Positions 1 to 64,000 of a stretch of 64,000 nt of DNA are shown piece by piece. Below the pieces are notes generated by a model. It was not told where the DNA came from and did not search any database. It was given only the letters and a program-made list of their open reading frames with translations. Positions within the stretch are counted from its first letter, which is position 1, and the number at the start of each line of letters is the position of its first letter. Both the position numbers and the translations under genes were made by a program. Source of the stretch: Anabaena sp. UHCC 0187 (lineage in GTDB: Bacteria; Cyanobacteriota; Cyanobacteriia; Cyanobacteriales; Nostocaceae). The DNA lies in the NCBI RefSeq assembly GCF_009712035.1, contig NZ_VILB01000014.1, positions 26,086 to 90,085 on the forward strand, read 5' to 3'.

Positions 1-493
1 AATCACAAGAATCATAGTTCAGACGTTTTCCTCATCCTAATCAAAATAATCCTAAAAATCATAGTTTAGACATTGTTAAGCAATTGTTACAAAAGAATCA
101 TTATGGTTATCATTGAGATATTTTAACAAATATGAGGAAGCTATTTCTTCGCTAGAGAATTGATCTTTATCCCAGTAAATGTATGTTGTTCAGTAATTTC
201 AGACTCTTAGGTGATCTCAAATTACTGCCAAAGTGCGGGTTTCCCGGTAGTCAACTTGTTCTCATAAATGTTACAATTATTAATATTCTCGAAAACACAA
301 AAAATGTTTGACTTGCTACTGTGTATCTAACTATAGATACTTGTGGAAACAAGGAGACAGATGTAACGTTTAGTAGTGAAGTACCTAATTTCCCAAATAT
401 GGGCAACCTGAGTTTATCGGGTGCGACAAATCTCAAAACATTATTTCGTTAACGACCCTATCAGCAAACCCACCATTACCCAAGAGTAGCGCC
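1..493. other. Intergenic region upstream of sigma factor gene
   Basis: No gene is supported here. Two near-identical 18-base copies of the motif AATCATAGTTYAGACRTT lie at 10-27 and 57-74, probably traces of a dispersed cyanobacterial repeat. The rest is AT-rich and presumably holds the promoter of the downstream sigma factor gene, but I cannot point to a convincing promoter. A 61-codon open frame on the minus strand at 251-436 has no family resemblance and is taken as chance. Confidence 0.5.
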
Positions 494-1450
494 ATGAAGA
501 CCGCTCAATCAGCCACCGACCTCGTGCGGACTTACCTGCGTGAGATTGGCCGTGTGCCACTTCTCACCCACGAAGAAGAGATTTTTTATGGTAAACAGGT
601 GCAACGATCTACTGCTTTGCATGAGATCCGGGAAGGTCTTGCTACCCAGTTAGGTCATGAACCAAGTGTAGAAGAATGGGCAACAGCCGCTGATATAGAA
701 GTATCAGAATTAAATCAGGCGATCGCTGTTGGTGAAATCGCTAAACGGAAAATGGTAGAAGCCAATCTCCGCTTAGTGGTTTCCGTTGCCAAAAAGTATA
801 TTAAACGTAATGTTGACTTACTTGATCTCATTCAAGAAGGCAGTATTGGAATGCAACGGGGGGTAGAAAAATTTGACCCCACCAAAGGCTACAGATTTTC
901 AACTTATGCCTATTGGTGGATACGCCAAGCCATTACCCGTGCTATTGCCGAAAAAGCCCGGACTATTCGCTTGCCTATTCATATTACGGAAAAACTCAAC
1001 AAAATTAAAAAAGCCCAGCGGCAACTATCCCAAGGACTAGGACGTGCGCCCACAGTAGCAGAATTATCCCAAGAATTAGATTTAACACCCAAACAGGTGC
1101 GAGAGTATCTAGAAAAAGCCCGTCTGCCATTATCCCTAGACTTGCGTTTAGGAGATAACTATGACACCGAACTTGGGGAAATGTTAGAAGACACAGGGGC
1201 AACACCGGAAGATTTTGTCATGCAAACTTCCCTCTCCTATGACTTAGAAAGGATCATGTCAGAACTCACTCCCCAACAAAAGGAAGTCATTAGTCTCCGC
1301 TTTGGCTTAAAAGATGGGCAATCCTTAACTTTGGCTAAAATTGGTGAAATCCTGAATATTAGCCGGGAACGAGTCCGACAAATTGAACGTGAAGCCTTAA
1401 ATAAACTTCGGAAATCTAAAGCCACTATGAATGAGTATCTTGCTAGTTAA
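494..1450 (+). CDS. Group 2 RNA polymerase sigma factor (sigma-70 family)
   Basis: Alternative primary-type sigma factor that directs RNA polymerase to promoters. The 318-residue protein has region 1.2 near the N-terminus ([17 protein letters not shown], residues 9-25). The full region 2 core follows around 85-150, with the segment [13 protein letters not shown] and the -10 recognition motif [15 protein letters not shown]. Region 3 follows, then region 4 with the helix-turn-helix [14 protein letters not shown] near 290. It lacks the long acidic N-terminus of SigA, so group 2 (SigB/SigC/SigD/SigE class in cyanobacteria) fits best; I cannot assign the letter. The ATG at 494 follows an AAGAG ribosome site. 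A GGGTGG/CCACCC hairpin at 1484-1504 lies downstream but lacks a T-tract. Confidence 0.93.
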
Positions 1451-1688
1451 TCAGTTGTTAATGGTCAGTTATTTTTTGCTTTGTGGGTGGAGTTTCCCCA
1501 CCCATACTCACTCAATAGGTGAAAAACACTCCCATTTTGGTACGGTTAAACCGACCCTCTCGAAAGGAATAAGCTGTTAGATTAGTTGGCATGAATATAT
1601 AATAGTCAACTAAATCGAATAAGCAATAACTATCAGTTATTCCAGTCACAAACACCATCGTTAGTAGTGGCAGTATAGGAGGTCAAAC

Positions 1689-2033
1689 GTGAGTAACCAA
1701 TCCAATAGAGTATCAGAATTTTTTAATAGTGAGTCGGAAACAAGTAATTTATTATGGCAATATGTTAAATCATTAAGTCCAGAAACAGTTAACCAATTAT
1801 CTAAACCCACTTCTACGGAAGTTTTGCAGGTAATGGAACGGAATATTATCGGACTTTTAGGAAATTTACCTTCTGAACAGTTCGGGATTACTATTTCTAC
1901 TAATCGGGAAAATTTAGGTCGCTTATTAGCATCTGCGATGATTAGTGGTTATTTTTTACGAAATGCAGAACAAAGAATGGGTTTTGATGTGGTTATGCAA
2001 GGAGTAGAAGCTAACAATAGCGAAGTTGAATAA
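1689..2033 (+). CDS. DUF760 family protein
   Basis: Conserved cyanobacterial/plastid protein of unknown function; 114 residues. The sequence matches what I know of the DUF760 family: an N-terminal FxxxxSETxxLLWQYVKSL segment, a central VMERNIIGLLGNLP motif and a C-terminal LLASAMISGYFLRNAEQRM motif. The start is GTG at 1689, chosen because a strong AGGAGG lies at 1677-1682 with a 6-base spacer. It appears to be a single-gene unit: 240 bases separate it from the sigma factor gene and a strong terminator follows at 2067. No signal peptide or membrane segment is visible. Confidence 0.88.
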   Translation: MSNQSNRVSEFFNSESETSNLLWQYVKSLSPETVNQLSKPTSTEVLQVMERNIIGLLGNLPSEQFGITISTNRENLGRLLASAMISGYFLRNAEQRMGFDVVMQGVEANNSEVE

Positions 2034-2066
2034 TATCTTTTTAGGAAAATTCTCAAAATAAACATC

Positions 2067-2107
2067 AACTCGGTAGAGATATAATTGGTCTACCGAGTTT
2101 TTTTGTT
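2067..2107 (+). terminator. Rho-independent terminator after the DUF760 gene
   Basis: An 11-base perfect stem (AACTCGGTAGA at 2067-2077 pairing with TCTACCGAGTT at 2089-2099) with an 11-base loop is followed directly by a T-tract. It ends the DUF760 transcript just before the Nudix gene. Confidence 0.88.
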
Positions 2108-2130
2108 ATTTATTGGTAATGGGTAATTAT

Positions 2131-2550
2131 ATGAATGAAAGTAGTTCTATTCCTCATAAAATTATTGGTGTTGCTGTTATTTGGAATGACCAAAAACAGA
2201 TTTTAATTGATAAACGGCTTCCCACTGGTACAATGGGTGGTTTGTGGGAATTTCCGGGGGGGAAAATTGAAGTTGGTGAAACTATTCAAGAATGTATTAA
2301 ACGAGAAATTTCGGAAGAGTTAGGCATAGAAATTGCGGTTGGAGAACATTTAATTACTATTGATCACACTTATGCTCATTTGCGGGTGACTTTAACAGTC
2401 CATCATTCTCAACATTTAGCGGGTGTTCCTCAAGCCATAGAATGTGATGAAATTCGTTGGGTAAGTTTAGAGGAATTGGATAATTTTACTTTTCCAGCAG
2501 CCAATGGGGAAATTATCACGGCTTTAAGGAAATATCATCAGGAAAATTAA
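2131..2550 (+). CDS. mutT: Nudix hydrolase, MutT-like (8-oxo-dGTP diphosphatase family)
   Basis: Hydrolyses nucleoside diphosphate-X compounds; the MutT subgroup removes oxidised dGTP from the nucleotide pool. A complete Nudix box is present (G-x5-E-x7-REISEELGI, about residues 44-67 from this start), preceded by GGLWEFPGG, typical of MutT. The length (about 139 residues) is normal. The frame is open upstream to TTG 2113 and ATG 2119. I prefer ATG 2131 because homologues start shortly before the PHKIIGVAVIW strand, but no clear ribosome site decides it. It lies just past a terminator, so it needs its own promoter or read-through. The exact substrate cannot be read from sequence. Confidence 0.88.
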   Translation: MNESSSIPHKIIGVAVIWNDQKQILIDKRLPTGTMGGLWEFPGGKIEVGETIQECIKREISEELGIEIAVGEHLITIDHTYAHLRVTLTVHHSQHLAGVPQAIECDEIRWVSLEELDNFTFPAANGEIITALRKYHQEN

Positions 2551-2591
2551 TAAATTAGAGAATGTTTGAAAGGTCTAAATTAATACTAAAA

Positions 2592-2723
2592 TTGGCGATT
2601 AGAAAGCGCGTCTACACAGGCAAAACTCACATACGTGGGTTAAAAAACCTGAATTTTCAGTTAGACTTTGTTTGTGTAGTAGCGTTCGCTTTAGCGTGCC
2701 GGAGAATCTATTGTATTCGCCGA
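2592..2723. repeat. Dispersed palindromic element of Nostocales type
   Basis: The segment is an imperfect inverted repeat. GGCGA at 2594 pairs with TCGCC at 2717-2721. Inside this, CTACACAGGCAAA near 2612 pairs loosely with TTTGTTTGTGTAG ending near 2679. The TTCGCTTTAGCG stretch in the right arm looks like a second small palindrome inserted into the first. It has no coding potential and resembles the short multicopy intergenic elements of heterocystous cyanobacteria. It sits between the convergent Nudix and DUF29 genes. Confidence 0.6.
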
Positions 2724-2737
2724 TAACTTTTAAAACT

Positions 2738-3256
2738 TCATCTTTTCCCTAACTTCCAATCTTCACCACCCGGTAATTGAGTTAAATAATCATCAATTAC
2801 AGCCGGTAATTCCTTAACTGAGTATTCATAAGTCAATTTTAATAGAAATTTCGATTCATTAATTATCTGTTCTTTATCTACCATTTCTGCAAGTTGAAAT
2901 GGACTGTAAATACCATTCATTACCTCATCACTGGCATCACGAATAGCTTCTTCAAATTCTTCTTCTAGTATTAATTCCCATTCAGCTATCTTGACATAAT
3001 AAGAAATTTTATTATCCTGCAAATTTATTTTCCTAATTTCTCGAATTGAACCACGAATTGAATTTGCCCAAGAATTAGTTAAACGTTGTTCTACTTGATT
3101 CTTAATCAGATGAATCATTAATCTAACTAAAAAGGATTGAATATTTCTTAAAATCGCTTGTCTACCCATTCCCTCCAACTCATCTACAATACCTAAAGCA
3201 TCTGCATAACGCTGTTCTAAAATACTATTTCTGAGGTCTATTAATTCCTGTGTCAT
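2738..3256 (-). CDS. DUF29 family protein
   Basis: Protein of unknown function, 172 residues, of the DUF29 family that is expanded in cyanobacteria. Recognisable features are the N-terminal helix ILEQRYADALGIVDELEGMG, the central FLVRLMIHLIKNQVEQR motif and a long, charged helical C-terminal half. It is soluble, with no signal peptide. A GAGG motif lies about 12 bases upstream of the ATG. It is a monocistronic minus-strand gene flanked by a dispersed repeat downstream and a gene-poor stretch upstream. DUF29 genes often occur in many copies in variable regions; their role is unknown. Confidence 0.88.
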   Translation of the reverse strand: MTQELIDLRNSILEQRYADALGIVDELEGMGRQAILRNIQSFLVRLMIHLIKNQVEQRLTNSWANSIRGSIREIRKINLQDNKISYYVKIAEWELILEEEFEEAIRDASDEVMNGIYSPFQLAEMVDKEQIINESKFLLKLTYEYSVKELPAVIDDYLTQLPGGEDWKLGKR

Positions 3257-3504
3257 TTTTGTATTAACCTCAAATTAATTCAACACATCTACCCAAATTA
3301 TACCTGAATATGCCAAAATAAACATAAATATTTTTTCGGGCATCTGTAACCGATAGTTTGGCAAAAGGGTCATAAATTACAGGGTGGGAGATACGTTATA
3401 GAGGATGACCTTCAAAACCTAACTCACGCAAACGCTTATTTCTAATGAATATTCACAAAATAGGCATAACACTATTCATAAATAAAACCGCTTTTTTAAC
3501 AAAA
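3257..3504. other. Intergenic region with no recognised feature
   Basis: This AT-rich stretch separates the DUF29 gene from the decayed CBS-domain copy. I see no open frame, repeat or RNA structure that I can support. Confidence 0.4.
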
Positions 3505-3790
3505 ACAAAGTTTATTTTTAAAATGAAAAGTAGCAATCTATTAACAGTATTTGTTAGTAATAATTTTCTACAATAGTTAAAAAAACTTTTATAAACTTTT
3601 ATAAAAGGTGCAAGTAAAAAATGTCTAAAACCGTTGCTGACAGAATGAGTCGTGACCTACCACAAGGACTTTAGGCTGCAAAATATTAAATTTAGCTGCG
3701 CGTCAGCTTATCCTTTTCTGTCCTGAAACTCCCTTAAAAGAAGGTATCCAAATTCTCGCAGAAAACCGAATTAGCTGCTTACCGAATTGC
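3505..3790 (+). pseudogene. Decayed copy of the CBS-domain gene (with its leader)
   Basis: From about 3505 the sequence matches the upstream region and start of the intact CBS-domain gene at 38028-38486 (minus). The shared leader includes CAATCTATTAAC, AATTTTCTACAAT and CTTTTATAAAAGGTG. ATG 3621 opens MSKTVADRMSRDL, then hits TAG at 3672. The match resumes in another frame at 3722-3779, giving PETPLKEGIQILAENRIS against PETPLKEAIQIIAEKRIS in the intact gene, and then ends. The copy is broken by a stop, a frameshift and loss of everything after the first quarter. It is a remnant of duplication, not a functional gene. Confidence 0.8.
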
Positions 3791-3810
3791 AATTTAAAAA
3801 ATTACGATCA

Positions 3811-3850
3811 AAAAAATTACCTACCCCGCGACCGGAATAGGTAATTTTTT
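3811..3850 (-). terminator. Bidirectional terminator after rbp
   Basis: The stem AAAAAATTACCTA (3812-3824) / TAGGTAATTTTTT (3838-3850) has a GC-rich loop and A/T tracts on both sides. Read on the minus strand, it ends in a T-run just downstream of the RNA-binding protein stop codon at 3889. Confidence 0.85.
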
Positions 3851-3888
3851 AGCATTTAATAACTAAAAAGACTTTAGTTAAACTCAGC

Positions 3889-4203
3889 TTAGTAGCGACG
3901 ACCGCCGCCGCCGCCGCCGCCACGGTTGCCACCGCCACCACCACCGAAAGAACCTCTGTCTTCCTTGGGTTTGGCTTTATTCACTTTCAGATCACGACCC
4001 ATCCACTCAGCACCGTCTAGGGCTTCAATAGCGGCCGCTTCTTCAGCTTCTGTACCCATTTCCACAAAACCGAAGCCGCGCAAGCGACCAGTCTCACGGT
4101 CAGTTGGAAGTTGGACGCGCTTTACAGAACCGTATTCTGCAAACACTGCACTCAGAGCATCTTGTGTAACTTCGTAAGAGAGGTTACCCACGTAAATTGA
4201 CAT
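3889..4203 (-). CDS. Glycine-rich RRM RNA-binding protein (Rbp, cold-inducible type)
   Basis: Single-RRM RNA-binding protein of 104 residues. RNP2 is SIYVGNLSY (residues 2-10) and RNP1 is RGFGFVEM near residue 41; the tail is glycine-rich and ends in GGRRY. This is the architecture of the cyanobacterial Rbp family, whose members are often cold-induced and act as RNA chaperones or mRNA-targeting factors. The frame runs open upstream to 4335, but the conserved start is the ATG at 4203, with GGAAA upstream. The open upstream stretch is therefore leader; long leaders are common in cold-shock rbp genes. A strong terminator follows. Confidence 0.92.
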   Translation of the reverse strand: MSIYVGNLSYEVTQDALSAVFAEYGSVKRVQLPTDRETGRLRGFGFVEMGTEAEEAAAIEALDGAEWMGRDLKVNKAKPKEDRGSFGGGGGGNRGGGGGGGRRY

Positions 4204-4464
4204 AGAAATATTTCCAAAATCATAAGAGTGTAGAGATTTAGATTTCGGAGAAAAGTCTGTAAATACCAAAAGGGAAAGCCTGTCAATACTAACAACAAAC
4301 ATTACCGCCGAATTAATTCCCAACTCCCTTATCATTACACAAGAAATCAGAATTGTGGGAGAAAGTTTAAAAAATGTTGTAAAAAGTCATATTTGTTCTT
4401 GATAAGCAGTCATACCCACAAATTACATCTTTTAATTAAGCCCTCAGCCCCGAAAGCGCAATCA

Positions 4465-4713
4465 TTAATAAGCTAAAGTTTCTAAAGTCTCTCGCAAGTA
4501 CATTTGTACCTGCTGATCTAAGCGTAAACTTTGTAATTGGGCATTGCATTCTAATTGCCACCGCTGAAAACCGGAACTAGCAGAGATCACGTATTTGAGG
4601 TTATGCCAAAACTGAGTATTAGCAGATAATTGGGGATCTATACGCTCACCGCTGGCATCGCTTTTGATGTCGTGCTGATGCGCGTAATTGCTAGAAGTTG
4701 GAAATTGAGCCAT
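4465..4713 (-). CDS. Conserved hypothetical protein, 82 residues
   Basis: I do not recognise the family. The start is well supported: ATG at 4713 preceded by GAGGA with a 5-base spacer. The protein is soluble, with a polar N-terminus rich in His, Asp and Ser and a helical C-terminal half (QFWHNLKYVISASSGFQRW, then leucine/glutamine-rich helices). It has no signal peptide, Cys cluster or repeat. It stands alone between rbp and the infB operon. Confidence 0.65.
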   Translation of the reverse strand: MAQFPTSSNYAHQHDIKSDASGERIDPQLSANTQFWHNLKYVISASSGFQRWQLECNAQLQSLRLDQQVQMYLRETLETLAY

Positions 4714-5098
4714 AATTCCTCATTCCTTATTTTTCACTTCCAGAGTCAGACAATTTGGGCTTGGGTATTTTAGATTTAAGATTGGTAATTTATTTTACCC
4801 TCAAAGGGGGTAATACTTGAATCTAGTCACCCAAACCTAAAATTGGAAAATTTTGCTTAATCTTTTCTGAAGATAATGGGTTTCTACCTGAAAATTCTGT
4901 CTCATTGATCACTAAATGCGGAATTTTCTGCGAGAAATTTCTAAAACAATTTGTTTTTAATTAAACAGGGAATTTTTTTAAAATTTATAGCAAACTCAGG
5001 GGGTTAAGACATGAATGGATAATAAAACTCCGACTAAAACAAGGTTTTACTTCTTTCTTCTTCCTTCCTTGTTTCTTCTTCCTTCTTTGCTTTTTCTT
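4714..5098. other. Intergenic region downstream of infB
   Basis: No gene is supported. A short TTACCC-TCAAA-GGGGGTAA hairpin lies near 4795-4812. From about 5040 a T/C-rich stretch leads into the heptamer repeats. The open frame at 5034-5234 (minus) is built from the tandem repeat and is not credible as a gene. Confidence 0.4.
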
Positions 5099-5139
<41 letters not shown>

Positions 5140-5151
5140 CTGAGACGGAGT

Positions 5152-5216
5152 GCTGAGTTTACATTATTTGAGTGTTGAACTCGAAACAGTCTCAATTCAA
5201 CACTCATCAACTCAGC
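5152..5216. repeat. Nested inverted repeat just downstream of infB
   Basis: Two consecutive perfect stems share one axis: GCTGAGTT (5152-5159) with AACTCAGC (5209-5216), and TGAGTGTTGA (5169-5178) with TCAACACTCA (5197-5206). The structure lies 22 bases after the infB stop codon. It could stabilise or process the 3' end of the operon mRNA, although there is no T-tract typical of an intrinsic terminator. Confidence 0.7.
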
Positions 5217-5238
5217 ACTCAACGCTGGATGCACGTCA

Positions 5239-8200
5239 CTACTTAGTCATAGTCAGAGTCCGACGTTTAGTTACCAACTGGTAGGATTCAATGATGTCAT
5301 TTTCCACCCAGTCATGGAACTTATCAATACCGATACCACACTCATAACCTGAGTTGACTTCGCGGGCATCTTCTTTCATCCGTTTGAGGGAATCGAGAAC
5401 ACCTTCGTAAACCACCTTGTTATGGCGACGGACGCGCACTTTGCAGTTACGAACGAGCTTACCAGATTGAACATAACAACCGGCAACTGCACCACGACCA
5501 ACTGGGAAGACAGCACGGACTTCTGTTTGTCCCAAGGGTTCTTCCACCAACTCTGGTTCGAGTAGACCTTCCAAAGCACCTTGGATATCTTCCAAGAGTT
5601 TGTAGATGATGTTATATTCCCGGACATCTATACCTGCTTCATCAGCCGCTTGTCTAGCGCCACTGGCATAAGTGGTGTTGAAACCAATGATAACAGCGTT
5701 ACTGGCAGCAGCCAAGTCGATGTCTGTTTCGGTAATTTCTCCAGCCGTAGCCAAGAGCATCCGAATTTGGACTTCGTTTTGAGGAATTTGGCGCAGAGAG
5801 CCGATAATAGCTTCCACAGAACCTTGCACGTCGCCCTTGAGGATCAAGTTGAGTTCTTTCAACTCGCCTTCTTGTGCTTGTGCTGACAGGGTTGTGAGAG
5901 TGACACGACCTTGCAACAAGCGGGATTGACGTTGTTTGTCGGCGCGATCGCTGGCTACAGAACGAGCTTCTTTCTCGTTTTCATAGACCTCGAAATCATC
6001 ACCAGCAGCAGGGACATCACTTAAACCTAATACTTCCACAGCAAAGGATGGACTAGCAACATCTACACGCTTGCCTCGATCATTCACCATAGCGCGGACT
6101 TTACCGAAGGCTGAACCAGCGACCAGCATATCTCCAACGTGGAGAGTACCGTTTTGAATCAGCAAGGTAGCAACTGCACCTTTCGCTTTATCCAAATGAG
6201 CCTCAATGACTGTTCCTTTTGCGACCCGATCTGGATTAGCGGATAGTTCGGCTACTTCCGACACCAACATAATCATTTCTAGGAGGGTATCGAGGTTTTC
6301 GCCCTTAATGGCGCTGACGGGAACCATGATAGTTTCACCACCCCAATCTTCGGCGGTGAGACCGTAATTGGTGAGTTCCTGTTTAACCCGTTCTGGCTGT
6401 GCGCCTTCTTTATCAACCTTGTTGATAGCAACAACAATGGGAACGTTTGCAGCTTTAGCGTGGCTAATAGCTTCGATAGTTTGGGGACGAACACCGTCAT
6501 CAGCAGCTACGACTAACACGGCAATATCTGTCACCCTAGCTCCTCTGGCACGCATCGCTGTGAAAGCTTCGTGACCAGGAGTATCGAGGAAAACAATCTG
6601 CTGTGGTTTGCCTTCATGGACGATATCAACATGATATGCGCCGATATGCTGGGTAATACCGCCGGCTTCTCCAGACGCAACTTTAGTTTTGCGAATAGAG
6701 TCGAGGAGAGTGGTTTTACCGTGGTCTACGTGACCCATGATGGTAACAACTGGGGGACGACGAATCAGGTGAGCCAAGTCAGCCACGTCAATCATTTCTG
6801 TGACTTTCCGAGCTTCAGCTTCTCGTTCGACGATTTCGACTTCTACTTCTAGTTCTTTGGCTACTAAAGTAATGGTCGGAATATCCAGATTTTGGGTAAT
6901 GCTGACGGCCATGCCCTTCATAAACAGGATTTTGACAATCTCTGTATCGGCAATTACTAGGGACTCAGCTAACTCTTGGACTGTTAATGGCCCAGTGACA
7001 GCTAGTGTGGCTGGACGATCTGGTTTTTGCTCTACATTATTTTCTTGCCGACGATTGTGATCACGGGAAGAACTAGATTTTTTGCCTCTGGTGGTGGGAG
7101 CAGCCACAACCGCTACGGTTGGCGCACCGGAGCGAGTCCCTTTGGGTTTGGGAGGACGGGCAATGGAAAGACTAACTTGAACTGCTGTGGACAGTTCTAG
7201 ACCGTCTTCATCTAAATCATCTTCATCTAAATCATCGTCGAGGATTGGTTTGACACGTTTGCCCTTGGGTCCAACCTTAGCCTTTTCTTTGATTTCATCA
7301 ATGATTTCTTCTTCTTGCCATTTTTTGCCACCTTTGTTCAAACGTGGGGGGGTGGGGCGTTTTAAATCCAGGAGATCGGGTGCAACTGGTATTTCATCCG
7401 ATACTTCCTTTTTCGCTCCGCCCGCATTATGTCTGGGTGGAGTCGCAATAGGCATAGCGGCCACTGCTTCACCGGGACGGGCTGGTCTAGGACGTTGAAT
7501 GTCCCCGCCAACGGATGGTCTACCACTGCGCTGTTCTGGTCTTGTTGGGGCTGAAGGATTAGCCCGCGTGGGTTTGGGTGGTGCAGATGGTGAACCTTGG
7601 TCAGTTGAGGGTTTACTGACTTTACTTCTAACTGGCTGCCTATCTTCTTCAACGCGCTGTGAGCGATCCCGCTTGAGGACAGGTTTTTCCAATGATCCTA
7701 TCTGCGGCTCGGTTTCTAGCGGGTTTGTCCCATCTGGTCTAGAAGGGGGAGAAACCAATTGGGGTTTTTGAGGTTTCTCTGGTTTTGGTCTGGGAGTAGA
7801 TATTTTTTCTGATTTTTCCGCTGTTACCTTCTCTGGGATTGGTTGAGAATCAGATGCCTGATCTGGCTGGGTAACATTAGGTTTGAGCGGAGTCTCAGAT
7901 TGATTCCGGGGGACTGGTCGAGTGGGTGCCGTCGGCTTCATGGGTGAGACAGGTGTAGCGAAAGGCTTTGGAGGTGAAGGATTATTAGCGTCAGTGGCAG
8001 CAGTAGCAACTGAGGCATCTGGTGTGTTGGTGGTAGTGTTTCTCAATATTTTCGGTTTGCGAATTTCCAGAATTTGCTGTTTGTGATTGGCGCTCCCTTG
8101 TCGGTTTTGAGCGCCGTTTGGGGATGAATTTGGTCTATGGCCGTTTGTACTTTGTTCCTTTTTCGAGGCTAAATTCGTAGCAGCAACTTTTTCGGCTGCG

Positions 8201-8349
8201 GTACGAATTTGTTCAGCTTCTGATTCTGAAATTGTACTACTATGGCTTTTGACCGCAATGTCGAGCTGGTCGCAAATTGCTAATAGCTCTTTATTATCCA
8301 AATTCAATTCCTTTGATAACTCATAGATTCTAACTTTTCCGTTGTTCAT
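5239..8349 (-). CDS. infB: Translation initiation factor IF-2
   Basis: GTPase that brings initiator tRNA to the 30S subunit. The 1036-residue protein starts with an IF2_N helical module ([18 protein letters not shown]). A long Pro/Lys/Ser-rich disordered linker of about 400 residues follows, as in other cyanobacteria, then a second IF2_N-like segment. The G domain begins near residue 540, with G1 [12 protein letters not shown]3 DTPGHE, G4 NKVD and a SAIKG G5. Domains II-IV complete the C-terminus. It is the last gene of the rimP-nusA-ylxR-infB cluster, but a 440-base spacer separates it from ylxR, so it may also have its own promoter. Confidence 0.97.
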
Positions 8350-8350
8350 C

Positions 8351-8790
8351 CACTCTTTCCCCTTTAATTTACAGTTTTAACGGATGGTTGCCTGGTTTGT
8401 GACATCTCCACCCTTAGATCACTGTTTTTTCGGTTGCCCTTGGTGATATTGCCGGTGCCTCCAGTTAGGAAAGAGAGATGTTTCGGTTTAATGCTGGCAT
8501 CTCCACCAAAAATGATGGTTAATGCCGAACTGCGCTTTTGCGCTACCAGGTTGCCATTTTTGTTTTTTTTGTTTTGCTGATTTGTGAGTCTTCCAGAATA
8601 CAATCAAGAAAACGTTTTGGGGAGTAATGCTTTGTGTCTGCCCAAAAAAGGAAGATCAAAATAGCGGTTTACACCCATTTACTATTTTGGCACTAACTTG
8701 AGCGATACTAAAGGTTATGATGAGAGCGCGAATGGTTCGGCTGTTGTCATCAAACCTCCTTAGAGATTATCGCAATTTTAGTTGTTACCA
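8351..8790 (-). other. ylxR-infB spacer (possible infB leader)
   Basis: This is unusually long for an intra-operon gap. Read on the minus strand it holds an 11-codon ORF with a strong ribosome site (8715-8750). A TTG-initiated open frame of 79 codons follows at 8364-8603; it is Lys/Asn/Thr-rich and matches no family I know. A translated leader, a regulatory RNA or an internal infB promoter are all possible. I cannot support the 79-codon frame as a gene. Confidence 0.4.
8715..8750 (-). CDS. Putative 11-residue leader ORF (MTTAEPFALSS)
   Basis: ATG at 8750 is preceded by AAGGAGG with a 4-base spacer, the strongest Shine-Dalgarno match in the operon, and the frame stops after 11 codons. It begins about 40 bases past the ylxR stop. 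The peptide has no known homologue to me. It could be a leader peptide coupling translation to infB expression, or the ribosome site could be all that matters (for example as a pausing or standby site). Codon content alone cannot prove translation. Confidence 0.35.
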   Translation of the reverse strand: MTTAEPFALSS

Positions 8791-9060
8791 TTAAATACGA
8801 TCTTGGGGATTACCGTAATTTAGACGTTGCCACAATGTTTGATACACCGTATCTGGCACTGTCCCATGCAGCGATCTCCCTAGTCTATTTTTTTTCTGAG
8901 CTGCTTGCAGGCAACCCTCTTGGGGACAGATGTAGGCAGAACGCCCCATGCCCTGATCTAATTGTACCTTTCCAGATGGAAAGACGCGGACAATCCGCCA
9001 AAACTCTTGTTTCAAGTTTACTTGACGACAACTAATACAACGCCGATAGTTCGGTTTCAT
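8791..9060 (-). CDS. ylxR: YlxR family RNA-binding protein (RnpM, DUF448)
   Basis: Small basic RNA-binding protein encoded between nusA and infB in most bacteria; in Bacillus the family member (RnpM) binds RNase P RNA and modulates it. The 89-residue sequence has the family signature RRCISCRQ near residue 6, the RxVRxFPSG segment and GRSAYICP with a conserved Cys. The C-terminus carries the KKNRLGRSL basic motif. It lies 132 bases downstream of nusA, in the expected operon order. Confidence 0.93.
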   Translation of the reverse strand: MKPNYRRCISCRQVNLKQEFWRIVRVFPSGKVQLDQGMGRSAYICPQEGCLQAAQKKNRLGRSLHGTVPDTVYQTLWQRLNYGNPQDRI

Positions 9061-9192
9061 CAGTCTTTTGCCAGATTAAATCAGATATCTTTGGGATGAT
9101 AAACAATGTATTTTTAAGTACCTGTTTTATTGGTCAGGGTTGGTGATTGGTAAGATCAATATGCCCTTACACCCTTATGACAACTGTAGGAA

Positions 9193-10470
9193 TTAATCTT
9201 CCTCCCTATTGTCAAATCTATCTTCATCTAATTCTAATTCTTCTTGGATTTCATCTTCTCGTTCGTTCATATCATCTTCATGATTTTGTGATTGATATTG
9301 CGCTCTCACCGCTGCAAATTTAGTATTTTCGGCTGCTTCGTCATATTTAGCCTGATCTTTGATATCAATTTTCCAACCGGTCAGCCGGGCTGCTAACCGC
9401 ACATTTTGCCCTTCTTTACCAATGGCCAAACTAAGTTGATCTTCAGCCACTAAAACGTGGGTTTGGCGGCTTTCTGGGTCCATAAGTCTGACTTCATCCA
9501 CCCGCGCTGGACTTAAGGCATTGGCAATATAGGTAGCTGGATCTGGAGACCAGCGAATGACATCAATTTTTTCACCGCGTAATTCATTAACTACCACTTG
9601 GATTCTTGATCCCCGCGCACCAATACAAGCCCCAACGGGGTCTACATCTCGATCTAGGGTATCAACGGCAATTTTTGTCCGGGGTCCAACATAACGAGAA
9701 GGGGGATTAGCTTCTCGCGCTACAGCCACAATTCGCACTACTTCATCTTCAATTTCTGGGACTTCGTTGGCGAATAGATAAACTACCAAACCGGCATCAG
9801 CACGAGATACCATCAATTGTGGCCCCCGTTGCTGCCCTTGGGAAACTTTTTTCAGATATACCTTAAAAGTTGCATTAGCCCGATAGTTATCGTTGGGTAG
9901 CTGTTCTCGTTTGGGTAATTCTGCTTCTACTTCTGATTGTCCAAATCCGCTACTAACTGCCAAAACTACGGATTGGCGTTCAAATCGCAATACTCTGGCT
10001 TGTAAAACCGTGCCTTCTAAGTCTTGAAACTCTTCCTGCACCATTTGGCGTTGTTGATCTCGCAATTTTTGCGCCAATACTTGCTTAGTTTGCATGGCTG
10101 CCATGCGCCCAAATTCTCCTTGATCTGGGGTGACATCCAAGACTACAGAATCTCCCAGTTGGGCTTCTGGGGCTACTTGCTGGACTTCGTCTAAGGAAAT
10201 TTGATGATCAGTGTTATTAACTGCTTCAACAATGGTTTTGGTGGAAAGAACCCGAAATCCTTCGCCCTCAATATCCAGTTCTACTTCAAAATTATCAAAA
10301 TATTCTTCATCAAATTGTCTGCGTTCTAAATTTTGGGCGCGACGATAACGTTCATAGCCCTTAATTAAGGCTTCTCTAATAGCTGCTTGTACAGCCAAAC
10401 GCGGTAAATTTCGTTCTTGACTAATACTTTCGATTAGCTCTTTTAATCCAGATAAGGTCACCATTGACAT
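9193..10470 (-). CDS. nusA: Transcription termination/antitermination factor NusA
   Basis: Binds RNA polymerase and nascent RNA and controls pausing, termination and antitermination. The 425-residue protein has the N-terminal polymerase-binding domain (LKELIESISQERNLPRLAVQAAIREAL), an S1 domain, and two KH domains containing GACIGARGSRIQ and AIGKEGQNVRLAARL. It ends in a very acidic tail of about 40 residues. It lacks the C-terminal acidic repeats of proteobacterial NusA, as is usual in cyanobacteria. The start may be ATG 10470 or the in-frame ATG two codons later. Confidence 0.97.
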   Translation of the reverse strand: MSMVTLSGLKELIESISQERNLPRLAVQAAIREALIKGYERYRRAQNLERRQFDEEYFDNFEVELDIEGEGFRVLSTKTIVEAVNNTDHQISLDEVQQVAPEAQLGDSVVLDVTPDQGEFGRMAAMQTKQVLAQKLRDQQRQMVQEEFQDLEGTVLQARVLRFERQSVVLAVSSGFGQSEVEAELPKREQLPNDNYRANATFKVYLKKVSQGQQRGPQLMVSRADAGLVVYLFANEVPEIEDEVVRIVAVAREANPPSRYVGPRTKIAVDTLDRDVDPVGACIGARGSRIQVVVNELRGEKIDVIRWSPDPATYIANALSPARVDEVRLMDPESRQTHVLVAEDQLSLAIGKEGQNVRLAARLTGWKIDIKDQAKYDEAAENTKFAAVRAQYQSQNHEDDMNEREDEIQEELELDEDRFDNREED

Positions 10471-10611
10471 ACGCAGTCTCCTAAAATTTTATGTAAGCAT
10501 TCAGCACAATTAGATAACTGGTAAGAAGTAATTGTTTTTCTTTTCTCCAATTACTCCTGACCAATTACCTTTTTACCAGTCCCTAATCCAAAGTCTAAAA
10601 TCTAAAATTGA

Positions 10612-11073
10612 TTAGCGACGCTCATCCATTTGTACTCTGGTAATGAGGTCACGGGGAATTTCCACTACACGACCTTTTTGATTAAGGTAAACTGTTGTTT
10701 CATCCCGACGAATCAATAGACCTATCCACTCTTGCTGTTGTTCGTAGGGTGGGGAAGTGGAAATAACTACAGGAAATCCTTTGAAGGAAATAAACTCCCT
10801 GTCTGTTACCAGTTGCCGTGAAATACCAGGACTGGATACTTCCAATACGTAAGCGTCTGGAATGATCTCTCCCGCATCTAATGAGGCTTCTAAGGCACGG
10901 CTCATCCTTTCACAATCATCCAGGCCAATGTCCTGTAGAGGATTAAAGATATCTACCCGCAAGACTGGGGGACGTTGGTTTGTATGAAAAACTATCCCAA
11001 CAATTTCCAATCCTAGTTCTGCTGCTACTGGTGTCGCCAAATCAATAATTTGTGGTATTAAAGGATGAGTCAT
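10612..11073 (-). CDS. rimP: Ribosome maturation factor RimP
   Basis: Needed for 30S subunit maturation. The protein is 153 residues from ATG 11073; the frame also runs from TTG 11085, but homologues start MTHPLIPQI. The family motifs [37 protein letters not shown] and FKGFPV are intact. It is the first gene of the rimP-nusA-ylxR-infB cluster, 141 bases before nusA. A terminator-like hairpin lies only 12 bases upstream of the ATG, so initiation of the whole operon may be set by attenuation. Confidence 0.95.
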
Positions 11074-11085
11074 GGGAGAATTCAA

Positions 11086-11111
11086 TAAAAAAAGTGGGCT
11101 TCAACCCACTT
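11086..11111 (-). terminator. Intrinsic-terminator-like hairpin in the rimP leader
   Basis: On the minus strand, AAGTGGG-TTGAAG-CCCACTT (a 7-base perfect stem at 11092-11111) is followed at once by a run of seven T. The rimP ATG begins about 12 bases further on. It could end an upstream transcript or, more interestingly, attenuate the rimP-nusA-infB operon. Upstream in the same leader (about 11136-11160) GAAC-TAATGCA-GTTC could form a second stem. Confidence 0.7.
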
Positions 11112-11216
11112 CCTGCGATAGGGATATCTTCCAAGAAGTCTTGTGACGAACTGCATTAGTTCGCCCCTAAGATGAGTGTAGCGTATTTCTTTGGTTAGTC
11201 ATGACAGACTCTAAAA

Positions 11217-11250
11217 AATTGGTAATTGGTAATTGGTAATTGGTAATTGG
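11217..11250. repeat. Heptamer tandem repeat (GGTAATT units)
   Basis: Four to five direct copies of the 7-base unit GGTAATT lie between the divergently transcribed rimP and MDR genes. STRR-type repeat. Confidence 0.85.
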
Positions 11251-11395
11251 GAAAATCCCTATTCCCTAGCTTGTGATTGTAGTTAAAGCAGAGATCGTAA
11301 ATTTTTGTAAACAAAACGGAGTCGCTATCCTAATTATTGAAGGTTATTCATTTTTTGTAGTTTTACTTAAATAAGTACACTGAGGAGAAAAAACC

Positions 11396-12388
11396 ATGAA
11401 AGCAATATTAATGACAGCAGCGGGTAAACCAGAAGTTTTAGAGTTACAAGAAGTTAGCCAACCCATAGCAACAAATAAAGAAATTTTAGTTCGGATCTTA
11501 GCGGCTGGTGTTAACCCTATTGATACCAAATTACGGCAACGGGGGACATTTTACCCTGAACAAATGCCAGCTATTTTAGGATGTGATGGTGCGGGGATAG
11601 TAGAGGCTGTGGGTACTGATGTGCAAAAATTTGGCGTTGGTGATGAAGTATATTTTTGCTATGGTGGTTTAGGTGCAAAGCCAGGCAATTATGCTGAATA
11701 TACCACTGTTGATGAACGATTTGTGGCCTTCAAACCTAAATCAGTTTCTTTTGCAGAAGCAGCCGCAGCACCTCTGGTGTTAATCACTGCTTGGGAAGCT
11801 TTATATGAACGGGGAAGACTTGAACCAGGTGAGAAGGTATTAGTTCATGCTGGTGCTGGTGGTGTTGGTCATGTGGCTATTCAATTAGCTAAACTTAAAG
11901 GTGCAGAGGTAGCGACTACAGTTAGTTCTTTAGAAAAGGCCAAGTTTGTCACTAAAATTGGTGCTGATCAGGTCATTCTTTATCAAGAAACTGATTTTGT
12001 CAACTCTGTATTAGACTGGACTAATAATCAAGGTGTAGATTTAGTTTTTGATACTGTTGGTGGTGATATTTTTGAAAAATCTTTTCCCGCAGTGCGAGTT
12101 TATGGAGATATTATCACTATTCTTGAACCCAAAGCTAACACTGTTTGGAAAGTTGCTAGAAATAGAAATCTCCGCATTGGTTTAGAATTAATGCTGACAC
12201 CGATGCTGTTAGGAAATGTGGAAGCATTAACACATCATGGGGAAATTCTGCAACAGTGCGCTACTTGGATAGATGAGGGTAAGTTAAAAATTGCAGTTAG
12301 TCAGACGTTTCCCTTAGCAGAAGCAGCAAAAGCACACGCTTTAGTTGAAACTGGTTCTATGCTGGGTAAGGTTGTTTTATTGAATTAA
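11396..12388 (+). CDS. Zinc-independent MDR oxidoreductase (quinone reductase-like)
   Basis: NADPH-dependent medium-chain dehydrogenase/reductase, probably reducing quinones or reactive enones. The 330-residue protein has the N-terminal GroES-like domain, with AGVNPIDTKLRQRG and GCDGAGIVEAVG. The Rossmann domain carries HAGAGGVGHVAIQLAKLKGAEV near residue 150. The Cys/His zinc ligands of true alcohol dehydrogenases are not evident, which places it in the quinone oxidoreductase (QOR-like) branch. The ATG follows GAGGAG with an 8-base spacer. It may be followed in the same unit by the pentapeptide-repeat gene 16 bases later. Confidence 0.9.
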   Translation: MKAILMTAAGKPEVLELQEVSQPIATNKEILVRILAAGVNPIDTKLRQRGTFYPEQMPAILGCDGAGIVEAVGTDVQKFGVGDEVYFCYGGLGAKPGNYAEYTTVDERFVAFKPKSVSFAEAAAAPLVLITAWEALYERGRLEPGEKVLVHAGAGGVGHVAIQLAKLKGAEVATTVSSLEKAKFVTKIGADQVILYQETDFVNSVLDWTNNQGVDLVFDTVGGDIFEKSFPAVRVYGDIITILEPKANTVWKVARNRNLRIGLELMLTPMLLGNVEALTHHGEILQQCATWIDEGKLKIAVSQTFPLAEAAKAHALVETGSMLGKVVLLN

Positions 12389-12404
12389 TAATTAAGTAGG
12401 AAAT

Positions 12405-14699
12405 TTGTTGAGATTATTTTATAAATTTAGATATTTACAAAGATGGGGAAATACTCAACTTTGGCAAATAAAAAACACGATTAAACAAATAAATTCATTA
12501 TCTGCGGAATCAGAAAAAAGCATGATATCTAAATCCGCATTTATATGGTTTATTTGTATATGCGCTATAGTTATATTTTTATTTCCTATTCCTACTTTTG
12601 CAGTTCAGAATGAACAAATCAATTTAACTTGGGAATTGTTACAAGAACGAGTTAAATCACCAATTTTGCGAGAAGGTAATTTAACTGTAGATTTAAGAAA
12701 AATGGTAATTGATTTACGTCCTGAAAATGCTATTTTTCGGGATAATTTTTACCAATTACTCAGAAAAGAATTACAAAAAACTGGTGCGAAGGCTTTAGGT
12801 TTAGATTTGAGTAATTCTGTAATTGAAGGTGATTTTTCTGGGAGTGATTTGGGTTTAAGAACTCCTCTTTATGCTCAAGGTATAGCCCAAATTTTTACAC
12901 CTATGGAACAGGAACAACTAGAAAGTCTCCGTTCTGTATGTTTACAATCTTTAGCAGTGGCTTTTCCTAATGCTAAAGATTGTAAATCTTTGTTGAGCAA
13001 TCAGTCAAATAATTCTAGCAATATTGCTGTGTTCCGTGGGGCTTTAATTATGGTAGAAAGCCGTTTTAATGGGGAGGTAAAATTCCCGAATACGTTCTTT
13101 CTTCAGTCTGTAAATGCTCAAGGAGCAAATTTTTTAAAGCCTACTAATTGGGATGAATCTAGATTTGGTAGAACTGTGAGTTTTAGTGGTGCTATTTTTC
13201 ACGCACCTAGTAGTTTTCAAGGAAGTATTTTCTTTGAGAAATCTAATTTTCAAAATAGCAAATTTCTAGATTCTGCTAATTTCCAAGGTGATGTATTTTG
13301 TAATGATGCAAAATTTACTCAAGGAAAATTCCAGCAATTAGCAAAGTTTAATAGTAGTTCTTGGCAAGGAAAAGCTAATTTTTCTAGTGTGATTTTTAAT
13401 AATCAGGTACAATTTAATAAGGCTAATTTTTATCAATTTCTATTAATGAAAGACGCTGTTTTTAAACAAGTGCTGATTTTTAGAGAATCTGAATTTAATC
13501 AATCTGTTGATTTGCAGGGTGCAAGTATTCTTAATCAAGCTGATTTTAGTGATGTTAAGTTTGCAGAAACAGCATTTTTAAATGTTCCTGGGTTGGTGTT
13601 TAATTCTAACCAAGCGAAAATTTTAGGTAATGTGGGGGAAATTGGCAAAAAAATGATTGTCCCCACATTAAGAGGTAATCAAACTATTTTGCGGAATTTA
13701 AGTCAAAATTTCCGGCTTCAGCAACAGGTTAGTGACGCAAATCAGTTGGAATATACAAAACAACGTTTAAGATTAATTGAATTGAGTAATCAGTTAGTAG
13801 CTGTTAATATTAATACTGCTTCTGTTAATAGGTTGATAAATTTGGGTTTTTCAGCAACCCAAGTGACTGAAATTATCCAAATTCGTAAAATTAAACATTT
13901 TCGGAATATCAGCGAATTACTGGTTTTACCAGATGTGGATTTAGAAATATATAATCAGTTAAGTGATAAAATTATTGCCATTGAACCTCTAGTTCTAAGC
14001 GGTTGGTTAGTTAAATCTTTGAGTTGGTTATTATTAAGTTTATTATTATTATTAAGTGGCTATGGTACAAATTTTTGGTTAGTATTTGGAGTAGGTGGTG
14101 TAGTTATTTCCTGTTTTGGTGTATTATTTTGGTTAGTTGATCGCTATCGTCGTTTGTCTCCTGTGCCAATTATTCCTAGATATTATGAAACTATTTGTAT
14201 ATTATTTAGTTTTACCTGTTTAATATCTGGTAGTTTATTAGCAATTTTCCGGAATTCTGGTAGTCCTTGGTTAACTCTACTTTGCTTATTTATCATCATT
14301 TTTCCCATACCAGGGATGTTAGTATGGCGACTTTATCAACAGGGACGTTATCATGATTTAATGGATATATCCTATCTAACAGAAGATGGGACATTAAGGC
14401 AGTTAAGATTATTAATTGGGAGATTACCAGTTATTCCTAGAAATCCCAGTTTTCGGGAAAGATATATGCCGCTATTATGGGATAGACGGTGGAATTGGTT
14501 GAATTATTATGATTTTAGTTTGAATAATTTGGTGCGATTAGGATTTAATGATATTCGTTTACGAGATGAACATTTACCGGGAATTATCTCTACTCTAGCT
14601 TGGTATCAATGGAGTTTAGGCTTACTTTATATTATTTTAGCTGGTTGGACTCTCTCGCGGACTATTCCCGGATTGAATTTATTGATTTATCTCAAATAA
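12405..14699 (+). CDS. Pentapeptide-repeat membrane protein with helix-hairpin-helix segment
   Basis: Unusual 764-residue fusion. A hydrophobic segment near residues 40-68 (FIWFICICAIVIFLF, then TFAVQ) could be a signal anchor. A soluble region follows, then degenerate pentapeptide repeats (A/F-x-N/D-F pattern) at about 230-395. A ComEA-like helix-hairpin-helix stretch beginning VNINTASVNRLINLG lies near 467. Three or four membrane helices and a polar C-terminal domain end the protein. Function unknown; pentapeptide solenoids serve as protein-interaction scaffolds. The frame opens at TTG 12405, or TTG 12408 with AGGA upstream; ATG 12522 is a later alternative. Probably co-transcribed with the MDR gene. 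Confidence 0.8.
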   Translation: MLRLFYKFRYLQRWGNTQLWQIKNTIKQINSLSAESEKSMISKSAFIWFICICAIVIFLFPIPTFAVQNEQINLTWELLQERVKSPILREGNLTVDLRKMVIDLRPENAIFRDNFYQLLRKELQKTGAKALGLDLSNSVIEGDFSGSDLGLRTPLYAQGIAQIFTPMEQEQLESLRSVCLQSLAVAFPNAKDCKSLLSNQSNNSSNIAVFRGALIMVESRFNGEVKFPNTFFLQSVNAQGANFLKPTNWDESRFGRTVSFSGAIFHAPSSFQGSIFFEKSNFQNSKFLDSANFQGDVFCNDAKFTQGKFQQLAKFNSSSWQGKANFSSVIFNNQVQFNKANFYQFLLMKDAVFKQVLIFRESEFNQSVDLQGASILNQADFSDVKFAETAFLNVPGLVFNSNQAKILGNVGEIGKKMIVPTLRGNQTILRNLSQNFRLQQQVSDANQLEYTKQRLRLIELSNQLVAVNINTASVNRLINLGFSATQVTEIIQIRKIKHFRNISELLVLPDVDLEIYNQLSDKIIAIEPLVLSGWLVKSLSWLLLSLLLLLSGYGTNFWLVFGVGGVVISCFGVLFWLVDRYRRLSPVPIIPRYYETICILFSFTCLISGSLLAIFRNSGSPWLTLLCLFIIIFPIPGMLVWRLYQQGRYHDLMDISYLTEDGTLRQLRLLIGRLPVIPRNPSFRERYMPLLWDRRWNWLNYYDFSLNNLVRLGFNDIRLRDEHLPGIISTLAWYQWSLGLLYIILAGWTLSRTIPGLNLLIYLK

Positions 14700-14703
14700 A
14701 TTA

Positions 14704-14738
14704 AAGATCCCTAATTTTTCTAAAAGCTTAGGGATCTT
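14704..14738. terminator. Bidirectional hairpin between convergent genes
   Basis: A perfect 11-base inverted repeat, AAGATCCCTAA (14704-14714) and TTAGGGATCTT (14728-14738), lies directly after the pentapeptide gene and before the convergent small gene. It lacks a strong T-tract but is well placed to end transcripts from both sides. Confidence 0.55.
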
Positions 14739-14797
14739 GTATAAGTATAATTGAGGATAGCTGTACATATTTTCTTTGATTTATTTAGCAATAAAAA

Positions 14798-15001
14798 TTA
14801 ATCTATTACTTTAATAAATCCACTGCGTAAGCCGTCAAATACACGGGTAATTTGTCTGCGTTCATTTTCGTCTAATCCTTCTTTTGATAGGAGAGTAGAC
14901 ATGAGTAGCTGCTGATCTTGTCGCGTAATTCTGCGAATAGAAAATATGCGTTGCAATACTGTTTCTAATAGCATTTGACCGGAGTTATTATGATTCCACA
15001 T
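14798..15001 (-). CDS. Conserved small cyanobacterial protein, 67 residues
   Basis: Short helical protein whose core (RRITRQDQQLLMSTLLSK, then a DENERRQITRVFDGLRSG segment) I recognise as recurring in cyanobacterial genomes, without a known function. ATG 15001 is preferred over the in-frame TTG 15013 because homologues begin just before the MLLETVLQRIF helix. No membrane segment or Cys motif is seen. It is monocistronic, convergent with the pentapeptide gene and divergent from the MTA phosphorylase gene. Confidence 0.7.
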   Translation of the reverse strand: MWNHNNSGQMLLETVLQRIFSIRRITRQDQQLLMSTLLSKEGLDENERRQITRVFDGLRSGFIKVID

Positions 15002-15185
15002 ATTCTTTACCAAAAATTTATTTTTTATCGCCTATAAAACTAAGGTATATTAATTCAGATATTTTTTGTACTCGTATGTCTACGGAATTATGAAAATCCA
15101 GTATTTATAGATTTTGTGCATCTTTAACTAAGCGGATTTACAGTAAAATTACCTGTTAGACCAATTAATCACAAGGTTGATAATT

Positions 15186-16058
15186 ATGGCTGTAGCTAAG
15201 ATTGGAATCATTGGTGGGAGTGGGTTGTATAAGATGGAAGCACTTAAAGATGTGGAGGAAATAGAAATTTCTACGCCTTTTGGTTCACCGTCAGATGCGA
15301 TTATTCTCGGAACTTTAGAGGAAACACGAGTGGCTTTTTTAGCGCGTCATGGTCGTAATCATACGTTGTTACCTTCGGAGTTGCCATTTCGGGCTAATAT
15401 TTATGCCATGAAGCAATTGGGGATAGAATACCTGATTTCTGCTAGTGCTGTGGGTTCTTTGAAGGCTGAAGCTAAACCCCTGGATATGGTAATTCCCGAT
15501 CAGTTTATTGACAGAACCAAGAATCGCATTTCTACCTTCTTTGGTGAGGGGATTGTGGCGCATATTGCTTTTGGTGAGCCGATTTGCAGGAATTTAGCTG
15601 GGGTTTTAGCTGAGGCGATCGCTTCTTTAAGTTTACCAGACGTAACTTTACATCATGGGGGAACTTACGTATGTATGGAAGGCCCCGCATTTTCCACTAA
15701 GGCTGAGTCTAATCTCTATCGGAGTTGGGATGCTACGGTGATTGGGATGACAAATGTACCGGAAGCGAAGTTAGCACGAGAAGCGGAAATCGCTTATGCA
15801 ACCTTGGCGCTGGTGACGGATTATGATTGTTGGCATTCCGATCATGATAGTGTGACGGTGGAAATGGTAATAGGTAATTTACATAAAAATGCGGCAAATG
15901 CACAAAAGGTCATTCAAGAAACTGTGCAGCGGTTAAGTGCAAATCCCCCCTCTAGTGAGGCGCATTCGGCTTTGAAGTATGCAATTTTGACAAATTTGGA
16001 GAAAGCACCAGCAGCAACTAAGGAAAAGCTTAGTTTGTTGTTGGATAAGTATTTGTAA
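15186..16058 (+). CDS. mtnP: S-methyl-5'-thioadenosine phosphorylase
   Basis: Cleaves methylthioadenosine with phosphate to adenine and methylthioribose-1-phosphate, feeding methionine salvage and recycling the polyamine by-product. The 290-residue protein carries the family motifs [50 protein letters not shown] and [18 protein letters not shown], plus the substrate-site Asp in LVTDYDCWH. Start ATG 15186 follows AAGG with a 9-base spacer; the frame's TTG at 15177 is less likely. It is followed by a hairpin that overlaps the end of the convergent Uma2 gene. Confidence 0.95.
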
Positions 16059-16060
16059 GG

Positions 16061-16110
16061 AAATAGGGGGGAAAGATAAAAATTCTTTCTCCATCTCTAT
16101 TTTATTTTTT
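16061..16110 (+). terminator. Terminator between mtnP and the Uma2 gene
   Basis: An extended hairpin pairs AAATAG near 16061 with CTATTT near 16097, and GGAAAGA with TCTTTCT inside. It is followed by TTATTTTTT on the plus strand and overlaps the stop codon of the convergent gene. Confidence 0.7.
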
Positions 16111-16693
16111 CTCGAAAGGCGATTGCTGCATCTAAAGGATAATCTGCAATGACATATTGTGCTAACATTGTTAAATCTAAATCTGGTAATAATTCACTTT
16201 TTATAAGCAGTTGATAACTTTCATCGTGTAAATGATAAACTGTAAATTGATTATTAATAAAAAACCAAACTTCCTTGATACCCAATCTTTTATAAACTTC
16301 TAATTTATCAATACCTCCACTACTAAAAACAATTTCAATTGCCAAATCAGGAAACTCTTTTTCTGTACCTATACAATAAGATTCATCTGGTTCTACTCCT
16401 CCTCTTTTTGATTTTTTGCGGAAAGTTGTAGAACCGAGGGGAAAATAAGGAATGCGTTTTTCTTGAAAGTAAATTTCTAGTAAAGATCCAGTAATAGTTT
16501 TTCGAGTTTCGTGGCGACGATTTGGTGACATTAATTCTATTACTCCGTCTAAATATGTAATTCTATATTCTAAGTTGTCACCTAAATCATTAAGTAAGGT
16601 TTCATAACTTTCCCAACTCACACCAGTTATAATTTGTCGTTCTTCTGGATCTTGTGCTTGCAGTATTTCTGATAATTCTTGAAGTAAAACCAT
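16097..16693 (-). CDS. Uma2 family protein (DUF820, PD-(D/E)XK fold)
   Basis: Member of a restriction-endonuclease-fold family massively expanded in cyanobacteria, with no settled function. The 198-residue protein has the usual layout: an N-terminal helix, RITYLDGVIELMSP, PDESYCIG, and the core PDLAIEIVFSSGGIDKLEVYKRLGIKEVWFF. The D, E and K positions of the nuclease fold appear present. It is monocistronic and convergent with mtnP. Two further Uma2 genes lie in this window (38675-39238 and 40121-40738); they are clearly divergent paralogues, not recent copies. Confidence 0.93.
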   Translation of the reverse strand: MVLLQELSEILQAQDPEERQIITGVSWESYETLLNDLGDNLEYRITYLDGVIELMSPNRRHETRKTITGSLLEIYFQEKRIPYFPLGSTTFRKKSKRGGVEPDESYCIGTEKEFPDLAIEIVFSSGGIDKLEVYKRLGIKEVWFFINNQFTVYHLHDESYQLLIKSELLPDLDLTMLAQYVIADYPLDAAIAFREKIK

Positions 16694-16847
16694 AGTAGTT
16701 ATTAAGACGGAATTATTGCTAGTTTTATTATACTTGGTTTGAGGGTTTATTGTTGATTAATGAGTAGGAGTAGCAGCTTGAATCCTGACTCCTGACTCCT
16801 AGTCCATGACTTACGTCACGCTACGCTTCGCTATCAGCAAACCCTAC

Positions 16848-18959
16848 CTAAATAACCTGAAAACTAAAGTTCAAACTTGCCCAATTATTAACATCCAAAA
16901 TATAGGCATCATTAGCAGTAATATTAATATCAGTTTTGACTTTACTAGCGTTATGTAAGTCTTGTAATAAGGCTTGGCTAACTTCTAAAGGGTTAATTAG
17001 GGGACTAATAGCTTGTTGATCTGTGGTAGGTTTAGCAATAGCCAATGCAGTGAGAGTTTCTTTAAACGGTGCTGTACTCAGAATTATTTGGTGTTCACAA
17101 AAAGTAGAACGAGTAGGAACTAACCAACCAGGTATAGGTTGATTATTTGGAATTTTCAGGCTTTTTCCTGGAGGAATTAGAATTTCTCTTAATTGAGGTT
17201 TGCTGGGAATATCTGTTGCGGGAAAAACTTCCCAAGGATAAAAAGCAAAGGCACTTTGGTTATTATTTAAAGCCACTAACATTAAATATATAGGGCGATC
17301 GCTCAAATTTTCAATTCCATATTGCAACCGACTACCCACCGCAACTTTAGGAATAGTTGTTCCTGGATTGCTAGGTATTTGATAGGTATTATCTATGCTA
17401 GTATTTCCCAAGGTGTCCCTAATCATAACGACACGGGGTACAATATTGTTGACAGTTTCTAAGGTCACTCTAACTGGTAAAAGTGAAGTACCCTCATTTT
17501 CTGTAAGTTGCCATAACTTTGATGCTAACAGCGTAGAAAATTTTGGTGTTAATCTCTGCACTGCTACCTTTACCGCTTCCCCAACTTCCCCCACTGTATT
17601 AATAATTAGTTCACCACCAAGGGAAAAAAGACCATAACGGCTGGGTATTTGGGCAACTTTACCAAATACATAATCAGCACTTTCTTCCGTAGTAATAATA
17701 TTAGCAATACGACTAATAGCTGAAAAAGCACTGGTAGCATCTACCCGTTCTATTCTTTCTAAACCCTGATCTAAAGCCACGTTAACATGAAGATTTCGGG
17801 GTAATACGCGGATAGCTTCTTTAACTATTTGTCCGACTTGGGGTAACTTGATAATTTCTTTATTCGTAAATTGGGCTTTAGCTATTAACCCACTCCGTGA
17901 TTTGACAATTAACTCTTCTCCCGTATCCAGACTTAAGCGAGAATTTACGCCATAATTTTCGAGAACTTGCGGAGGTAATCCTCCTAACCATAACTTGAAT
18001 GTTTTGCTATCATCTTCAATTGCTTTGACTATCCCCACAGCCCTGAAATTATCAATGGGGAAATAATCAACAATTAACGAATTTTGAGGATTTTTTTGCT
18101 CACTTAATAGACTGAGTTGTTGTTTTCCACCCAGCTTATACATAGAACTACCCACATGAGAGAGGAGAATTTGGATTGTTTTAGCTGGGGTAGTTTCCCA
18201 TAAATATTGAGTTAAAGCGTAGGTAAATAATCCTGCACTCCAATTAGAAAAAAGTAATTCTCCTGCTTGCTGATTTGGTTCTGAGGTAGCGTTAAGAATC
18301 AGGGGATTATTAATAGGTGATATTTTGGTTTTCAGTTGCTGAATTAACTCTAATTCTTCTATTTGTAAAGTTGCTAATGATAATTCTGGACGGGTGCGAA
18401 TTCGCAAACCGCTGGGTTTTAATTCCCTAGAATGATAGTAACTAGTATCTAATACCGCTGTGACTCGATTCGTAGGGAGCGATCGCAATAACAGTAACAG
18501 GGTTTCTTCTAATAAATAGGCTTCAGATTCTTTTCCTTCATCAACAGGAACTATGGCATTTTGGAATATTCCCGTTCCCAAATTCACGCGAGTCCCATAG
18601 CCGGAAAAATGGAAAATTACCACATCTCCAGGTTTAGCTTGCTTACCCAAGTGATCTAAAAAAGCATTTTCAATAAATTTTTTGCTGGCTTGTTCTTCAG
18701 TTAAAGTCAGAATATCTGAGGCTGCAAAACCAAAGCGATTAATCAACAGTTCTGTTTGCAATTCCACATCAGTGACACAACCCCCAAGGGCGGAACTTTG
18801 TGGATATTGATTAATACCTATCAATAATGCCAACTTACGCGAGTTAGATTGTGCTAAAGCTTGGTAATAGGGATTTCCCAAACTCAACCACTCAGTCTCA
18901 GCTAACCCCAATGCCGCTAATAAGCCGCTAATTTGCTGTAAAAACCTACGCCGTTTCAT
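16848..18959 (-). CDS. Caspase-fold (orthocaspase-like) protein with Tyr/Ser in place of the His/Cys dyad
   Basis: Exported 703-residue protein. A twin-arginine signal (KRRRFLQQISGL) opens the sequence. A peptidase C14 p20-like domain spans about 41-290 (KLALLIGINQYPQ at 42; GCVTDVE near 60). The catalytic His motif HFSGHG is HFSGYG here (Tyr121). The Cys motif DxC is DTS (Ser173). Both catalytic residues are thus replaced, as in the Tyr/Ser class of cyanobacterial orthocaspases, and proteolysis is not expected by the normal mechanism. The C-terminal 400 residues hold a DUF4384-like beta-rich region. Possible roles are binding or regulating active caspases. Monocistronic. Confidence 0.87.
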   Translation of the reverse strand: MKRRRFLQQISGLLAALGLAETEWLSLGNPYYQALAQSNSRKLALLIGINQYPQSSALGGCVTDVELQTELLINRFGFAASDILTLTEEQASKKFIENAFLDHLGKQAKPGDVVIFHFSGYGTRVNLGTGIFQNAIVPVDEGKESEAYLLEETLLLLLRSLPTNRVTAVLDTSYYHSRELKPSGLRIRTRPELSLATLQIEELELIQQLKTKISPINNPLILNATSEPNQQAGELLFSNWSAGLFTYALTQYLWETTPAKTIQILLSHVGSSMYKLGGKQQLSLLSEQKNPQNSLIVDYFPIDNFRAVGIVKAIEDDSKTFKLWLGGLPPQVLENYGVNSRLSLDTGEELIVKSRSGLIAKAQFTNKEIIKLPQVGQIVKEAIRVLPRNLHVNVALDQGLERIERVDATSAFSAISRIANIITTEESADYVFGKVAQIPSRYGLFSLGGELIINTVGEVGEAVKVAVQRLTPKFSTLLASKLWQLTENEGTSLLPVRVTLETVNNIVPRVVMIRDTLGNTSIDNTYQIPSNPGTTIPKVAVGSRLQYGIENLSDRPIYLMLVALNNNQSAFAFYPWEVFPATDIPSKPQLREILIPPGKSLKIPNNQPIPGWLVPTRSTFCEHQIILSTAPFKETLTALAIAKPTTDQQAISPLINPLEVSQALLQDLHNASKVKTDINITANDAYILDVNNWASLNFSFQVI

Positions 18960-19036
18960 AATTAACAGTCAGACTCTAGCCCAATAGCTAATAGCTTAAA
19001 GGCTAAAGTCTATAGAGTAAAGTTTCTAATCTTAAC

Positions 19037-20218
19037 CTAAACTAATACAGGTGCAATTTGCATAGCCCGGGTTAACTCAGCCGCAACTTCTGGACGAGAA
19101 AATTCTGGTGGTGGTAATTCACCCCGACGTAACATTTCCCGCACCTTGGTTCCCGACAGGTGAACCCGTTCCTCTGGTTTGCTAGGACTGGTTTTAGTTG
19201 TAGCCATTTGTTTGGTGCGCTTGCAGTAAAAAGCGTGTTCAAACTTCATTGGCACAATCCCCAACTCTTCAGGGGCGAATTCATCAAAGATATATTGAGC
19301 GTCATACGTGCCGTAGTAGTCACCTACACCAGCATGATCACGTCCCACAATAAAATGTGTGCAGCCGTAATTTTTCCGCACTAGAGCATGGAAAATTGCT
19401 TCCCTAGGCCCAGCATAGCGCATGGCTGCTGGATTAATTGCCAAAATTACTCTATCTACAGGGTAATAATGTTCTAGTAAAATTTCATAACAACGCATCC
19501 GCACATCAGCGGCGATGTCATCTTCTTTAGTTGCCCCTACCAGTGGGTGCAAAAATAGACCATCAACAGTTTCTAAAGCGCACTTTTGAATATATTCATG
19601 GGCGCGGTGGATAGGATTGCGAGTTTGGAAACCCACAATTGTTTTCCAGCCTTTTTCTCGGAACATTTCCCGTGAAGCCGCCGGATCAATTTGGTAGCTG
19701 GGAAAATGGGGATGAGAGTCCCGTTGTAATAACCAAATATCACCAGCTAAGTTGATAGAACCTTGGTTATAAACTACCTGCACCCCAGGGTGTTTAGCAT
19801 CATCAGTGCGATAAACATTGATGGCTTCCTGTTGTTTGTCGTAGGTATACTTTTCTGTTAGTTCCAATACCCCAATAAACTCGCCTCTGGGGTTATCCAG
19901 ACGCACTAAACCGCCTTTTTGTAGAGGGGTTGCTACTTCTTCGGTTACAGACAGTGTAATGGGAATTGACCAGACAATACCGTTAGCTAACCGCATTTCT
20001 GTGACGACTCGGTTATAGTCCGCTTGGTTCATGAAACCAGTCAACGGACTAAAACCACCAATGGCAATCATTTCTAAGTCAGAAACTGCTCGTTCATCAA
20101 GTTCTACACGCGGTAAAAAGTCAGCTTTGGAGAGAAATATTTCTCTTTGTGCTGGAGAAGCAACCCGGTTAATTAACTCTCCACCGTGGGGGGCAATGGC
20201 ATCTGGATGATAACTCAA
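19037..20218 (-). CDS. sat: Sulfate adenylyltransferase (ATP sulfurylase)
   Basis: Activates sulfate with ATP to adenosine phosphosulfate, the first step of sulfate assimilation. The 393-residue monofunctional enzyme has the catalytic [12 protein letters not shown] motif (HxxH) near residue 199, the [12 protein letters not shown] loop, and a C-terminal [13 protein letters not shown] motif. There is no APS-kinase domain. It is separated by 264 bases from the divergent Panacea gene and lies 77 bases before the caspase-like gene on the same strand. Co-transcription with that gene is possible but has no functional logic. Confidence 0.96.
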
Positions 20219-20482
20219 CGTAATTTTTCCCTAATTGTTGCAAACTATGTACTAAGTTACCAAATTATTGGTACACATTGTTAAATTTCTGTGAACTTTT
20301 TTCCTTTGCCGGTCGGGAAGGGTGAGATTGGTATGATTGAGAAGATTTTAGAATTTTAGAGTAGAATATTAGTACGTAGATACTAAAATTACCAAGTATT
20401 TCTTATTGAGTAATAAAAAGTGATTTTTTATACTATTTGCCAGAATTGATATTTGTTGATATTGAGAGATGGGAGAAAAATT

Positions 20483-20932
20483 ATGCTAAGTAGTCATGAT
20501 ATTGCTAAATATTTTCTAGCTCAAACAGACGAAGATGCCGGAGATTTAATTTCTAATCTTAAACTGCAAAAATTACTTTACTACGCTCAGGGTTTTAACT
20601 TGGCACTGTATGATGAGCCTCTGTTTCCTGAATCTATTGAGGCATGGACACATGGACCTGTAGTGCCTGAAGTTTATCATGAATATAAAGACTTTGGTTC
20701 TAATGCGATTCCTATTCCTAATAATGTTGATTTCTCAAAATATGATCAGCAAACTCGTGAACTACTAGATGAAGTTTATTCTGTGTATGGTCAGTTTTCT
20801 GCATGGAAATTATTAAGTTTAATTCATGAGGAAGAACCTTGGAAAGATGCACGTCAAGATAATCTAATTATCAGTCATCAAGCTCTCAAAAAACACTTTA
20901 ATACTCAGCTTGTAAATGCAAATGAGTATTAA
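20483..20932 (+). CDS. Panacea-domain (DUF4065/SocA-like) putative antitoxin
   Basis: Protein of 149 residues matching the Panacea domain, which neutralises many unrelated toxins in two-gene systems and appears in SocA and GepA. Signature segments are LKLQKLLYYAQGFNLAL, ESIEAWTHGPVVPEVYHEYK and the C-terminal SAWKLLSLIHEEEPWKDAR. ATG 20483 is supported by GGGAG with a 7-base spacer; the frame extends upstream to TTG 20453 but homologues start near SSHDIAKYFL. The stop overlaps the start of the next gene by 17 bases, a tight operon typical of toxin-antitoxin pairs. Confidence 0.88.
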   Translation: MLSSHDIAKYFLAQTDEDAGDLISNLKLQKLLYYAQGFNLALYDEPLFPESIEAWTHGPVVPEVYHEYKDFGSNAIPIPNNVDFSKYDQQTRELLDEVYSVYGQFSAWKLLSLIHEEEPWKDARQDNLIISHQALKKHFNTQLVNANEY

Positions 20933-21344
20933 AAAAAGATTTAAACCACCGCAAAAAGAACAAGGAAACAAACTAGCTGCTCCATTTGACAAACGGGAAA
21001 TTCCCCCAGAACAACAAACTCCGACATTTTCTCTACGTTATCTAGAAGGTGAATATTGCATCACAAAATGTGAAAAAGATGATCAAGCTGCATTTTCATT
21101 AAAACTGTATAGATTAAGTAAATTAACTTGGAGTCAAATACAGTCACAAGATAGACATAAACTTGGTTATGAGAAAATTTATAGAGATGCTATAAAAGCA
21201 CCAATTCCTAATTTTATTACAGAAGATGTAAATTTTATTGCTTTTCGATTCTCTGGTATGAAACCAATGGTTGGCTATAGAGATGGAACTATATTTTATG
21301 TTATTTGGCTCGATAGGAATTTTACTCTTTACGACCATAGTTAA
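20916..21344 (+). CDS. Putative toxin partner of the Panacea protein
   Basis: I do not recognise a family with confidence. The 142-residue protein (140 from ATG 20922) has a polar, Pro/Lys-rich N-terminus of about 35 residues. A compact C-terminal domain follows, whose last strands (NFIAFRFSGMKPMVGYRDG, then TIFYVIWLDRNFTLYDHS) superficially recall the terminal beta-sheet of small RNase toxins. It overlaps the Panacea gene by 17 bases, and its order (antitoxin first) suits a toxin-antitoxin pair. That it is a toxin is inferred from this context alone. Confidence 0.6.
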   Translation: MQMSIKKRFKPPQKEQGNKLAAPFDKREIPPEQQTPTFSLRYLEGEYCITKCEKDDQAAFSLKLYRLSKLTWSQIQSQDRHKLGYEKIYRDAIKAPIPNFITEDVNFIAFRFSGMKPMVGYRDGTIFYVIWLDRNFTLYDHS

Positions 21345-21427
21345 TTTATGATTTTTACCTGTCACTTGCTTGTTAGAAAGGGCGGATTTAAAAATCCACC
21401 CCTAATAACTAAACTTCTAAATGCTGA

Positions 21428-24400
21428 TTAAGCAAAAACAAACTGGTTAGTGTTAGTTAAGTTCACACTGCTGGCTTGAATACCAGTCAAAATCGCTACG
21501 GCTTTATTATCAAAGATAACCTCTGTATTACCACCAACTTGTTTTAAGTTGAAGTTGGATGCAGTAGAACCCAGAACATAAATCTTATCAATGCCAATTT
21601 GGAAATCAAGGATGGTATTAGCAGCTTTTGGCGCTTCAACGTTAAAGATTCTGAATTCATCAGCACCAGCGCCACCGGCAATCAAGTTACCGCCACCAAG
21701 TCCAACGTAGAATTTATCGTTACCATCACCACCTAAAGCGCGGTCATTGCTACCTAACCAGAAAATATCATTACCAACACCACCAGATATACGGTTGCCA
21801 CCTTTGCTATCTCTAGCCTCAAAAGTGTCATTACCATCACTACCAAAAATGCTATCGCCTTTATTCACAAAGATTGTATCTTCACCGCTACCTGCATCAA
21901 TAATGTTGTCGCCAGCATCAGAGAATGCGGATACGCTAGTGATCTCTACAGTGTCATTTCCTGCACCTGTAAAGAGGATATCTTGTTTACCATCAAAGCT
22001 TTGACCTCTAACGGCTAAGATATCGTCATTGCCTGGTGTACCGACGCTGACCAATGTAGAAACACTGGGTATTATTTTCAGAGCAGCTAAAATTGGATCA
22101 TGATCACTAGCTCTTTGGGCGTTATCTACAAACTCACTATTAATATGAACAATATCTACCTGGGTAGAACTGCTCAAATTATTGCTCACCAAAATATGAT
22201 CGAGGGATTGGGAATTACCATCGAAAATGTAGGTATAACGTTCGTTTTCTGGCAGGGCATTAGAAAGATTGGTGAGGTTGCCACCTGCAAGAATGTTCAA
22301 GGGAGAAATAAACTCAAATTCATTTAAATCACCCACAACAACCACATTAGGATAGAGTTTTGTGGCAAAAACAGAATCCACAAAACCTTTCACTGCCTCA
22401 GCTTGGGCGCGACGCTGATCTAAAGAGCCGTTAATGCTGTTATTTTCTTGTCCGTTGCCACCAGATTCACCACCAACAGAAGGTTGATTAACTCCAAAGA
22501 GGGGTCTACTACCGCCTTTAGAGGAGAAGTGATTATTTACCACTGTCACCTCTTCACCGTTGAAAGTAAAGTTTGCAATTAGGGGTAGTCGGCTATCAGT
22601 GAAGGCTGTAAAGGAAGAAGAAGGAACGGTTTTGACAGAGCCTTCTACTAAATCCACCCGGCTGTCATTATATAAGAATGCTGTGCGGATGTTTGCACCT
22701 GGTTCTCCGCCATTGGTGTTGTTGGTAATGAAAGTATTGTCAATGAATTTGTAAGTTGGTCCACCTGCGGCAATGATCGCATTAATAAGGGTTTGTAAGG
22801 TGACGCTGGCACTGACAACACCATTATTGGTACTACCGCTATTGTCTTGAATCTCCTGTAAACCGATGATATCAGGAGTTTTGAGATTATTGACAATTTG
22901 CTGGGCGATCGCTGCAAACCGACCATTGGCAATATCTGTATCAGCATCAGCATCAGCATCATTAGGATCAAGGTTGAGGACGTTATAAGTAGCAATCGTC
23001 AAAGTATCACCACCCTTATTCAGAGTCGTGACTTCCGGTTGCAAAGTGGAAGGCTGAATATTGCTGACAAAAGCTTGAGTGGGAATGATTTCAAAGTTAC
23101 CGAAGTTATAGCCAACTACTCCCGTCACATCCCCCAACTTAGCCCCAACATTGACATTGGGGAAAGCAAAATCAAACACCCCGTTGTCGGCATCAATTTG
23201 AATGCGTTCGGGATTGAAGTCATTGGGTGAGATATTGATTGTGCCACGCTGACTTAAACCCGTTGCTCCGGCTCCATTATCTACAACAGTGTAAATTTCC
23301 CCAAAACTATTAGTAGGACTAACTGCAACTAAGTTTTTAGCAGTAACGCGCATTCCTTCCAGAGATTCAAAGAAATCAATCCCGTCAGTGGTGGGATCAA
23401 AGGATGCCAGTCCGTCGTTGTCAATTACCTGTGTAGGTGGAATCCGTCCACCGGCACCGATGATAGTGGCAGCAGGTAGAGGGTTATTACTGGAAAGGAT
23501 GGTAATGGTAGGATTGCCACCAATTTGAGTAGTTGATAGGTTGCCTGTGCTGACACCACCAGGGGTAAATTCGCTGACTGTCCCTGTAACAGTTATGGAG
23601 TCACCAACTTTAACCGTAGGTGCGCTACTGGTGAACACAAAGATAGCTTCAGATGTAGCGATGTTGGTGTCGGGGTTGGGATCTTGGAGATAAAACCCGT
23701 TGGAATCTACAGCAGTGATAATACCGGGAACCGCCGTCACAACTTTACCGACAAAAGGCGAAGTGTGACTTGTACCTTGAATGTCGCTAATGCGAGTCGG
23801 TGCATTGACTTCAAAAATGGCAGTAGTTTTGCTGATTTCGTTAGCAACAACTAACAAAGGTTTGCTGTTGGGGCTGTCGTTGGCGGAAATAAAGGTTAAT
23901 CCTTCGGGTCCGGAATCAGTTAAACCTGAAGTAGCACTAAGGCTGAAATCGCGGGTATTGACATATTGGACAAATTGGGGTGTGTGGGGATTGGTGACTT
24001 CATAAACCATCACACCGCCTACACGCTCTAAACCAATGAAGGCATAGGTGCGATCTTTAATCACCCCAATGACCACACCTTCTGGTTCTGGGCCTTTGTT
24101 ATCGCTGCGATTATCAAAGTTGTTACTATCGTTGTTGGAATTGTAGTTTCCAGGTAAAGCCGCAGCCGTAATTCGCTCGAAATCTGCGCCGCTATCGTAA
24201 ACTTGTTTACCTGTGCTATCCCAAATGCTGAAGGAACGACCACCAAACACAAAGATTTGATCGATATCTCCATCCCCATCAGTATCACCGAGGGTGTTGG
24301 TTACGGTCAAACGACCCAAATTTTGAGGAAGTTTGAGGGTAGCTGCATCTGGAAAAACTGTCGGGTCGAGATTGAGGGCAGCAACGCTAGTTTCTTCACT

Positions 24401-27352
24401 AAATCCTGCATAATCACGGGTATCACCTTCATTGGCGGTAATATAGTAGGTTTGACCGTTAACTGTGTAGGAAGCAATACTATCAGGCTGGTATAAACCA
24501 AAAATAGGCCAGTTTTGAAGATTGATTTTGCCGCCACCCCCAGAAGTTCCATTTACATCACGATCACTTGCATCAAAGGCATTAGAATTGGTTGTAATCA
24601 GTCCTAAAACCACTGGTTCGGGATTAGGGTCTGGAGTAAAAGTTCCTGTGGCAGGATTAATCGTAATCCCTGCTACTTGGAAGTCATTATCGTTAATTAC
24701 GGCGATTGTATTGGCATCTATAAATGCCAGCCCTTCCACTTTTTCTACTGTGTTATAACCGGCTTGGGCTAAGTCTACGTGGAGAACTTTACCAATCAGA
24801 TTAATTCCTTGAGTGGCTAGTTCAGCAGGGGTCATTTGGTCAATGGTTTTGAGGACACCACTACCTAAATCAATGGGTGCATCTTTGCCGATAATGTTGG
24901 TGGCATTGGCTAAGTTAAAGCGGTAAACCTTTTTCTCAATGTTGCTGAGGGGATCGCTGTCAATCGCATCATCATCCCGTTCAACTAACAAAAACTGGCC
25001 ATTACCGATATAGACTGCATCACCGATTTTATCGGGGCGGGTATTATTGACTGTTCCCAAATTGCCATTGTCTAGGCGGTAGAGGTACTCACCGGTTACA
25101 GTTTTTGTCCCTAGATCAAATTCAATAATCCGAACATTGTTGAGATTATTCAAATTGGCATTACTGAGGGTTTCGGGGTTGCGAATAGGACTTTGAACAA
25201 AGGCATAAAGCTTGTTGGTGTCTGTATTCAGTGCCACCGCTTCAAAGCCCCGGTTTTGGCGACGCTGGGCAATGATTCCCGGTAATACTTCTGTGCCAAA
25301 AGTGCCAACGGCTTGACCTGCTGCGGCTGCTGTGCCTTGGGGAACAAACCGCTCGATTAATTTACCATCGCTACCGAACTGATAAATCGCTGGACGATAC
25401 TCATCTACCATCCAGAAAGTTTTGTCTGTGGGGTTGACCACAATTCCTTCTAAGTCAGCACCAAAGGTATCTCTCGGTGTGATGACGTTGCCATTGAGAT
25501 CCACAGGGATTTCATCATTATAAGCTGTATTACCGTTACCACCGACAATGCTGGTATTAGGTAATCCTGTGATAGGTGTACCATCGGCTCGTTTAATGGT
25601 GATTCGCTCGGTAATTGCGATTGCACCTGTGGTACGGTTTAACTCGAAACGGACAATTTCGGGAATGAAGTCTGGTAAAAGGAAAGGACGATTGCTACCA
25701 GTGGGTTCACCATTGGGTCCACGATCTGTGTGAGCAACAAATTTGAGATTACCATTTGCTGCTTTTCCTTCATAAAACAGACCGGAAAAGCCACCCAAGA
25801 AAAGTTCTTGTCCTGCTGGAGTCGTGCCAATGGAGGGTAGGTTGTTAAAGGTGAAGGTTTCTAATTTGGTCGTGTTGACGCTGTTATAATCTTTGACACC
25901 TAAAGGCAAAATTGACTCTACCGTCGCTGTAGCAATGTCTACGACGGCGATGGCATTGTTTTCTTGCAACGTTACCCAAGCTTTAGTCCCATCACCTGAG
26001 AAGGCAATATATTCTGGTTCAACATCTTGAGCAACTGATGAACCAGGGCCAAAGATTCTCACTCCTGACGCTTTGAGGGCATCAATTTGGCTATTGAATG
26101 AAGTGAAGGATGCTTCTTGGACGGTAGGAGTCGCAACACCACCACCTAGGTTAATGATGCTGACTGAACCGACAGGATCGGTAGTATAAGCATTGTTAGG
26201 TTGACCTTCATTAGCGGTTAAAACCTTTGTGCCATCGGGGGTAAAGGTGAGCATATCGGGTAAGAAGCCCACATTCACTTTACTAATAAAAGCACCTGTG
26301 GCCGCATTGAAAAACTGAACTTCCCCTGCATTGTCATTAGCAGTAGTTTGATTGGTAATAGCGATCGCTACAGCTACGATTCCAGCGCTCACAGTTCCTA
26401 CTTTACCGACGGCCACACTATTGGGAATTAGGGTAAAACCACCCGCAGTTGCCCCATCAGGATCACCAGTGGTATTAAATGCCAAATCACCGATTTTGCT
26501 AGGACTAGCTGGGTTAGAGAGATTGAGGATTTCGACTACGGAACCGGCAACCACAAATAGGCGATCGCTAATGGGATCAAAAGCAGGAATTTCACTACCA
26601 TTGCTACTAGTGAAACCACCGATTTTAGTTAAAACACTAGCACCATTGTTGGTAATAGCGATATTTTGGGTTGTGGTTGTGCCAAGGGTAATACCAGCAT
26701 TGGATACCGCACCTAATGTAAATGCTGTACTACTAAATGGCACATCTGGGGCTGTGTTATCAATACTCTGATCACCTGTCCCATCTTGAGCAATCCAATT
26801 GGTAGGATTATTAATAATTGGCAAATAGGCCGCGAAGTTAGCCTGTCCGCTACGAGTGCCATTAAAAGCTGCTACATCTGCATCATCATCTAGAGTAGAT
26901 AAATCCAGCGCATTTAGTCCAGCCGTTAAGCCTGTATTGGTTAATAATCCATTAGTAACATTAAATCCACCACTAGCGATCGCTGTAATAAAAGTGGGTG
27001 AAGCTGCACTTCCTTGATAGGCATAGATCACTTCATCTCCTGCACCAATCCCGCGATTTGTACCCCGTGATGGTGATAACAAGGAAGCATCTACGACTGT
27101 TCCCGTGCTGGCTGTGATTGTTCCATTACCAATGTTGTCCATGCGGACAATTGTTCCTGCGGTGACTAAAGATGAGGTTGTCCAACTGAAAGCACCTTCA
27201 TTTGTATCAACCCAAGCCGTACCATTCCACTCGTTATCTTCAAAAATAATGACTTCTCCGGGATTAATGTTAACTAATGCCACAAAAGCAATGTTGTCAT
27301 TACCATCTGCATTAAACCCAACAAATGCGATATTTCCTGCTGTTAGTGCCAT
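21428..27352 (-). CDS. Giant secreted phytase-like/nuclease protein with calcium-binding C-terminus
   Basis: Protein of 1974 residues without a cleavable signal peptide; the RTX-like C-terminus suggests type I secretion. Domains in order: a lamin-tail-like N-terminal domain (1-215); a choice-of-anchor-I type beta-propeller (about 240-490 and 1000-1180); an esterase-like phytase domain embedded in it (about 494-960); an OB-fold segment (about 1190-1440); an endonuclease/exonuclease/phosphatase domain (about 1449-1750, with TYNVLNLDPND, IIGLQEIQD, VVVGDLNEFE and SDHDPILAAL). Glycine/Asp-rich GGxGND-type calcium repeats fill 1770-1974. Likely role: extracellular release of phosphate from organic esters and DNA. 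The upstream CTTAACCT at 27431-27438 (read on the minus strand) could be part of a Pho box. Confidence 0.85.
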   Translation of the reverse strand: MALTAGNIAFVGFNADGNDNIAFVALVNINPGEVIIFEDNEWNGTAWVDTNEGAFSWTTSSLVTAGTIVRMDNIGNGTITASTGTVVDASLLSPSRGTNRGIGAGDEVIYAYQGSAASPTFITAIASGGFNVTNGLLTNTGLTAGLNALDLSTLDDDADVAAFNGTRSGQANFAAYLPIINNPTNWIAQDGTGDQSIDNTAPDVPFSSTAFTLGAVSNAGITLGTTTTQNIAITNNGASVLTKIGGFTSSNGSEIPAFDPISDRLFVVAGSVVEILNLSNPASPSKIGDLAFNTTGDPDGATAGGFTLIPNSVAVGKVGTVSAGIVAVAIAITNQTTANDNAGEVQFFNAATGAFISKVNVGFLPDMLTFTPDGTKVLTANEGQPNNAYTTDPVGSVSIINLGGGVATPTVQEASFTSFNSQIDALKASGVRIFGPGSSVAQDVEPEYIAFSGDGTKAWVTLQENNAIAVVDIATATVESILPLGVKDYNSVNTTKLETFTFNNLPSIGTTPAGQELFLGGFSGLFYEGKAANGNLKFVAHTDRGPNGEPTGSNRPFLLPDFIPEIVRFELNRTTGAIAITERITIKRADGTPITGLPNTSIVGGNGNTAYNDEIPVDLNGNVITPRDTFGADLEGIVVNPTDKTFWMVDEYRPAIYQFGSDGKLIERFVPQGTAAAAGQAVGTFGTEVLPGIIAQRRQNRGFEAVALNTDTNKLYAFVQSPIRNPETLSNANLNNLNNVRIIEFDLGTKTVTGEYLYRLDNGNLGTVNNTRPDKIGDAVYIGNGQFLLVERDDDAIDSDPLSNIEKKVYRFNLANATNIIGKDAPIDLGSGVLKTIDQMTPAELATQGINLIGKVLHVDLAQAGYNTVEKVEGLAFIDANTIAVINDNDFQVAGITINPATGTFTPDPNPEPVVLGLITTNSNAFDASDRDVNGTSGGGGKINLQNWPIFGLYQPDSIASYTVNGQTYYITANEGDTRDYAGFSEETSVAALNLDPTVFPDAATLKLPQNLGRLTVTNTLGDTDGDGDIDQIFVFGGRSFSIWDSTGKQVYDSGADFERITAAALPGNYNSNNDSNNFDNRSDNKGPEPEGVVIGVIKDRTYAFIGLERVGGVMVYEVTNPHTPQFVQYVNTRDFSLSATSGLTDSGPEGLTFISANDSPNSKPLLVVANEISKTTAIFEVNAPTRISDIQGTSHTSPFVGKVVTAVPGIITAVDSNGFYLQDPNPDTNIATSEAIFVFTSSAPTVKVGDSITVTGTVSEFTPGGVSTGNLSTTQIGGNPTITILSSNNPLPAATIIGAGGRIPPTQVIDNDGLASFDPTTDGIDFFESLEGMRVTAKNLVAVSPTNSFGEIYTVVDNGAGATGLSQRGTINISPNDFNPERIQIDADNGVFDFAFPNVNVGAKLGDVTGVVGYNFGNFEIIPTQAFVSNIQPSTLQPEVTTLNKGGDTLTIATYNVLNLDPNDADADADTDIANGRFAAIAQQIVNNLKTPDIIGLQEIQDNSGSTNNGVVSASVTLQTLINAIIAAGGPTYKFIDNTFITNNTNGGEPGANIRTAFLYNDSRVDLVEGSVKTVPSSSFTAFTDSRLPLIANFTFNGEEVTVVNNHFSSKGGSRPLFGVNQPSVGGESGGNGQENNSINGSLDQRRAQAEAVKGFVDSVFATKLYPNVVVVGDLNEFEFISPLNILAGGNLTNLSNALPENERYTYIFDGNSQSLDHILVSNNLSSSTQVDIVHINSEFVDNAQRASDHDPILAALKIIPSVSTLVSVGTPGNDDILAVRGQSFDGKQDILFTGAGNDTVEITSVSAFSDAGDNIIDAGSGEDTIFVNKGDSIFGSDGNDTFEARDSKGGNRISGGVGNDIFWLGSNDRALGGDGNDKFYVGLGGGNLIAGGAGADEFRIFNVEAPKAANTILDFQIGIDKIYVLGSTASNFNLKQVGGNTEVIFDNKAVAILTGIQASSVNLTNTNQFVFA

Positions 27353-27758
27353 AAGTTAAATTTCCCCTGTGATTTTAGAAAATCACATAAAATAATTGGT
27401 TAGATCCTATCTAGCAGCATTAACCAAATAGGTTAAGGGAACAATAAGTGGACGTTATCAGAAAATAATTCAAAGGATTATTTTTAGGAATAAAAATTGG
27501 TATTGCTGATTAAGAGTATGAATTTATTTCACATAAAGGTGATCTAGCGGCAGAGAAAGAGAAACAGGAGAAACATTGTAGAGAAGTCCTAGGGAATGTC
27601 TCTACAATGTTTTTAGATGACGCACATTTGATTTTGACTAGATGTCTAGTTGTGATGTTTTTAGGATAATCTGTATTTGAAAAACATCATGATTGAGTGC
27701 TGTCCCAGAAATATCTTACCTGACTAATTCAACGTTTTTGCCTAGTATTAATGTTGAA
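27353..27758. other. Spacer between the two giant exoprotein genes
   Basis: No gene is supported. The left part is the promoter region of the gene at 21428-27352. It contains CTTAACCT and GGTTAAT reading on the minus strand (27421-27439), loosely like a phosphate-regulon box, but with 13- rather than 11-base spacing. A 14-base hairpin lies at 27571-27612. Confidence 0.5.
27571..27613 (+). terminator. Strong hairpin with short T-run in the exoprotein spacer
   Basis: AAACATTGTAGAGA (27571-27584) pairs perfectly with TCTCTACAATGTTT (27599-27612), followed by TT on the plus strand. On the minus strand it lies 146 bases beyond the stop of the GDPD gene and may mark the 3' end of that transcript, although the T-tract there is poor. 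Confidence 0.5.
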
Positions 27759-30700
27759 TTAGTCCAAGAAAAACTGATTAGTGTTATTCAAATTCAAACT
27801 ACTGGCTTGAATACCCGTGAGAACAGCAATAGTTTGATCACCAAAGATAATCTCTGTATTACCACCAACTTGTTTTAAGTTGAAGTTGGATGCAGTAGAA
27901 CCCAGAATATAAATCTTATCAGTGCCAATTTGGAAATCAAGGATGGTATTAGCAGCTTTTGGCGCTTCAACGTTAAAGATTCTAAATTCGTCAGCGCCAG
28001 CACCACCTGAGAGGAAGTTACCGCCACCAAGACTAACATAGAATTTGTCGTTACCATCACCACCTAAAGCCCGGTCATTGCTACCTAACCAGAAAGTATC
28101 ATTACCAGCGCCACCGGACATCCGGTTTCCACCTTGACCATCTCTAGCCTCAAAGTAGTCATTACCATCACTACCGAAAGCGCGCTCGCCTTTATTGACA
28201 AAAATACTATCGTCACCGCTACCAGCATCAATAATGTTGTTGCCAGCAAAGGGAGAACTTGCACCCAAGACAGTATCTATTTTGTCATTACCTGCGCCAG
28301 TGAAGATGGTGTCGTTGATACCATCAAACCCATTACTAACAAACAAATCGTCTTCTTTAGGTGTACCTGCAACAACTTGGGTAGCTTCTGCTATAGCCGC
28401 AGATAAACCTAAACGGGAATCAAGGTTGAGGGGTTTGTCAAGTTCCAAAATCACCATCTCATTGTTGTCAATTCCTGGAGGACGACCAATAGAGAAAGGA
28501 TAGTTGTTGTCGTTTGCTACCAAAATGGTTTTGTTGTCGAGTACCAACACATCTTCAATGGTTTGGAATGGCATATCGTAGGTAGTTTTACCATCACCAT
28601 TCAGATCGTTGGGGTCTTGGATATTGAGAAGGTTAGCAACTTCCTCTTTGGAAACAAAGCCGTTAGCATCAATCTTGCTGAAGTCTACCTTGAATATCTT
28701 TTTGAAGCCTGCGGCGCTACCTTGCAAGTTATCGCGCTCAATTACCAAAAACTCGTTGTTATTGATGGGGGTAAAATCACCGATAGCATTGCTGGTACTG
28801 ACTAATTGATAGCGGCCAACAATTCCCGTGAATGCCTTGGTTGCCACATCGAATTTATAAATCCGTACAGAACCAGCAGGATCGCCCACAACAGTTCCTT
28901 CCAGCATGGGATAGAGGGTTTGACGATCTGGACTAAATGCCATGCCTTCAAAGCCTTGGGAACGGTTGAGGTTTGCGGTTACGAGGTCGCCGTAGTAGGG
29001 CTGATTAGGAGCAAAGTATTCTGGTGAATTATTGAAGTAAGGGGTATTTAAATTCCCGTTAGGATTGGCATAGCCTGTACCAGCTAGGTAATCATTAACT
29101 AGAACTTGTCGCCCTGTTTTGGGGAAGTCGGTAAAGAAACCATCTACACCCAAATCAATGAACTTACGGAATTCTGCACCGGGGTCGTTTTTGTAAGTAT
29201 CGGGAAGGAAGAATTCGTCATTTCTTAAAGTGTAGAGATGGACGATTAAACCAGCTTTATGGGCATCTTGAATCAGGGTTGTAGGAGTGCCTAAAACACG
29301 GTCTCCATCACTGATTTGTCCATCACCATTCAAATCATCGGGCTGTCCATCCTTATTGGCATCCACCGTCAACTGAGGAATAATCCGCTGTTTATTAGGG
29401 CCAATTCCTTTCGCGTAGGTAGCAATTTCCGCTAAACCTGTGGGTGTGGATAAATCGGTATAGGTGCGAGTATCACCAGCAACGACAAAATCATAAGGAC
29501 GACCTGAACCACCGAACAATTGCACCAGAGGAATATCAATCCCTGCGGCGGGCATAATTGTGTTGTTGAGTTCCTTGAGGTTGGCAACTTCAAAGGACTG
29601 GATGAAAACACGAGCAGGATCGGTAAAGTTATTAGCTTTGAGGGTATTTACCAATATTTGGCTAGTGTTTAAACTACCATTTTCTGGTTTTAGGAAGAAT
29701 GTAGGGTGTTTGGTTTCAGGATAAATACCGATTTTGCGACCGGTTTCTAGTTCGACTTGTTTCACTAAATCAATTACTTCTGCCAGGGTGGGTACTTTCA
29801 ATCCATCCTTATCAAAAGTAGTACCACGTAAAGCAGGAATCCGTTCAATCGCATTCAGTTCCTTGACTTCTGCTAGAGTAAAATCTTCAGCAAACCAACC
29901 TGCTACATTGCGACCATCTAAATCTTTGATTTTCAGGCGATCTGCAAACTTATCACGCAAATAAACATCCGTGCTGGTATCAGTGGTATTGATAACCGGT
30001 TTACCATTGGCATCTCGTTGAATTGTGCCATCAGTATTGAGAACACCAACTGCTAACATGGGTTCGTGACGGGCAATTAAGACACCATCTTTTGTCACCA
30101 CTAAATCGGGTTCAATGAAATCTGCGCCTTGAGCGATCGCTAATTTGTAAGCAGCTAGGGTATGTTCTGGACGTTCACCACTGGCACCACGATGGCCGAT
30201 GACAATGGGGGCTTGTCCTGTGAGGGTATCAAATTTAGGAGTGGAAAGCACAGTGGGATTTTGGGGCGATCTCACTTCATTAGCAGTAATTTGATCCCGT
30301 ACTAAATCACCTGTCCCTGGAAAATCGGTAAAGTAACCATCTACACCCAAATTAATGAATTGACGATACTCTAATTCAGGATTGTTGTTGTAATCTGATG
30401 CTAGAGAACGGCTTTCATTGCGGAAGGTGTAAGGATGGACAACCAAACCCTCTTTGTGGGCATCACTAACCAAACTCGTTGGCGCTAGAGTAACCTTGTC
30501 AGCATCGTTGATTGTGCCATCGTTATTGAGATCGTCAGGTTGACCATCGTTGTTATTGTCTACCGTCTTCACCGAAATAATCTGACGTTTCCAAGGCCCA
30601 ATACCGTCAGCATAGGCAGCAATTTCTTTCAAAGCAGCGGGAGTTAATAAATCTCCATAAGTGCGCGTGTCACCTTTCCCAACGAAATCATAGGGACGAG

Positions 30701-31907
30701 CATTAACATCTTGATACAACAATGTTCCATCATTAGCCACATCGTAAGCATCAAGCAATTGCACCAAAGGAAGATCCACGCCCTTAGATGGCATGATGTT
30801 ATTATTTAAGTCTTTGAGATTACTGACTTCAAAGGACTGAATAAAGACTCGTTTGGGGTCAGTAAATCCTTTAGCCTTGAGGGTGTCAATCAGTTTTTCT
30901 TCCAGTGACAAGCCCAATTTATCGTGATAGGTGGGGTGTTTGGTTTCTGGGTAAATACCAATTTTCTTACCCGTTTGTGCTTCCACCTCTTTGAGTAAAT
31001 CAATGATATCGCTCAGTGAGGGAATTTGTAGAACACCGTTATATACCTGATCACGGAAACCTTGAGGCATCACAGCGCGGAGGGTTTTGATTTCTTCCCA
31101 GGTAAAATCAGAAGCAAAAAAACCTTCTTCTGACACACCATCTACAATCTCCGTTCGTTTGCGCGATGCAAATTCAGGACGACTGGCGACATCAGTAGTA
31201 TTGATGATATTGGGTTCATGACGGGCAATTAATACCCCATCTTTGGTAGAGACTAAATCTGGTTCAATGAAGTCTGCACCGCGCAAAATCGCCAGTCGGT
31301 AGGCTTCTATTGTATGTTCTGGCAGTTCACCACTAGCACCACGATGGCCAATAACAATCGGGTTTTGACCGTTGAGGGTATTCAGTTTAACAGGGTTAGG
31401 AGTAGCGAAGGGTGCATCTAATAAAACACCATTACTATTAAAATGCAGTAGGTAAGTTCCAAATTCATCACCTACCCAAATATCACCCTTGGCATCAATT
31501 ACAAAGGACTCTACATCAAAATCAGCCCCGGTGAGTTCCCGTTTTGTGGTGTTTTTATTGACAATATCAAAGGGGATTAACTTATTGGGGTCAGACAGTT
31601 GGATGAAGTTTTGAACCGCTACACTACCATTACCGTTTTCTGTACCCGCAAAATTGGGGTCAACTTGATAAAGTCGCAGGAGAAAATCAGCACTGTTATT
31701 TTTTGCGCCAAAACCGTTATCTGCTAAGAACCAAAATACAGAACCACCACCATTAGGCGCAAATTGGACACCACTAAAACCTTGTACTGGTTGACCGGGA
31801 AAGGGTGTAGTGCGTCCATTTGTGGGGTTGGTAAGAGCCGCACCCGAAGCAGGGCCAGCCGCGAAGGTATCGGCAGGAAGGGAAGCAAAACCTTTGAGTG
31901 TCACCAT
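27759..31907 (-). CDS. Giant secreted tandem glycerophosphodiester phosphodiesterase inserted in a phytase-like domain
   Basis: Protein of about 1382 residues. Positions are given from ATG 31907; the frame extends 13 codons further to TTG 31946. Residues 1-175 and about 975-1175 are the two halves of an esterase-like phytase propeller. Between them lie two GDPD domains, each opening with PIVIGHRGASGE and containing GADFIEPDLV and DGVLIARHEP (about 180 and 565). These keep the catalytic His and Glu/Asp residues of metal-dependent GDPDs. RTX-like calcium repeats fill the last 190 residues. Likely a type-I-secreted enzyme releasing glycerol-phosphate or phosphate from phospholipid head groups. 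A candidate Pho box lies upstream (32026-32056). Confidence 0.88.
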   Translation of the reverse strand: MVTLKGFASLPADTFAAGPASGAALTNPTNGRTTPFPGQPVQGFSGVQFAPNGGGSVFWFLADNGFGAKNNSADFLLRLYQVDPNFAGTENGNGSVAVQNFIQLSDPNKLIPFDIVNKNTTKRELTGADFDVESFVIDAKGDIWVGDEFGTYLLHFNSNGVLLDAPFATPNPVKLNTLNGQNPIVIGHRGASGELPEHTIEAYRLAILRGADFIEPDLVSTKDGVLIARHEPNIINTTDVASRPEFASRKRTEIVDGVSEEGFFASDFTWEEIKTLRAVMPQGFRDQVYNGVLQIPSLSDIIDLLKEVEAQTGKKIGIYPETKHPTYHDKLGLSLEEKLIDTLKAKGFTDPKRVFIQSFEVSNLKDLNNNIMPSKGVDLPLVQLLDAYDVANDGTLLYQDVNARPYDFVGKGDTRTYGDLLTPAALKEIAAYADGIGPWKRQIISVKTVDNNNDGQPDDLNNDGTINDADKVTLAPTSLVSDAHKEGLVVHPYTFRNESRSLASDYNNNPELEYRQFINLGVDGYFTDFPGTGDLVRDQITANEVRSPQNPTVLSTPKFDTLTGQAPIVIGHRGASGERPEHTLAAYKLAIAQGADFIEPDLVVTKDGVLIARHEPMLAVGVLNTDGTIQRDANGKPVINTTDTSTDVYLRDKFADRLKIKDLDGRNVAGWFAEDFTLAEVKELNAIERIPALRGTTFDKDGLKVPTLAEVIDLVKQVELETGRKIGIYPETKHPTFFLKPENGSLNTSQILVNTLKANNFTDPARVFIQSFEVANLKELNNTIMPAAGIDIPLVQLFGGSGRPYDFVVAGDTRTYTDLSTPTGLAEIATYAKGIGPNKQRIIPQLTVDANKDGQPDDLNGDGQISDGDRVLGTPTTLIQDAHKAGLIVHLYTLRNDEFFLPDTYKNDPGAEFRKFIDLGVDGFFTDFPKTGRQVLVNDYLAGTGYANPNGNLNTPYFNNSPEYFAPNQPYYGDLVTANLNRSQGFEGMAFSPDRQTLYPMLEGTVVGDPAGSVRIYKFDVATKAFTGIVGRYQLVSTSNAIGDFTPINNNEFLVIERDNLQGSAAGFKKIFKVDFSKIDANGFVSKEEVANLLNIQDPNDLNGDGKTTYDMPFQTIEDVLVLDNKTILVANDNNYPFSIGRPPGIDNNEMVILELDKPLNLDSRLGLSAAIAEATQVVAGTPKEDDLFVSNGFDGINDTIFTGAGNDKIDTVLGASSPFAGNNIIDAGSGDDSIFVNKGERAFGSDGNDYFEARDGQGGNRMSGGAGNDTFWLGSNDRALGGDGNDKFYVSLGGGNFLSGGAGADEFRIFNVEAPKAANTILDFQIGTDKIYILGSTASNFNLKQVGGNTEIIFGDQTIAVLTGIQASSLNLNNTNQFFLD

Positions 31908-32025
31908 AGGAGAAGTAGTATTTAAAGTATTTCGATAGAAAGACAATTTGCTGATGAGAAATTGCAGGTAATGGCATCAACAATATCAGTCGAAAGTTAA
32001 GATACTATTGTCTATAGTTGAGATT

Positions 32026-32056
32026 TATTTAAGTGCTGATTAAGGTTGTACTTAAG
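32026..32056 (-). promoter_or_regulatory. Candidate Pho box upstream of the GDPD exoprotein
   Basis: On the minus strand three direct repeats CTTAAGTA, CTTAATCA and CTTAAATA are spaced 12 and 11 bases apart. The cyanobacterial PhoB/SphR box is built of 8-base YTTAAYYW-type repeats separated by 3 bases, i.e. an 11-base period. The site is about 120 bases before the ATG. The match is partial (the second halves of the repeats deviate), so this is a candidate only. Confidence 0.4.
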
Positions 32057-32169
32057 TAGTCAAATACTTAACCTAATATTACTGATTTGGTAGAAGGAAA
32101 CTATCATACCTTAAACTTCTAATTTAATTGCATTAGAACAGCATTATCAAACTTTTTTATAAAAATGTG

Positions 32170-32206
32170 AGAAATAAAAAACCCCTCTCCACTTTTGGAA
32201 AGGGTT
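32170..32206 (-). terminator. Terminator after radA
   Basis: On the minus strand AACCC-TTTCC pairs with GGAGAGGGGTT, with one small internal loop, followed by a T-rich tract (TTTTTATTTC). It lies about 45 bases beyond the radA stop codon. Confidence 0.65.
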
Positions 32207-32251
32207 ATCCAACAATTGTATTATTTTGAACTACTAAATCCTAGCCTTTGA

Positions 32252-33790
32252 TTATTCATCCTCATCCGGGTCTAAATCTTCTTCTGTCAATTCTTGATGA
32301 GGTACAGCAGCAATAATTGCATCTATGACTTTACCTACTGGCAAGATATCTATACCAATTTCAGGGAATTTTGTGCCTTTGGGAACTATGGCTCTTTTAA
32401 ATCCCAGTTTCGCGGCTTCTTTTAAGCGTAGTTCCATTTGGGAAACTGATCGCACTTGTCCCCCTAATCCTACTTCCCCAATTATGACTGTACCAGGATC
32501 AACTATTCGATCTCGGAAACTGGCAACTATGGCCACGGCAATTCCTAAATCTACCGCTGGTTCTTCTACATTTAATCCCCCCGCAGAAGCAACGTAGGAA
32601 TCTAATTTGGACATAGGTATCCCCACTCGCTTTTCTAAGACGGCGAGAATCTGCACTAAGCGGTTATAATCTATGCCTGTACCAGCCCGGCGAGGAGAGG
32701 GGTAACTGGTAGGACTAACTAAAGCTTGCAATTCTACAACTATGGGACGAGTTCCTTCACAAGCAACGACAATGGCTGTACCGGGAGCAGGATCATCACG
32801 ATTGCCTAAAAACAGTTCGGAAGGATTATCAACTTCCTTTAATCCTTGGGATACCATTTCAAATATACCAATTTCGTGTGTTGCTCCGAAACGGTTTTTT
32901 ACAGTTCTTAATAATCGGTGGGAAGCAAAGCGATCGCCTTCAAAATATAATACGGTATCAACTAAGTGTTCTAATACTTTCGGTCCAGCGATCGCTCCTT
33001 CTTTGGTAACGTGTCCGACAATTAACATCGTAATATCTTCATGCTTTGCCACTTTCATCAAAGCTGCGGTACATTCCCGAACTTGAGCAACTGAACCTGG
33101 TGCTGATGTCAAAGCTGGAAAAAACACTGTTTGGATACTATCTATTACCGCCACGTTAGGTTTTAGAGAGTCTATTTCCCGCAAAATCTCTTCTAAATCC
33201 GTTTCTGGCAAAACATACAAATCTGCGCCGATACTGTCAGGATCTATGGGTGTTTCCGAATCTTTTGTTGTTCCTTCGGCATCTTTGCTTTTATTCTCTT
33301 CTGTGACTACTGTAGGGGTTTTTGACATTCCCAACCGAGAAGCCCGCAATTTTACCTGTTGTCCTGATTCTTCCCCAGTTACGTAGAGAATCCGATATTT
33401 CTGCGCTAGTTGGTTAGATACTTGCAGTAATAAAGTAGATTTGCCGATACCAGGATCACCACCAATTAGCACCATCGAACCGGGAACTATGCCACCACCT
33501 AAAACTCGATCTAATTCCCCATAACCCGATTCCCAACGCGCAATTTGGCGATCGCTAATTTGATCAAAAGTCAAGGCGGATCTAGCTTTAGCTGGTTTAT
33601 TATGAGACTTACTATGACCCCCAGCTTGCCAATTTCCCACACCAGATCGGCTAGGTATATCCCCGATAAAAGCACTAATATTCTGCTCAACTAAAGAATC
33701 GTAAGTGTCACAATTTGAACATTTTCCGAACCATTGGGAAAATTCCGCTGCACAACTACTACAGATATAAATGGTTTTTGGCTTGGCCAT
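32252..33790 (-). CDS. radA: DNA repair protein RadA (Sms)
   Basis: RecA-like ATPase that helps process branched recombination intermediates. The 512-residue protein has the N-terminal zinc finger (ICSSC-x8-KCSNC), Walker A GGDPGIGKSTLL near residue 110, the RadA-specific KNRFGATHEIGIFEM motif, and a C-terminal Lon-protease-like domain (VASAGGLNVEEPAVDL). A polar insertion of about 30 residues after TPTVVTEE, between the Walker motifs, looks like a lineage-specific insert. It is monocistronic, divergent from rpaB with a 172-base shared promoter region, and has a terminator downstream. Confidence 0.96.
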   Translation of the reverse strand: MAKPKTIYICSSCAAEFSQWFGKCSNCDTYDSLVEQNISAFIGDIPSRSGVGNWQAGGHSKSHNKPAKARSALTFDQISDRQIARWESGYGELDRVLGGGIVPGSMVLIGGDPGIGKSTLLLQVSNQLAQKYRILYVTGEESGQQVKLRASRLGMSKTPTVVTEENKSKDAEGTTKDSETPIDPDSIGADLYVLPETDLEEILREIDSLKPNVAVIDSIQTVFFPALTSAPGSVAQVRECTAALMKVAKHEDITMLIVGHVTKEGAIAGPKVLEHLVDTVLYFEGDRFASHRLLRTVKNRFGATHEIGIFEMVSQGLKEVDNPSELFLGNRDDPAPGTAIVVACEGTRPIVVELQALVSPTSYPSPRRAGTGIDYNRLVQILAVLEKRVGIPMSKLDSYVASAGGLNVEEPAVDLGIAVAIVASFRDRIVDPGTVIIGEVGLGGQVRSVSQMELRLKEAAKLGFKRAIVPKGTKFPEIGIDILPVGKVIDAIIAAVPHQELTEEDLDPDEDE

Positions 33791-33962
33791 GCTTAATTTT
33801 TAGTTAATAATCTTAATTTTTTCTTAATTTTTGGAAAAAACGCAAATTTAATAATAGTAATAGTTAGAAGCTCTTTCCAAATCAATTGAGAGCAATGATA
33901 TCTTAATATTATGATATTAAAAGTTAATCATGAAAAATTTTAGTTAAGGAGCATGACAAAAC

Positions 33963-34691
33963 TTGGAAAGTCATAAAGAAAAAATCCTGGTAGTAGACGA
34001 CGAAGCCAGCATTCGTCGGATTTTGGAAACACGCCTTTCCATGATTGGCTACGATGTGGTGACAGCGGGAGATGGTGAGGAAGCTTTAGAAATATTTCGC
34101 AAAGCTGAACCAGACCTGGTAGTTTTAGACGTAATGATGCCAAAACTAGATGGTTATGGCGTTTGTCAAGAATTACGCAAAGAATCGGATGTCCCCATTA
34201 TTATGCTCACCGCTTTGGGAGATGTGGCAGACCGCATCACAGGCTTAGAATTGGGTGCTGATGATTATGTCGTTAAACCCTTTTCACCCAAAGAACTAGA
34301 AGCACGGATTCGCTCAGTCTTACGACGGGTAGATAAAACAGGTGCAAATGGTATTCCCAGTTCTGGGGTGATTCATGTCAGTACCATCAAAATTGATACA
34401 AATAAGCGTCAAGTTTATAAGGGTGATGAGCGAATTCGCTTAACCGGTATGGAGTTCAGCTTATTAGAATTGTTAGTCAGCCGTTCGGGTGAAGCTTTTT
34501 CCCGTTCGGAAATTTTGCAAGAAGTATGGGGATATACTCCCGAACGCCATGTAGATACTCGCGTTGTGGATGTACATATCTCCCGGTTACGGGCAAAATT
34601 AGAAGATGATCCCAGCAACCCAGAACTAATTCTCACCGCGAGAGGTACTGGTTATCTTTTCCAACGCATACTGGAAGCGGGGGAAGAGTAA
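33963..34691 (+). CDS. rpaB: OmpR-family response regulator RpaB
   Basis: Essential redox/high-light response regulator of cyanobacteria, partner of Hik33/NblS. The receiver domain has the VVDDE acidic pair near residue 11, the phospho-acceptor Asp in VVLDVMMPKLDGYG (about residue 56) and the conserved Lys in VVKPFSP. The C-terminal winged helix (LTGMEFSLLELLVSRSGE; VDVHISRLRAKLED) is intact. The start is TTG 33963, 11 bases after AAGGAG. An ATG at 33953 sits too close to that site and opens only a 7-codon frame that overlaps the start. No clear HLR1 box is visible upstream. Confidence 0.95.
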   Translation: MESHKEKILVVDDEASIRRILETRLSMIGYDVVTAGDGEEALEIFRKAEPDLVVLDVMMPKLDGYGVCQELRKESDVPIIMLTALGDVADRITGLELGADDYVVKPFSPKELEARIRSVLRRVDKTGANGIPSSGVIHVSTIKIDTNKRQVYKGDERIRLTGMEFSLLELLVSRSGEAFSRSEILQEVWGYTPERHVDTRVVDVHISRLRAKLEDDPSNPELILTARGTGYLFQRILEAGEE

Positions 34692-34746
34692 GAAGTTAGG
34701 TGACAGGTACTACGCCACGGTGACAGAGGGAGAAAGAATTTTACCA

Positions 34747-34786
34747 ATGACAACTGACAACTAACAACTGACAACTAACAAATGAC
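34747..34786. repeat. Heptamer repeats (ACAACTG/ACAACTA)
   Basis: Five or six 7-base units lie between rpaB and the CCB gene, running into its start codon. STRR-type repeat. Confidence 0.75.
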
Positions 34787-35423
34787 TAAATCAGATCCCA
34801 ATCGAGTTTTACGGCGTTTACCCTTGGTTGTTGGGGGTTTAGGTGCTGTACTTTTGTTAATGAATCGGTTGTTAACACCGGAACTGACAAATTCCCAAGC
34901 ACGGGGGGATGTGCTGGGGGTAATTTTGAGTGCCGTGTTGATTTTAACTGGTTTGATTTGGCAACAGGTACAGCCGCGCACACCTGAGACAGTAGAATTG
35001 ATTGGGGAAGAGGGTTTTTTTTTAGCAGCAGATTTACCAGAAACCGTGAAAATAGAATTAGCCTGGGCATCGCGGTTATTATTAACAAATACAGTCACGC
35101 GATCGCTTATAGTTTATTATCAAGGTAAAGTTCTGTTACGTCGCGGGATTCTAGCTCCTAAATCGGAAGTAGTACCAGGAATAATCTTAAAAAAAGTATT
35201 AGAAACACAAAAGCCAATTTATTTAGTGGCTTTGTATGTCTATCCTGGTAAAATTGAATTTGATTATTTGCCAGAAAATACCCAAGGTGTAATTTGTCAA
35301 CCAATTGGTAAAGAAGGGGTTTTAATTTTAGCGGCAAATGCTCCCCGCAGTTACACGAAACAAGATGAAAACTGGATTGCTGGAATTGCGGATAAATTAG
35401 CTGTAACCCTTAGTAATGGGTGA
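34782..35423 (+). CDS. Cofactor assembly of complex C subunit B (CCB2/CCB4 family)
   Basis: Membrane protein of the CCB2/CCB4 family, which helps attach heme c-i to cytochrome b6 in the b6f complex of thylakoids. The 213-residue protein has two N-terminal membrane helices (about 15-33 and 43-60), then a stromal/cytoplasmic domain with TPETVELIGEEGFFLA, LVALYVYPGKIEFDYLPENT and a C-terminal DENWIAGIADKL helix. It lies 90 bases after rpaB on the same strand and 63 bases before the DUF456 gene; the three may be partly co-transcribed. Confidence 0.87.
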   Translation: MTKSDPNRVLRRLPLVVGGLGAVLLLMNRLLTPELTNSQARGDVLGVILSAVLILTGLIWQQVQPRTPETVELIGEEGFFLAADLPETVKIELAWASRLLLTNTVTRSLIVYYQGKVLLRRGILAPKSEVVPGIILKKVLETQKPIYLVALYVYPGKIEFDYLPENTQGVICQPIGKEGVLILAANAPRSYTKQDENWIAGIADKLAVTLSNG

Positions 35424-35486
35424 TGCGTGATTAGTAATTTTGTTCTCCCTTCTTCCTTCTGACTCCTGACTCCTTACCAAGTAATT

Positions 35487-36002
35487 ATGCAAATTATTTA
35501 TTTACTCTTAGTGGCTGTAATGTTGGTAGGAATTATTGGTGCGGTAGTTCCGGCTATACCTGGCAGTAGTTTGATTCTAGTATCTATTATTATTTGGGGA
35601 ATTGTCAGTAATTCCTTTGCAGCTATCAAAATTCCCCTGATTGTGACAATCATTGTTTTACTCCTGAGTATGGGTGTTGATTTCCTTGCTGGTTACATTG
35701 GAGCAAAACAAGCCGGTGCTAGTAAGTGGGGACAAATTGGCGCATTTGTGGGTTTATTACTGGGATTCTTTGGATTATTACCAGCTTTACCCTTTGGTGG
35801 ACCCTTGTTAGGAATTCTATTTGGACCACTTTTAGGAGCAATTGTAGGTGAGTTCCTTTACCAACGGCAATTATGGCCTGCGGTGAAAGCTGGTATAGGA
35901 ATTACTGTGGGAACAGTTGTGGGGAATTTGATTCAAGGTGTCTTAGCTATCAGCGCAGTTATAGTATTTTTATTGACGACTTGGCCGCAGGTATATGGAT
36001 GA
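35487..36002 (+). CDS. DUF456 family membrane protein
   Basis: Small integral membrane protein of unknown function, 171 residues, of the DUF456 family. Four to five hydrophobic segments are visible (about 2-25, 30-48, 52-75, 85-120 and 140-165). The family's Gly/Pro-rich motifs are present: VGIIGAVVPAIPGSSLI near the N-terminus and PFGGPLLGILFGPLLGAIVGEF in the middle. It is the last gene of the possible rpaB-CCB-DUF456 group and converges on the PEP-CTERM gene. Confidence 0.9.
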   Translation: MQIIYLLLVAVMLVGIIGAVVPAIPGSSLILVSIIIWGIVSNSFAAIKIPLIVTIIVLLLSMGVDFLAGYIGAKQAGASKWGQIGAFVGLLLGFFGLLPALPFGGPLLGILFGPLLGAIVGEFLYQRQLWPAVKAGIGITVGTVVGNLIQGVLAISAVIVFLLTTWPQVYG

Positions 36003-36008
36003 CAAAAA

Positions 36009-36064
36009 ATTGAGTAGATTCAGATATCCTCATTTCAATCAAGGATTTACTGTTTCTACTCAAT
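36009..36064. terminator. Long-range hairpin between convergent genes
   Basis: ATTGAGTAGA (36009-36018) pairs with TCTACTCAAT (36055-36064), enclosing about 36 bases. It lies just past the DUF456 stop and before the convergent PEP-CTERM gene. The T-richness after it is modest, so the terminator call is tentative. Confidence 0.4.
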
Positions 36065-36090
36065 TCATTATTAATTTATTTTTGAGAATA

Positions 36091-36825
36091 TTAAGCTACT
36101 ATTGAAGCTTTTTTGCCTTTACGTAAAGCAAATACACCAGCTACACCTAAAGCGCTCAAACCTAAAACATTTGTAGGTTCAGGTACTGATGCTTGCAGAA
36201 GTACACCATCTTTAGATGTACCTGTGCTGCTGCCCAATTTCACTTTGAATGACTTGACATTGGTTAGGGACAATAATTGGATATTGTCATTAGGCCCAGC
36301 AGCAATATTTCCGTTAGCATATGCAACACCATTTACCTCTAAAACTGAGGTTCCCGGTTTTTCTGTGTCTAAGAAACTGAGCTTTAAGGTATCAAGGATG
36401 TTGTCAAATGTGAAAGTGAATATACCATACTCAAATTGACCGTCTTCAGGGAAAGTGCCATTTGTCTCTCTAGCTACGGGACGAAACCAGGTATCGTTAT
36501 TAGAGTTATTTGTTCCTATGTCATTAGCATCGAAATTAATACTAAAGCCAAGATTGCCAGCACCCACACCGTTGTAGGTGTTAGCACCTGTTTTATCAAC
36601 GAACAAATAACTTTTACCGTAAACACCACTTAATGTGTGACTTTTGACAGTGTAACCAGAGGGTGCTACACAAGTAGCAGTAAAACAAGTAAGGTTTGTT
36701 AGTTTAACTTCACCTTCGGTAGATGGAACGATGGAAGCAGCTTGAGCTTGGGATACAGTACCGATGATACTTAAACCGACAACTGATGCTGCAAATGTTG
36801 CTGCTAGGGAGTTAAATTTTCTCAT
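36091..36825 (-). CDS. PEP-CTERM sorting-domain protein
   Basis: Exported protein of 244 residues. A signal peptide (KFNSLAATFAASVVGLSIIG, cleavage after AQAA near residue 30) leads a beta-rich mature domain. A C-terminal VPEPTNVLGLSALGVAGVFALRK tripartite PEP-CTERM signal follows: motif, hydrophobic helix, basic tail. Such proteins are sorted by exosortase to the cell surface or sheath. The mature part contains LEVNGVAYANGN and may belong to the LEVG group of PEP-CTERM proteins. Two cysteines (TCFTATC) could form a disulfide. Monocistronic. Confidence 0.9.
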   Translation of the reverse strand: MRKFNSLAATFAASVVGLSIIGTVSQAQAASIVPSTEGEVKLTNLTCFTATCVAPSGYTVKSHTLSGVYGKSYLFVDKTGANTYNGVGAGNLGFSINFDANDIGTNNSNNDTWFRPVARETNGTFPEDGQFEYGIFTFTFDNILDTLKLSFLDTEKPGTSVLEVNGVAYANGNIAAGPNDNIQLLSLTNVKSFKVKLGSSTGTSKDGVLLQASVPEPTNVLGLSALGVAGVFALRKGKKASIVA

Positions 36826-37266
36826 GTCTTTATATTGCTATTGTTTTAAGTATTACAAGTTGAGGCTTTTATGTTTTTTTGCCTCTTTATCTTTACTACT
36901 ACATTATAAACCGGATATTTACCTAAGTAAATATGACATGAGGATAATTTACAGAATCTTTAAAAAAGGAATACTGTTCTTCATGAAAACTTCATATTAG
37001 AAATATTTTGTTCCCCAGACCCGGTAAAGATAAATTAGTTAAACCCCTTGCTATACAACACATTCAGGTAAATTTAGAGTTCTTATTCCAATTTACCAGA
37101 AAATAGGGACACAGCCAGCCCGTATCCCTAAAATCTATTCGGTATTTACAGAACTTCTCGGACAATCAATTTCTTTATTTTGTGCAACTTTACATAGAAT
37201 GGGGATTAAGCAACTTGCATATTAGTCCTGTACTTCAGAATATTTGCCAGGATCAGAAAGGTGAAA
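36826..37266. other. Intergenic region, no feature seen
   Basis: This AT-rich stretch lies upstream of the PEP-CTERM gene and downstream of nblB. I see no gene, repeat or convincing RNA structure. Confidence 0.4.
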
Positions 37267-37929
37267 TTAAGCTAACTGCAAGGATTTTTTAGCTTCATTG
37301 GCGATCGCTTCTACTTCGTCATTCACCAAAGTTGCTAAAATAGATTTAGCATCATCACTATTTAAACGAGTTAAAGCTTGCACCACTCTATAACGTACTT
37401 GCCAATCTGGATTAGTGCTGTATGGAACTAAGAGAGGAACTGCTTGTGGATCTCCTAACTCACCGAAAGAACTAATGGCCGCAGTTTGAATTAAGCCATT
37501 ATCTGAAGCCAGTGCTTGTGTCAGTAATTCAAAACCGCGCGGATCTCCTAATTCTCCCAATGTCGCAATAATGCTAAACTGTACTAACCATTCTGGTGTT
37601 TCCTGGTAAAGCTGTTCTAAATCTTCAAAAGCATCATGTAATTTCAGCGCACCTAAACAGTCGGCTGCTGCGGATTGGACATCTGCTTCAGGATCATGAA
37701 GTAAGTCCCGTAATATCTTCAAAGATAATGGTAAATCCTGTGTTCCCAGGGTATCCATTTGACTCACCGCAGAATAACGCACACGCGCACTTTTATCACC
37801 AATGGCAATCTGTACCAATTCTAAACCAATTTGCGGCTCTAGTTCCCGAATTTGATTAACTGCACGCAAACGATCACCCAAATTTTCAGAACTAAGTAAC
37901 TTTTTTATACTATCAGCAGAAACACTCAT
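37267..37929 (-). CDS. nblB: HEAT-repeat protein, NblB-type (phycobilisome degradation)
   Basis: Cyanobacterial NblB proteins resemble phycobilin lyases of the CpcE/F type and take part in phycobilisome disassembly during nutrient stress and pigment turnover. The 220-residue protein is built almost entirely of HEAT-like helical repeats: NLGDRLRAVNQI, SARVRYSAVSQM, EADVQSAAADCL, NGLIQTAAISSFGELGD and NPDWQVRYRVVQAL. It has no signal peptide or membrane segment. The assignment rests on overall resemblance; a generic HEAT-repeat lyase-like protein is the alternative. It lies 98 bases upstream of the CBS gene on the same strand and may be co-transcribed with it. Confidence 0.82.
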   Translation of the reverse strand: MSVSADSIKKLLSSENLGDRLRAVNQIRELEPQIGLELVQIAIGDKSARVRYSAVSQMDTLGTQDLPLSLKILRDLLHDPEADVQSAAADCLGALKLHDAFEDLEQLYQETPEWLVQFSIIATLGELGDPRGFELLTQALASDNGLIQTAAISSFGELGDPQAVPLLVPYSTNPDWQVRYRVVQALTRLNSDDAKSILATLVNDEVEAIANEAKKSLQLA

Positions 37930-38027
37930 TTAATTATCCTAAATTTTGAAAATGGAAATTGGTGATTGGGAAATGGGAAATGGGAATTAATAAAACTTTT
38001 TTCCCTCATCTTCCCAGTCCCCAGTCC

Positions 38028-38486
38028 CTACTCAGCAGCCATACTGCGAATAATATCACCACGAGTCAGAATACCAATTACCTTACCCACACTGTCAAGT
38101 ACGGGGAGACGGTGAACTTTATGATCTTGTATCAATTTTGCTGCTTCTCTCAATGGTTTATCGGGAGAAATAGTCAGGGGATTTTTACTCATAACTTCCC
38201 CTACGGTTTGTCCTAAAGCCTTATGTAAATCCCGTTCATAAGCACCAGGATTTTGTAAATAAATCACACTATCCAAAATCATGATATATGCAGGTGGAGT
38301 TACACCAGTTTCTTGCCACATCAAGTCTGTTTCTGAGATAATCCCTAATAATTTACCTGCGTCATCAATTACAGGTAAACCGCTAATTCGTTTTTCAGCT
38401 ATAATTTGGATAGCTTCTTTTAAGGGAGTTTCCGGACGGACGAGGATAGGATCACTACTCATTACGTCAGCAACAGTTTTAGACAT
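38028..38486 (-). CDS. Two-CBS-domain protein
   Basis: Stand-alone Bateman module that probably senses adenine nucleotides. The 152-residue protein has two CBS motifs: residues 1-60 (VADVMSSDPILVRPETPLKEA; KRISGLPVIDDAGKLLGIISETDL) and about 92-150 (VGEVMSKNPLTISPDKPLREA; HKVHRLPVLDSVGKVIGILTRGDIIRS). In cyanobacteria such proteins may regulate thioredoxins or other enzymes; the partner is unknown here. A broken copy of this gene with its leader lies at 3505-3790, 34 kb away. Confidence 0.93.
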   Translation of the reverse strand: MSKTVADVMSSDPILVRPETPLKEAIQIIAEKRISGLPVIDDAGKLLGIISETDLMWQETGVTPPAYIMILDSVIYLQNPGAYERDLHKALGQTVGEVMSKNPLTISPDKPLREAAKLIQDHKVHRLPVLDSVGKVIGILTRGDIIRSMAAE

Positions 38487-38674
38487 TTCTTTACTTACAC
38501 CTTTTATAAAAGTCTTTTTAATTATTGTAGAAAATTATCGGTAACAAATAAATACAGTTAATAGATTGTTACTTTTCATCTTAAAAATAAACGTTGCTTT
38601 TCTCGAAAAAATATTTTTTAAGGTTGAAGATCATTCTGAATTATTTCTGGTTTTTAGATACCTGAATGTGGGTT

Positions 38675-39238
38675 TTAAATTTGCAACTCAAATCCTGGTA
38701 ATACGTCTTCTCCAGAAAGTAATACGGGAATTTGAAGAATTTCCACAGGTTTTCCGAGTCGGTAAATTTCTACTTGTTTGTCTTGAGGATTAATTAACCA
38801 ACCCAAACGCAAACCATTATCTATATATTCGGTGCATTTTTCTTGCAGGGTTTTCAATCTGTCTGTTTTTGATCTGAGTTCAATTATAAAATCAGGTGTA
38901 AGTGGGGGAAATTTTTCCCGTTCTTCAACAGTCAATACTTCCCAGCGTGCTAATTTTATCCAAGCAACATCAGGTGAACGTTTTGCACCATTGGGAAGTC
39001 GGAAAATGGTTGAAGAACTAAATACTATTCCTAATTTGGTTTGGTAATTCCAAGTACCTACTTTAAAAATTAAATCCGCTTCACTACGGCCGCTTTCTCC
39101 CCCTACTGGTGGCACAATAATTAATTCTCCTTGTGCATTTAGTTCTAAGCTGACATCTTTATTCGCCATACAGAGTTGGTAAAACTGTTCATCTGTCAGG
39201 TGAATAACTGGATCTAGGTTTAAGGTAACTGTATTCAT
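38675..39238 (-). CDS. Uma2 family protein
   Basis: PD-(D/E)XK-fold protein, 187 residues from ATG 39238; a GTG two codons upstream is the alternative. The family core is present: ELIIVPPVGG, SPDVAWI, PDFIIELRSKTDRLKTLQEKCTEYIDNGLRLGWLI. It is more distant from the other two Uma2 proteins here. Function unknown. Monocistronic. Confidence 0.92.
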   Translation of the reverse strand: MNTVTLNLDPVIHLTDEQFYQLCMANKDVSLELNAQGELIIVPPVGGESGRSEADLIFKVGTWNYQTKLGIVFSSSTIFRLPNGAKRSPDVAWIKLARWEVLTVEEREKFPPLTPDFIIELRSKTDRLKTLQEKCTEYIDNGLRLGWLINPQDKQVEIYRLGKPVEILQIPVLLSGEDVLPGFELQI

Positions 39239-39438
39239 TAACACTGAATTAGTACATTTGTTCTAATGAAATGATGTTTTCAAAAGTAGAAAATTTTTCT
39301 TAGTAAAATTAAAAATTTACTGAAGTGTTAGGTTATAATAACTAATGAAATGCTGTATAAACAGCAAATCCATCATCCAAGGTTGATGGATGATGTTAAA
39401 ATTGAATATCAAATTACACAAGACAAAAGAAGGTATTT

Positions 39439-39573
39439 ATGAACTATGTTTTTGTCCTGCTTTGTTTGGCTTTAATAGCTATTAGTTTTATAAGCCTAGC
39501 TTTTACAGCCAAATACACGGATTCAACGGCTAAAACTGTAGAATCTGTTGTTACTCAGTTAAAACTGAAGTAA
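39439..39573 (+). CDS. Small single-pass membrane protein, 44 residues
   Basis: ATG 39439 follows AGAAGG with a 5-base spacer. The protein begins MNYVFVLLCLALIAISFISL, one hydrophobic helix, followed by a polar C-terminal tail (KYTDSTAKTVESVVTQLKLK). A strong intrinsic terminator at 39664-39699 completes a plausible monocistronic unit. A hairpin, CATCATCC (39371-39378) with GGATGATG (39388-39395), sits in the probable leader. The size and topology are like those of small thylakoid subunits (PSII, b6f, NDH), but I cannot match it to any of them. Confidence 0.7.
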   Translation: MNYVFVLLCLALIAISFISLAFTAKYTDSTAKTVESVVTQLKLK

Positions 39574-39663
39574 ATTCAAAATATACAGTTACACAATAAT
39601 GTGATGTTTGTGCAAGAAACATCAGTATCATGTTGTTTGCTGTATCAAGAATAACCTTGCCGT

Positions 39664-39699
39664 GGGTGGACTGCTCTGATAGAGGTCTACCCTTTTTTT
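39664..39699 (+). terminator. Rho-independent terminator after the 44-residue gene
   Basis: GGGTGGACT pairs with AGGTCTACCC, with two G-T pairs, and is followed by TTTTTTT. It lies 90 bases beyond the stop codon of the small membrane protein. Confidence 0.85.
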
Positions 39700-39765
39700 A
39701 TCTTACTCTTATTATAATAGCAGACTTATTATATAAAAGTGAAATATTTTTTCTCGTTTTTCCTC

Positions 39766-39902
39766 GTTCCTAGTCTCTGACTAGGAATGCAGTTGATGAG
39801 GCTCTGCCTCAACTACCAGCACAAAATCGGGTAAAGTGGCTTGTATTCTGGGATTGGAGGCAGAGCCTCCTGGTAGGCATTCCCAGCCGGAGTCTGGGAA
39901 CA
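39766..39902. repeat. Large composite palindromic element
   Basis: The 137-base element is an imperfect inverted repeat. GTTCCTAGTCTCTGACTAGGAATGC at the left is mirrored by GGCATTCCCAG, then AGTCTGGGAAC, at the right. Each half also contains its own hairpin: GAGGCTCTGCCTC at 39798-39810 and GGAGGCAGAGCCTCC at 39857-39871. It is flanked by AT-rich DNA. It looks like a multicopy, non-autonomous interspersed element. The 70-codon minus-strand frame across it (39781-39993) is a by-product. Confidence 0.7.
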
Positions 39903-40120
39903 AGCAGTATGTCTGTTTTAATTCCATTCTAAAACAAGTAAAATAACTAAAATAAAACATGGTTAAATATGTAAAATAGATGCTTTTGGTCAAATTTTAG
40001 TGGTTGTGCATATATAACTAAATAATGAGATTAGACTTATTTATACTCGCTTATAACTATCCTTCCCTCTAAGAGTCGCTGCAATTTGAATGATTTTGAA
40101 TTTACAAAGGTAGGTAAATT

Positions 40121-40738
40121 ATGCTTCAAGCCTTACCAAAAATAGTAACTTTTGCAGAATTTATAGAATGGCTACCTGATAGGGGACGCTATGAATTACA
40201 TGATGGAGTAATTGTTGAAATGAATCCACCAGTAGGTTTTCATGAGGATATTATTTGTTTTTTAGCTGAGAGAATCACGGCTGAGTATTTACGGTTGAAT
40301 TTACCTTATGGAATCCCAAAAACCACTTTTGTTAAAACACCAGGAAGCGAATCCAGCTATTTACCCGATGTGTTAGTAATCAATAGAAACATTCTAGCAA
40401 CTGACCCAAACTGGAGAAAATCAGCAGTAATTTCTGAACCTGATTCTATTCCTTTAGTTATTGAAATTGTTAGTACAAATTGGCAAGATGATTATTATAA
40501 AAAGCTCGGAGATTACGAAAGATTAGGTATTCCTGAATATTGGATTGTGGATTATTTAGCACTGGGAAGTAAAAGGTTTATTGGTAGTCCTAAACAACCA
40601 ACTATTTCTATTCATCAACTGATAGATGGAGAATACCAAGTTAGTCAATTTACAGGTAGTGAATTGATAGTATCATCAATTTTCCCAGAATTAAAGTTGA
40701 CTGCGGAACAAATTTTTAAAGCCGGTAATATTAATTAA
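40121..40738 (+). CDS. Uma2 family protein
   Basis: 205-residue PD-(D/E)XK-fold protein of unknown function. The family landmarks are TFAEFIEWLPDRGRYELHDGVIVEMNP, SSYLPDVLVINR, and IPLVIEIVSTNWQDDYYKKLGDYERLGIPEYWIVDY, where the E, D and K/Y positions of the fold are kept. The ATG follows a GGTAGG-like ribosome site. Monocistronic, convergent with the flavodiiron pair. Confidence 0.93.
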   Translation: MLQALPKIVTFAEFIEWLPDRGRYELHDGVIVEMNPPVGFHEDIICFLAERITAEYLRLNLPYGIPKTTFVKTPGSESSYLPDVLVINRNILATDPNWRKSAVISEPDSIPLVIEIVSTNWQDDYYKKLGDYERLGIPEYWIVDYLALGSKRFIGSPKQPTISIHQLIDGEYQVSQFTGSELIVSSIFPELKLTAEQIFKAGNIN

Positions 40739-40774
40739 ACTGTACATTTAGGTGGGCAATGCCCACCCTACTGT

Positions 40775-42481
40775 TTAATAATAACTGGCGGATTTGCGAT
40801 AATGTACGGCTGTGACAGCATCTTGATTTAAGACTTTACCATCATCAACTGTGGCATAAACCAACCAATGATCACCAGCTTCCATGCGACTTTGGACAGA
40901 ACATTCTAAATACGCTAAAGCACCATTGAGAATAATTCCGCCATTATTGGCTTCTTGAGTGTCTAAACCTGCAAATCTATCTTGTCCGGGGGCGTAAACT
41001 TTCATAAATTGCTTACGAATTTCCTTCCCTTCCGCCAAGATATTGACTACAAATTTATTACCACTGTAGGTCATAATTTCCATAGCCCGGTCTTTAGCTA
41101 CCGCAATGGTTAAACCAGGAGGATTAAAACTGGCTTGTGTTACCCAAGAGGCTAACATTCCCGTTTTCACTTCACCTTGGGTTGCTGTAACCACACATAT
41201 AGAACCAACAATCCGCCCTACTGCTTGTTCTACATTACTTGCAGGTTGTTTAGCGACAACTGATTTTTTCGCGGCGCGTTTCAATGCTTGGGCGAAATCA
41301 GTGCCGGCTTCTTCGCAGGTTTGTAAGGTAACTTCATTGGGTTTGAATTTAACGCGAATGGTGTCAAAACCAAATCTGTATCCTGCGTCTTTGAGTTTGC
41401 TTTCAATTAAATCAACAGCTTCTCCACTCCAACCAAAAGAACCAAATACACCAGCTAATTTATTGTTAGTCGCAGTAGAGAGGACAATTCCTAAAGCTGT
41501 TTGCACTGGGGTGGGTGCGTGTCCACCTAAAGTGGGAGAACCTATGACGAAACCGGCGGATTTTTCAATAGCGGCTTTGATTTCTTCAGGTTCAGTAAAT
41601 TCGCAGTTAATCGCCTCGACACTGACACCGGCTTTTGTAATGCCGCGAGCGATCGCCTGTGCTAAAGTTGCAGTATTGCCATAGGCAGAAGCGTAAATTA
41701 AAGCCACTGTCATATCAGCGGAAGTTTGCTGTTTAGTCCATTCCCGATAGCCTTTGGTAATATCAATTAAACCATAGCGCACCATTGGCCCATGACCAGT
41801 CGCGTACATTCGCACCGGCAAATCTGCCAATTTGTCTAAAGCTGTTTCGATTTGTTTGGCGTGGGGTGCCATTAAACAGTCAAAATAATAGCGTCTATCT
41901 TCGTTAAAGACTTCCCAACCTTCATCAAAAACCTGATCTGAGCAAATATGCGCTCCAAATAATTTATCAGAAAACAAAATTTCTGTTTGTGGGTCCCAGG
42001 TACAAAGTTCGTCAGCGTAACGGGGGTTAGGTGTGGGAATAAATTGTAAATGATGTCCTTTGCCTAAGTCTAGGGTATCTTCCCCCCGCATAATCAGAAT
42101 TGGTAAATCTTCTTTTTCCAATGCAGCGCGTAAATTTATCGCCCCTGGGTTGGAACAAACAAAGGTAATTTGGGGGGCAATTTCCAGTAATGCTTTTAAT
42201 GTTGCGGCGCGGTTGGGGTTAATATGACCCAGGATTACATAATCGAGAGTTTTGACATCAAACCGCTGTTGTAAGGCTGCGAGGTAAATTTCGGTAAAAG
42301 TTTCGCCAGGGGGGTCAACAAGGGCATTTTTATCGCCTTGGATGAGATAAGAGTTAGCCGTTGTTCCCTTGGCTAAAGCATATTCAATTTCAAATCTTAA
42401 TCTTGCCCAACTGCGCGATCGCAATACGATGGTATCTGTACCAATGGGCAATATTTGTACGTCACGGGGTTTAGTTTTCAT
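40775..42481 (-). CDS. flv1B: Flavodiiron protein, Flv1 type (probable Flv1B)
   Basis: Partner of Flv3 in light- or heterocyst-linked oxygen reduction to water with NADPH. The 568-residue protein has the three-part cyanobacterial layout: metallo-beta-lactamase-like domain (1-250), flavodoxin domain (about 258-400) and flavin-reductase domain (about 430-568). The diiron ligand motif is degenerate (GHINPNR at 85-91 instead of HxExDH), as in Flv1/Flv2, so it probably has no normal Fe-Fe centre. ATG 42481 is chosen; the frame's upstream extension is repeat sequence. It lies 59 bases after flv3 on the same strand. The adjacency matches flv3B-flv1B of Anabaena, which are heterocyst-specific. Confidence 0.87.
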   Translation of the reverse strand: MKTKPRDVQILPIGTDTIVLRSRSWARLRFEIEYALAKGTTANSYLIQGDKNALVDPPGETFTEIYLAALQQRFDVKTLDYVILGHINPNRAATLKALLEIAPQITFVCSNPGAINLRAALEKEDLPILIMRGEDTLDLGKGHHLQFIPTPNPRYADELCTWDPQTEILFSDKLFGAHICSDQVFDEGWEVFNEDRRYYFDCLMAPHAKQIETALDKLADLPVRMYATGHGPMVRYGLIDITKGYREWTKQQTSADMTVALIYASAYGNTATLAQAIARGITKAGVSVEAINCEFTEPEEIKAAIEKSAGFVIGSPTLGGHAPTPVQTALGIVLSTATNNKLAGVFGSFGWSGEAVDLIESKLKDAGYRFGFDTIRVKFKPNEVTLQTCEEAGTDFAQALKRAAKKSVVAKQPASNVEQAVGRIVGSICVVTATQGEVKTGMLASWVTQASFNPPGLTIAVAKDRAMEIMTYSGNKFVVNILAEGKEIRKQFMKVYAPGQDRFAGLDTQEANNGGIILNGALAYLECSVQSRMEAGDHWLVYATVDDGKVLNQDAVTAVHYRKSASYY

Positions 42482-42540
42482 GTATGTAGTCTCACGCAAA
42501 GGCGCAAAGGCGCAAAGAATCAAGGTCTAATTTGAATTGT

Positions 42541-44265
42541 TTAATAATGGTTTCCTACTTTGCGGTGGTGTACTGCGGTCATGGCATCGGGATTGGATAC
42601 TCTACCGGCGTAGGCTGTGCTGTATACTGCCCAATGATCGCCACAATCCATGCGGCTGACGACTTCACATTCTATGTATGCTAGGGCATCTGTGAGAATG
42701 GGTGCGCCATTTTCAGCAGCTTGGGTTCGGACTCCTTCAAAACGATCTGCACCAGGGGCAAATCTTTTTAAGAAGTGTTTCATTAATGGTTGATAGTTGC
42801 CTTCTTCGAGTACGTTAAGAACGAAGCGATCGCCTACTTGCATGAGTGATTCTATCGCCCGATCTTTAGCGACTGCGATGGAAAAGCCCAAGGGTTTAAA
42901 GCTGGCTTGACTTACCCAGGAGGCTAACATGGCGCTGGATACGTCGGATTTTTTGGCTGTGATGATATATAAACCACCGCTAATTCTTCCCAAAGCTTTA
43001 TCTAAGTCAGCCGCAAGGGATTTCATGGCTTTGATACTTTTGTCTCTTGTCAGCCATTGTCCTAAGTCTGTACCAGCTTCTTCACACTTTTTGTAGATGT
43101 TGGCTGTGGGTGTTTCCCGAATTTCCAGGACGGGGAAAGCGACATTTAAGCCTAAAGCCCGGAATTTATTTAACAACGGATAGGTGGGTTCATCATCTCC
43201 TCCACCGGTTTCAAAAATGCCAATTGCTTGTTTTTCTTTGGCAGAACCTAAAACGGTGCTAAGTGCAGCTTGAATGTTAGGATTGCTTGATGCTGGAGGC
43301 ATTCCTACAACCAAACCGGTACAACGTCCTACTAATTCGCGCAATTCTTGTAATTCGCTGACGCTGGCTAAATCTACTATTTCGACAGCAAGACCGGTTT
43401 TTGTAATCCCATTAGCAATAGACTGGGCAATGCGATCGCCAAAACCGTACTCGGAGACGTAAAATATGCCTACAGGGGTTTCCGCTTTGGTTTGTCCTTG
43501 ACTCCAATTCCGATAGCGTTCTGTTAATTCTTCAACATTATGATATAACAATGGTCCATGTCCGGTGGCAATCATGCGAATGGTTTTCAATTGTTCCATG
43601 CGTTTCATTGCAGACAGCACAGAACGGGCATTTGGTTCCATTAAACATTCGTAGTAATATTGGAAATCGGCTTCTATTGCTGCTAAATCGTCATCAAAGG
43701 TACTTTCTGAGCAGTAATGTAAGCCAAAGGCATCGCAGGTATAGAGAATTTGGGTTTTGTGGTCAAAGCTGAAAATGGTATCCGGCCAGTGTAAATTAGG
43801 AGCAATGACAAATTCAAATTCATGGCCATTTCCTAAATCTAAGCGATCGCCATTTTTGACAATTTTGCGGTTAAATGGTTGATGTACCATGTCTTCCAAA
43901 AACTGAATTGCCACTTTTGACGCAACTACAGTAATATTAGGAGCGAGTTGCAACAGGTCTTTTACTAAACCGCTGTGATCTGGTTCAGTGTGACTAACAA
44001 TTAAATAATCAATATCTTGGGGATTAATTAAACCCGTGAGAGTATCAAAATAAAGTTGGCGGAATTTTTCATGGGAAGTATCAACTAGGGCGATTTTTTC
44101 CCCCCGAATCAGAAAAGAGTTGTAGGTTGTACCATTTTGTAAGCCAAATTCAATATCAAAGCGATCGCGGTCCCAATCTAATGACCGAATTGCGGTAGTA
44201 TCTTCACTAATCTCTACAGTATTTATAGTTAGACGCTTTTCTAGTTTATCGGTGAGCAATACCAT
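42541..44265 (-). CDS. flv3B: Flavodiiron protein, Flv3 type (probable Flv3B)
   Basis: Class C flavodiiron protein reducing oxygen without releasing reactive species. The 574-residue protein keeps the canonical diiron motif HTEPDH (92-97) and further ligands in HWPDT and GHGPL. A flavodoxin domain (GIFYVSEYGFGDRIAQSIANG) and a C-terminal NADPH:flavin oxidoreductase domain follow. ATG 44265 has AGAGGGG upstream. The gene precedes flv1, so the pair is likely one operon encoding a heterodimer. Assignment to the B (heterocyst) pair rather than A is inferred from adjacency; in Anabaena flv1A and flv3A are not neighbours, and the flv2-flv4 operon carries an extra gene between them. Confidence 0.87.
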   Translation of the reverse strand: MVLLTDKLEKRLTINTVEISEDTTAIRSLDWDRDRFDIEFGLQNGTTYNSFLIRGEKIALVDTSHEKFRQLYFDTLTGLINPQDIDYLIVSHTEPDHSGLVKDLLQLAPNITVVASKVAIQFLEDMVHQPFNRKIVKNGDRLDLGNGHEFEFVIAPNLHWPDTIFSFDHKTQILYTCDAFGLHYCSESTFDDDLAAIEADFQYYYECLMEPNARSVLSAMKRMEQLKTIRMIATGHGPLLYHNVEELTERYRNWSQGQTKAETPVGIFYVSEYGFGDRIAQSIANGITKTGLAVEIVDLASVSELQELRELVGRCTGLVVGMPPASSNPNIQAALSTVLGSAKEKQAIGIFETGGGDDEPTYPLLNKFRALGLNVAFPVLEIRETPTANIYKKCEEAGTDLGQWLTRDKSIKAMKSLAADLDKALGRISGGLYIITAKKSDVSSAMLASWVSQASFKPLGFSIAVAKDRAIESLMQVGDRFVLNVLEEGNYQPLMKHFLKRFAPGADRFEGVRTQAAENGAPILTDALAYIECEVVSRMDCGDHWAVYSTAYAGRVSNPDAMTAVHHRKVGNHY

Positions 44266-44374
44266 AACGCCCCTCTTGAATAAATTGAGTATTTATGCCT
44301 TTCTCTTATTGTGGCACGGGTTGAATATTAATTTTTATTAAAAAACATATACCTCAGTTAAGAAAATCAAAACT

Positions 44375-45190
44375 GTGAATAATTATCCCTCCTCAAAAGA
44401 CCAACATCATCTTTCTATAGCCCTAATGGTCGGTAATTCCCGTCTCCATTGGGCATTATTCATAGATAAAACCCTATACTCAACTGGGGACACATTTCAT
44501 CTATCTGCATCTATTATCCAACAATTAGCTCAATATCCAACTTTAGATAATTGGCTGACAGCTATTTCTTTACCTAGCAATCTTCCCATTATCCCAGATT
44601 ATCCTATTCCTCTGATTCTCGCTTCTGTTGTTCCCTGTCAAACCGCACTGTGGCAAATTTACCCCCATCTGCGCCTGATTACCTTGGAAGATGTACCATT
44701 AGGGGGAATGTATCCCACACTAGGAATTGATAGGGCTTTGGCTGTATGGGGTGCGGGAAAACTATTGGGATTTCCCACATTAGTAATTGATGCCGGTACA
44801 GCGTTGACTTTTACAGGTGCAGACAATCATCAATGCTTGGTTGGTGGGGCAATTTTACCAGGTTTGGGGTTACAATTTGCCAGTTTAGGACAAAAAACCG
44901 GACAATTACCATTATTAGAAACTGGTTTAATGACATCTTTACCGCCACGTTTTGCCATGAATACATCAGACGCAATTCAAAGTGGAGTAATTTACATTTT
45001 ATTAAGTGGGATAAAGGATTTTATTGAGGCTTGGTGGCAGTTATTTCCTGATAGTCAGATTGTGATGACTGGTGGTGATAGTAATTTATTGAAAAACTAT
45101 CTTTATCAACAATTTCCAGATATAGCAAACCGATTAATTGTGGAAAATAAATTGATATTTCAGGGAATTAAAGATATAGTAATTAGGTAG
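44375..45190 (+). CDS. coaX: Type III pantothenate kinase
   Basis: First step of coenzyme A synthesis, phosphorylating pantothenate. The 271-residue protein has the ASKHA-fold motifs: [12 protein letters not shown] (phosphate 1; in cyanobacteria the usual Asp is replaced), [13 protein letters not shown], and [14 protein letters not shown], which holds the catalytic Asp. [15 protein letters not shown] and [10 protein letters not shown] follow. The start is GTG 44375; ATG 44426 is an alternative. It is transcribed away from flv3. Confidence 0.92.
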
Positions 45191-45304
45191 TTGGGTAAAA
45201 GAGAGTTATAGAATATAATTGTGGGCAAGCGTCGTCATATAGCAAGGGTTTTGGACATCTAACAGTGATATTTAATCACAAGGGGAGCGGTAGAATCATA
45301 AATA

Positions 45305-47332
45305 TTAAATGCCAAGTTTATCAAATAAAATCTTATTACGCAATTTTGCATCTTTGATAACTTTATCAAATGATAAAACTTCAATATAAGCATTTGTATT
45401 TTTATTAAAGTTAAAATATCCATCTTGATCAGGAGTTATAATGTAACCAAAAGTATTTTCTAAAATATCTCTGACATTACTTGTTAAATCGCAAATAACA
45501 TAGACATAAAAAGGTGTTGTTGGAGTCACACGAATTAATCTGCCATTTCTGTCTTCTAAATTATTAGCCCTTATTTTAGAAATATAAGAAGAGACCTGAG
45601 ATATAGGATTTTCATCTTCTTTATCATAATCTTTTCTCATAGGTCTTTTAAATTCTACTATTGTTATAGAAGAATAAGGAGTGTTTTGAGTATCAACAAG
45701 AAGAATGGGATTATTAAAAATAATAATATCTGGTCTGCTTGAGCTATCAACTCTAAGAGGATCTGGTAATTTATTTAAAGGAATATCAGATGACAAATGA
45801 TAATGATAAGATAATCTTTCATCTATAATCCAAAGATTTTGTTTTTGAAAAGAATTTATATCATCTGAGGTAGCTCTCATAGGAAATATAATTTCATGAA
45901 TTTCACTCTCCAAAGAATATCTATTTTCATCATTACGCTCAAGATGCTTAGTGAATAATTCAATTATAATTTTTCTATGAACAACATATTCAGCAAGTTT
46001 ATTAATGCCAAAATCATTATATTTTTCTAAAAATTTATGATACTCTTGACGATATATTGGAAATTTATCAAAATTTTCTATAGGCTCACTTAGTATTTCT
46101 TCAGATTGTTGTTTTAAAGATAATTCAAGGCGTGATTTAATCTTATACAATTCAGTATCTAATTTTTCAGATGATAAACCTGGTTTAATCGAAGCCAAGT
46201 CTTCTTTAGCATATTTCAGTAATGGACGATACTGAATAGCTTCATGCACAATATATTTTTGAATTTCTTGAAGTTTATTTTCCTGAATTTTCTCTAAATA
46301 AGGTGATAACTCTTGAGACAACAAAGTCACTAATTTTTCACGAATTTCTTGATAAGAAATTAAACCTAATTGTTCTGATAAACCTTCGTGAACCTCAATA
46401 ATGTTATTAAATCCCAATCTTTCTTGATTTACATTTTCATCAAAAAATTTACTAGAAACAAAAGCTAAATAAACAAATTTCTTACCATTTTCATAATCTT
46501 CTATCTTACTATTTTCTAATAAATTTGGAATCAATTTGTGTAATTGGTGTGAAATTACAGTGCGATGATTAGCACAATAATAAAGAGTATGTTTTAAATC
46601 GGAAGAATTATAATATTTAATTCCTGTTACAGTAAATTCATTATTTTTAATATTTATAGAATAACTATTAGAAAAAGCTTCTAAATACTTGAAAAAATAA
46701 TCATTTATATCAAAGTTATTATTTCCATCAATTACATTAATTCTAGGAGCTTTACCTAAAACAAAATAAGATATGCAATGCTCTAAAATCCTTCTTCCGA
46801 TAGTTTCAACTTTTTGTGGAAAATTATCTCTATAAGGAGGTAAAAAATTTAAAAAATCAATCTTCGTAAAATTTTGACAATCTTCATCAGATAAAGAAAT
46901 ACAGGAAATTTGTTTAACACCGTTATGTTGAAAATTAAATTCTAAGTTTCGTTTATAAAAGCCATTTTTGGAAAAAATGCTTTCAATATGAATGTCTGCA
47001 AAAGCTTTAAGCCAAAGAAATCTACCAATACCCTTTGAGCCTCTTGATTTCTTGTATAAACTGTCAGAAGTAGAAAAAGATTGAAAATTATCAGAATTAA
47101 ATCCTATGCCATTATCAATAACAGACAATCCTACTACTTTAGCAAAATTTCCATGATCAATAAGCCCTGATTGATAATCTTCTCGTATAAGAGTAATGTC
47201 AATAAATCCATTGCTAATTTTTCTATCTTCAATAGCATGAATAGAATTAATAACTGCTTCAAACAAAGGAAACAAAGATTTGCTTTCTGGTAAAGGAATG
47301 TTATTGACTCTTCCTTCTAAACTGATATCCAT
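45305..47332 (-). CDS. GHKL ATPase with C-terminal putative PD-(D/E)XK nuclease domain (candidate defence protein)
   Basis: Protein of 675 residues. The N-terminal 200 residues form a Hsp90/MutL-like ATPase: N-box LFEAVINSIHAIED (23-36), G1 DNGIGFN (near 74), G2 GSKGIGRFLWLKAF (near 97). A middle helical region follows, rich in Leu, Lys and Glu. Near 500 comes NLWIIDERLSYHYHL, then RPDIII ... ITIVEFKRP, which fits the D...ExK core of the nuclease fold, with a Gln-containing helix after it. The sequence is more AT-rich than its neighbours, suggesting transfer. No partner gene is adjacent. Such ATPase-nuclease fusions are typical of anti-phage proteins; function here is inferred. Confidence 0.75.
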   Translation of the reverse strand: MDISLEGRVNNIPLPESKSLFPLFEAVINSIHAIEDRKISNGFIDITLIREDYQSGLIDHGNFAKVVGLSVIDNGIGFNSDNFQSFSTSDSLYKKSRGSKGIGRFLWLKAFADIHIESIFSKNGFYKRNLEFNFQHNGVKQISCISLSDEDCQNFTKIDFLNFLPPYRDNFPQKVETIGRRILEHCISYFVLGKAPRINVIDGNNNFDINDYFFKYLEAFSNSYSINIKNNEFTVTGIKYYNSSDLKHTLYYCANHRTVISHQLHKLIPNLLENSKIEDYENGKKFVYLAFVSSKFFDENVNQERLGFNNIIEVHEGLSEQLGLISYQEIREKLVTLLSQELSPYLEKIQENKLQEIQKYIVHEAIQYRPLLKYAKEDLASIKPGLSSEKLDTELYKIKSRLELSLKQQSEEILSEPIENFDKFPIYRQEYHKFLEKYNDFGINKLAEYVVHRKIIIELFTKHLERNDENRYSLESEIHEIIFPMRATSDDINSFQKQNLWIIDERLSYHYHLSSDIPLNKLPDPLRVDSSSRPDIIIFNNPILLVDTQNTPYSSITIVEFKRPMRKDYDKEDENPISQVSSYISKIRANNLEDRNGRLIRVTPTTPFYVYVICDLTSNVRDILENTFGYIITPDQDGYFNFNKNTNAYIEVLSFDKVIKDAKLRNKILFDKLGI

Positions 47333-47838
47333 AATTTAAACAGTATTTTTCAATCCGAAGAAACAACAACATTCTATCATACATATAAATAGAAATACTA
47401 CTTTATGATAGAACTGCTATTAAAGTATTATCCTGAAATTTTAATTAACAAACCAAACTTCGCTATCACAGAAGCTGATGACCTAAGTAACACACGAAAA
47501 CACTACATATTTTACTTCACTTACAATTCCAGTGTGTCCCTCTTTTATAGCACGTTCAATATAGGTTACGTTAATGATTCCTTCAATGCCAGTGATATAT
47601 TAGGATTTTGAGTATATAAATCCTAATGTATCAACTTACTTGCTAACTCTTGATAAATAACATCTAACCACACAGGAATCACAGTTTTACCTTCATCCAA
47701 AGAGGCGATAGCGAAGCGCTCCGCAGGAATCGCTCTTACCCTATTAAATTATACTAAAGAAGGTATGATCAAAACTACTCTTTACTGTAGCTTAGTAGCC
47801 ACTGAATCTACCCGTTAACAGTTGTTATATTACTTAAA
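47333..47838. other. Gene-poor spacer with a gene fragment and a small repeat
   Basis: No intact gene is supported. On the minus strand 47623-47701 reads as the last 25 codons of a lost gene (ending VWLDVIYQELASKLIH, stop TAG). It is cut off by a GCGATAGCGAAGCGC palindromic repeat at 47707-47733. A 68-codon plus-strand frame at 47405-47611 lacks a ribosome site and family resemblance. Confidence 0.45.
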
Positions 47839-47909
<71 letters not shown>

Positions 47910-47943
47910 AGTATACAGTCAAATATCATAACATAATTTATTG

Positions 47944-48207
47944 ATGATGGAACAAAATTCTCCAAAAAATCTCAAACCCCAACAATATGAACGCCTCAAA
48001 GCCGAAGTAGCCGCACCCTATCGGGGTTTACGGCAATTTATTTATATCAGCGTCGGTGCTTCTGGTTTTATTGGTGCATTCGTCTTCTTTTTTCAACTCC
48101 TAGCAGGACGCGATATTGAACAAGCAGCGCCCAATTTCGCAATCCAACTAGGAGTAATTGGGTTAATGGTGTTTCTCTGGAAATGGGAAAACAGAAAGAA
48201 CAAGTGA
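47944..48207 (+). CDS. Low PSII accumulation 1/Rep27-type protein (DUF3493)
   Basis: Small protein of about 87 residues with the DUF3493 domain found in the plant/algal PSII assembly and repair factors LPA1 and REP27. Landmarks are LKAEVAAPYRGLRQFIYIS and two membrane helices (about 43-62 and 70-85) joined by a polar loop (AGRDIEQAAPN). Start candidates are TTG 47941, ATG 47944 and ATG 47947; none has a clear ribosome site. In cyanobacteria the function is probably in photosystem biogenesis, by analogy only. Confidence 0.82.
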   Translation: MMEQNSPKNLKPQQYERLKAEVAAPYRGLRQFIYISVGASGFIGAFVFFFQLLAGRDIEQAAPNFAIQLGVIGLMVFLWKWENRKNK

Positions 48208-48249
48208 GAGGCAAAAGGCAAGAGGAAATATTCTCCCCTAAACCCCTAC

Positions 48250-49863
48250 CTACTTACCAGTTACCAGATATGGAGAATTAATTGCTTGAGCGCGGCCAGC
48301 ATTAACCAAGGCTTGATAGATAAATGCAGCAATTTCGGCTCTAGTTGCTGGACGCACAGGAGCGAGTTGTTGAACAGTAGGATAGTTAATGACTAATTGC
48401 CGTGAAGTTGCGGCAGCCACTGGACCAAGTGCATAATCAGGAATTTGACCAGCATCAGTATAAAAATTGATCACAGTCTGAGTATTTGCAGTTAAACCCA
48501 AACCATTAGCCAAAGCAACTAAAGCTTGAACTCTAGGAATTTGTTGCTCTGGTTTAAAAGTTAAATCAGGATAACCAGATAGGAAGGGACTGCTAGAAGC
48601 AATTTGAATGGCGCTATAAGCCCAATAATTGCTTTTCACATCTTTAAAAGTAATCGCTGTGCGTGTTGCAGAGGGCTTGAAAGCCTTATTGATAATGGCA
48701 GCAAATTGAGCGCGAGTTACAGGTTCATTGGGCTTAAAACTGCCGTCGGGGAACCCAGCAATAATATTTTGAGAAGCTAAGGCTTGAATGTAAGCTTTTG
48801 CCCAGTAACCTTCTTGTACATCATTAAACTGCCCAGTAGCAACGGTAGCAGCTACAAAATCTACAGCCCCAAAAATAAGCTTCTGATTGATATCGTTACC
48901 AACAGCTAAAATTCTATTAGTTTTGGTAGCATTATTCAAATCATAGCGAGCATTATCGCGGATAAGATTGCCACCAGGACTTTCATTAGTACCAAGGTCA
49001 GGGAGAGCATTAACTGTGACAACTACACCATCTCGTTTATTACTGCGAATGGCATTTTTACGGAGTATGGGTTTTGCACTTTCTGATATAAACAGACCAT
49101 CGGTGTTTTGAGTAATGTTATTAGACTCTAACAAAGGTGTGGAATCACCACCAATCGCTAGGCCAAAACCAGTATCCTGAAATAAGTTGCCACGAACCGA
49201 ACCTTGGGCAGACTTAGCAATAGAAATCCCGTTGCCCTTGTTTTTCAAAAAGACGTTATTTTCAATTTGGGGATTTCCTGTACCTGTAACAAAAATTCCT
49301 TCTCTGGCACTGTTAATAAAGCTACTATTTTTGATCACAGGATTACTGGATTCTACCCATACAGCCGTTCCCCGTGAATTCGGGTTGGTAAAAGTTAAAC
49401 CTGTAATAATAGTGCTATCGTTTGCTAACAGTGTAATATCCTGTCTGGCAAAGGTGCGACTGGTGTAATAACCACCACCGATAATTAAAGTTCCTTCACC
49501 TTTGTTAGATTCATTACCTTGAAGTGTCACACCTGAGTTGAGGACGAGGGGGAATGTTTCACCGCTATCTTTGCTATAGCTACCAGGAGCAACCTGAATT
49601 ACTGTCCCTGGTTGAGCTTTAGAAAGGGCAAAGGTAATGGTTTTATAGGGTGCGGCTGTAGTTCCAGCACCGGGGGTATCTTGTCCTGTGGCTGAATTAA
49701 CGTAAATGACAGTAGCACTCGCTGGAGCTTGGGCTGTTAATGTTGGGGTAGCACCAGCGTTAACTTGACTAGGTATGAGAGTAGAACTACCAGCAATTAT
49801 TAAGAAAGCTGTCAGGCTGGTTTGCAAGGATAAACGAGAAATGTGAAAACCCTGATTTTTCAT
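48250..49863 (-). CDS. SLH-domain protein with DUF1565 beta-helix
   Basis: Exported surface protein of 537 residues. A signal peptide (SLQTSLTAFLIIAGSSTLIP, cleavage near QVNAGA) is followed by DUF1565/right-handed parallel beta-helix repeats (about 55-330; VIYVNSATGQDTPGAG at the start, then repeated NPVIKNSSF / NPQIENNVF turns). Two or three S-layer homology domains lie at about 345-525 (GYWAKAYIQALASQNIIAGFPDG; YWAYSAIQIASSS). SLH domains anchor proteins to the cell wall or outer membrane. Substrate unknown. The gene is convergent with the LPA1-type gene. Confidence 0.9.
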   Translation of the reverse strand: MKNQGFHISRLSLQTSLTAFLIIAGSSTLIPSQVNAGATPTLTAQAPASATVIYVNSATGQDTPGAGTTAAPYKTITFALSKAQPGTVIQVAPGSYSKDSGETFPLVLNSGVTLQGNESNKGEGTLIIGGGYYTSRTFARQDITLLANDSTIITGLTFTNPNSRGTAVWVESSNPVIKNSSFINSAREGIFVTGTGNPQIENNVFLKNKGNGISIAKSAQGSVRGNLFQDTGFGLAIGGDSTPLLESNNITQNTDGLFISESAKPILRKNAIRSNKRDGVVVTVNALPDLGTNESPGGNLIRDNARYDLNNATKTNRILAVGNDINQKLIFGAVDFVAATVATGQFNDVQEGYWAKAYIQALASQNIIAGFPDGSFKPNEPVTRAQFAAIINKAFKPSATRTAITFKDVKSNYWAYSAIQIASSSPFLSGYPDLTFKPEQQIPRVQALVALANGLGLTANTQTVINFYTDAGQIPDYALGPVAAATSRQLVINYPTVQQLAPVRPATRAEIAAFIYQALVNAGRAQAINSPYLVTGK

Positions 49864-50086
49864 TTTTTTTACTGAATTATGTGTTTAATTATCTTACTTT
49901 CACAAAAGTCGCAGGCAACAGATGCCTATCTGTAAAACCTATGACAAACTATAACGGATGATTAGCACTTATTTTGCTAAAAAGCCAATTAAAAAAATTA
50001 GGTAACTTAACAGTTCAGTGATTTTTAGCTTCCTTCTTGATTCTTCCTGACTCGGAAACTTTTATGGCTTAGGCCACACTACGCTA

Positions 50087-52657
50087 TCAGCAAACCCCTT
50101 TGATTAGTGGTAGTCTCAAGGTAAAAGTAGTCCCCTGTTCAAGACCAGGACTATCAGCTTGAATAGTCCCACCATGCAGTTCTACTAAATTGCGAACCAT
50201 TGCTAATCCCAAACCTAACCCGCCAAATTCTCTGCTATTTGAGCTATCTTCTTGACGGAAGTAATCAAATATGTAGGGTAAAAATTCTGGGCTGATACCT
50301 TTGCCTGTATCACTGACTGTGATTTGAGCATGAAAGTCAACACGCTCTAGCCTGACTTCTATTTGCCCACCATGAGGTGTAAATTTGACAGCATTGGATA
50401 ATAGATTCCAAACAATTTTTTGCAACCGGGTTGCATCACCATGAACTAGGCCAGTATTTGTTTGAATAATAGTTTGAATCTGAATTTTTCTATTTTGGGC
50501 TGCTAAATATAGCCTTTCTTCCACTGCTGAAATTATAGTAGCTAGATTAACTGGAGAAATATTCAAAATGTCTTCACCCTTGAGCATACTGGACATATCC
50601 AGCAAATTATCTATTAAGTCAACCTGTAATTTAGCATTGCGCTCAATAATGATCCCAGCTTTAGCCATTTCTTCTGGTTGTAATCTCTCTTGTTTCAATA
50701 AACTAGCCCAACCGATTATGGGGCTAAGGGGTGTCCGCAATTCGTGGGATACAACCGCCAAAAAGTTATCTTTGATCCGGTTAGCGGTTTCTGCTTGTTT
50801 TCGCGCCGCTTGTTCTTGTTGGAACAGATAATCCCGTTCTTTAATTGCAGCTTGCTGTTTGGTGATGTCATTGGAGCAGCCAACTATATGAGTAATGTTG
50901 CTATGCTTATCCCGGATGACCGAAAGCCGCAAGTTGATATAAACAATATCTCCTGATTTCGAGCGACAGGTAGCCACCTCTACCTCATGGCGACCCTTTG
51001 CCAATAGGGTTGGCATGATGTTTGTTTGGAGTTCAAGTGGATCGACAAAGAGAATACTAACACTCTGGCCAATCATTTCTGCCGCAGTGTAGCCATAATA
51101 TTTCTCTGCACTCGGATTCCAACTTTGAATAATGCCATTGATATCTTTAGTGATGACAACATCGTGAATTTCTTCGAGGATCTGAGATTGGAATTTTAAA
51201 ATGGCTTCTGCTTGCTTCCGTTTAGCTTCATTACGCTTTGCTTGAGTAATATCCCGTCCCTCTGGAATCAGCATCACTACTTCACCGACATCATTTCTGA
51301 GGGGTCGGATTGAGAAATCTATGGTGAGAATTTGATTATTTGCTCCCTGCACTTCTACTTCGTAGGAAATAAATTCACCTTGGGCAGCACGAGCGATCGC
51401 TTGCTTTAACTGATCCTGAGTTGCCTGGGAAATTTGCCAACAATAAACTTCCCAGATAGGTGTGTTGACCAAATCTGCCATTTCCAACCCAGTAAATTCC
51501 AAAGATGCTTGATTGAGTTCCAATACCATCCCTTCTAGGTCAAGTAGCCCTGTAAAGTGAAATCTTTGGTTGAAGATGGCACGATATTTACTTTCACTGG
51601 CTGCTAGTTCCTCTGTCCGTTTCTGTACCTTTTTCTCTAGTGAAGCATTGAGGTTTTGCAGATTTTCATAGAGTTCTCCTTGCTGAATAGCAATAGCAAG
51701 TTGTATAGAAAGTTTTTGCAGTAAATCGAGTTCTTGGGTCTGCCACTGCCGAGTTGTGCTGCATTGGTGAACAATAAGTAAGCCCCAAAGGATATGAAAA
51801 GAAGATTTAGAAACGCGCTGATCTTGCAAACAGCTAACTGGAAAATCATCCTCTGCTGCCGGTGGCTGATACTTAAGCAAGATCGGCATGACAATACTAG
51901 ATTTAACTTGAAATTGCTCTAATAAGTTGATATAGCACGGTGTTAATCCAGCATCATAAATATCAGAAATTGCCCGAATTTTGCCGCCATAATAGGCAGT
52001 TTCCTGAGTTTCCCGAAAGCAATTTTCCTGAATTTGATTATTGAGGCAAGCTGTCCATTCAGGTAAAACGGACTCAGCGACTATTTTGCCATTCATCTCA
52101 GGGTCAAACTGGTATATGATCACCCGATCAGCTTTGAGAAATTCCCGCACCCCTTGCACCGCTGTTGGCAATATATCCTCTAAACGAATGAACTGATGAA
52201 TGCGGAGGGCAATCTCTGCCAATAACTGTTGTTGCTGCCCCTGCATCTGCATATTCTGGATCATGCGGGTTTTCTCTAGCACCGTGCAAATGGCGCGGCA
52301 CAGTCCTTCAGGCGTGATTTTGTTCTTAACAATGTAATCCTGAACACCGCTTTTCATTGCTTGCACAGCAATCTCTTCGTCTCCCGTCCCTGTTAGAAAA
52401 ATTACTGGAATTTGCATCCTACCAAATTGCAACTGCAACAGGTTGATAAATTCCAACCCATTCATATCTTGTAGTTGATAGTCTAGAAGTATTAAGTCTG
52501 GCTGATTTTGAGCTATTTGCTTTAATGCCTCTAATCCTGATTTAGCCTCAGTGATATGATATGTAGCCATACTATCTTGACTGAGAAAGCGGCTATATAA
52601 TAACCAATCTACTGGGGAATCTTCGACAAACAGGATTTCGTAATGGGCAATTACCAT
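50087..52657 (-). CDS. Hybrid sensor histidine kinase: REC-GAF(CBCR-like)-PAS-PAS-HisKA-HATPase
   Basis: Protein of 856 residues. An N-terminal receiver domain (acceptor Asp in LILLDYQLQDMNG, about residue 57) is followed by a GAF domain of cyanobacteriochrome type (about 145-340). A coiled segment (LEKKVQKRTEELAASE) and two PAS domains (about 360-480 and 500-610) follow. HisKA has phospho-acceptor His638 in SHELRTPLSP; the HATPase has VHGDATRLQKIVWNLLSNAVKFTP and GGLGLGL. In the GAF, the canonical Cys is present (Cys241 in TPCY), but the following His is Tyr, so bilin binding is uncertain. The ATG lies 24 bases from the 3' end of the putative omega-RNA, with no clear ribosome site. Confidence 0.9.
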   Translation of the reverse strand: MVIAHYEILFVEDSPVDWLLYSRFLSQDSMATYHITEAKSGLEALKQIAQNQPDLILLDYQLQDMNGLEFINLLQLQFGRMQIPVIFLTGTGDEEIAVQAMKSGVQDYIVKNKITPEGLCRAICTVLEKTRMIQNMQMQGQQQQLLAEIALRIHQFIRLEDILPTAVQGVREFLKADRVIIYQFDPEMNGKIVAESVLPEWTACLNNQIQENCFRETQETAYYGGKIRAISDIYDAGLTPCYINLLEQFQVKSSIVMPILLKYQPPAAEDDFPVSCLQDQRVSKSSFHILWGLLIVHQCSTTRQWQTQELDLLQKLSIQLAIAIQQGELYENLQNLNASLEKKVQKRTEELAASESKYRAIFNQRFHFTGLLDLEGMVLELNQASLEFTGLEMADLVNTPIWEVYCWQISQATQDQLKQAIARAAQGEFISYEVEVQGANNQILTIDFSIRPLRNDVGEVVMLIPEGRDITQAKRNEAKRKQAEAILKFQSQILEEIHDVVITKDINGIIQSWNPSAEKYYGYTAAEMIGQSVSILFVDPLELQTNIMPTLLAKGRHEVEVATCRSKSGDIVYINLRLSVIRDKHSNITHIVGCSNDITKQQAAIKERDYLFQQEQAARKQAETANRIKDNFLAVVSHELRTPLSPIIGWASLLKQERLQPEEMAKAGIIIERNAKLQVDLIDNLLDMSSMLKGEDILNISPVNLATIISAVEERLYLAAQNRKIQIQTIIQTNTGLVHGDATRLQKIVWNLLSNAVKFTPHGGQIEVRLERVDFHAQITVSDTGKGISPEFLPYIFDYFRQEDSSNSREFGGLGLGLAMVRNLVELHGGTIQADSPGLEQGTTFTLRLPLIKGVC

Positions 52658-52681
52658 AGTTTATTTGAAAGCTTGATTCAT

Positions 52682-53145
52682 AAGATCTCGCGGTAAGTGG
52701 GAAACTCAGCCACAAAGCGTGCTGAGAGGGAAGCGACACGGGCGGTTTTAACCGCATTGAATCTTTTTCATTACCGCCTTGGAGTTGGGAAATTCGGGGT
52801 ACTCTTGTGATGTACTTTCAACGGGACAATTACCGATTCAAATTTCTCAACTCTGTACGCATAATGTTTTGCTCCAAAGAGCCTCCCATTTCTGGGGTAA
52901 TGTTAGCTTAGACCAGTTATTAGAGCTTGTTAGGCTTGCAACACTGTTCCAGTGACCTTAGAACTGTTTAATCACAAGCGACAGAGCCAGGAACTAGCTA
53001 CGCATTCGCTGGGTGTCGTGACTCAAATAACGGCTACCCTTTGACTCCCTTCGACTTCGCTCAGGGCAAGTTGCTCAGGGTGGTCTGGTCAGCACGGCTT
53101 GCTTGATTACTCTTGCAAGCCCAGTCCTTTTAAGGCTGGGTTACT
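52682..53145 (-). ncRNA. Putative stand-alone HEARO / IscB omega-RNA
   Basis: About 460 bases without coding potential but dense in perfect stems. On the minus strand, in order: CCCAGCCTTAAAAGGACTGGG; GCTTGC/GCAAGC; CCCTGAGCGAAGTCGAAGGG; GGCGG and GCGG pairing with CCGCCC; CTCAGC-N10-GCTGAG; then ACCGCGAGATCTT, followed directly by ATGA. HEARO RNAs end this way immediately before an ATGA/GTGA target and normally precede an HNH (IscB) ORF; cyanobacteria are known for stand-alone copies. Here no IscB ORF follows: a histidine kinase gene starts 24 bases on. Assigned from memory of the family layout; not searched. Confidence 0.6.
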
Positions 53146-53228
53146 GACGTCACAAGGTAAGAGTAGCATTTCACCCAAAACCCAAGTCAAATTCTACCAG
53201 ACTATCAATTCATATTACAGCAGTCACA

Positions 53229-53260
53229 CACTCATATATATATATATATATATATGAGTG
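53229..53260. repeat. Perfect 32-base palindrome with AT core
   Basis: CACTCAT and ATGAGTG flank an uninterrupted TA run, making a perfect palindrome downstream of the prolyl oligopeptidase stop codon. It may serve as an mRNA 3' hairpin or simply be a dinucleotide microsatellite. Confidence 0.8.
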
Positions 53261-53338
53261 CAGATACCAAAAAGATGCGCTTGCAAAAATATTGTATCAG
53301 CAGTTGTTGAGAATCATCGTGCATTTATCCACCGATAA

Positions 53339-55459
53339 TTAAACTTCAACCTCCAAAACGCACACCAAAAAACCCCACTTATCAGCCGCTTCTTCAATAA
53401 TTTTCGTCGTTGGTTTACCTGCACCATGTCCCGCTTTTGTTTCAATTCTAATTAATACAGGTGCATCACCATTATGGGCTGCTTGTAAAGCCGCAGCAAA
53501 TTTAAAACTATGGGCAGGAACTACACGATCATCATGATCTGCGGTAATAATTAAAGTTGCTGGATAAGCTGTTCCCGGCTTCAAATTATGCAAAGGTGAA
53601 TAAGCATACAAATTGGCAAATTCGGCGGCATTTTCTGAAGAACCATATTCAGCCACCCAAGCCCAGCCAATGGTAAATTTATGGAAACGCAACATATCCA
53701 TAACACCGACTGCGGGTAAGGCTGCACCAAATAAATCAGGGCGTTGTGTCATACAAGTACCCACCAATAAACCGCCGTTACTACCTCCACCAATGGCTAG
53801 TTTTTCAGGTTTAGTGTAATTATGAGAAATTAACCATTCAGCCGCAGTAATAAAATCATCAAAAACATTTTGCTTTTGCAATTTCATTCCGGCTTGATGC
53901 CATTCTTCCCCATATTCACCACCACCGCGCAAATTAGGAACAGCATAAACTCCCCCCATTTCTAGCCAGATTAAAAGACTAACGGAAAAACTTGGGGTTA
54001 AGGAAATATTAAACCCACCATATCCATAGAGATAAGTGGGATTATTGCCATCTAATTTAATCCCTTTTTTGTGGGTAATAAACATTGGCACTTTCGTTCC
54101 GTCTTTACTTTCATAAAAAACCTGTTTTGTCTCATATTCATCAGCATTAAAATCTACTTTTGGCTGACGGAAAATTTCACTTTTACCCGTTTTCATATCG
54201 TAACGGTAAATAGTTCCGGGTGTGGTAAAACTGGTAAAATTATAAAATGTTTCTGTATCATGCCGTTTACCACCAAATCCACCGGCTGAACCAATTCCAG
54301 GTAATTCTACTTCTCTAATAAAATTACCTTTGAGATCAAATATCTTAATTTGGCTATGGGCATCTTGCAGATAATCAGCGACAAATTGATTATTCAAAAT
54401 ACCAGCACTTTCTAATGTTTCTACAGCTTGGGGAATAATTTCTTGCCAATTTTCTGAAGTTGGTTTTTTAGTATCAATGGCAATAACTCTGCCTTTTGGG
54501 GCATTTAAATCTGTGCGAAAGTAGAAAACACTATCATCATTATCAATAAAGCTATAATCCGCTTCAAATTTGTTAATTAGTTCGATAACTTCAGCCTGGG
54601 GATTTGTTAAATCTTTGTAGAAAACCAAATTTTTGGAGTCAGTTCCTAGCCAGATTGAAATTATCAAATATTTGCCATCTTCGGTGACACTACCACCAAA
54701 CCCCCATTCTTTTTCATCAGGACGATGATAAATTAAAATGTCTGCTGATTGCTGTGTACCAAGTTTGTGATAATAAAGCTTTTGGTAATAATTAACATCT
54801 GTCTTGGAAAATTGCTCCTCTTGGGGAAACCCCAAGACCGCATTTTCCGCTTCTAATTTAGTTTTTTCATTGGGTTCATCATAACGACTGTAGAAAAAAC
54901 CTTGATGATCATGAGTCCAAGCAGCACCGGAAAATTTAATCCATTGTAAATGATCTTCTAAATCTTCACCTGTGGTAATATCTCTAATTTTCCATTCTTG
55001 CCAATCTGAACCAGAACTAGATAAACCGTAAGCTAAAAGTTGACCATTTTCACTGATAGAAATTCCAGAAAGGGCAACTGTACCATCTTCTGAAAGTTGA
55101 TTAGGGTCAAGTAATACTCTTGGTTCTGCTTCTAGGTTTGGGAGAGTATAAAGAACACTTTGATTTTGCAATCCATCATTTTTGAAATAAAAGTAACTTT
55201 CACCTTCTTTAAAGGGAGTTCCATATTTTTCATAATCCCAAAGTTTGGTCAACCGCTGCTTGATTTTTTCCCTAGCAGAAATTTCATTTAAGTAGCTAAA
55301 GGTAACTTGATTTTGTGCCTCTACCCAAGCTTTTGTTTCTTCTGTATCCGGGTCTTCTAAGGCGCGGTAAGGGTCTGTAACCGCAGTTCCGTGATAATTA
55401 TCTATTTGATCACTTTTGCTAACGGTGGGATAGGTCAGAGGTTGTTTAGAGTTAGACAT
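53339..55459 (-). CDS. Prolyl oligopeptidase (S9 family)
   Basis: Serine peptidase cutting short peptides after proline, normally in the cytoplasm. The 706-residue protein has the N-terminal S9A signature (YPTVSKSDQIDNYHGTAVTDPYRALED), a seven-bladed propeller (about 75-430) and an alpha/beta-hydrolase domain. The catalytic Ser560 lies in GGGSNGGLLVG; the catalytic Asp lies in DHDDRVVPAHS and His678 in KAGHGAG. No signal peptide is seen. Length and motifs are normal for the family. Monocistronic; the AT palindrome lies 79 bases after its stop. Confidence 0.95.
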   Translation of the reverse strand: MSNSKQPLTYPTVSKSDQIDNYHGTAVTDPYRALEDPDTEETKAWVEAQNQVTFSYLNEISAREKIKQRLTKLWDYEKYGTPFKEGESYFYFKNDGLQNQSVLYTLPNLEAEPRVLLDPNQLSEDGTVALSGISISENGQLLAYGLSSSGSDWQEWKIRDITTGEDLEDHLQWIKFSGAAWTHDHQGFFYSRYDEPNEKTKLEAENAVLGFPQEEQFSKTDVNYYQKLYYHKLGTQQSADILIYHRPDEKEWGFGGSVTEDGKYLIISIWLGTDSKNLVFYKDLTNPQAEVIELINKFEADYSFIDNDDSVFYFRTDLNAPKGRVIAIDTKKPTSENWQEIIPQAVETLESAGILNNQFVADYLQDAHSQIKIFDLKGNFIREVELPGIGSAGGFGGKRHDTETFYNFTSFTTPGTIYRYDMKTGKSEIFRQPKVDFNADEYETKQVFYESKDGTKVPMFITHKKGIKLDGNNPTYLYGYGGFNISLTPSFSVSLLIWLEMGGVYAVPNLRGGGEYGEEWHQAGMKLQKQNVFDDFITAAEWLISHNYTKPEKLAIGGGSNGGLLVGTCMTQRPDLFGAALPAVGVMDMLRFHKFTIGWAWVAEYGSSENAAEFANLYAYSPLHNLKPGTAYPATLIITADHDDRVVPAHSFKFAAALQAAHNGDAPVLIRIETKAGHGAGKPTTKIIEEAADKWGFLVCVLEVEV

Positions 55460-55499
55460 AAATTGAGGATAAATAAACTGTTAGAGACTTCCAAATGAA

Positions 55500-55625
55500 A
55501 AAATATCCCAAAATTTCTTCTGGTGCAGGCATCTTGCCTGCTAATAATACAAGGACGGGCAGGATGCCCATCCCACAAGATGAGATAGCGTTCGCGGAGC
55601 GTCCCGGAGGGAACTAGCGCTGCTG
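55500..55625. repeat. Dispersed repeats upstream of the prolyl oligopeptidase gene
   Basis: The segment contains GGTGCAGGCATCTTGCCTGC and ACGGGCAGGATGCCCATCCC, two hairpin-forming pieces of a common cyanobacterial intergenic repeat. A GATAGCGTTCGCGGAGCG palindromic module follows. A minus-strand open frame over it (55435-55710) is repeat-derived and not a gene. Confidence 0.6.
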
Positions 55626-55696
55626 CAAGCAGTTCATCTTTTTTGTGGAGTTCTGTTATATCTATCCTACCTATGATCTGATTCAAGCTAGTTGAG

Positions 55697-56347
55697 TTAT
55701 TCCATTTCACTAAAAGTATCTTTGAGAACAGAACGCGCTGCTAAATGATTACGAGTAGAAGTAAGAATTTCCGCTTCTCGTTCTAAACGAGCCAGTGTAT
55801 CCTGTATTTCTAATAATGCTTGTTGTTCGGGAGCGACACCATAGAGATTACTAGCTATCCAATAAGATAATTCTGTGGGTAAATCTGGTAAATCTTCTGG
55901 TAGTTCAATCTCTTGTTCTGTTAATTTGGCTGAGAGACGCACAACATCCCGCAATAGTTGTTCTACCTCAGTAGCTAAAGGACGTAAGTCTGTAGCTGGT
56001 GGTTGGTCTTCAATCCATTCTACCAAACCGACACGATAGGGCTTTTCACGGACATATTCTAAAACCCGAAACCTTTGCTGTCCTAAAGCTAATAGCTTGA
56101 TTCTGTCATCAGGTAGGCGTTGATAATGAAGAATTTCCGCGCAACAACCCACGTTAGCTATTGTCCCTTTTGTGGGATCAATCATCAATACCCCAAATCG
56201 GCGATCGCTCTCCAAAATCGTATTCATCATGATTCTGTAGCGAAATTCAAAGATATGTAGGGGTAATGGTCTAGTAGGAAATAGAACCACTTCTGGTAAT
56301 GGGAATAGAGGTAGTTCACGCACTGCAATTTTAGAAGAAGATGTCAT
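55697..56347 (-). CDS. Lon substrate-binding-domain (LON N-terminal) protein
   Basis: Stand-alone LON N-domain protein of 216 residues, lacking the ATPase and protease domains of Lon. The motif LPLFPLPEVVLFPTRPLPLHIFE opens the domain, followed by YRIMMNTILESDRRFGV and a helical C-terminal part (LSYWIASNLYGVAPEQQALLE). The family is conserved in cyanobacteria and plants; the role is unclear, perhaps as a substrate adaptor. It lies 206 bases beyond rpsJ on the same strand, after the str-operon terminator, so it is probably a separate unit. Confidence 0.93.
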   Translation of the reverse strand: MTSSSKIAVRELPLFPLPEVVLFPTRPLPLHIFEFRYRIMMNTILESDRRFGVLMIDPTKGTIANVGCCAEILHYQRLPDDRIKLLALGQQRFRVLEYVREKPYRVGLVEWIEDQPPATDLRPLATEVEQLLRDVVRLSAKLTEQEIELPEDLPDLPTELSYWIASNLYGVAPEQQALLEIQDTLARLEREAEILTSTRNHLAARSVLKDTFSEME

Positions 56348-56440
56348 TGTTAGTATTGTTAGTTAAGTATAAATTCTAGTCTTAAAATATTATATTTTTC
56401 CGTACTTTATTTATATTTTATCATGATGTTTTATGGCTAA

Positions 56441-56473
56441 TAAAAAGCCCTGAGATAAATTTTCTCAGAGCTT
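56441..56473 (-). terminator. Terminator of the str operon (after rpsJ)
   Basis: On the minus strand AAGCTCTGAGA pairs with TCTCAGGGCTT (one G-T pair) and is followed by TTTATTA. It lies about 80 bases past the rpsJ stop. Confidence 0.8.
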
Positions 56474-56478
56474 CCTAA

Positions 56479-56550
56479 ATGTCAGTTGTCAGTTGTTCGT
56501 TGTCAGTTGTTTTTCCTTCACCACTGACCACTGACCACTGACCAATGACA
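56479..56550. repeat. Heptamer repeats GTCAGTT / CCACTGA
   Basis: Two blocks of 7-base units in opposite orientation lie between the str terminator and rpsJ, separated by a short T/C-rich stretch; together they could fold back on each other. STRR-type. Confidence 0.75.
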
Positions 56551-56553
56551 AAT

Positions 56554-56871
56554 TTACAATTTGACTTCAATATCTACACCAGAAGGCAAATCTAGCTTCA
56601 TGAGTGCATCAATAGTTTTAGAAGAAGGCTGGTAAATATCAATAATCCGGCGATGGGTGCGGGTTTCAAAGTGTTCGCGGGAGTCTTTATCTACGTGAGG
56701 CGATCGCAGTACGCAATATATCTTGCGTTTTGTGGGTAAAGGAATTGGTCCGATAGCTGTAGCGTTGGTACGGTTAGCTGTTTCAACAATCTTCTCGCAA
56801 GATGTATCTAATAAACGGCGGTCAAATGCCTTTAAACGAATTCTAATCTTCTGCTGCTGTAGAGTTGCCAT
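56554..56871 (-). CDS. rpsJ: 30S ribosomal protein S10
   Basis: Structural protein of the 30S head and NusE transcription-antitermination partner. The 105-residue sequence is full length, with [14 protein letters not shown] at the N-terminus, the [29 protein letters not shown] core and a [14 protein letters not shown] end. It is the last gene of the rpsL-rpsG-fusA-tuf-rpsJ cluster, the order normal for cyanobacteria, 164 bases after tuf. Confidence 0.97.
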
Positions 56872-56973
56872 TTTTAGTTTTCCAGGTTCGGTAAATTTTA
56901 GACTTTAGATTTTAGATTTTTAGATGTTAAATTTCATCGCAAATCTGAAATTTAAAATTGTTTATGGGAATAG

Positions 56974-57011
56974 AAAGGAGCAGAGATTATATAATTCATC
57001 TCTACTCCTTT
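56974..57011 (-). terminator. Hairpin between tuf and rpsJ
   Basis: On the minus strand AAAGGAGTAGAGAT pairs with ATCTCTGCTCCTTT with one mismatch. The following tract (CTATTCC) is T-poor, so it may be a processing or stability element rather than a full terminator. Confidence 0.5.
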
Positions 57012-57035
57012 TGAATAAGAGCAAAAAGGTGAGTG

Positions 57036-58265
57036 TTATTTCAAGATTTTAGCGACAACGCCAGCACCAATAGTCCGGCCACCTTCACGAATAGCGAAGC
57101 GCATACCTTGTTCAATAGCGATCTCATTGATCAATTCTACTGTTACCTTGATGTTATCGCCAGGCATAACCATTTCCACATCTGTACCTTCCCTATCGGT
57201 AAAGGCTTTGATTGTTCCAGTTACATCAGTTGTCCGCACATAGAACTGAGGGCGATAACCTGCGAAAAATGGTGTTTTCCGACCACCTTCTTTCTCAGTT
57301 AAAACGTAAACTTCACCTTCAAACTGAGTGTGAGGTTTAATTGTACCAGGTTTGGCAATTACCATACCCCGCTCAATGTCTTCTTTTTTGAGACCACGTA
57401 GTAGTACACCAGCGTTATCTCCAGCCATACCTTGATCAAGGCTCTTTTTGAACATTTCAATCCCAGTGACTGCGGTAGTCTTGGTATCTCTGATGCCAAT
57501 TAGCTCAACTGTATCGCCAACCTTAACGATACCGCGTTCGATTCGTCCAGTAGCAACTGTACCACGACCTGTAATGGTGAACACATCTTCCACAGCCATC
57601 AAGAATGGTTTGTCTACATCTCTCTCAGGAGTAGGAATAGAAGCATCTACAGCATCCATCAACTCATAGATTTTGTCTACCCACTCATTTTCACCACGCT
57701 GAGTTTTGGGATTAGCGGTCATAGCTTCAAGAGCCTTCAGACCGGAACCTTTGATAATGGGAATATTATCACCATCGAAATCATAATCGGTGAGGAGTTC
57801 CCGCAGTTCCATTTCCACCAATTCCATCAACTCATCGTCATCCATCATGTCTTGTTTGTTCAAGAACACGACCAGACTAGGAACACCTACTTGTTTTGCC
57901 AAGAGGATGTGTTCACGGGTTTGGGGCATAGGACCATCTGTAGCTGCAACTACGAGGATACCTCCATCCATTTGCGCCGCACCAGTGATCATGTTTTTCA
58001 CATAGTCAGCGTGTCCAGGACAATCTACGTGAGCATAGTGACGAGCAGTGGTTTCATACTCAACGTGAGCGGTGTTAATTGTAATACCCCGTGCCTTTTC
58101 TTCAGGGGCATTATCAATTTGGTCGTAACCCTTACCTACTGCTTGACCATTAGCGGCCAAGGTCATGGTAATAGCTGCTGTTAAAGTAGTTTTGCCGTGG
58201 TCAACGTGGCCAACAGTACCGATATTAACGTGAGGTTTCGTTCTTTCAAACTTTGCGCGTGCCAT
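57036..58265 (-). CDS. tuf: Elongation factor Tu
   Basis: GTPase delivering aminoacyl-tRNA to the ribosome. The 409-residue protein is complete: G1 [11 protein letters not shown]3 [14 protein letters not shown]4 NKQD, and domains 2 and 3 ending in [15 protein letters not shown]. The cyanobacterial insertion of about ten residues after domain 1 ([17 protein letters not shown]) is present. It lies 22 bases after fusA, so the two are surely co-transcribed. Confidence 0.98.
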
Positions 58266-58287
58266 GAATAATCTTTTCCTTTTTTAA

Positions 58288-60366
58288 TTAAGCGTTCCCT
58301 TTACTTTTTGAGATGATTCCCTCAGCCACGCTGCGAGGCACCTCTTCGTAGGTACTAAACTCCATTGTAAAGATACCTCGACCCTGGGTTTTCGACCGGA
58401 TATCAGTAGCATAACCAAACATGGTTGCCAGTGGAACTTTCGATACTACCTTCGCCAACCCATTATCAGTGCTTTGGCTTTCAATCTGTCCTCTGCGGGA
58501 GATTAAATCACCAATCACGTTCCCGATATAATCTTCGGGGACTTCAACTTCAACTTTCATCATAGGCTCTAAGATGACAGGAGAGGCTTTTGATGCCGCT
58601 TCTTTCATCGCCATAGAACCGGCAATTTTGAAAGCCATTTCTGAAGAGTCTACGTCGTGGTAAGAACCATGTACCAAGGTGGCTTTGACATCAATGAGCG
58701 GATATCCAGCTAAAATACCGGATTCACAACATTCTTTCATTCCCTGTTCCGCAGGTCCGACGTACTCTTTCGGTACAATCCCACCGACAATTTTGGAAAC
58801 AAAGACAAAACCTGTGCCTGGTTCGCCTGGCTCTAGGTTGATCACTACGTGACCGTACTGACCCTTACCACCACTTTGGCGGATAAATTTACCATCAATT
58901 TTTTCGACGGATTTGCGGATGGTTTCGCGGTAAGCCACTTGAGGCGCACCAACGTTTGCTTCCACTTTAAATTCCCGTAACATCCGATCTACGAGAATTT
59001 CTAGGTGTAATTCTCCCATACCCGCAATTACGGTTTGGTTGGTTTCTGGATCAACACGCACACGGAAGGTGGGGTCTTCTTCACTCAAAGATTGCAGAGC
59101 TTTGGAAAGCTTGTCCATGTCGTTCTTGGTTTTGGGTTCAACCGCTACCGAGATCACAGGTTCAGGAATAAATAGGGATTCCAAAATAACTGGTGAACCT
59201 TCATCACAAAGGGTATCACCTGTCAAGGTGTCTTTTAATCCTAAAGCAGCACCTAAATCACCAGCCCGTAGTTCATCTACGTCTTGTCGGTCATCTGCTT
59301 TCATCAGCACTAACCGAGAAATCCGTTCTTTTTTATTCTTGCTGACGTTAAGAACGTAACTACCTTTCTTCAGCACACCAGAATAAACACGAACGAAGGT
59401 CAGGCGACCGTAAGGATCAGCCATAATCTTAAATGCCAAGGCTGATAATGGTTCATTATCATCAGCATGACGTTCTACGGGATCACCGTTAAGTAGTGTG
59501 CCTTGAATTGGTGGAACTTCCAGTGGTGATGGTAGGTAATCTATCACCGCATCCAACATCAATTGCACGCCTTTGTTCTTAAAGGCTGAACCACAAAGCA
59601 CTGGTACGATTGTCCCAGCAATTGTTCCTTTCCGGAGCGCAGCACAGATTTCTGCTTCTGTCAGTTCTTCGCCCTCGAAGTACTTATTCATCAGCACATC
59701 ACTGGTTTCTGATACTGCTTCTACCAACTTGGTGCGGTATTCAGCAGCTTTTTCAGCTAGTTCGGCAGGAATTTCTGTGGTTTGGATATCAGTTCCTTGG
59801 TCGTTTGTGTACATATATGCACACATTTTCACCAAGTCTATAATCCCTTTAAATTCAGTTTCACTACCGATAGGTAGTTGAATAGCAATGGCATTAGCTC
59901 GCAAGCGATCAACCATCTGATCATGCACTCTATAGAAGTTCGCACCGGTGCGATCCATCTTATTAATAAAGGCAATGCGAGGGACTTTATAGCGGTCTGC
60001 TTGTCGCCATACTGTTTCTGATTGGGGTTGAACACCACCTACGGAACAAAATACAGCGATTACACCATCTAATACTCGCATGGAACGTTCAACTTCAATT
60101 GTGAAGTCCACGTGACCGGGAGTATCAATAATGTTAATTTGATGATCATTCCAACTGGTACTAATCGCAGCAGCGGTGATAGTAATCCCCCGCTCCCGTT
60201 CTTGTTCCATCCAGTCTGTAACGGCAGTTCCTTCGTGAACTTCGCCAATTTTATGAATGATCCCAGAGTAAAATAATATTCTCTCTGTTGTCGTTGTTTT
60301 GCCCGCATCTATATGCGCCGCAATACCGATATTGCGTACTTTCTCTAGCGGGTTCGTGCGTGCCAC
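58288..60366 (-). CDS. fusA: Elongation factor G
   Basis: Translocase GTPase of translation. The 692-residue protein has G1 [16 protein letters not shown]3 [22 protein letters not shown]4 NKMD, and all downstream domains, including the [21 protein letters not shown] domain V motif. An AGGAGG-like site (GTTACCTCCT on the plus strand) lies just before its ATG. In cyanobacteria it is a redox-sensitive target through conserved cysteines, not assessed in detail here. Confidence 0.98.
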
Positions 60367-60546
60367 AGTTACCTCCTATCGTTTTCGCCTCATGATATCT
60401 TGTATATTACTCTTTGTTAAGATTCTATACTTTTACGGAAAACCGTATTTTTTTGTTAGCCTAGCTAGGCAGTTGCCAATCTTTGAGCATTAGCTATAAA
60501 TTCTACGATATACCGCACATGAGAAGACGATATATCGTTTTTCTAC

Positions 60547-61017
60547 TTAGTAACGATAGTGTGCAAATGCTTTATTTGCTTCCGCCATCCGGTGCGTTTC
60601 TTCGCGCTTACGAATAGCACTACCAGTTTCATTGGCAGCATCCATTAATTCGTTAGCTAGTCTTCCGGCCATGGTTCTACCTGGACGTTGGCGAGAATAC
60701 TGGACTAACCACCGCAATGCTAGGGTAGTACCGCGATCTGTACGCACTTCCATTGGTACTTGGTAAGTTGCTCCACCAACGCGGCGAGCCTTAACTTCTA
60801 CCAATGGTGTGGCATTACGCACTGCTTTTTCAAAAGTTTCTAATGGACTTCCACCAGTGCGTTCTTCAATAGTTTTCAAAGCGTCATAAACTATTCTTGC
60901 AGCAAGTGATTTCTTGCCATGACGCATTATCCGGCGCATGATCATGCTGATCAGGCGACTATTATACACTGAGTCAGGCGGAACTAAGCGCCTTTGACTA
61001 ACACCACGACGAGACAT
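60547..61017 (-). CDS. rpsG: 30S ribosomal protein S7
   Basis: Assembly-initiating protein of the 30S head. The 156-residue sequence is full length: [38 protein letters not shown], the [14 protein letters not shown] loop, and the C-terminal [20 protein letters not shown]. It is preceded by a 387-base spacer after rpsL containing two hairpins, where S7-mediated or other feedback control could act, and is followed by fusA after 180 bases. Confidence 0.98.
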
Positions 61018-61080
61018 ACTTCATCCTTGAATACGGAATTTGGCAACGAAATTATATGCTATCAGAACACAGGATCATAA

Positions 61081-61102
61081 AAGCGGTTAAAATTAGCCGC
61101 TT
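61081..61102 (-). terminator. Hairpin in the rpsG leader
   Basis: AAGCGG-N10-CCGCTT forms a perfect stem, followed on the minus strand by TTTA. It sits about 64 bases upstream of the rpsG start and could act as an attenuator or as the end of the rpsL transcript. Confidence 0.45.
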
Positions 61103-61365
61103 AATTTTCCTGAGTTTTTCTCTATGGCTTGCGCCACTTTACTGATATGAGTTGCAAGGAGACTGAATTAATTCACTTATTATCTGCTAACAGACTTAGA
61201 AGACGACAACATAATTAACTTTAAAATTTAGATTAAAGTGCTGTTATCGTTTACAGGATTATCCTCAGAAACTCATGCAACTTATGTGTTTTTATGCCAG
61301 CTACAGTTTAATTTCTTAAAAAAATTTGTTACTGCTGGTTTTTTGCTTTATGCAGTTTCAGGCAG

Positions 61366-61398
61366 GACGATTAACCGTAGTTGAGGCGATTAATCGTC
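61366..61398 (-). terminator. Hairpin directly after rpsL
   Basis: GACGATTAA (61366-61374) pairs with TTAATCGTC (61390-61398), 6 bases beyond the rpsL stop. No T-run follows closely, so mRNA stabilisation or processing is as likely as termination. Confidence 0.5.
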
Positions 61399-61404
61399 GC
61401 TTAC

Positions 61405-61788
61405 CTATTTTTTACCTGCTTTCTGGCGCTTAGTCCCATATTTGGAACGGCCTTGTTTCCGGTCTTTAACTCCGGCTGTATCTAATGTCCCACGGATAAT
61501 GTGGTATCTCACACCGGGCAAGTCTTTGACCCGACCACCACGAATCATAACTACGGAGTGTTCTTGTAAGTTATGACCAATACCTGGGATGTAAGCTGTG
61601 ACTTCAAATCCGGAGGTAAGTCTGACTCTGGCTACCTTACGGAGTGCTGAGTTAGGCTTTTTAGGTGTAGTTGTGTATACTCTGGTGCAAACGCCTCGGC
61701 GTTGAGGGCATTGCTTCAGAGCAGGGGACTTGGTTTTCTGGCGCGCTAGTTCGCGCTCACTACGTATTAGCTGCTGTATTGTTGGCAT
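61405..61788 (-). CDS. rpsL: 30S ribosomal protein S12
   Basis: Decoding-centre protein of the 30S subunit. The 127-residue sequence is complete: [20 protein letters not shown], the [18 protein letters not shown] loop (Lys of the streptomycin region present), [27 protein letters not shown] and a basic C-terminus. It is the first gene of the str cluster. Confidence 0.98.
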
Positions 61789-61880
61789 GAGTTACAGCGC
61801 GTGAAGCTGCTTTATGATCTAAGTTTTAACAAATCCTGATTATATCTTTTTTTCTGATTTTCTGTCAATCATTATTTAAG

Positions 61881-61965
61881 AGGGAACAGGGAACGGGGAA
61901 CAGGGAACAGGTAATTCTTAACTACTGACCACTGACCACTGACCACTGACCACTGACCACTGACA
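61881..61965. repeat. Two tandem repeat blocks: GGGAACA-type and CCACTGA heptamers
   Basis: 61881-61910 repeats AGGGAACA/GGGGAACA. At 61923-61965 six copies of CCACTGA follow, running up to the stop codon of the IscA-type gene (61967). STRR-type. Confidence 0.85.
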
Positions 61966-61966
61966 A

Positions 61967-62290
61967 CTAACCAATAGAGAAAGAATTGCCACAGCTACAG
62001 GTGGATGTTGCTTGGGGGTTATGAAAGCGAAAACCGCCACCGGTCAAATCTTCTGAATAATCTACTGACAACCCATTGATGTAATTTAGGGTTTCTGGGT
62101 CTATAACTACACGAATATCATGCAAGTCTAAAACCTGATCTTGAGATGTTACTGTGGCATCAAAAGCCAGATCGTAAAACCAATCAGCACAGCCCCCAGA
62201 TTTTACCCGCAAGCGAAATAAGATATTTGATGGTTGTTTAGATTTTAAGCGCCCGATCTCATTAATGGCTGCTGGACTCAAATGAATCAT
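61967..62290 (-). CDS. HesB/IscA/SufA-type iron-sulfur cluster assembly protein
   Basis: A-type carrier for Fe-S clusters. The 107-residue protein has the three conserved cysteines: Cys in VKSGGCADWFY (near 34) and CSCGNSF at the C-terminus (C-x-C). The domain spans the whole protein (IHLSPAAINEIGRL ... SVDYSEDLTGGGFRFHNP). It differs somewhat from classical HesB, and a SufA-like role is likely. It is flanked on both sides by heptamer-repeat blocks. Confidence 0.92.
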   Translation of the reverse strand: MIHLSPAAINEIGRLKSKQPSNILFRLRVKSGGCADWFYDLAFDATVTSQDQVLDLHDIRVVIDPETLNYINGLSVDYSEDLTGGGFRFHNPQATSTCSCGNSFSIG

Positions 62291-62305
62291 GGAATTTTTT
62301 TATTA

Positions 62306-62373
62306 GTCAGTGGTCAGTGGTCGGTTGTCAGTGGTCAGTTGTCAGTTGTCAGTGGTCGGTTGTCAGTTGTCAG
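62306..62373. repeat. Heptamer repeats GTCAGTG/GTCAGTT/GTCGGTT
   Basis: About nine 7-base units lie just upstream of the IscA-type gene, in the orientation opposite to the CCACTGA block downstream of that gene, so the gene lies between inverted repeats of the same unit. Confidence 0.85.
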
Positions 62374-62425
62374 AAAGAATAGAATTTCTCCCCTGCTCCC
62401 TGCTCCCTGCCCCCTACTCCCCTGC

Positions 62426-62845
62426 CTATTTTTCCGAACGGGCATAGTCATCTTGATAGCGAATAATATCATCTTCTCCGAGATATTCGCCATTTTGGAC
62501 TTCAATCAAAACCAAGGGAATCACACCGGGATTTTCTAAGCGATGGGTTGTACATTGGGGGACATAGGTTGATTGATTATTACTTAATAAAATTTCTTGC
62601 TCACCACAAACTACTTTAGCTGTACCGGAAACAACAATCCAGTGTTCACTGCGGTGGTGGTGCATTTGTAAACTAAGGCGATGTCCAGGCTTGACTTCAA
62701 TTCGCTTAATTTTATATCCGCGCCCTTCTTCCAAGACTGTGAAAGAACCCCAAGGACGTAATTCACCAGCAATAACACTTTTAGAATTAATTGTTGGTTG
62801 TAGAGTCAGAGTATTATTTGGGGCAGTTTCTGATACTTTAGCCAT
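62426..62845 (-). CDS. Cupin, mannose-6-phosphate isomerase type II-like
   Basis: Single cupin domain of the kind found at the C-terminus of mannose-1-phosphate guanylyltransferase/phosphomannose isomerase (type II), here free-standing; 139 residues. Landmarks are ELRPWGSFTVLEEGRGYKIKRIEVKPGHRLSLQMHHHRSEHWIVVSG in outline, with metal-binding His residues in QMHHHRSEHW, and VPQCTTHRLENPG, then EVQNGEYLGEDDI. Start ATG 62845 is chosen over ATG 62866 because GAGGT lies 5 bases upstream of it. Probable role: mannose or GDP-mannose supply for polysaccharide. Monocistronic. Confidence 0.9.
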   Translation of the reverse strand: MAKVSETAPNNTLTLQPTINSKSVIAGELRPWGSFTVLEEGRGYKIKRIEVKPGHRLSLQMHHHRSEHWIVVSGTAKVVCGEQEILLSNNQSTYVPQCTTHRLENPGVIPLVLIEVQNGEYLGEDDIIRYQDDYARSEK

Positions 62846-63086
62846 AGTTACCTCAGATGGAGACATAACAAACCCGTTTTTTAGTTTGAACAGTTGATGG
62901 AAAAGGGGCGAAATTTAGCCACCTTGATCAAGATAGCAAAACTCACCATTGACTGGTAAAATTTCTTGCTTAAACTGATGTGTCTACACAAAGTCTTCAT
63001 CAAAAAAATGAAGACTTGTTCTCAACTTCAAAATTGACAAATGACAAAATCTGATTTAACGAGAGTGCTTTCTCCGAACTCCGACT

Positions 63087-64000
63087 TTAAGGTTTGACAG
63101 ACTTGGATTCTAGAAAAATTCCAATACCGTTGTGAACACGAGCCGCAGTATTGGGAGAACGGTCAAGTAACTGACCGCCTAAATAAAGACTGGTAGAACT
63201 ACCACCATCTAAATTTAGAGCATTGACACAACCCATTGCTTGCATTAATTGTGCTTGTTCCGCCAAGGTTGGGCCCCCACCCCCAGCCCGATTATGTACA
63301 GCAGCAATCATTAGATTACCTGTGGAGGTGGTACAAATACTACTGCGAACTGCTTGACCTTTCATAAAAGTGGGCTGGAATTTTTCTGCTAGTCCGTCCA
63401 AGACTATTTGCCGATTTTGGACTAACAGGGGACCTGCACCAATAATATGGGGGTAGCGACTAAATTCAGGTGTGGTAGTGGTGCTGGTAAGGGAAACTTT
63501 TGTGCCAATGGGTAATTGTGGGGTTTGACTACGGAAGGTGAGGAGATAACCATTTTGGGGAATAGGAATAGCAGTTATACCACTTTTACCACCGGCTAAC
63601 TGATTGGTTACTTGATTATTTTCGACAACCACTATAGTTTCATTATCAGCTAGGGGTGTATAAGTATTTCCCCATGCTGGAGTATAACGAGCGATACCGC
63701 GTTGGACGTAGCCAGTATTGAGAAAGAGAATGGGTAAATGCTGATTATTGTTGGTAATTAGGGTTTCTGTCAGGGTGAGCCGACCAAAATAAAATTGTCC
63801 GTTATTATTCCAAGCGATCGCTCCTCGGTTGAGAATTGGACCGGATATCCACTGATTATCTCGCCGAATTGCGCCTAAAGGTAATCTATTATTGCGGTTA
63901 AAATAACCACCATTAATTGCGGCTACTGCTAAGTAATTTTGAGCAGTTTGGATTAAAGGCGCAGTACCAGTGAGTGTTTGCGGGTTCGTGACTATGGGTT
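63087..64000 (-). CDS. Phosphodiester glycosidase family protein (NAGPA domain), 5' end beyond the window
   Basis: The frame stays open from the stop at 63087 to the window edge, so the gene is partial. The visible 304 residues hold the NAGPA/DUF2233 domain: VAAINGGYFNRNN, LGAIRRDNQWISG, a central beta region, and NLMIAAVHNRAGGGGPTLAEQAQLMQAMGCVNALNLDGGSSTSLYL, where the DGGSS motif forms the active site. The family acts on sugar phosphodiesters; in cyanobacteria it is usually periplasmic or cell-surface. An internal GTG at 63632 is not the true start. Confidence 0.9.
   Translation of the reverse strand, partial: PIVTNPQTLTGTAPLIQTAQNYLAVAAINGGYFNRNNRLPLGAIRRDNQWISGPILNRGAIAWNNNGQFYFGRLTLTETLITNNNQHLPILFLNTGYVQRGIARYTPAWGNTYTPLADNETIVVVENNQVTNQLAGGKSGITAIPIPQNGYLLTFRSQTPQLPIGTKVSLTSTTTTPEFSRYPHIIGAGPLLVQNRQIVLDGLAEKFQPTFMKGQAVRSSICTTSTGNLMIAAVHNRAGGGGPTLAEQAQLMQAMGCVNALNLDGGSSTSLYLGGQLLDRSPNTAARVHNGIGIFLESKSVKP

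Follow-up and report, generated by a model that had tools for sequence, protein, structure and literature searches.

A stand-alone omega-RNA element with a structured RNA module in place of iscB upstream of a histidine kinase gene in Anabaena sp. UHCC 0187

The locus studied here raises the question of what a structured, non-coding stretch of about 460 bases is doing in front of a histidine kinase gene. It lies on the minus strand of the window, the 64,000-nucleotide stretch of Anabaena sp. UHCC 0187 DNA that was analysed. A sequence-only reading had taken all of it for a HEARO RNA, the omega-RNA of IscB, standing without its nuclease gene. IscB is the ancestor of Cas9. When the region was scanned with the HEARO covariance model (RF02033), minus-strand positions 53148..52897 matched the full model (1-211) with 133.8 bits against a gathering score of 83 (E 1.4e-27, and E 1.4e-29 in a local scan). 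This confirmed the identity of the RNA, while the extent claimed for it held only for the first 252 nt; the remainder, 52896..52682, is a second structured module and a right end. The whole element is 467 bp (53148..52682), with GTCAG at 53148 as its first bases, and its parts follow in the order guide flank, omega-RNA, structured module, right end and ATGA. The module is about 128 nt long (52896..52769) and occupies the place of iscB. The right end is 86 nt (52767..52682), ends CACTTACCGCGAGATCTT and was related by blastn to what follows iscB on its 3' side in autonomous elements, namely the two iscB genes of this genome and other iscB loci. The terminus ACCGCGAGATCTT at 52682 is flush against ATGA (52681-52678), as had been noticed earlier, and this ATGA is the putative target-adjacent motif (TAM). 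The fold of the 467-nt element gave a z of -2.87 against dinucleotide shuffles, with 1 of 100 shuffles equally low. A chance fold was ruled out by the Rfam score and the shuffles.

In the accessible text of PMC9640706 IscB uses a 5' guide of which 16 nt suffice, and TAM-proximal mismatches abolish cutting by OgeuIscB. By analogy with IscB the predicted 16-nt guide of the element would be the host flank directly 5' of the omega-RNA (minus strand, 53149..53164), just beyond 53148 and on the side where it had been expected. The last 15 guide bases plus ATGA were searched in the same genome with up to 3 mismatches. The search returned the element's own locus, whose 2 mismatches fall within the ATGA, and a site on contig 25 with 3 mismatches, leaving no second genomic target with 2 or fewer mismatches in this genome. 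Among the adjoining ORFs of the window there was no iscB directly downstream of the omega-RNA. No Y1 TnpA was found within the element, and contig 5, which holds the window, had none of the genome's 6 Y1_Tnp matches. The Rfam scans of the window returned no group II family (D5/D6 or D1-D4) in the element, and the module shows no sign of being a complete intron.

The module folds as two small hairpins followed by a closing stem, a long stem and a two-hairpin head. RNAalifold on an alignment of 29 sequences (A1) gave 31 pairs, of which 17 had at least one compensatory change, with both sides of the pair altered. In the named structure 97.5% of cells pair, compared to 38-44% with the partners slid, and the covariation score was reached by none of 500 shuffles; the shuffles do not keep the relatedness of the sequences and the slid controls do. 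The 98-nt core (alignment A3) had both-side changes in 15 of 24 pairs. The module is thus a structured, conserved and covarying RNA in place of iscB. A possible loop-loop contact between the two hairpins of the head, UGU with ACA, holds in 29/29 sequences. It is only suggestive because two of the three pairs never vary, the third becomes C-G in 6 sequences that are probably of one clade, and one slid control (-2) scores higher in covariation.

What the module is not could be narrowed down. Rfam gave no match above chance at 52769-52896, the matches seen there (E 0.5 on the plus strand, E 2.8) being far below gathering scores, and the module is therefore not a known RNA. A coding remnant of iscB or a small peptide was rejected as well: tblastn found no match to the two IscB proteins of this genome in 31 module loci, the conserved ATG is ACG or GTG in some copies, and the changes track base pairing. 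A covariance model of the module (R1) scored 167.2 bits at the window copy, whose sequence is included in the model.

A search of the genome for iscB and further copies, as had been proposed, gave 2 iscB genes and 9 HEARO matches, 7 of which are orphans. The only two RRXRR matches were on contigs 27 and 54, in agreement with a stand-alone element in the window. Both iscB genes pass NF040563 guided_IscB (472.8 and 439.3 bits, cutoff 175), both proteins contain RRXRR and HNH domains, and solved relatives exist for one of the two. By these tests intact IscB is available in the genome, and the suggested action in trans is plausible as far as the gene content goes. The module was present in all 7 orphans, in one only in part (63.8 bits), and the two iscB elements share only the omega-RNA and the right end with the orphans, which argues against a simple deletion derivative of an iscB element. 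Of the 39 omega-RNA pairs counted in 29 orphans, 22 showed both-side changes, and 96.7% of cells pair compared to 29-39% in slid controls. The orphan omega-RNAs retain their paired structure, which is consistent with the two intact IscB proteins using them in trans. One intact, full-length Y1 TnpA match was found in the genome, on contig 37. It belongs with another gene and not with the window element; the second ORF beside it was taken by eye for tnpB. The accessible portion of PMC9755519 describes few HEARO nucleases near TnpA, and that of PMC12286853 describes the Limnospira maxima HEARO as disordered without its protein IsrB.

Of 60 genomes, this one included, 41 had HEARO, 34 of them above the family cutoff, and 39 had RRXRR proteins. 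HEARO matches occurred with no RRXRR match in G009 (6 HEARO), G016 (3) and G028, G029 and G006 (1 each), so orphans persist without detectable IscB. Some RRXRR genes did not stand beside a HEARO match, among the matches listed for the 60 genomes. The best 48 of the 81 HEARO matches in genomes G012, G010 and G005 comprised 2 with iscB, 29 classed as mid (module present at least in part) and 17 classed as short (a different, shorter hairpin segment in its place), orphans thus outnumbering iscB-linked copies by making up 46 of these 48. The segment in place of iscB in short orphans (L126, L163 and others) is roughly 57-65 nt, and as these orphans do without the module it is dispensable for some of them. 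A set of 87 loci was also searched, made up of these 48 HEARO matches (27 from G012, 12 from G010 and 9 from G005), 8 loci of the Anabaena genome and loci of other genera, these last partly chosen because the module had already been found there, and with a few places duplicated. Twelve had iscB and none of the 12 had the module, which is therefore not simply what a deletion left behind. An omega-RNA tree took in 69 of 78 loci, 9 being skipped as their ends were not located, and its bootstrap was rough and unsettled. On this tree the module class needs 10 changes, at least 7 of them forced by well-supported branches. This contradicts one origin per orphan class, and modules and omega-RNAs look reshuffled. 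The module accompanies two deeply separate omega-RNA clades, again with rough bootstrap.

The insertion of the element in the leader of the kinase gene, proposed from the sequence, was borne out by the orthologous locus in G010, where the element is absent. The comparison of flanks with empty sites succeeded only in part: in G010 there are 6 additional bases between flank and ATGA, and in G004 no alignment was possible for the flank adjoining the site. The gene itself (minus strand, 50087..52657) was called a sensor histidine kinase from the ORF list and NCBIfam histidine-kinase matches, the best 25 of which were each below that family's curated cutoff. Of the hybrid kinase suggested earlier the kinase part is backed by these matches, and the N-terminal receiver domain was identified by eye only. 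The gene's ATG, which G010 and G004 have as well, follows 24 nt after the first base of the window ATGA. The window ATGA opens only six codons, and the window copy thus lies 24 nt upstream of a start codon and not on it.

A sister copy on contig 55 of the same genome was inserted exactly before an ATGA at hemA. With the element removed its flanks read ...CCAATTACCTATTTAAGAA joined directly to ATGAATATTGCA, matching the site in G009, and no target duplication was seen. As a sequence layout this copy combines a putative 5' guide, a putative 3' TAM and exact insertion. The 110 bases before the hemA ATG were element-free in 11 of 12 other genomes of the same genus, while G012 had another copy at the same base. 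The two hemA copies gave a bit score of 475 with each other and 671 and 508 with the nearest of the other copies compared. Each resembles other copies more than its counterpart, and judged by these scores they look like independent insertions. In G012 and G033 another gene, CPP1-like as judged by eye, is also preceded by copies, and these elements have no mutual blastn match at E 1e-10. Right ends were at ATGA in 54 of 58 orphan loci (the rest being CTGA twice at one place, GTGA and TAGA) and in 57/57 of a named set, with a query which itself ended in ATGA and so favoured such ends. When the query was used without ATGA, exact ATGA followed 42 of the 57 ends and most of the others were offset by 1-2 bases. 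The truncated orphan on contig 4 (L015), with no right end and only a partial module, is also found in G010 (L147). The ORF behind it is presumably dnaK, by eye. Its flanks are identical in the two species, so some orphan copies are probably old and vertically inherited.

Many sister copies sit on start codons, a feature which, like the bipartite build with a module in place of iscB, goes beyond what had been read from the sequence. Once repeated flanks had been dropped, 101 distinct sites were left, and at 43 of them an ORF of at least 60 codons begins with the ATG of ATGA. An ORF start was counted where the ORF had at least 60 codons and could be lengthened upstream to another start by no more than 10 codons. 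By this rule 18 of the 35 orphan copies of G012 and G010 that had ATGA at a scored right end sit on an ORF start. In a background of 400 kb from these two genomes 190 of 3529 ATGA sites (5.4%) start an ORF, or 132 of 1112 (11.9%) when only intergenic sites are counted, giving binomial p values of 2.7e-14 and 1.3e-8, respectively; the background relies on a simple ORF caller with a 100-aa minimum and covers two genomes, and the 101 sites were drawn from many. The named set had 17 of 49 copies on an ORF start (p 3.3e-10 and 2.7e-5), 19 of its 76 copies having no scorable right end. Eight of the 57 scorable copies had no located left end and were left out of this count; all eight open an ORF of at least 73 codons. 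A ribosome-site-like motif was present in the right end at 20/43 start sites compared to 14/58 others (p 0.02, one test with a self-made motif list).

Twenty downstream proteins with long ORFs were picked for naming with NCBIfam. The products named included MnmA, DapB, ThrS, CysS, AsnS, NdhA (NuoH), FolD, HemA, AroB, NdhD, an IscA-like protein and MreD. Three others (an aminotransferase, a response regulator and a glycosyltransferase) had matches below curated cutoffs, and the remaining 5 reached no family at the threshold applied. Neither the mnmA copy, whose left end was not located, nor the cysS copy, which fails the extension rule by one codon, is among the 43. The profile begins at residues 1-4 in MnmA, CysS, AsnS, NdhA, FolD, HemA and NdhD, indicating that the ATG is the native start, and later in DapB, ThrS, AroB and MreD. 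The start-codon position may come from insertion preference or from selection sparing such sites.

The module model R1 matched 22 of 291 cyanobacterial genomes and the core model R2 18 of 388, both counts including the genomes whose sequences built the models; these searches, like those for HEARO, scored at most about 10-32 candidates per genome. A pattern search of named genomes gave 75 stretches, from Dolichospermum, Anabaena, Nostoc, Cylindrospermum, Tolypothrix, Calothrix, Microcoleus, Tychonema, Lyngbya and others. Short partial module matches were seen in G005. When 19 module loci were scanned with Rfam, HEARO adjoined the module in 16; the remaining three were a locus with no HEARO match (L099), an orphan omega-RNA apparently split by an intron (L217) and a group II intron (L219). 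A second scan of 9 loci gave HEARO in 4, a group II intron in 2 and neither in L245, L259 and L262. Genome G163 has the module core in two group II intron copies (L219 and L228), where R1, built without them, scored 53.7 and 49.4 bits. R2 contains these intron sequences, so only the R1 matches count as independent there. A permissive scan puts the core of L219 inside D6 as a long insertion (58.2 bits), while by the ordinary scan D6 ends before the core (50.5 bits). In the other copy the core is inside D6 even by the ordinary scan (64.3 bits). The core is probably located inside domain 6 of these introns. No sense-strand ORF of 100 aa was found in the approximately 1.1 kb before the core of either copy. 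An ORF near one of them was taken by eye for psbD. Eight other genomes of the family of G163 had no module match. A weaker R2 match (44 bits) was located upstream of D5 in another group II intron, in G041.

The window feature is likely one copy of a non-autonomous RNA-guided element of the IscB type (IS200/IS605-like) which uses IscB in trans. The exact insertion of the hemA sister copy, the many sites, the module and the intact IscB elsewhere in the genome are the observed parts of this reading. IscB would act in trans by binding a transcript that spans the guide and the omega-RNA, and the complex would cut those copies of the site from which the element is missing or has been lost, at a guide match with ATGA. 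Repair from an element-bearing copy would then restore the element at the cut site, and a Y1 transposase acting in trans may move it. The module would most likely be a 3' domain replacing the iscB message, through which the guide RNA may gain a 3' end that is defined, stable or processed and may be kept separate from the following gene. The window element would have become part of the 5' leader of the kinase gene. Several results speak against this reading, namely the genomes with HEARO and no RRXRR match, the 6 additional bases in G010, the TnpA tied to another gene and the 17 orphans of the short class among the 48 HEARO matches.

The orphans could instead be dead leftovers, internal deletions of iscB elements which decay neutrally. 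Decayed copies do exist: the contig 4 copy shared with G010 lacks a right end and has a partial module, L245 retains no more of the omega-RNA than a 5' stub as judged by eye, and G005 has short partial module matches. Neutral decay would not be expected to leave both-side changes in 22/39 omega-RNA and 17/31 module pairs, far above slid controls, nor a module which is absent from all 12 iscB loci and goes with two deeply separate (if roughly bootstrapped) omega-RNA clades, and this explanation is quite improbable. An element acting mainly in cis, as a regulatory 5' leader of downstream genes with a vestigial guide function, would account for the 43 of 101 sites abutting an ORF start, for downstream genes such as hemA, aroB, thrS, cysS, asnS, mnmA, dapB, folD, ndhA and ndhD, and for the somewhat commoner ribosome-site-like motif at start sites. 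The named genes are unrelated to each other, however, the other 58 sites are not at such a start, 11 of 12 relatives do without an element at hemA, and the omega-RNA structure is maintained; a mainly cis-acting role is accordingly rather unlikely.

The module alone may also have a history of its own, as an independent RNA cassette, group-II-intron related or self-processing, taken up several times by protein-less mobile RNAs with no functional link to the guide RNA. The two G163 introns, with independent R1 scores and no 100-aa sense ORF, and the weak match upstream of D5 in G041 point this way. HEARO nevertheless accompanies the module in 16 of the 19 loci of one scan, the 8 relatives of G163 have no match and the D6 placement depends on one of two cmscan alignments, which leaves an independent cassette doubtful. 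Among the roles considered for the module a 3'-end or insulating domain is the first choice, with a cis-acting leader and an independent cassette as rivals. A wider proposal can be put forward tentatively: the module may be a new RNA domain marking protein-less mobile RNAs in cyanobacteria, replacing iscB in the orphans and sitting in loops of ORF-less group II introns. Both kinds of RNA could through it reach a common factor or share a step of 3'-end processing, and the elements could exploit the ATGA start codon as a landing site and so become leaders of essential genes.

Compared with the HEARO or omega-RNA of IscB (RF02033; OMEGA), the window element shares the RNA family, the 5' guide flank, the adjacent ATGA and, in the sister copy, the exact insertion. 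It differs in having no iscB in cis and a second structured RNA domain after the omega-RNA. Stand-alone omega-RNAs and non-autonomous derivatives of IS200/IS605 were reportedly described by Weinberg in 2009 and Altae-Tran in 2021. They resemble the present orphans as guide RNAs without their nuclease gene, and are not known to have the covarying module or the frequent start-codon position. MITEs are likewise short, multi-copy and without protein, but the window element carries a complete guide RNA. Orphan elements which keep a guide RNA without a nuclease would offer a natural example of guides working in trans, as CRISPR later came to do. Here they carry a conserved RNA domain where the nuclease gene would be, and they are often found on the start codons of housekeeping genes. 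This raises testable questions on the sharing of IscB between elements, the role of the module and rewired expression of essential genes. In the literature searched, with most subscription papers outside the search, no description of such a module or of start-codon landing was found, and the accessible parts of PMC8987985 and PMC13180657 held nothing further on orphans. In the accessible part of PMC8400943, 14 group I/II introns and HEARO RNAs of Limnospira were set aside as presumed intron remnants.

A number of further observations were made on individual copies. In genome G143 (L230:1618-4200; also L217) a group II intron seems to split an orphan omega-RNA. The intron encodes a reverse transcriptase-maturase-HNH protein. 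The 5' half of the omega-RNA in L217 matched HEARO with 34.2 bits, below the gathering score, and the halves were paired up by eye. IStrons are TnpB elements with a group I intron. The G143 arrangement is similar to them in joining an RNA-guided element to a splicing or structured RNA, while the module differs from IStrons in showing no sign of a complete intron. Splicing of the G143 intron would restore the guide RNA, which would make it an IscB-side counterpart of IStrons. In L245 (G510) only a 5' omega-RNA stub is fused to the module, and the ATGA after the element opens a reading frame, both as judged by eye. On the 5' side of the window element there is an AT-repeat palindrome, CACTCATATA...TATATGAGTG (53229-53260), and a similar AT-repeat stretch is also present at the element-free G010 locus. 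The palindrome CCCTGAGCGAAGTCGAAGGG, read from the sequence, lies in a peripheral stem of the window omega-RNA (minus strand, 53047..53066), largely inside bases extra to the HEARO consensus, where 28 bases are absent from the displayed cmscan alignment. L016, L017 and L018 likewise have short inserts, palindromic or repeated, within the periphery of the omega-RNA, as at window 53047-53066, and their position differs from copy to copy.
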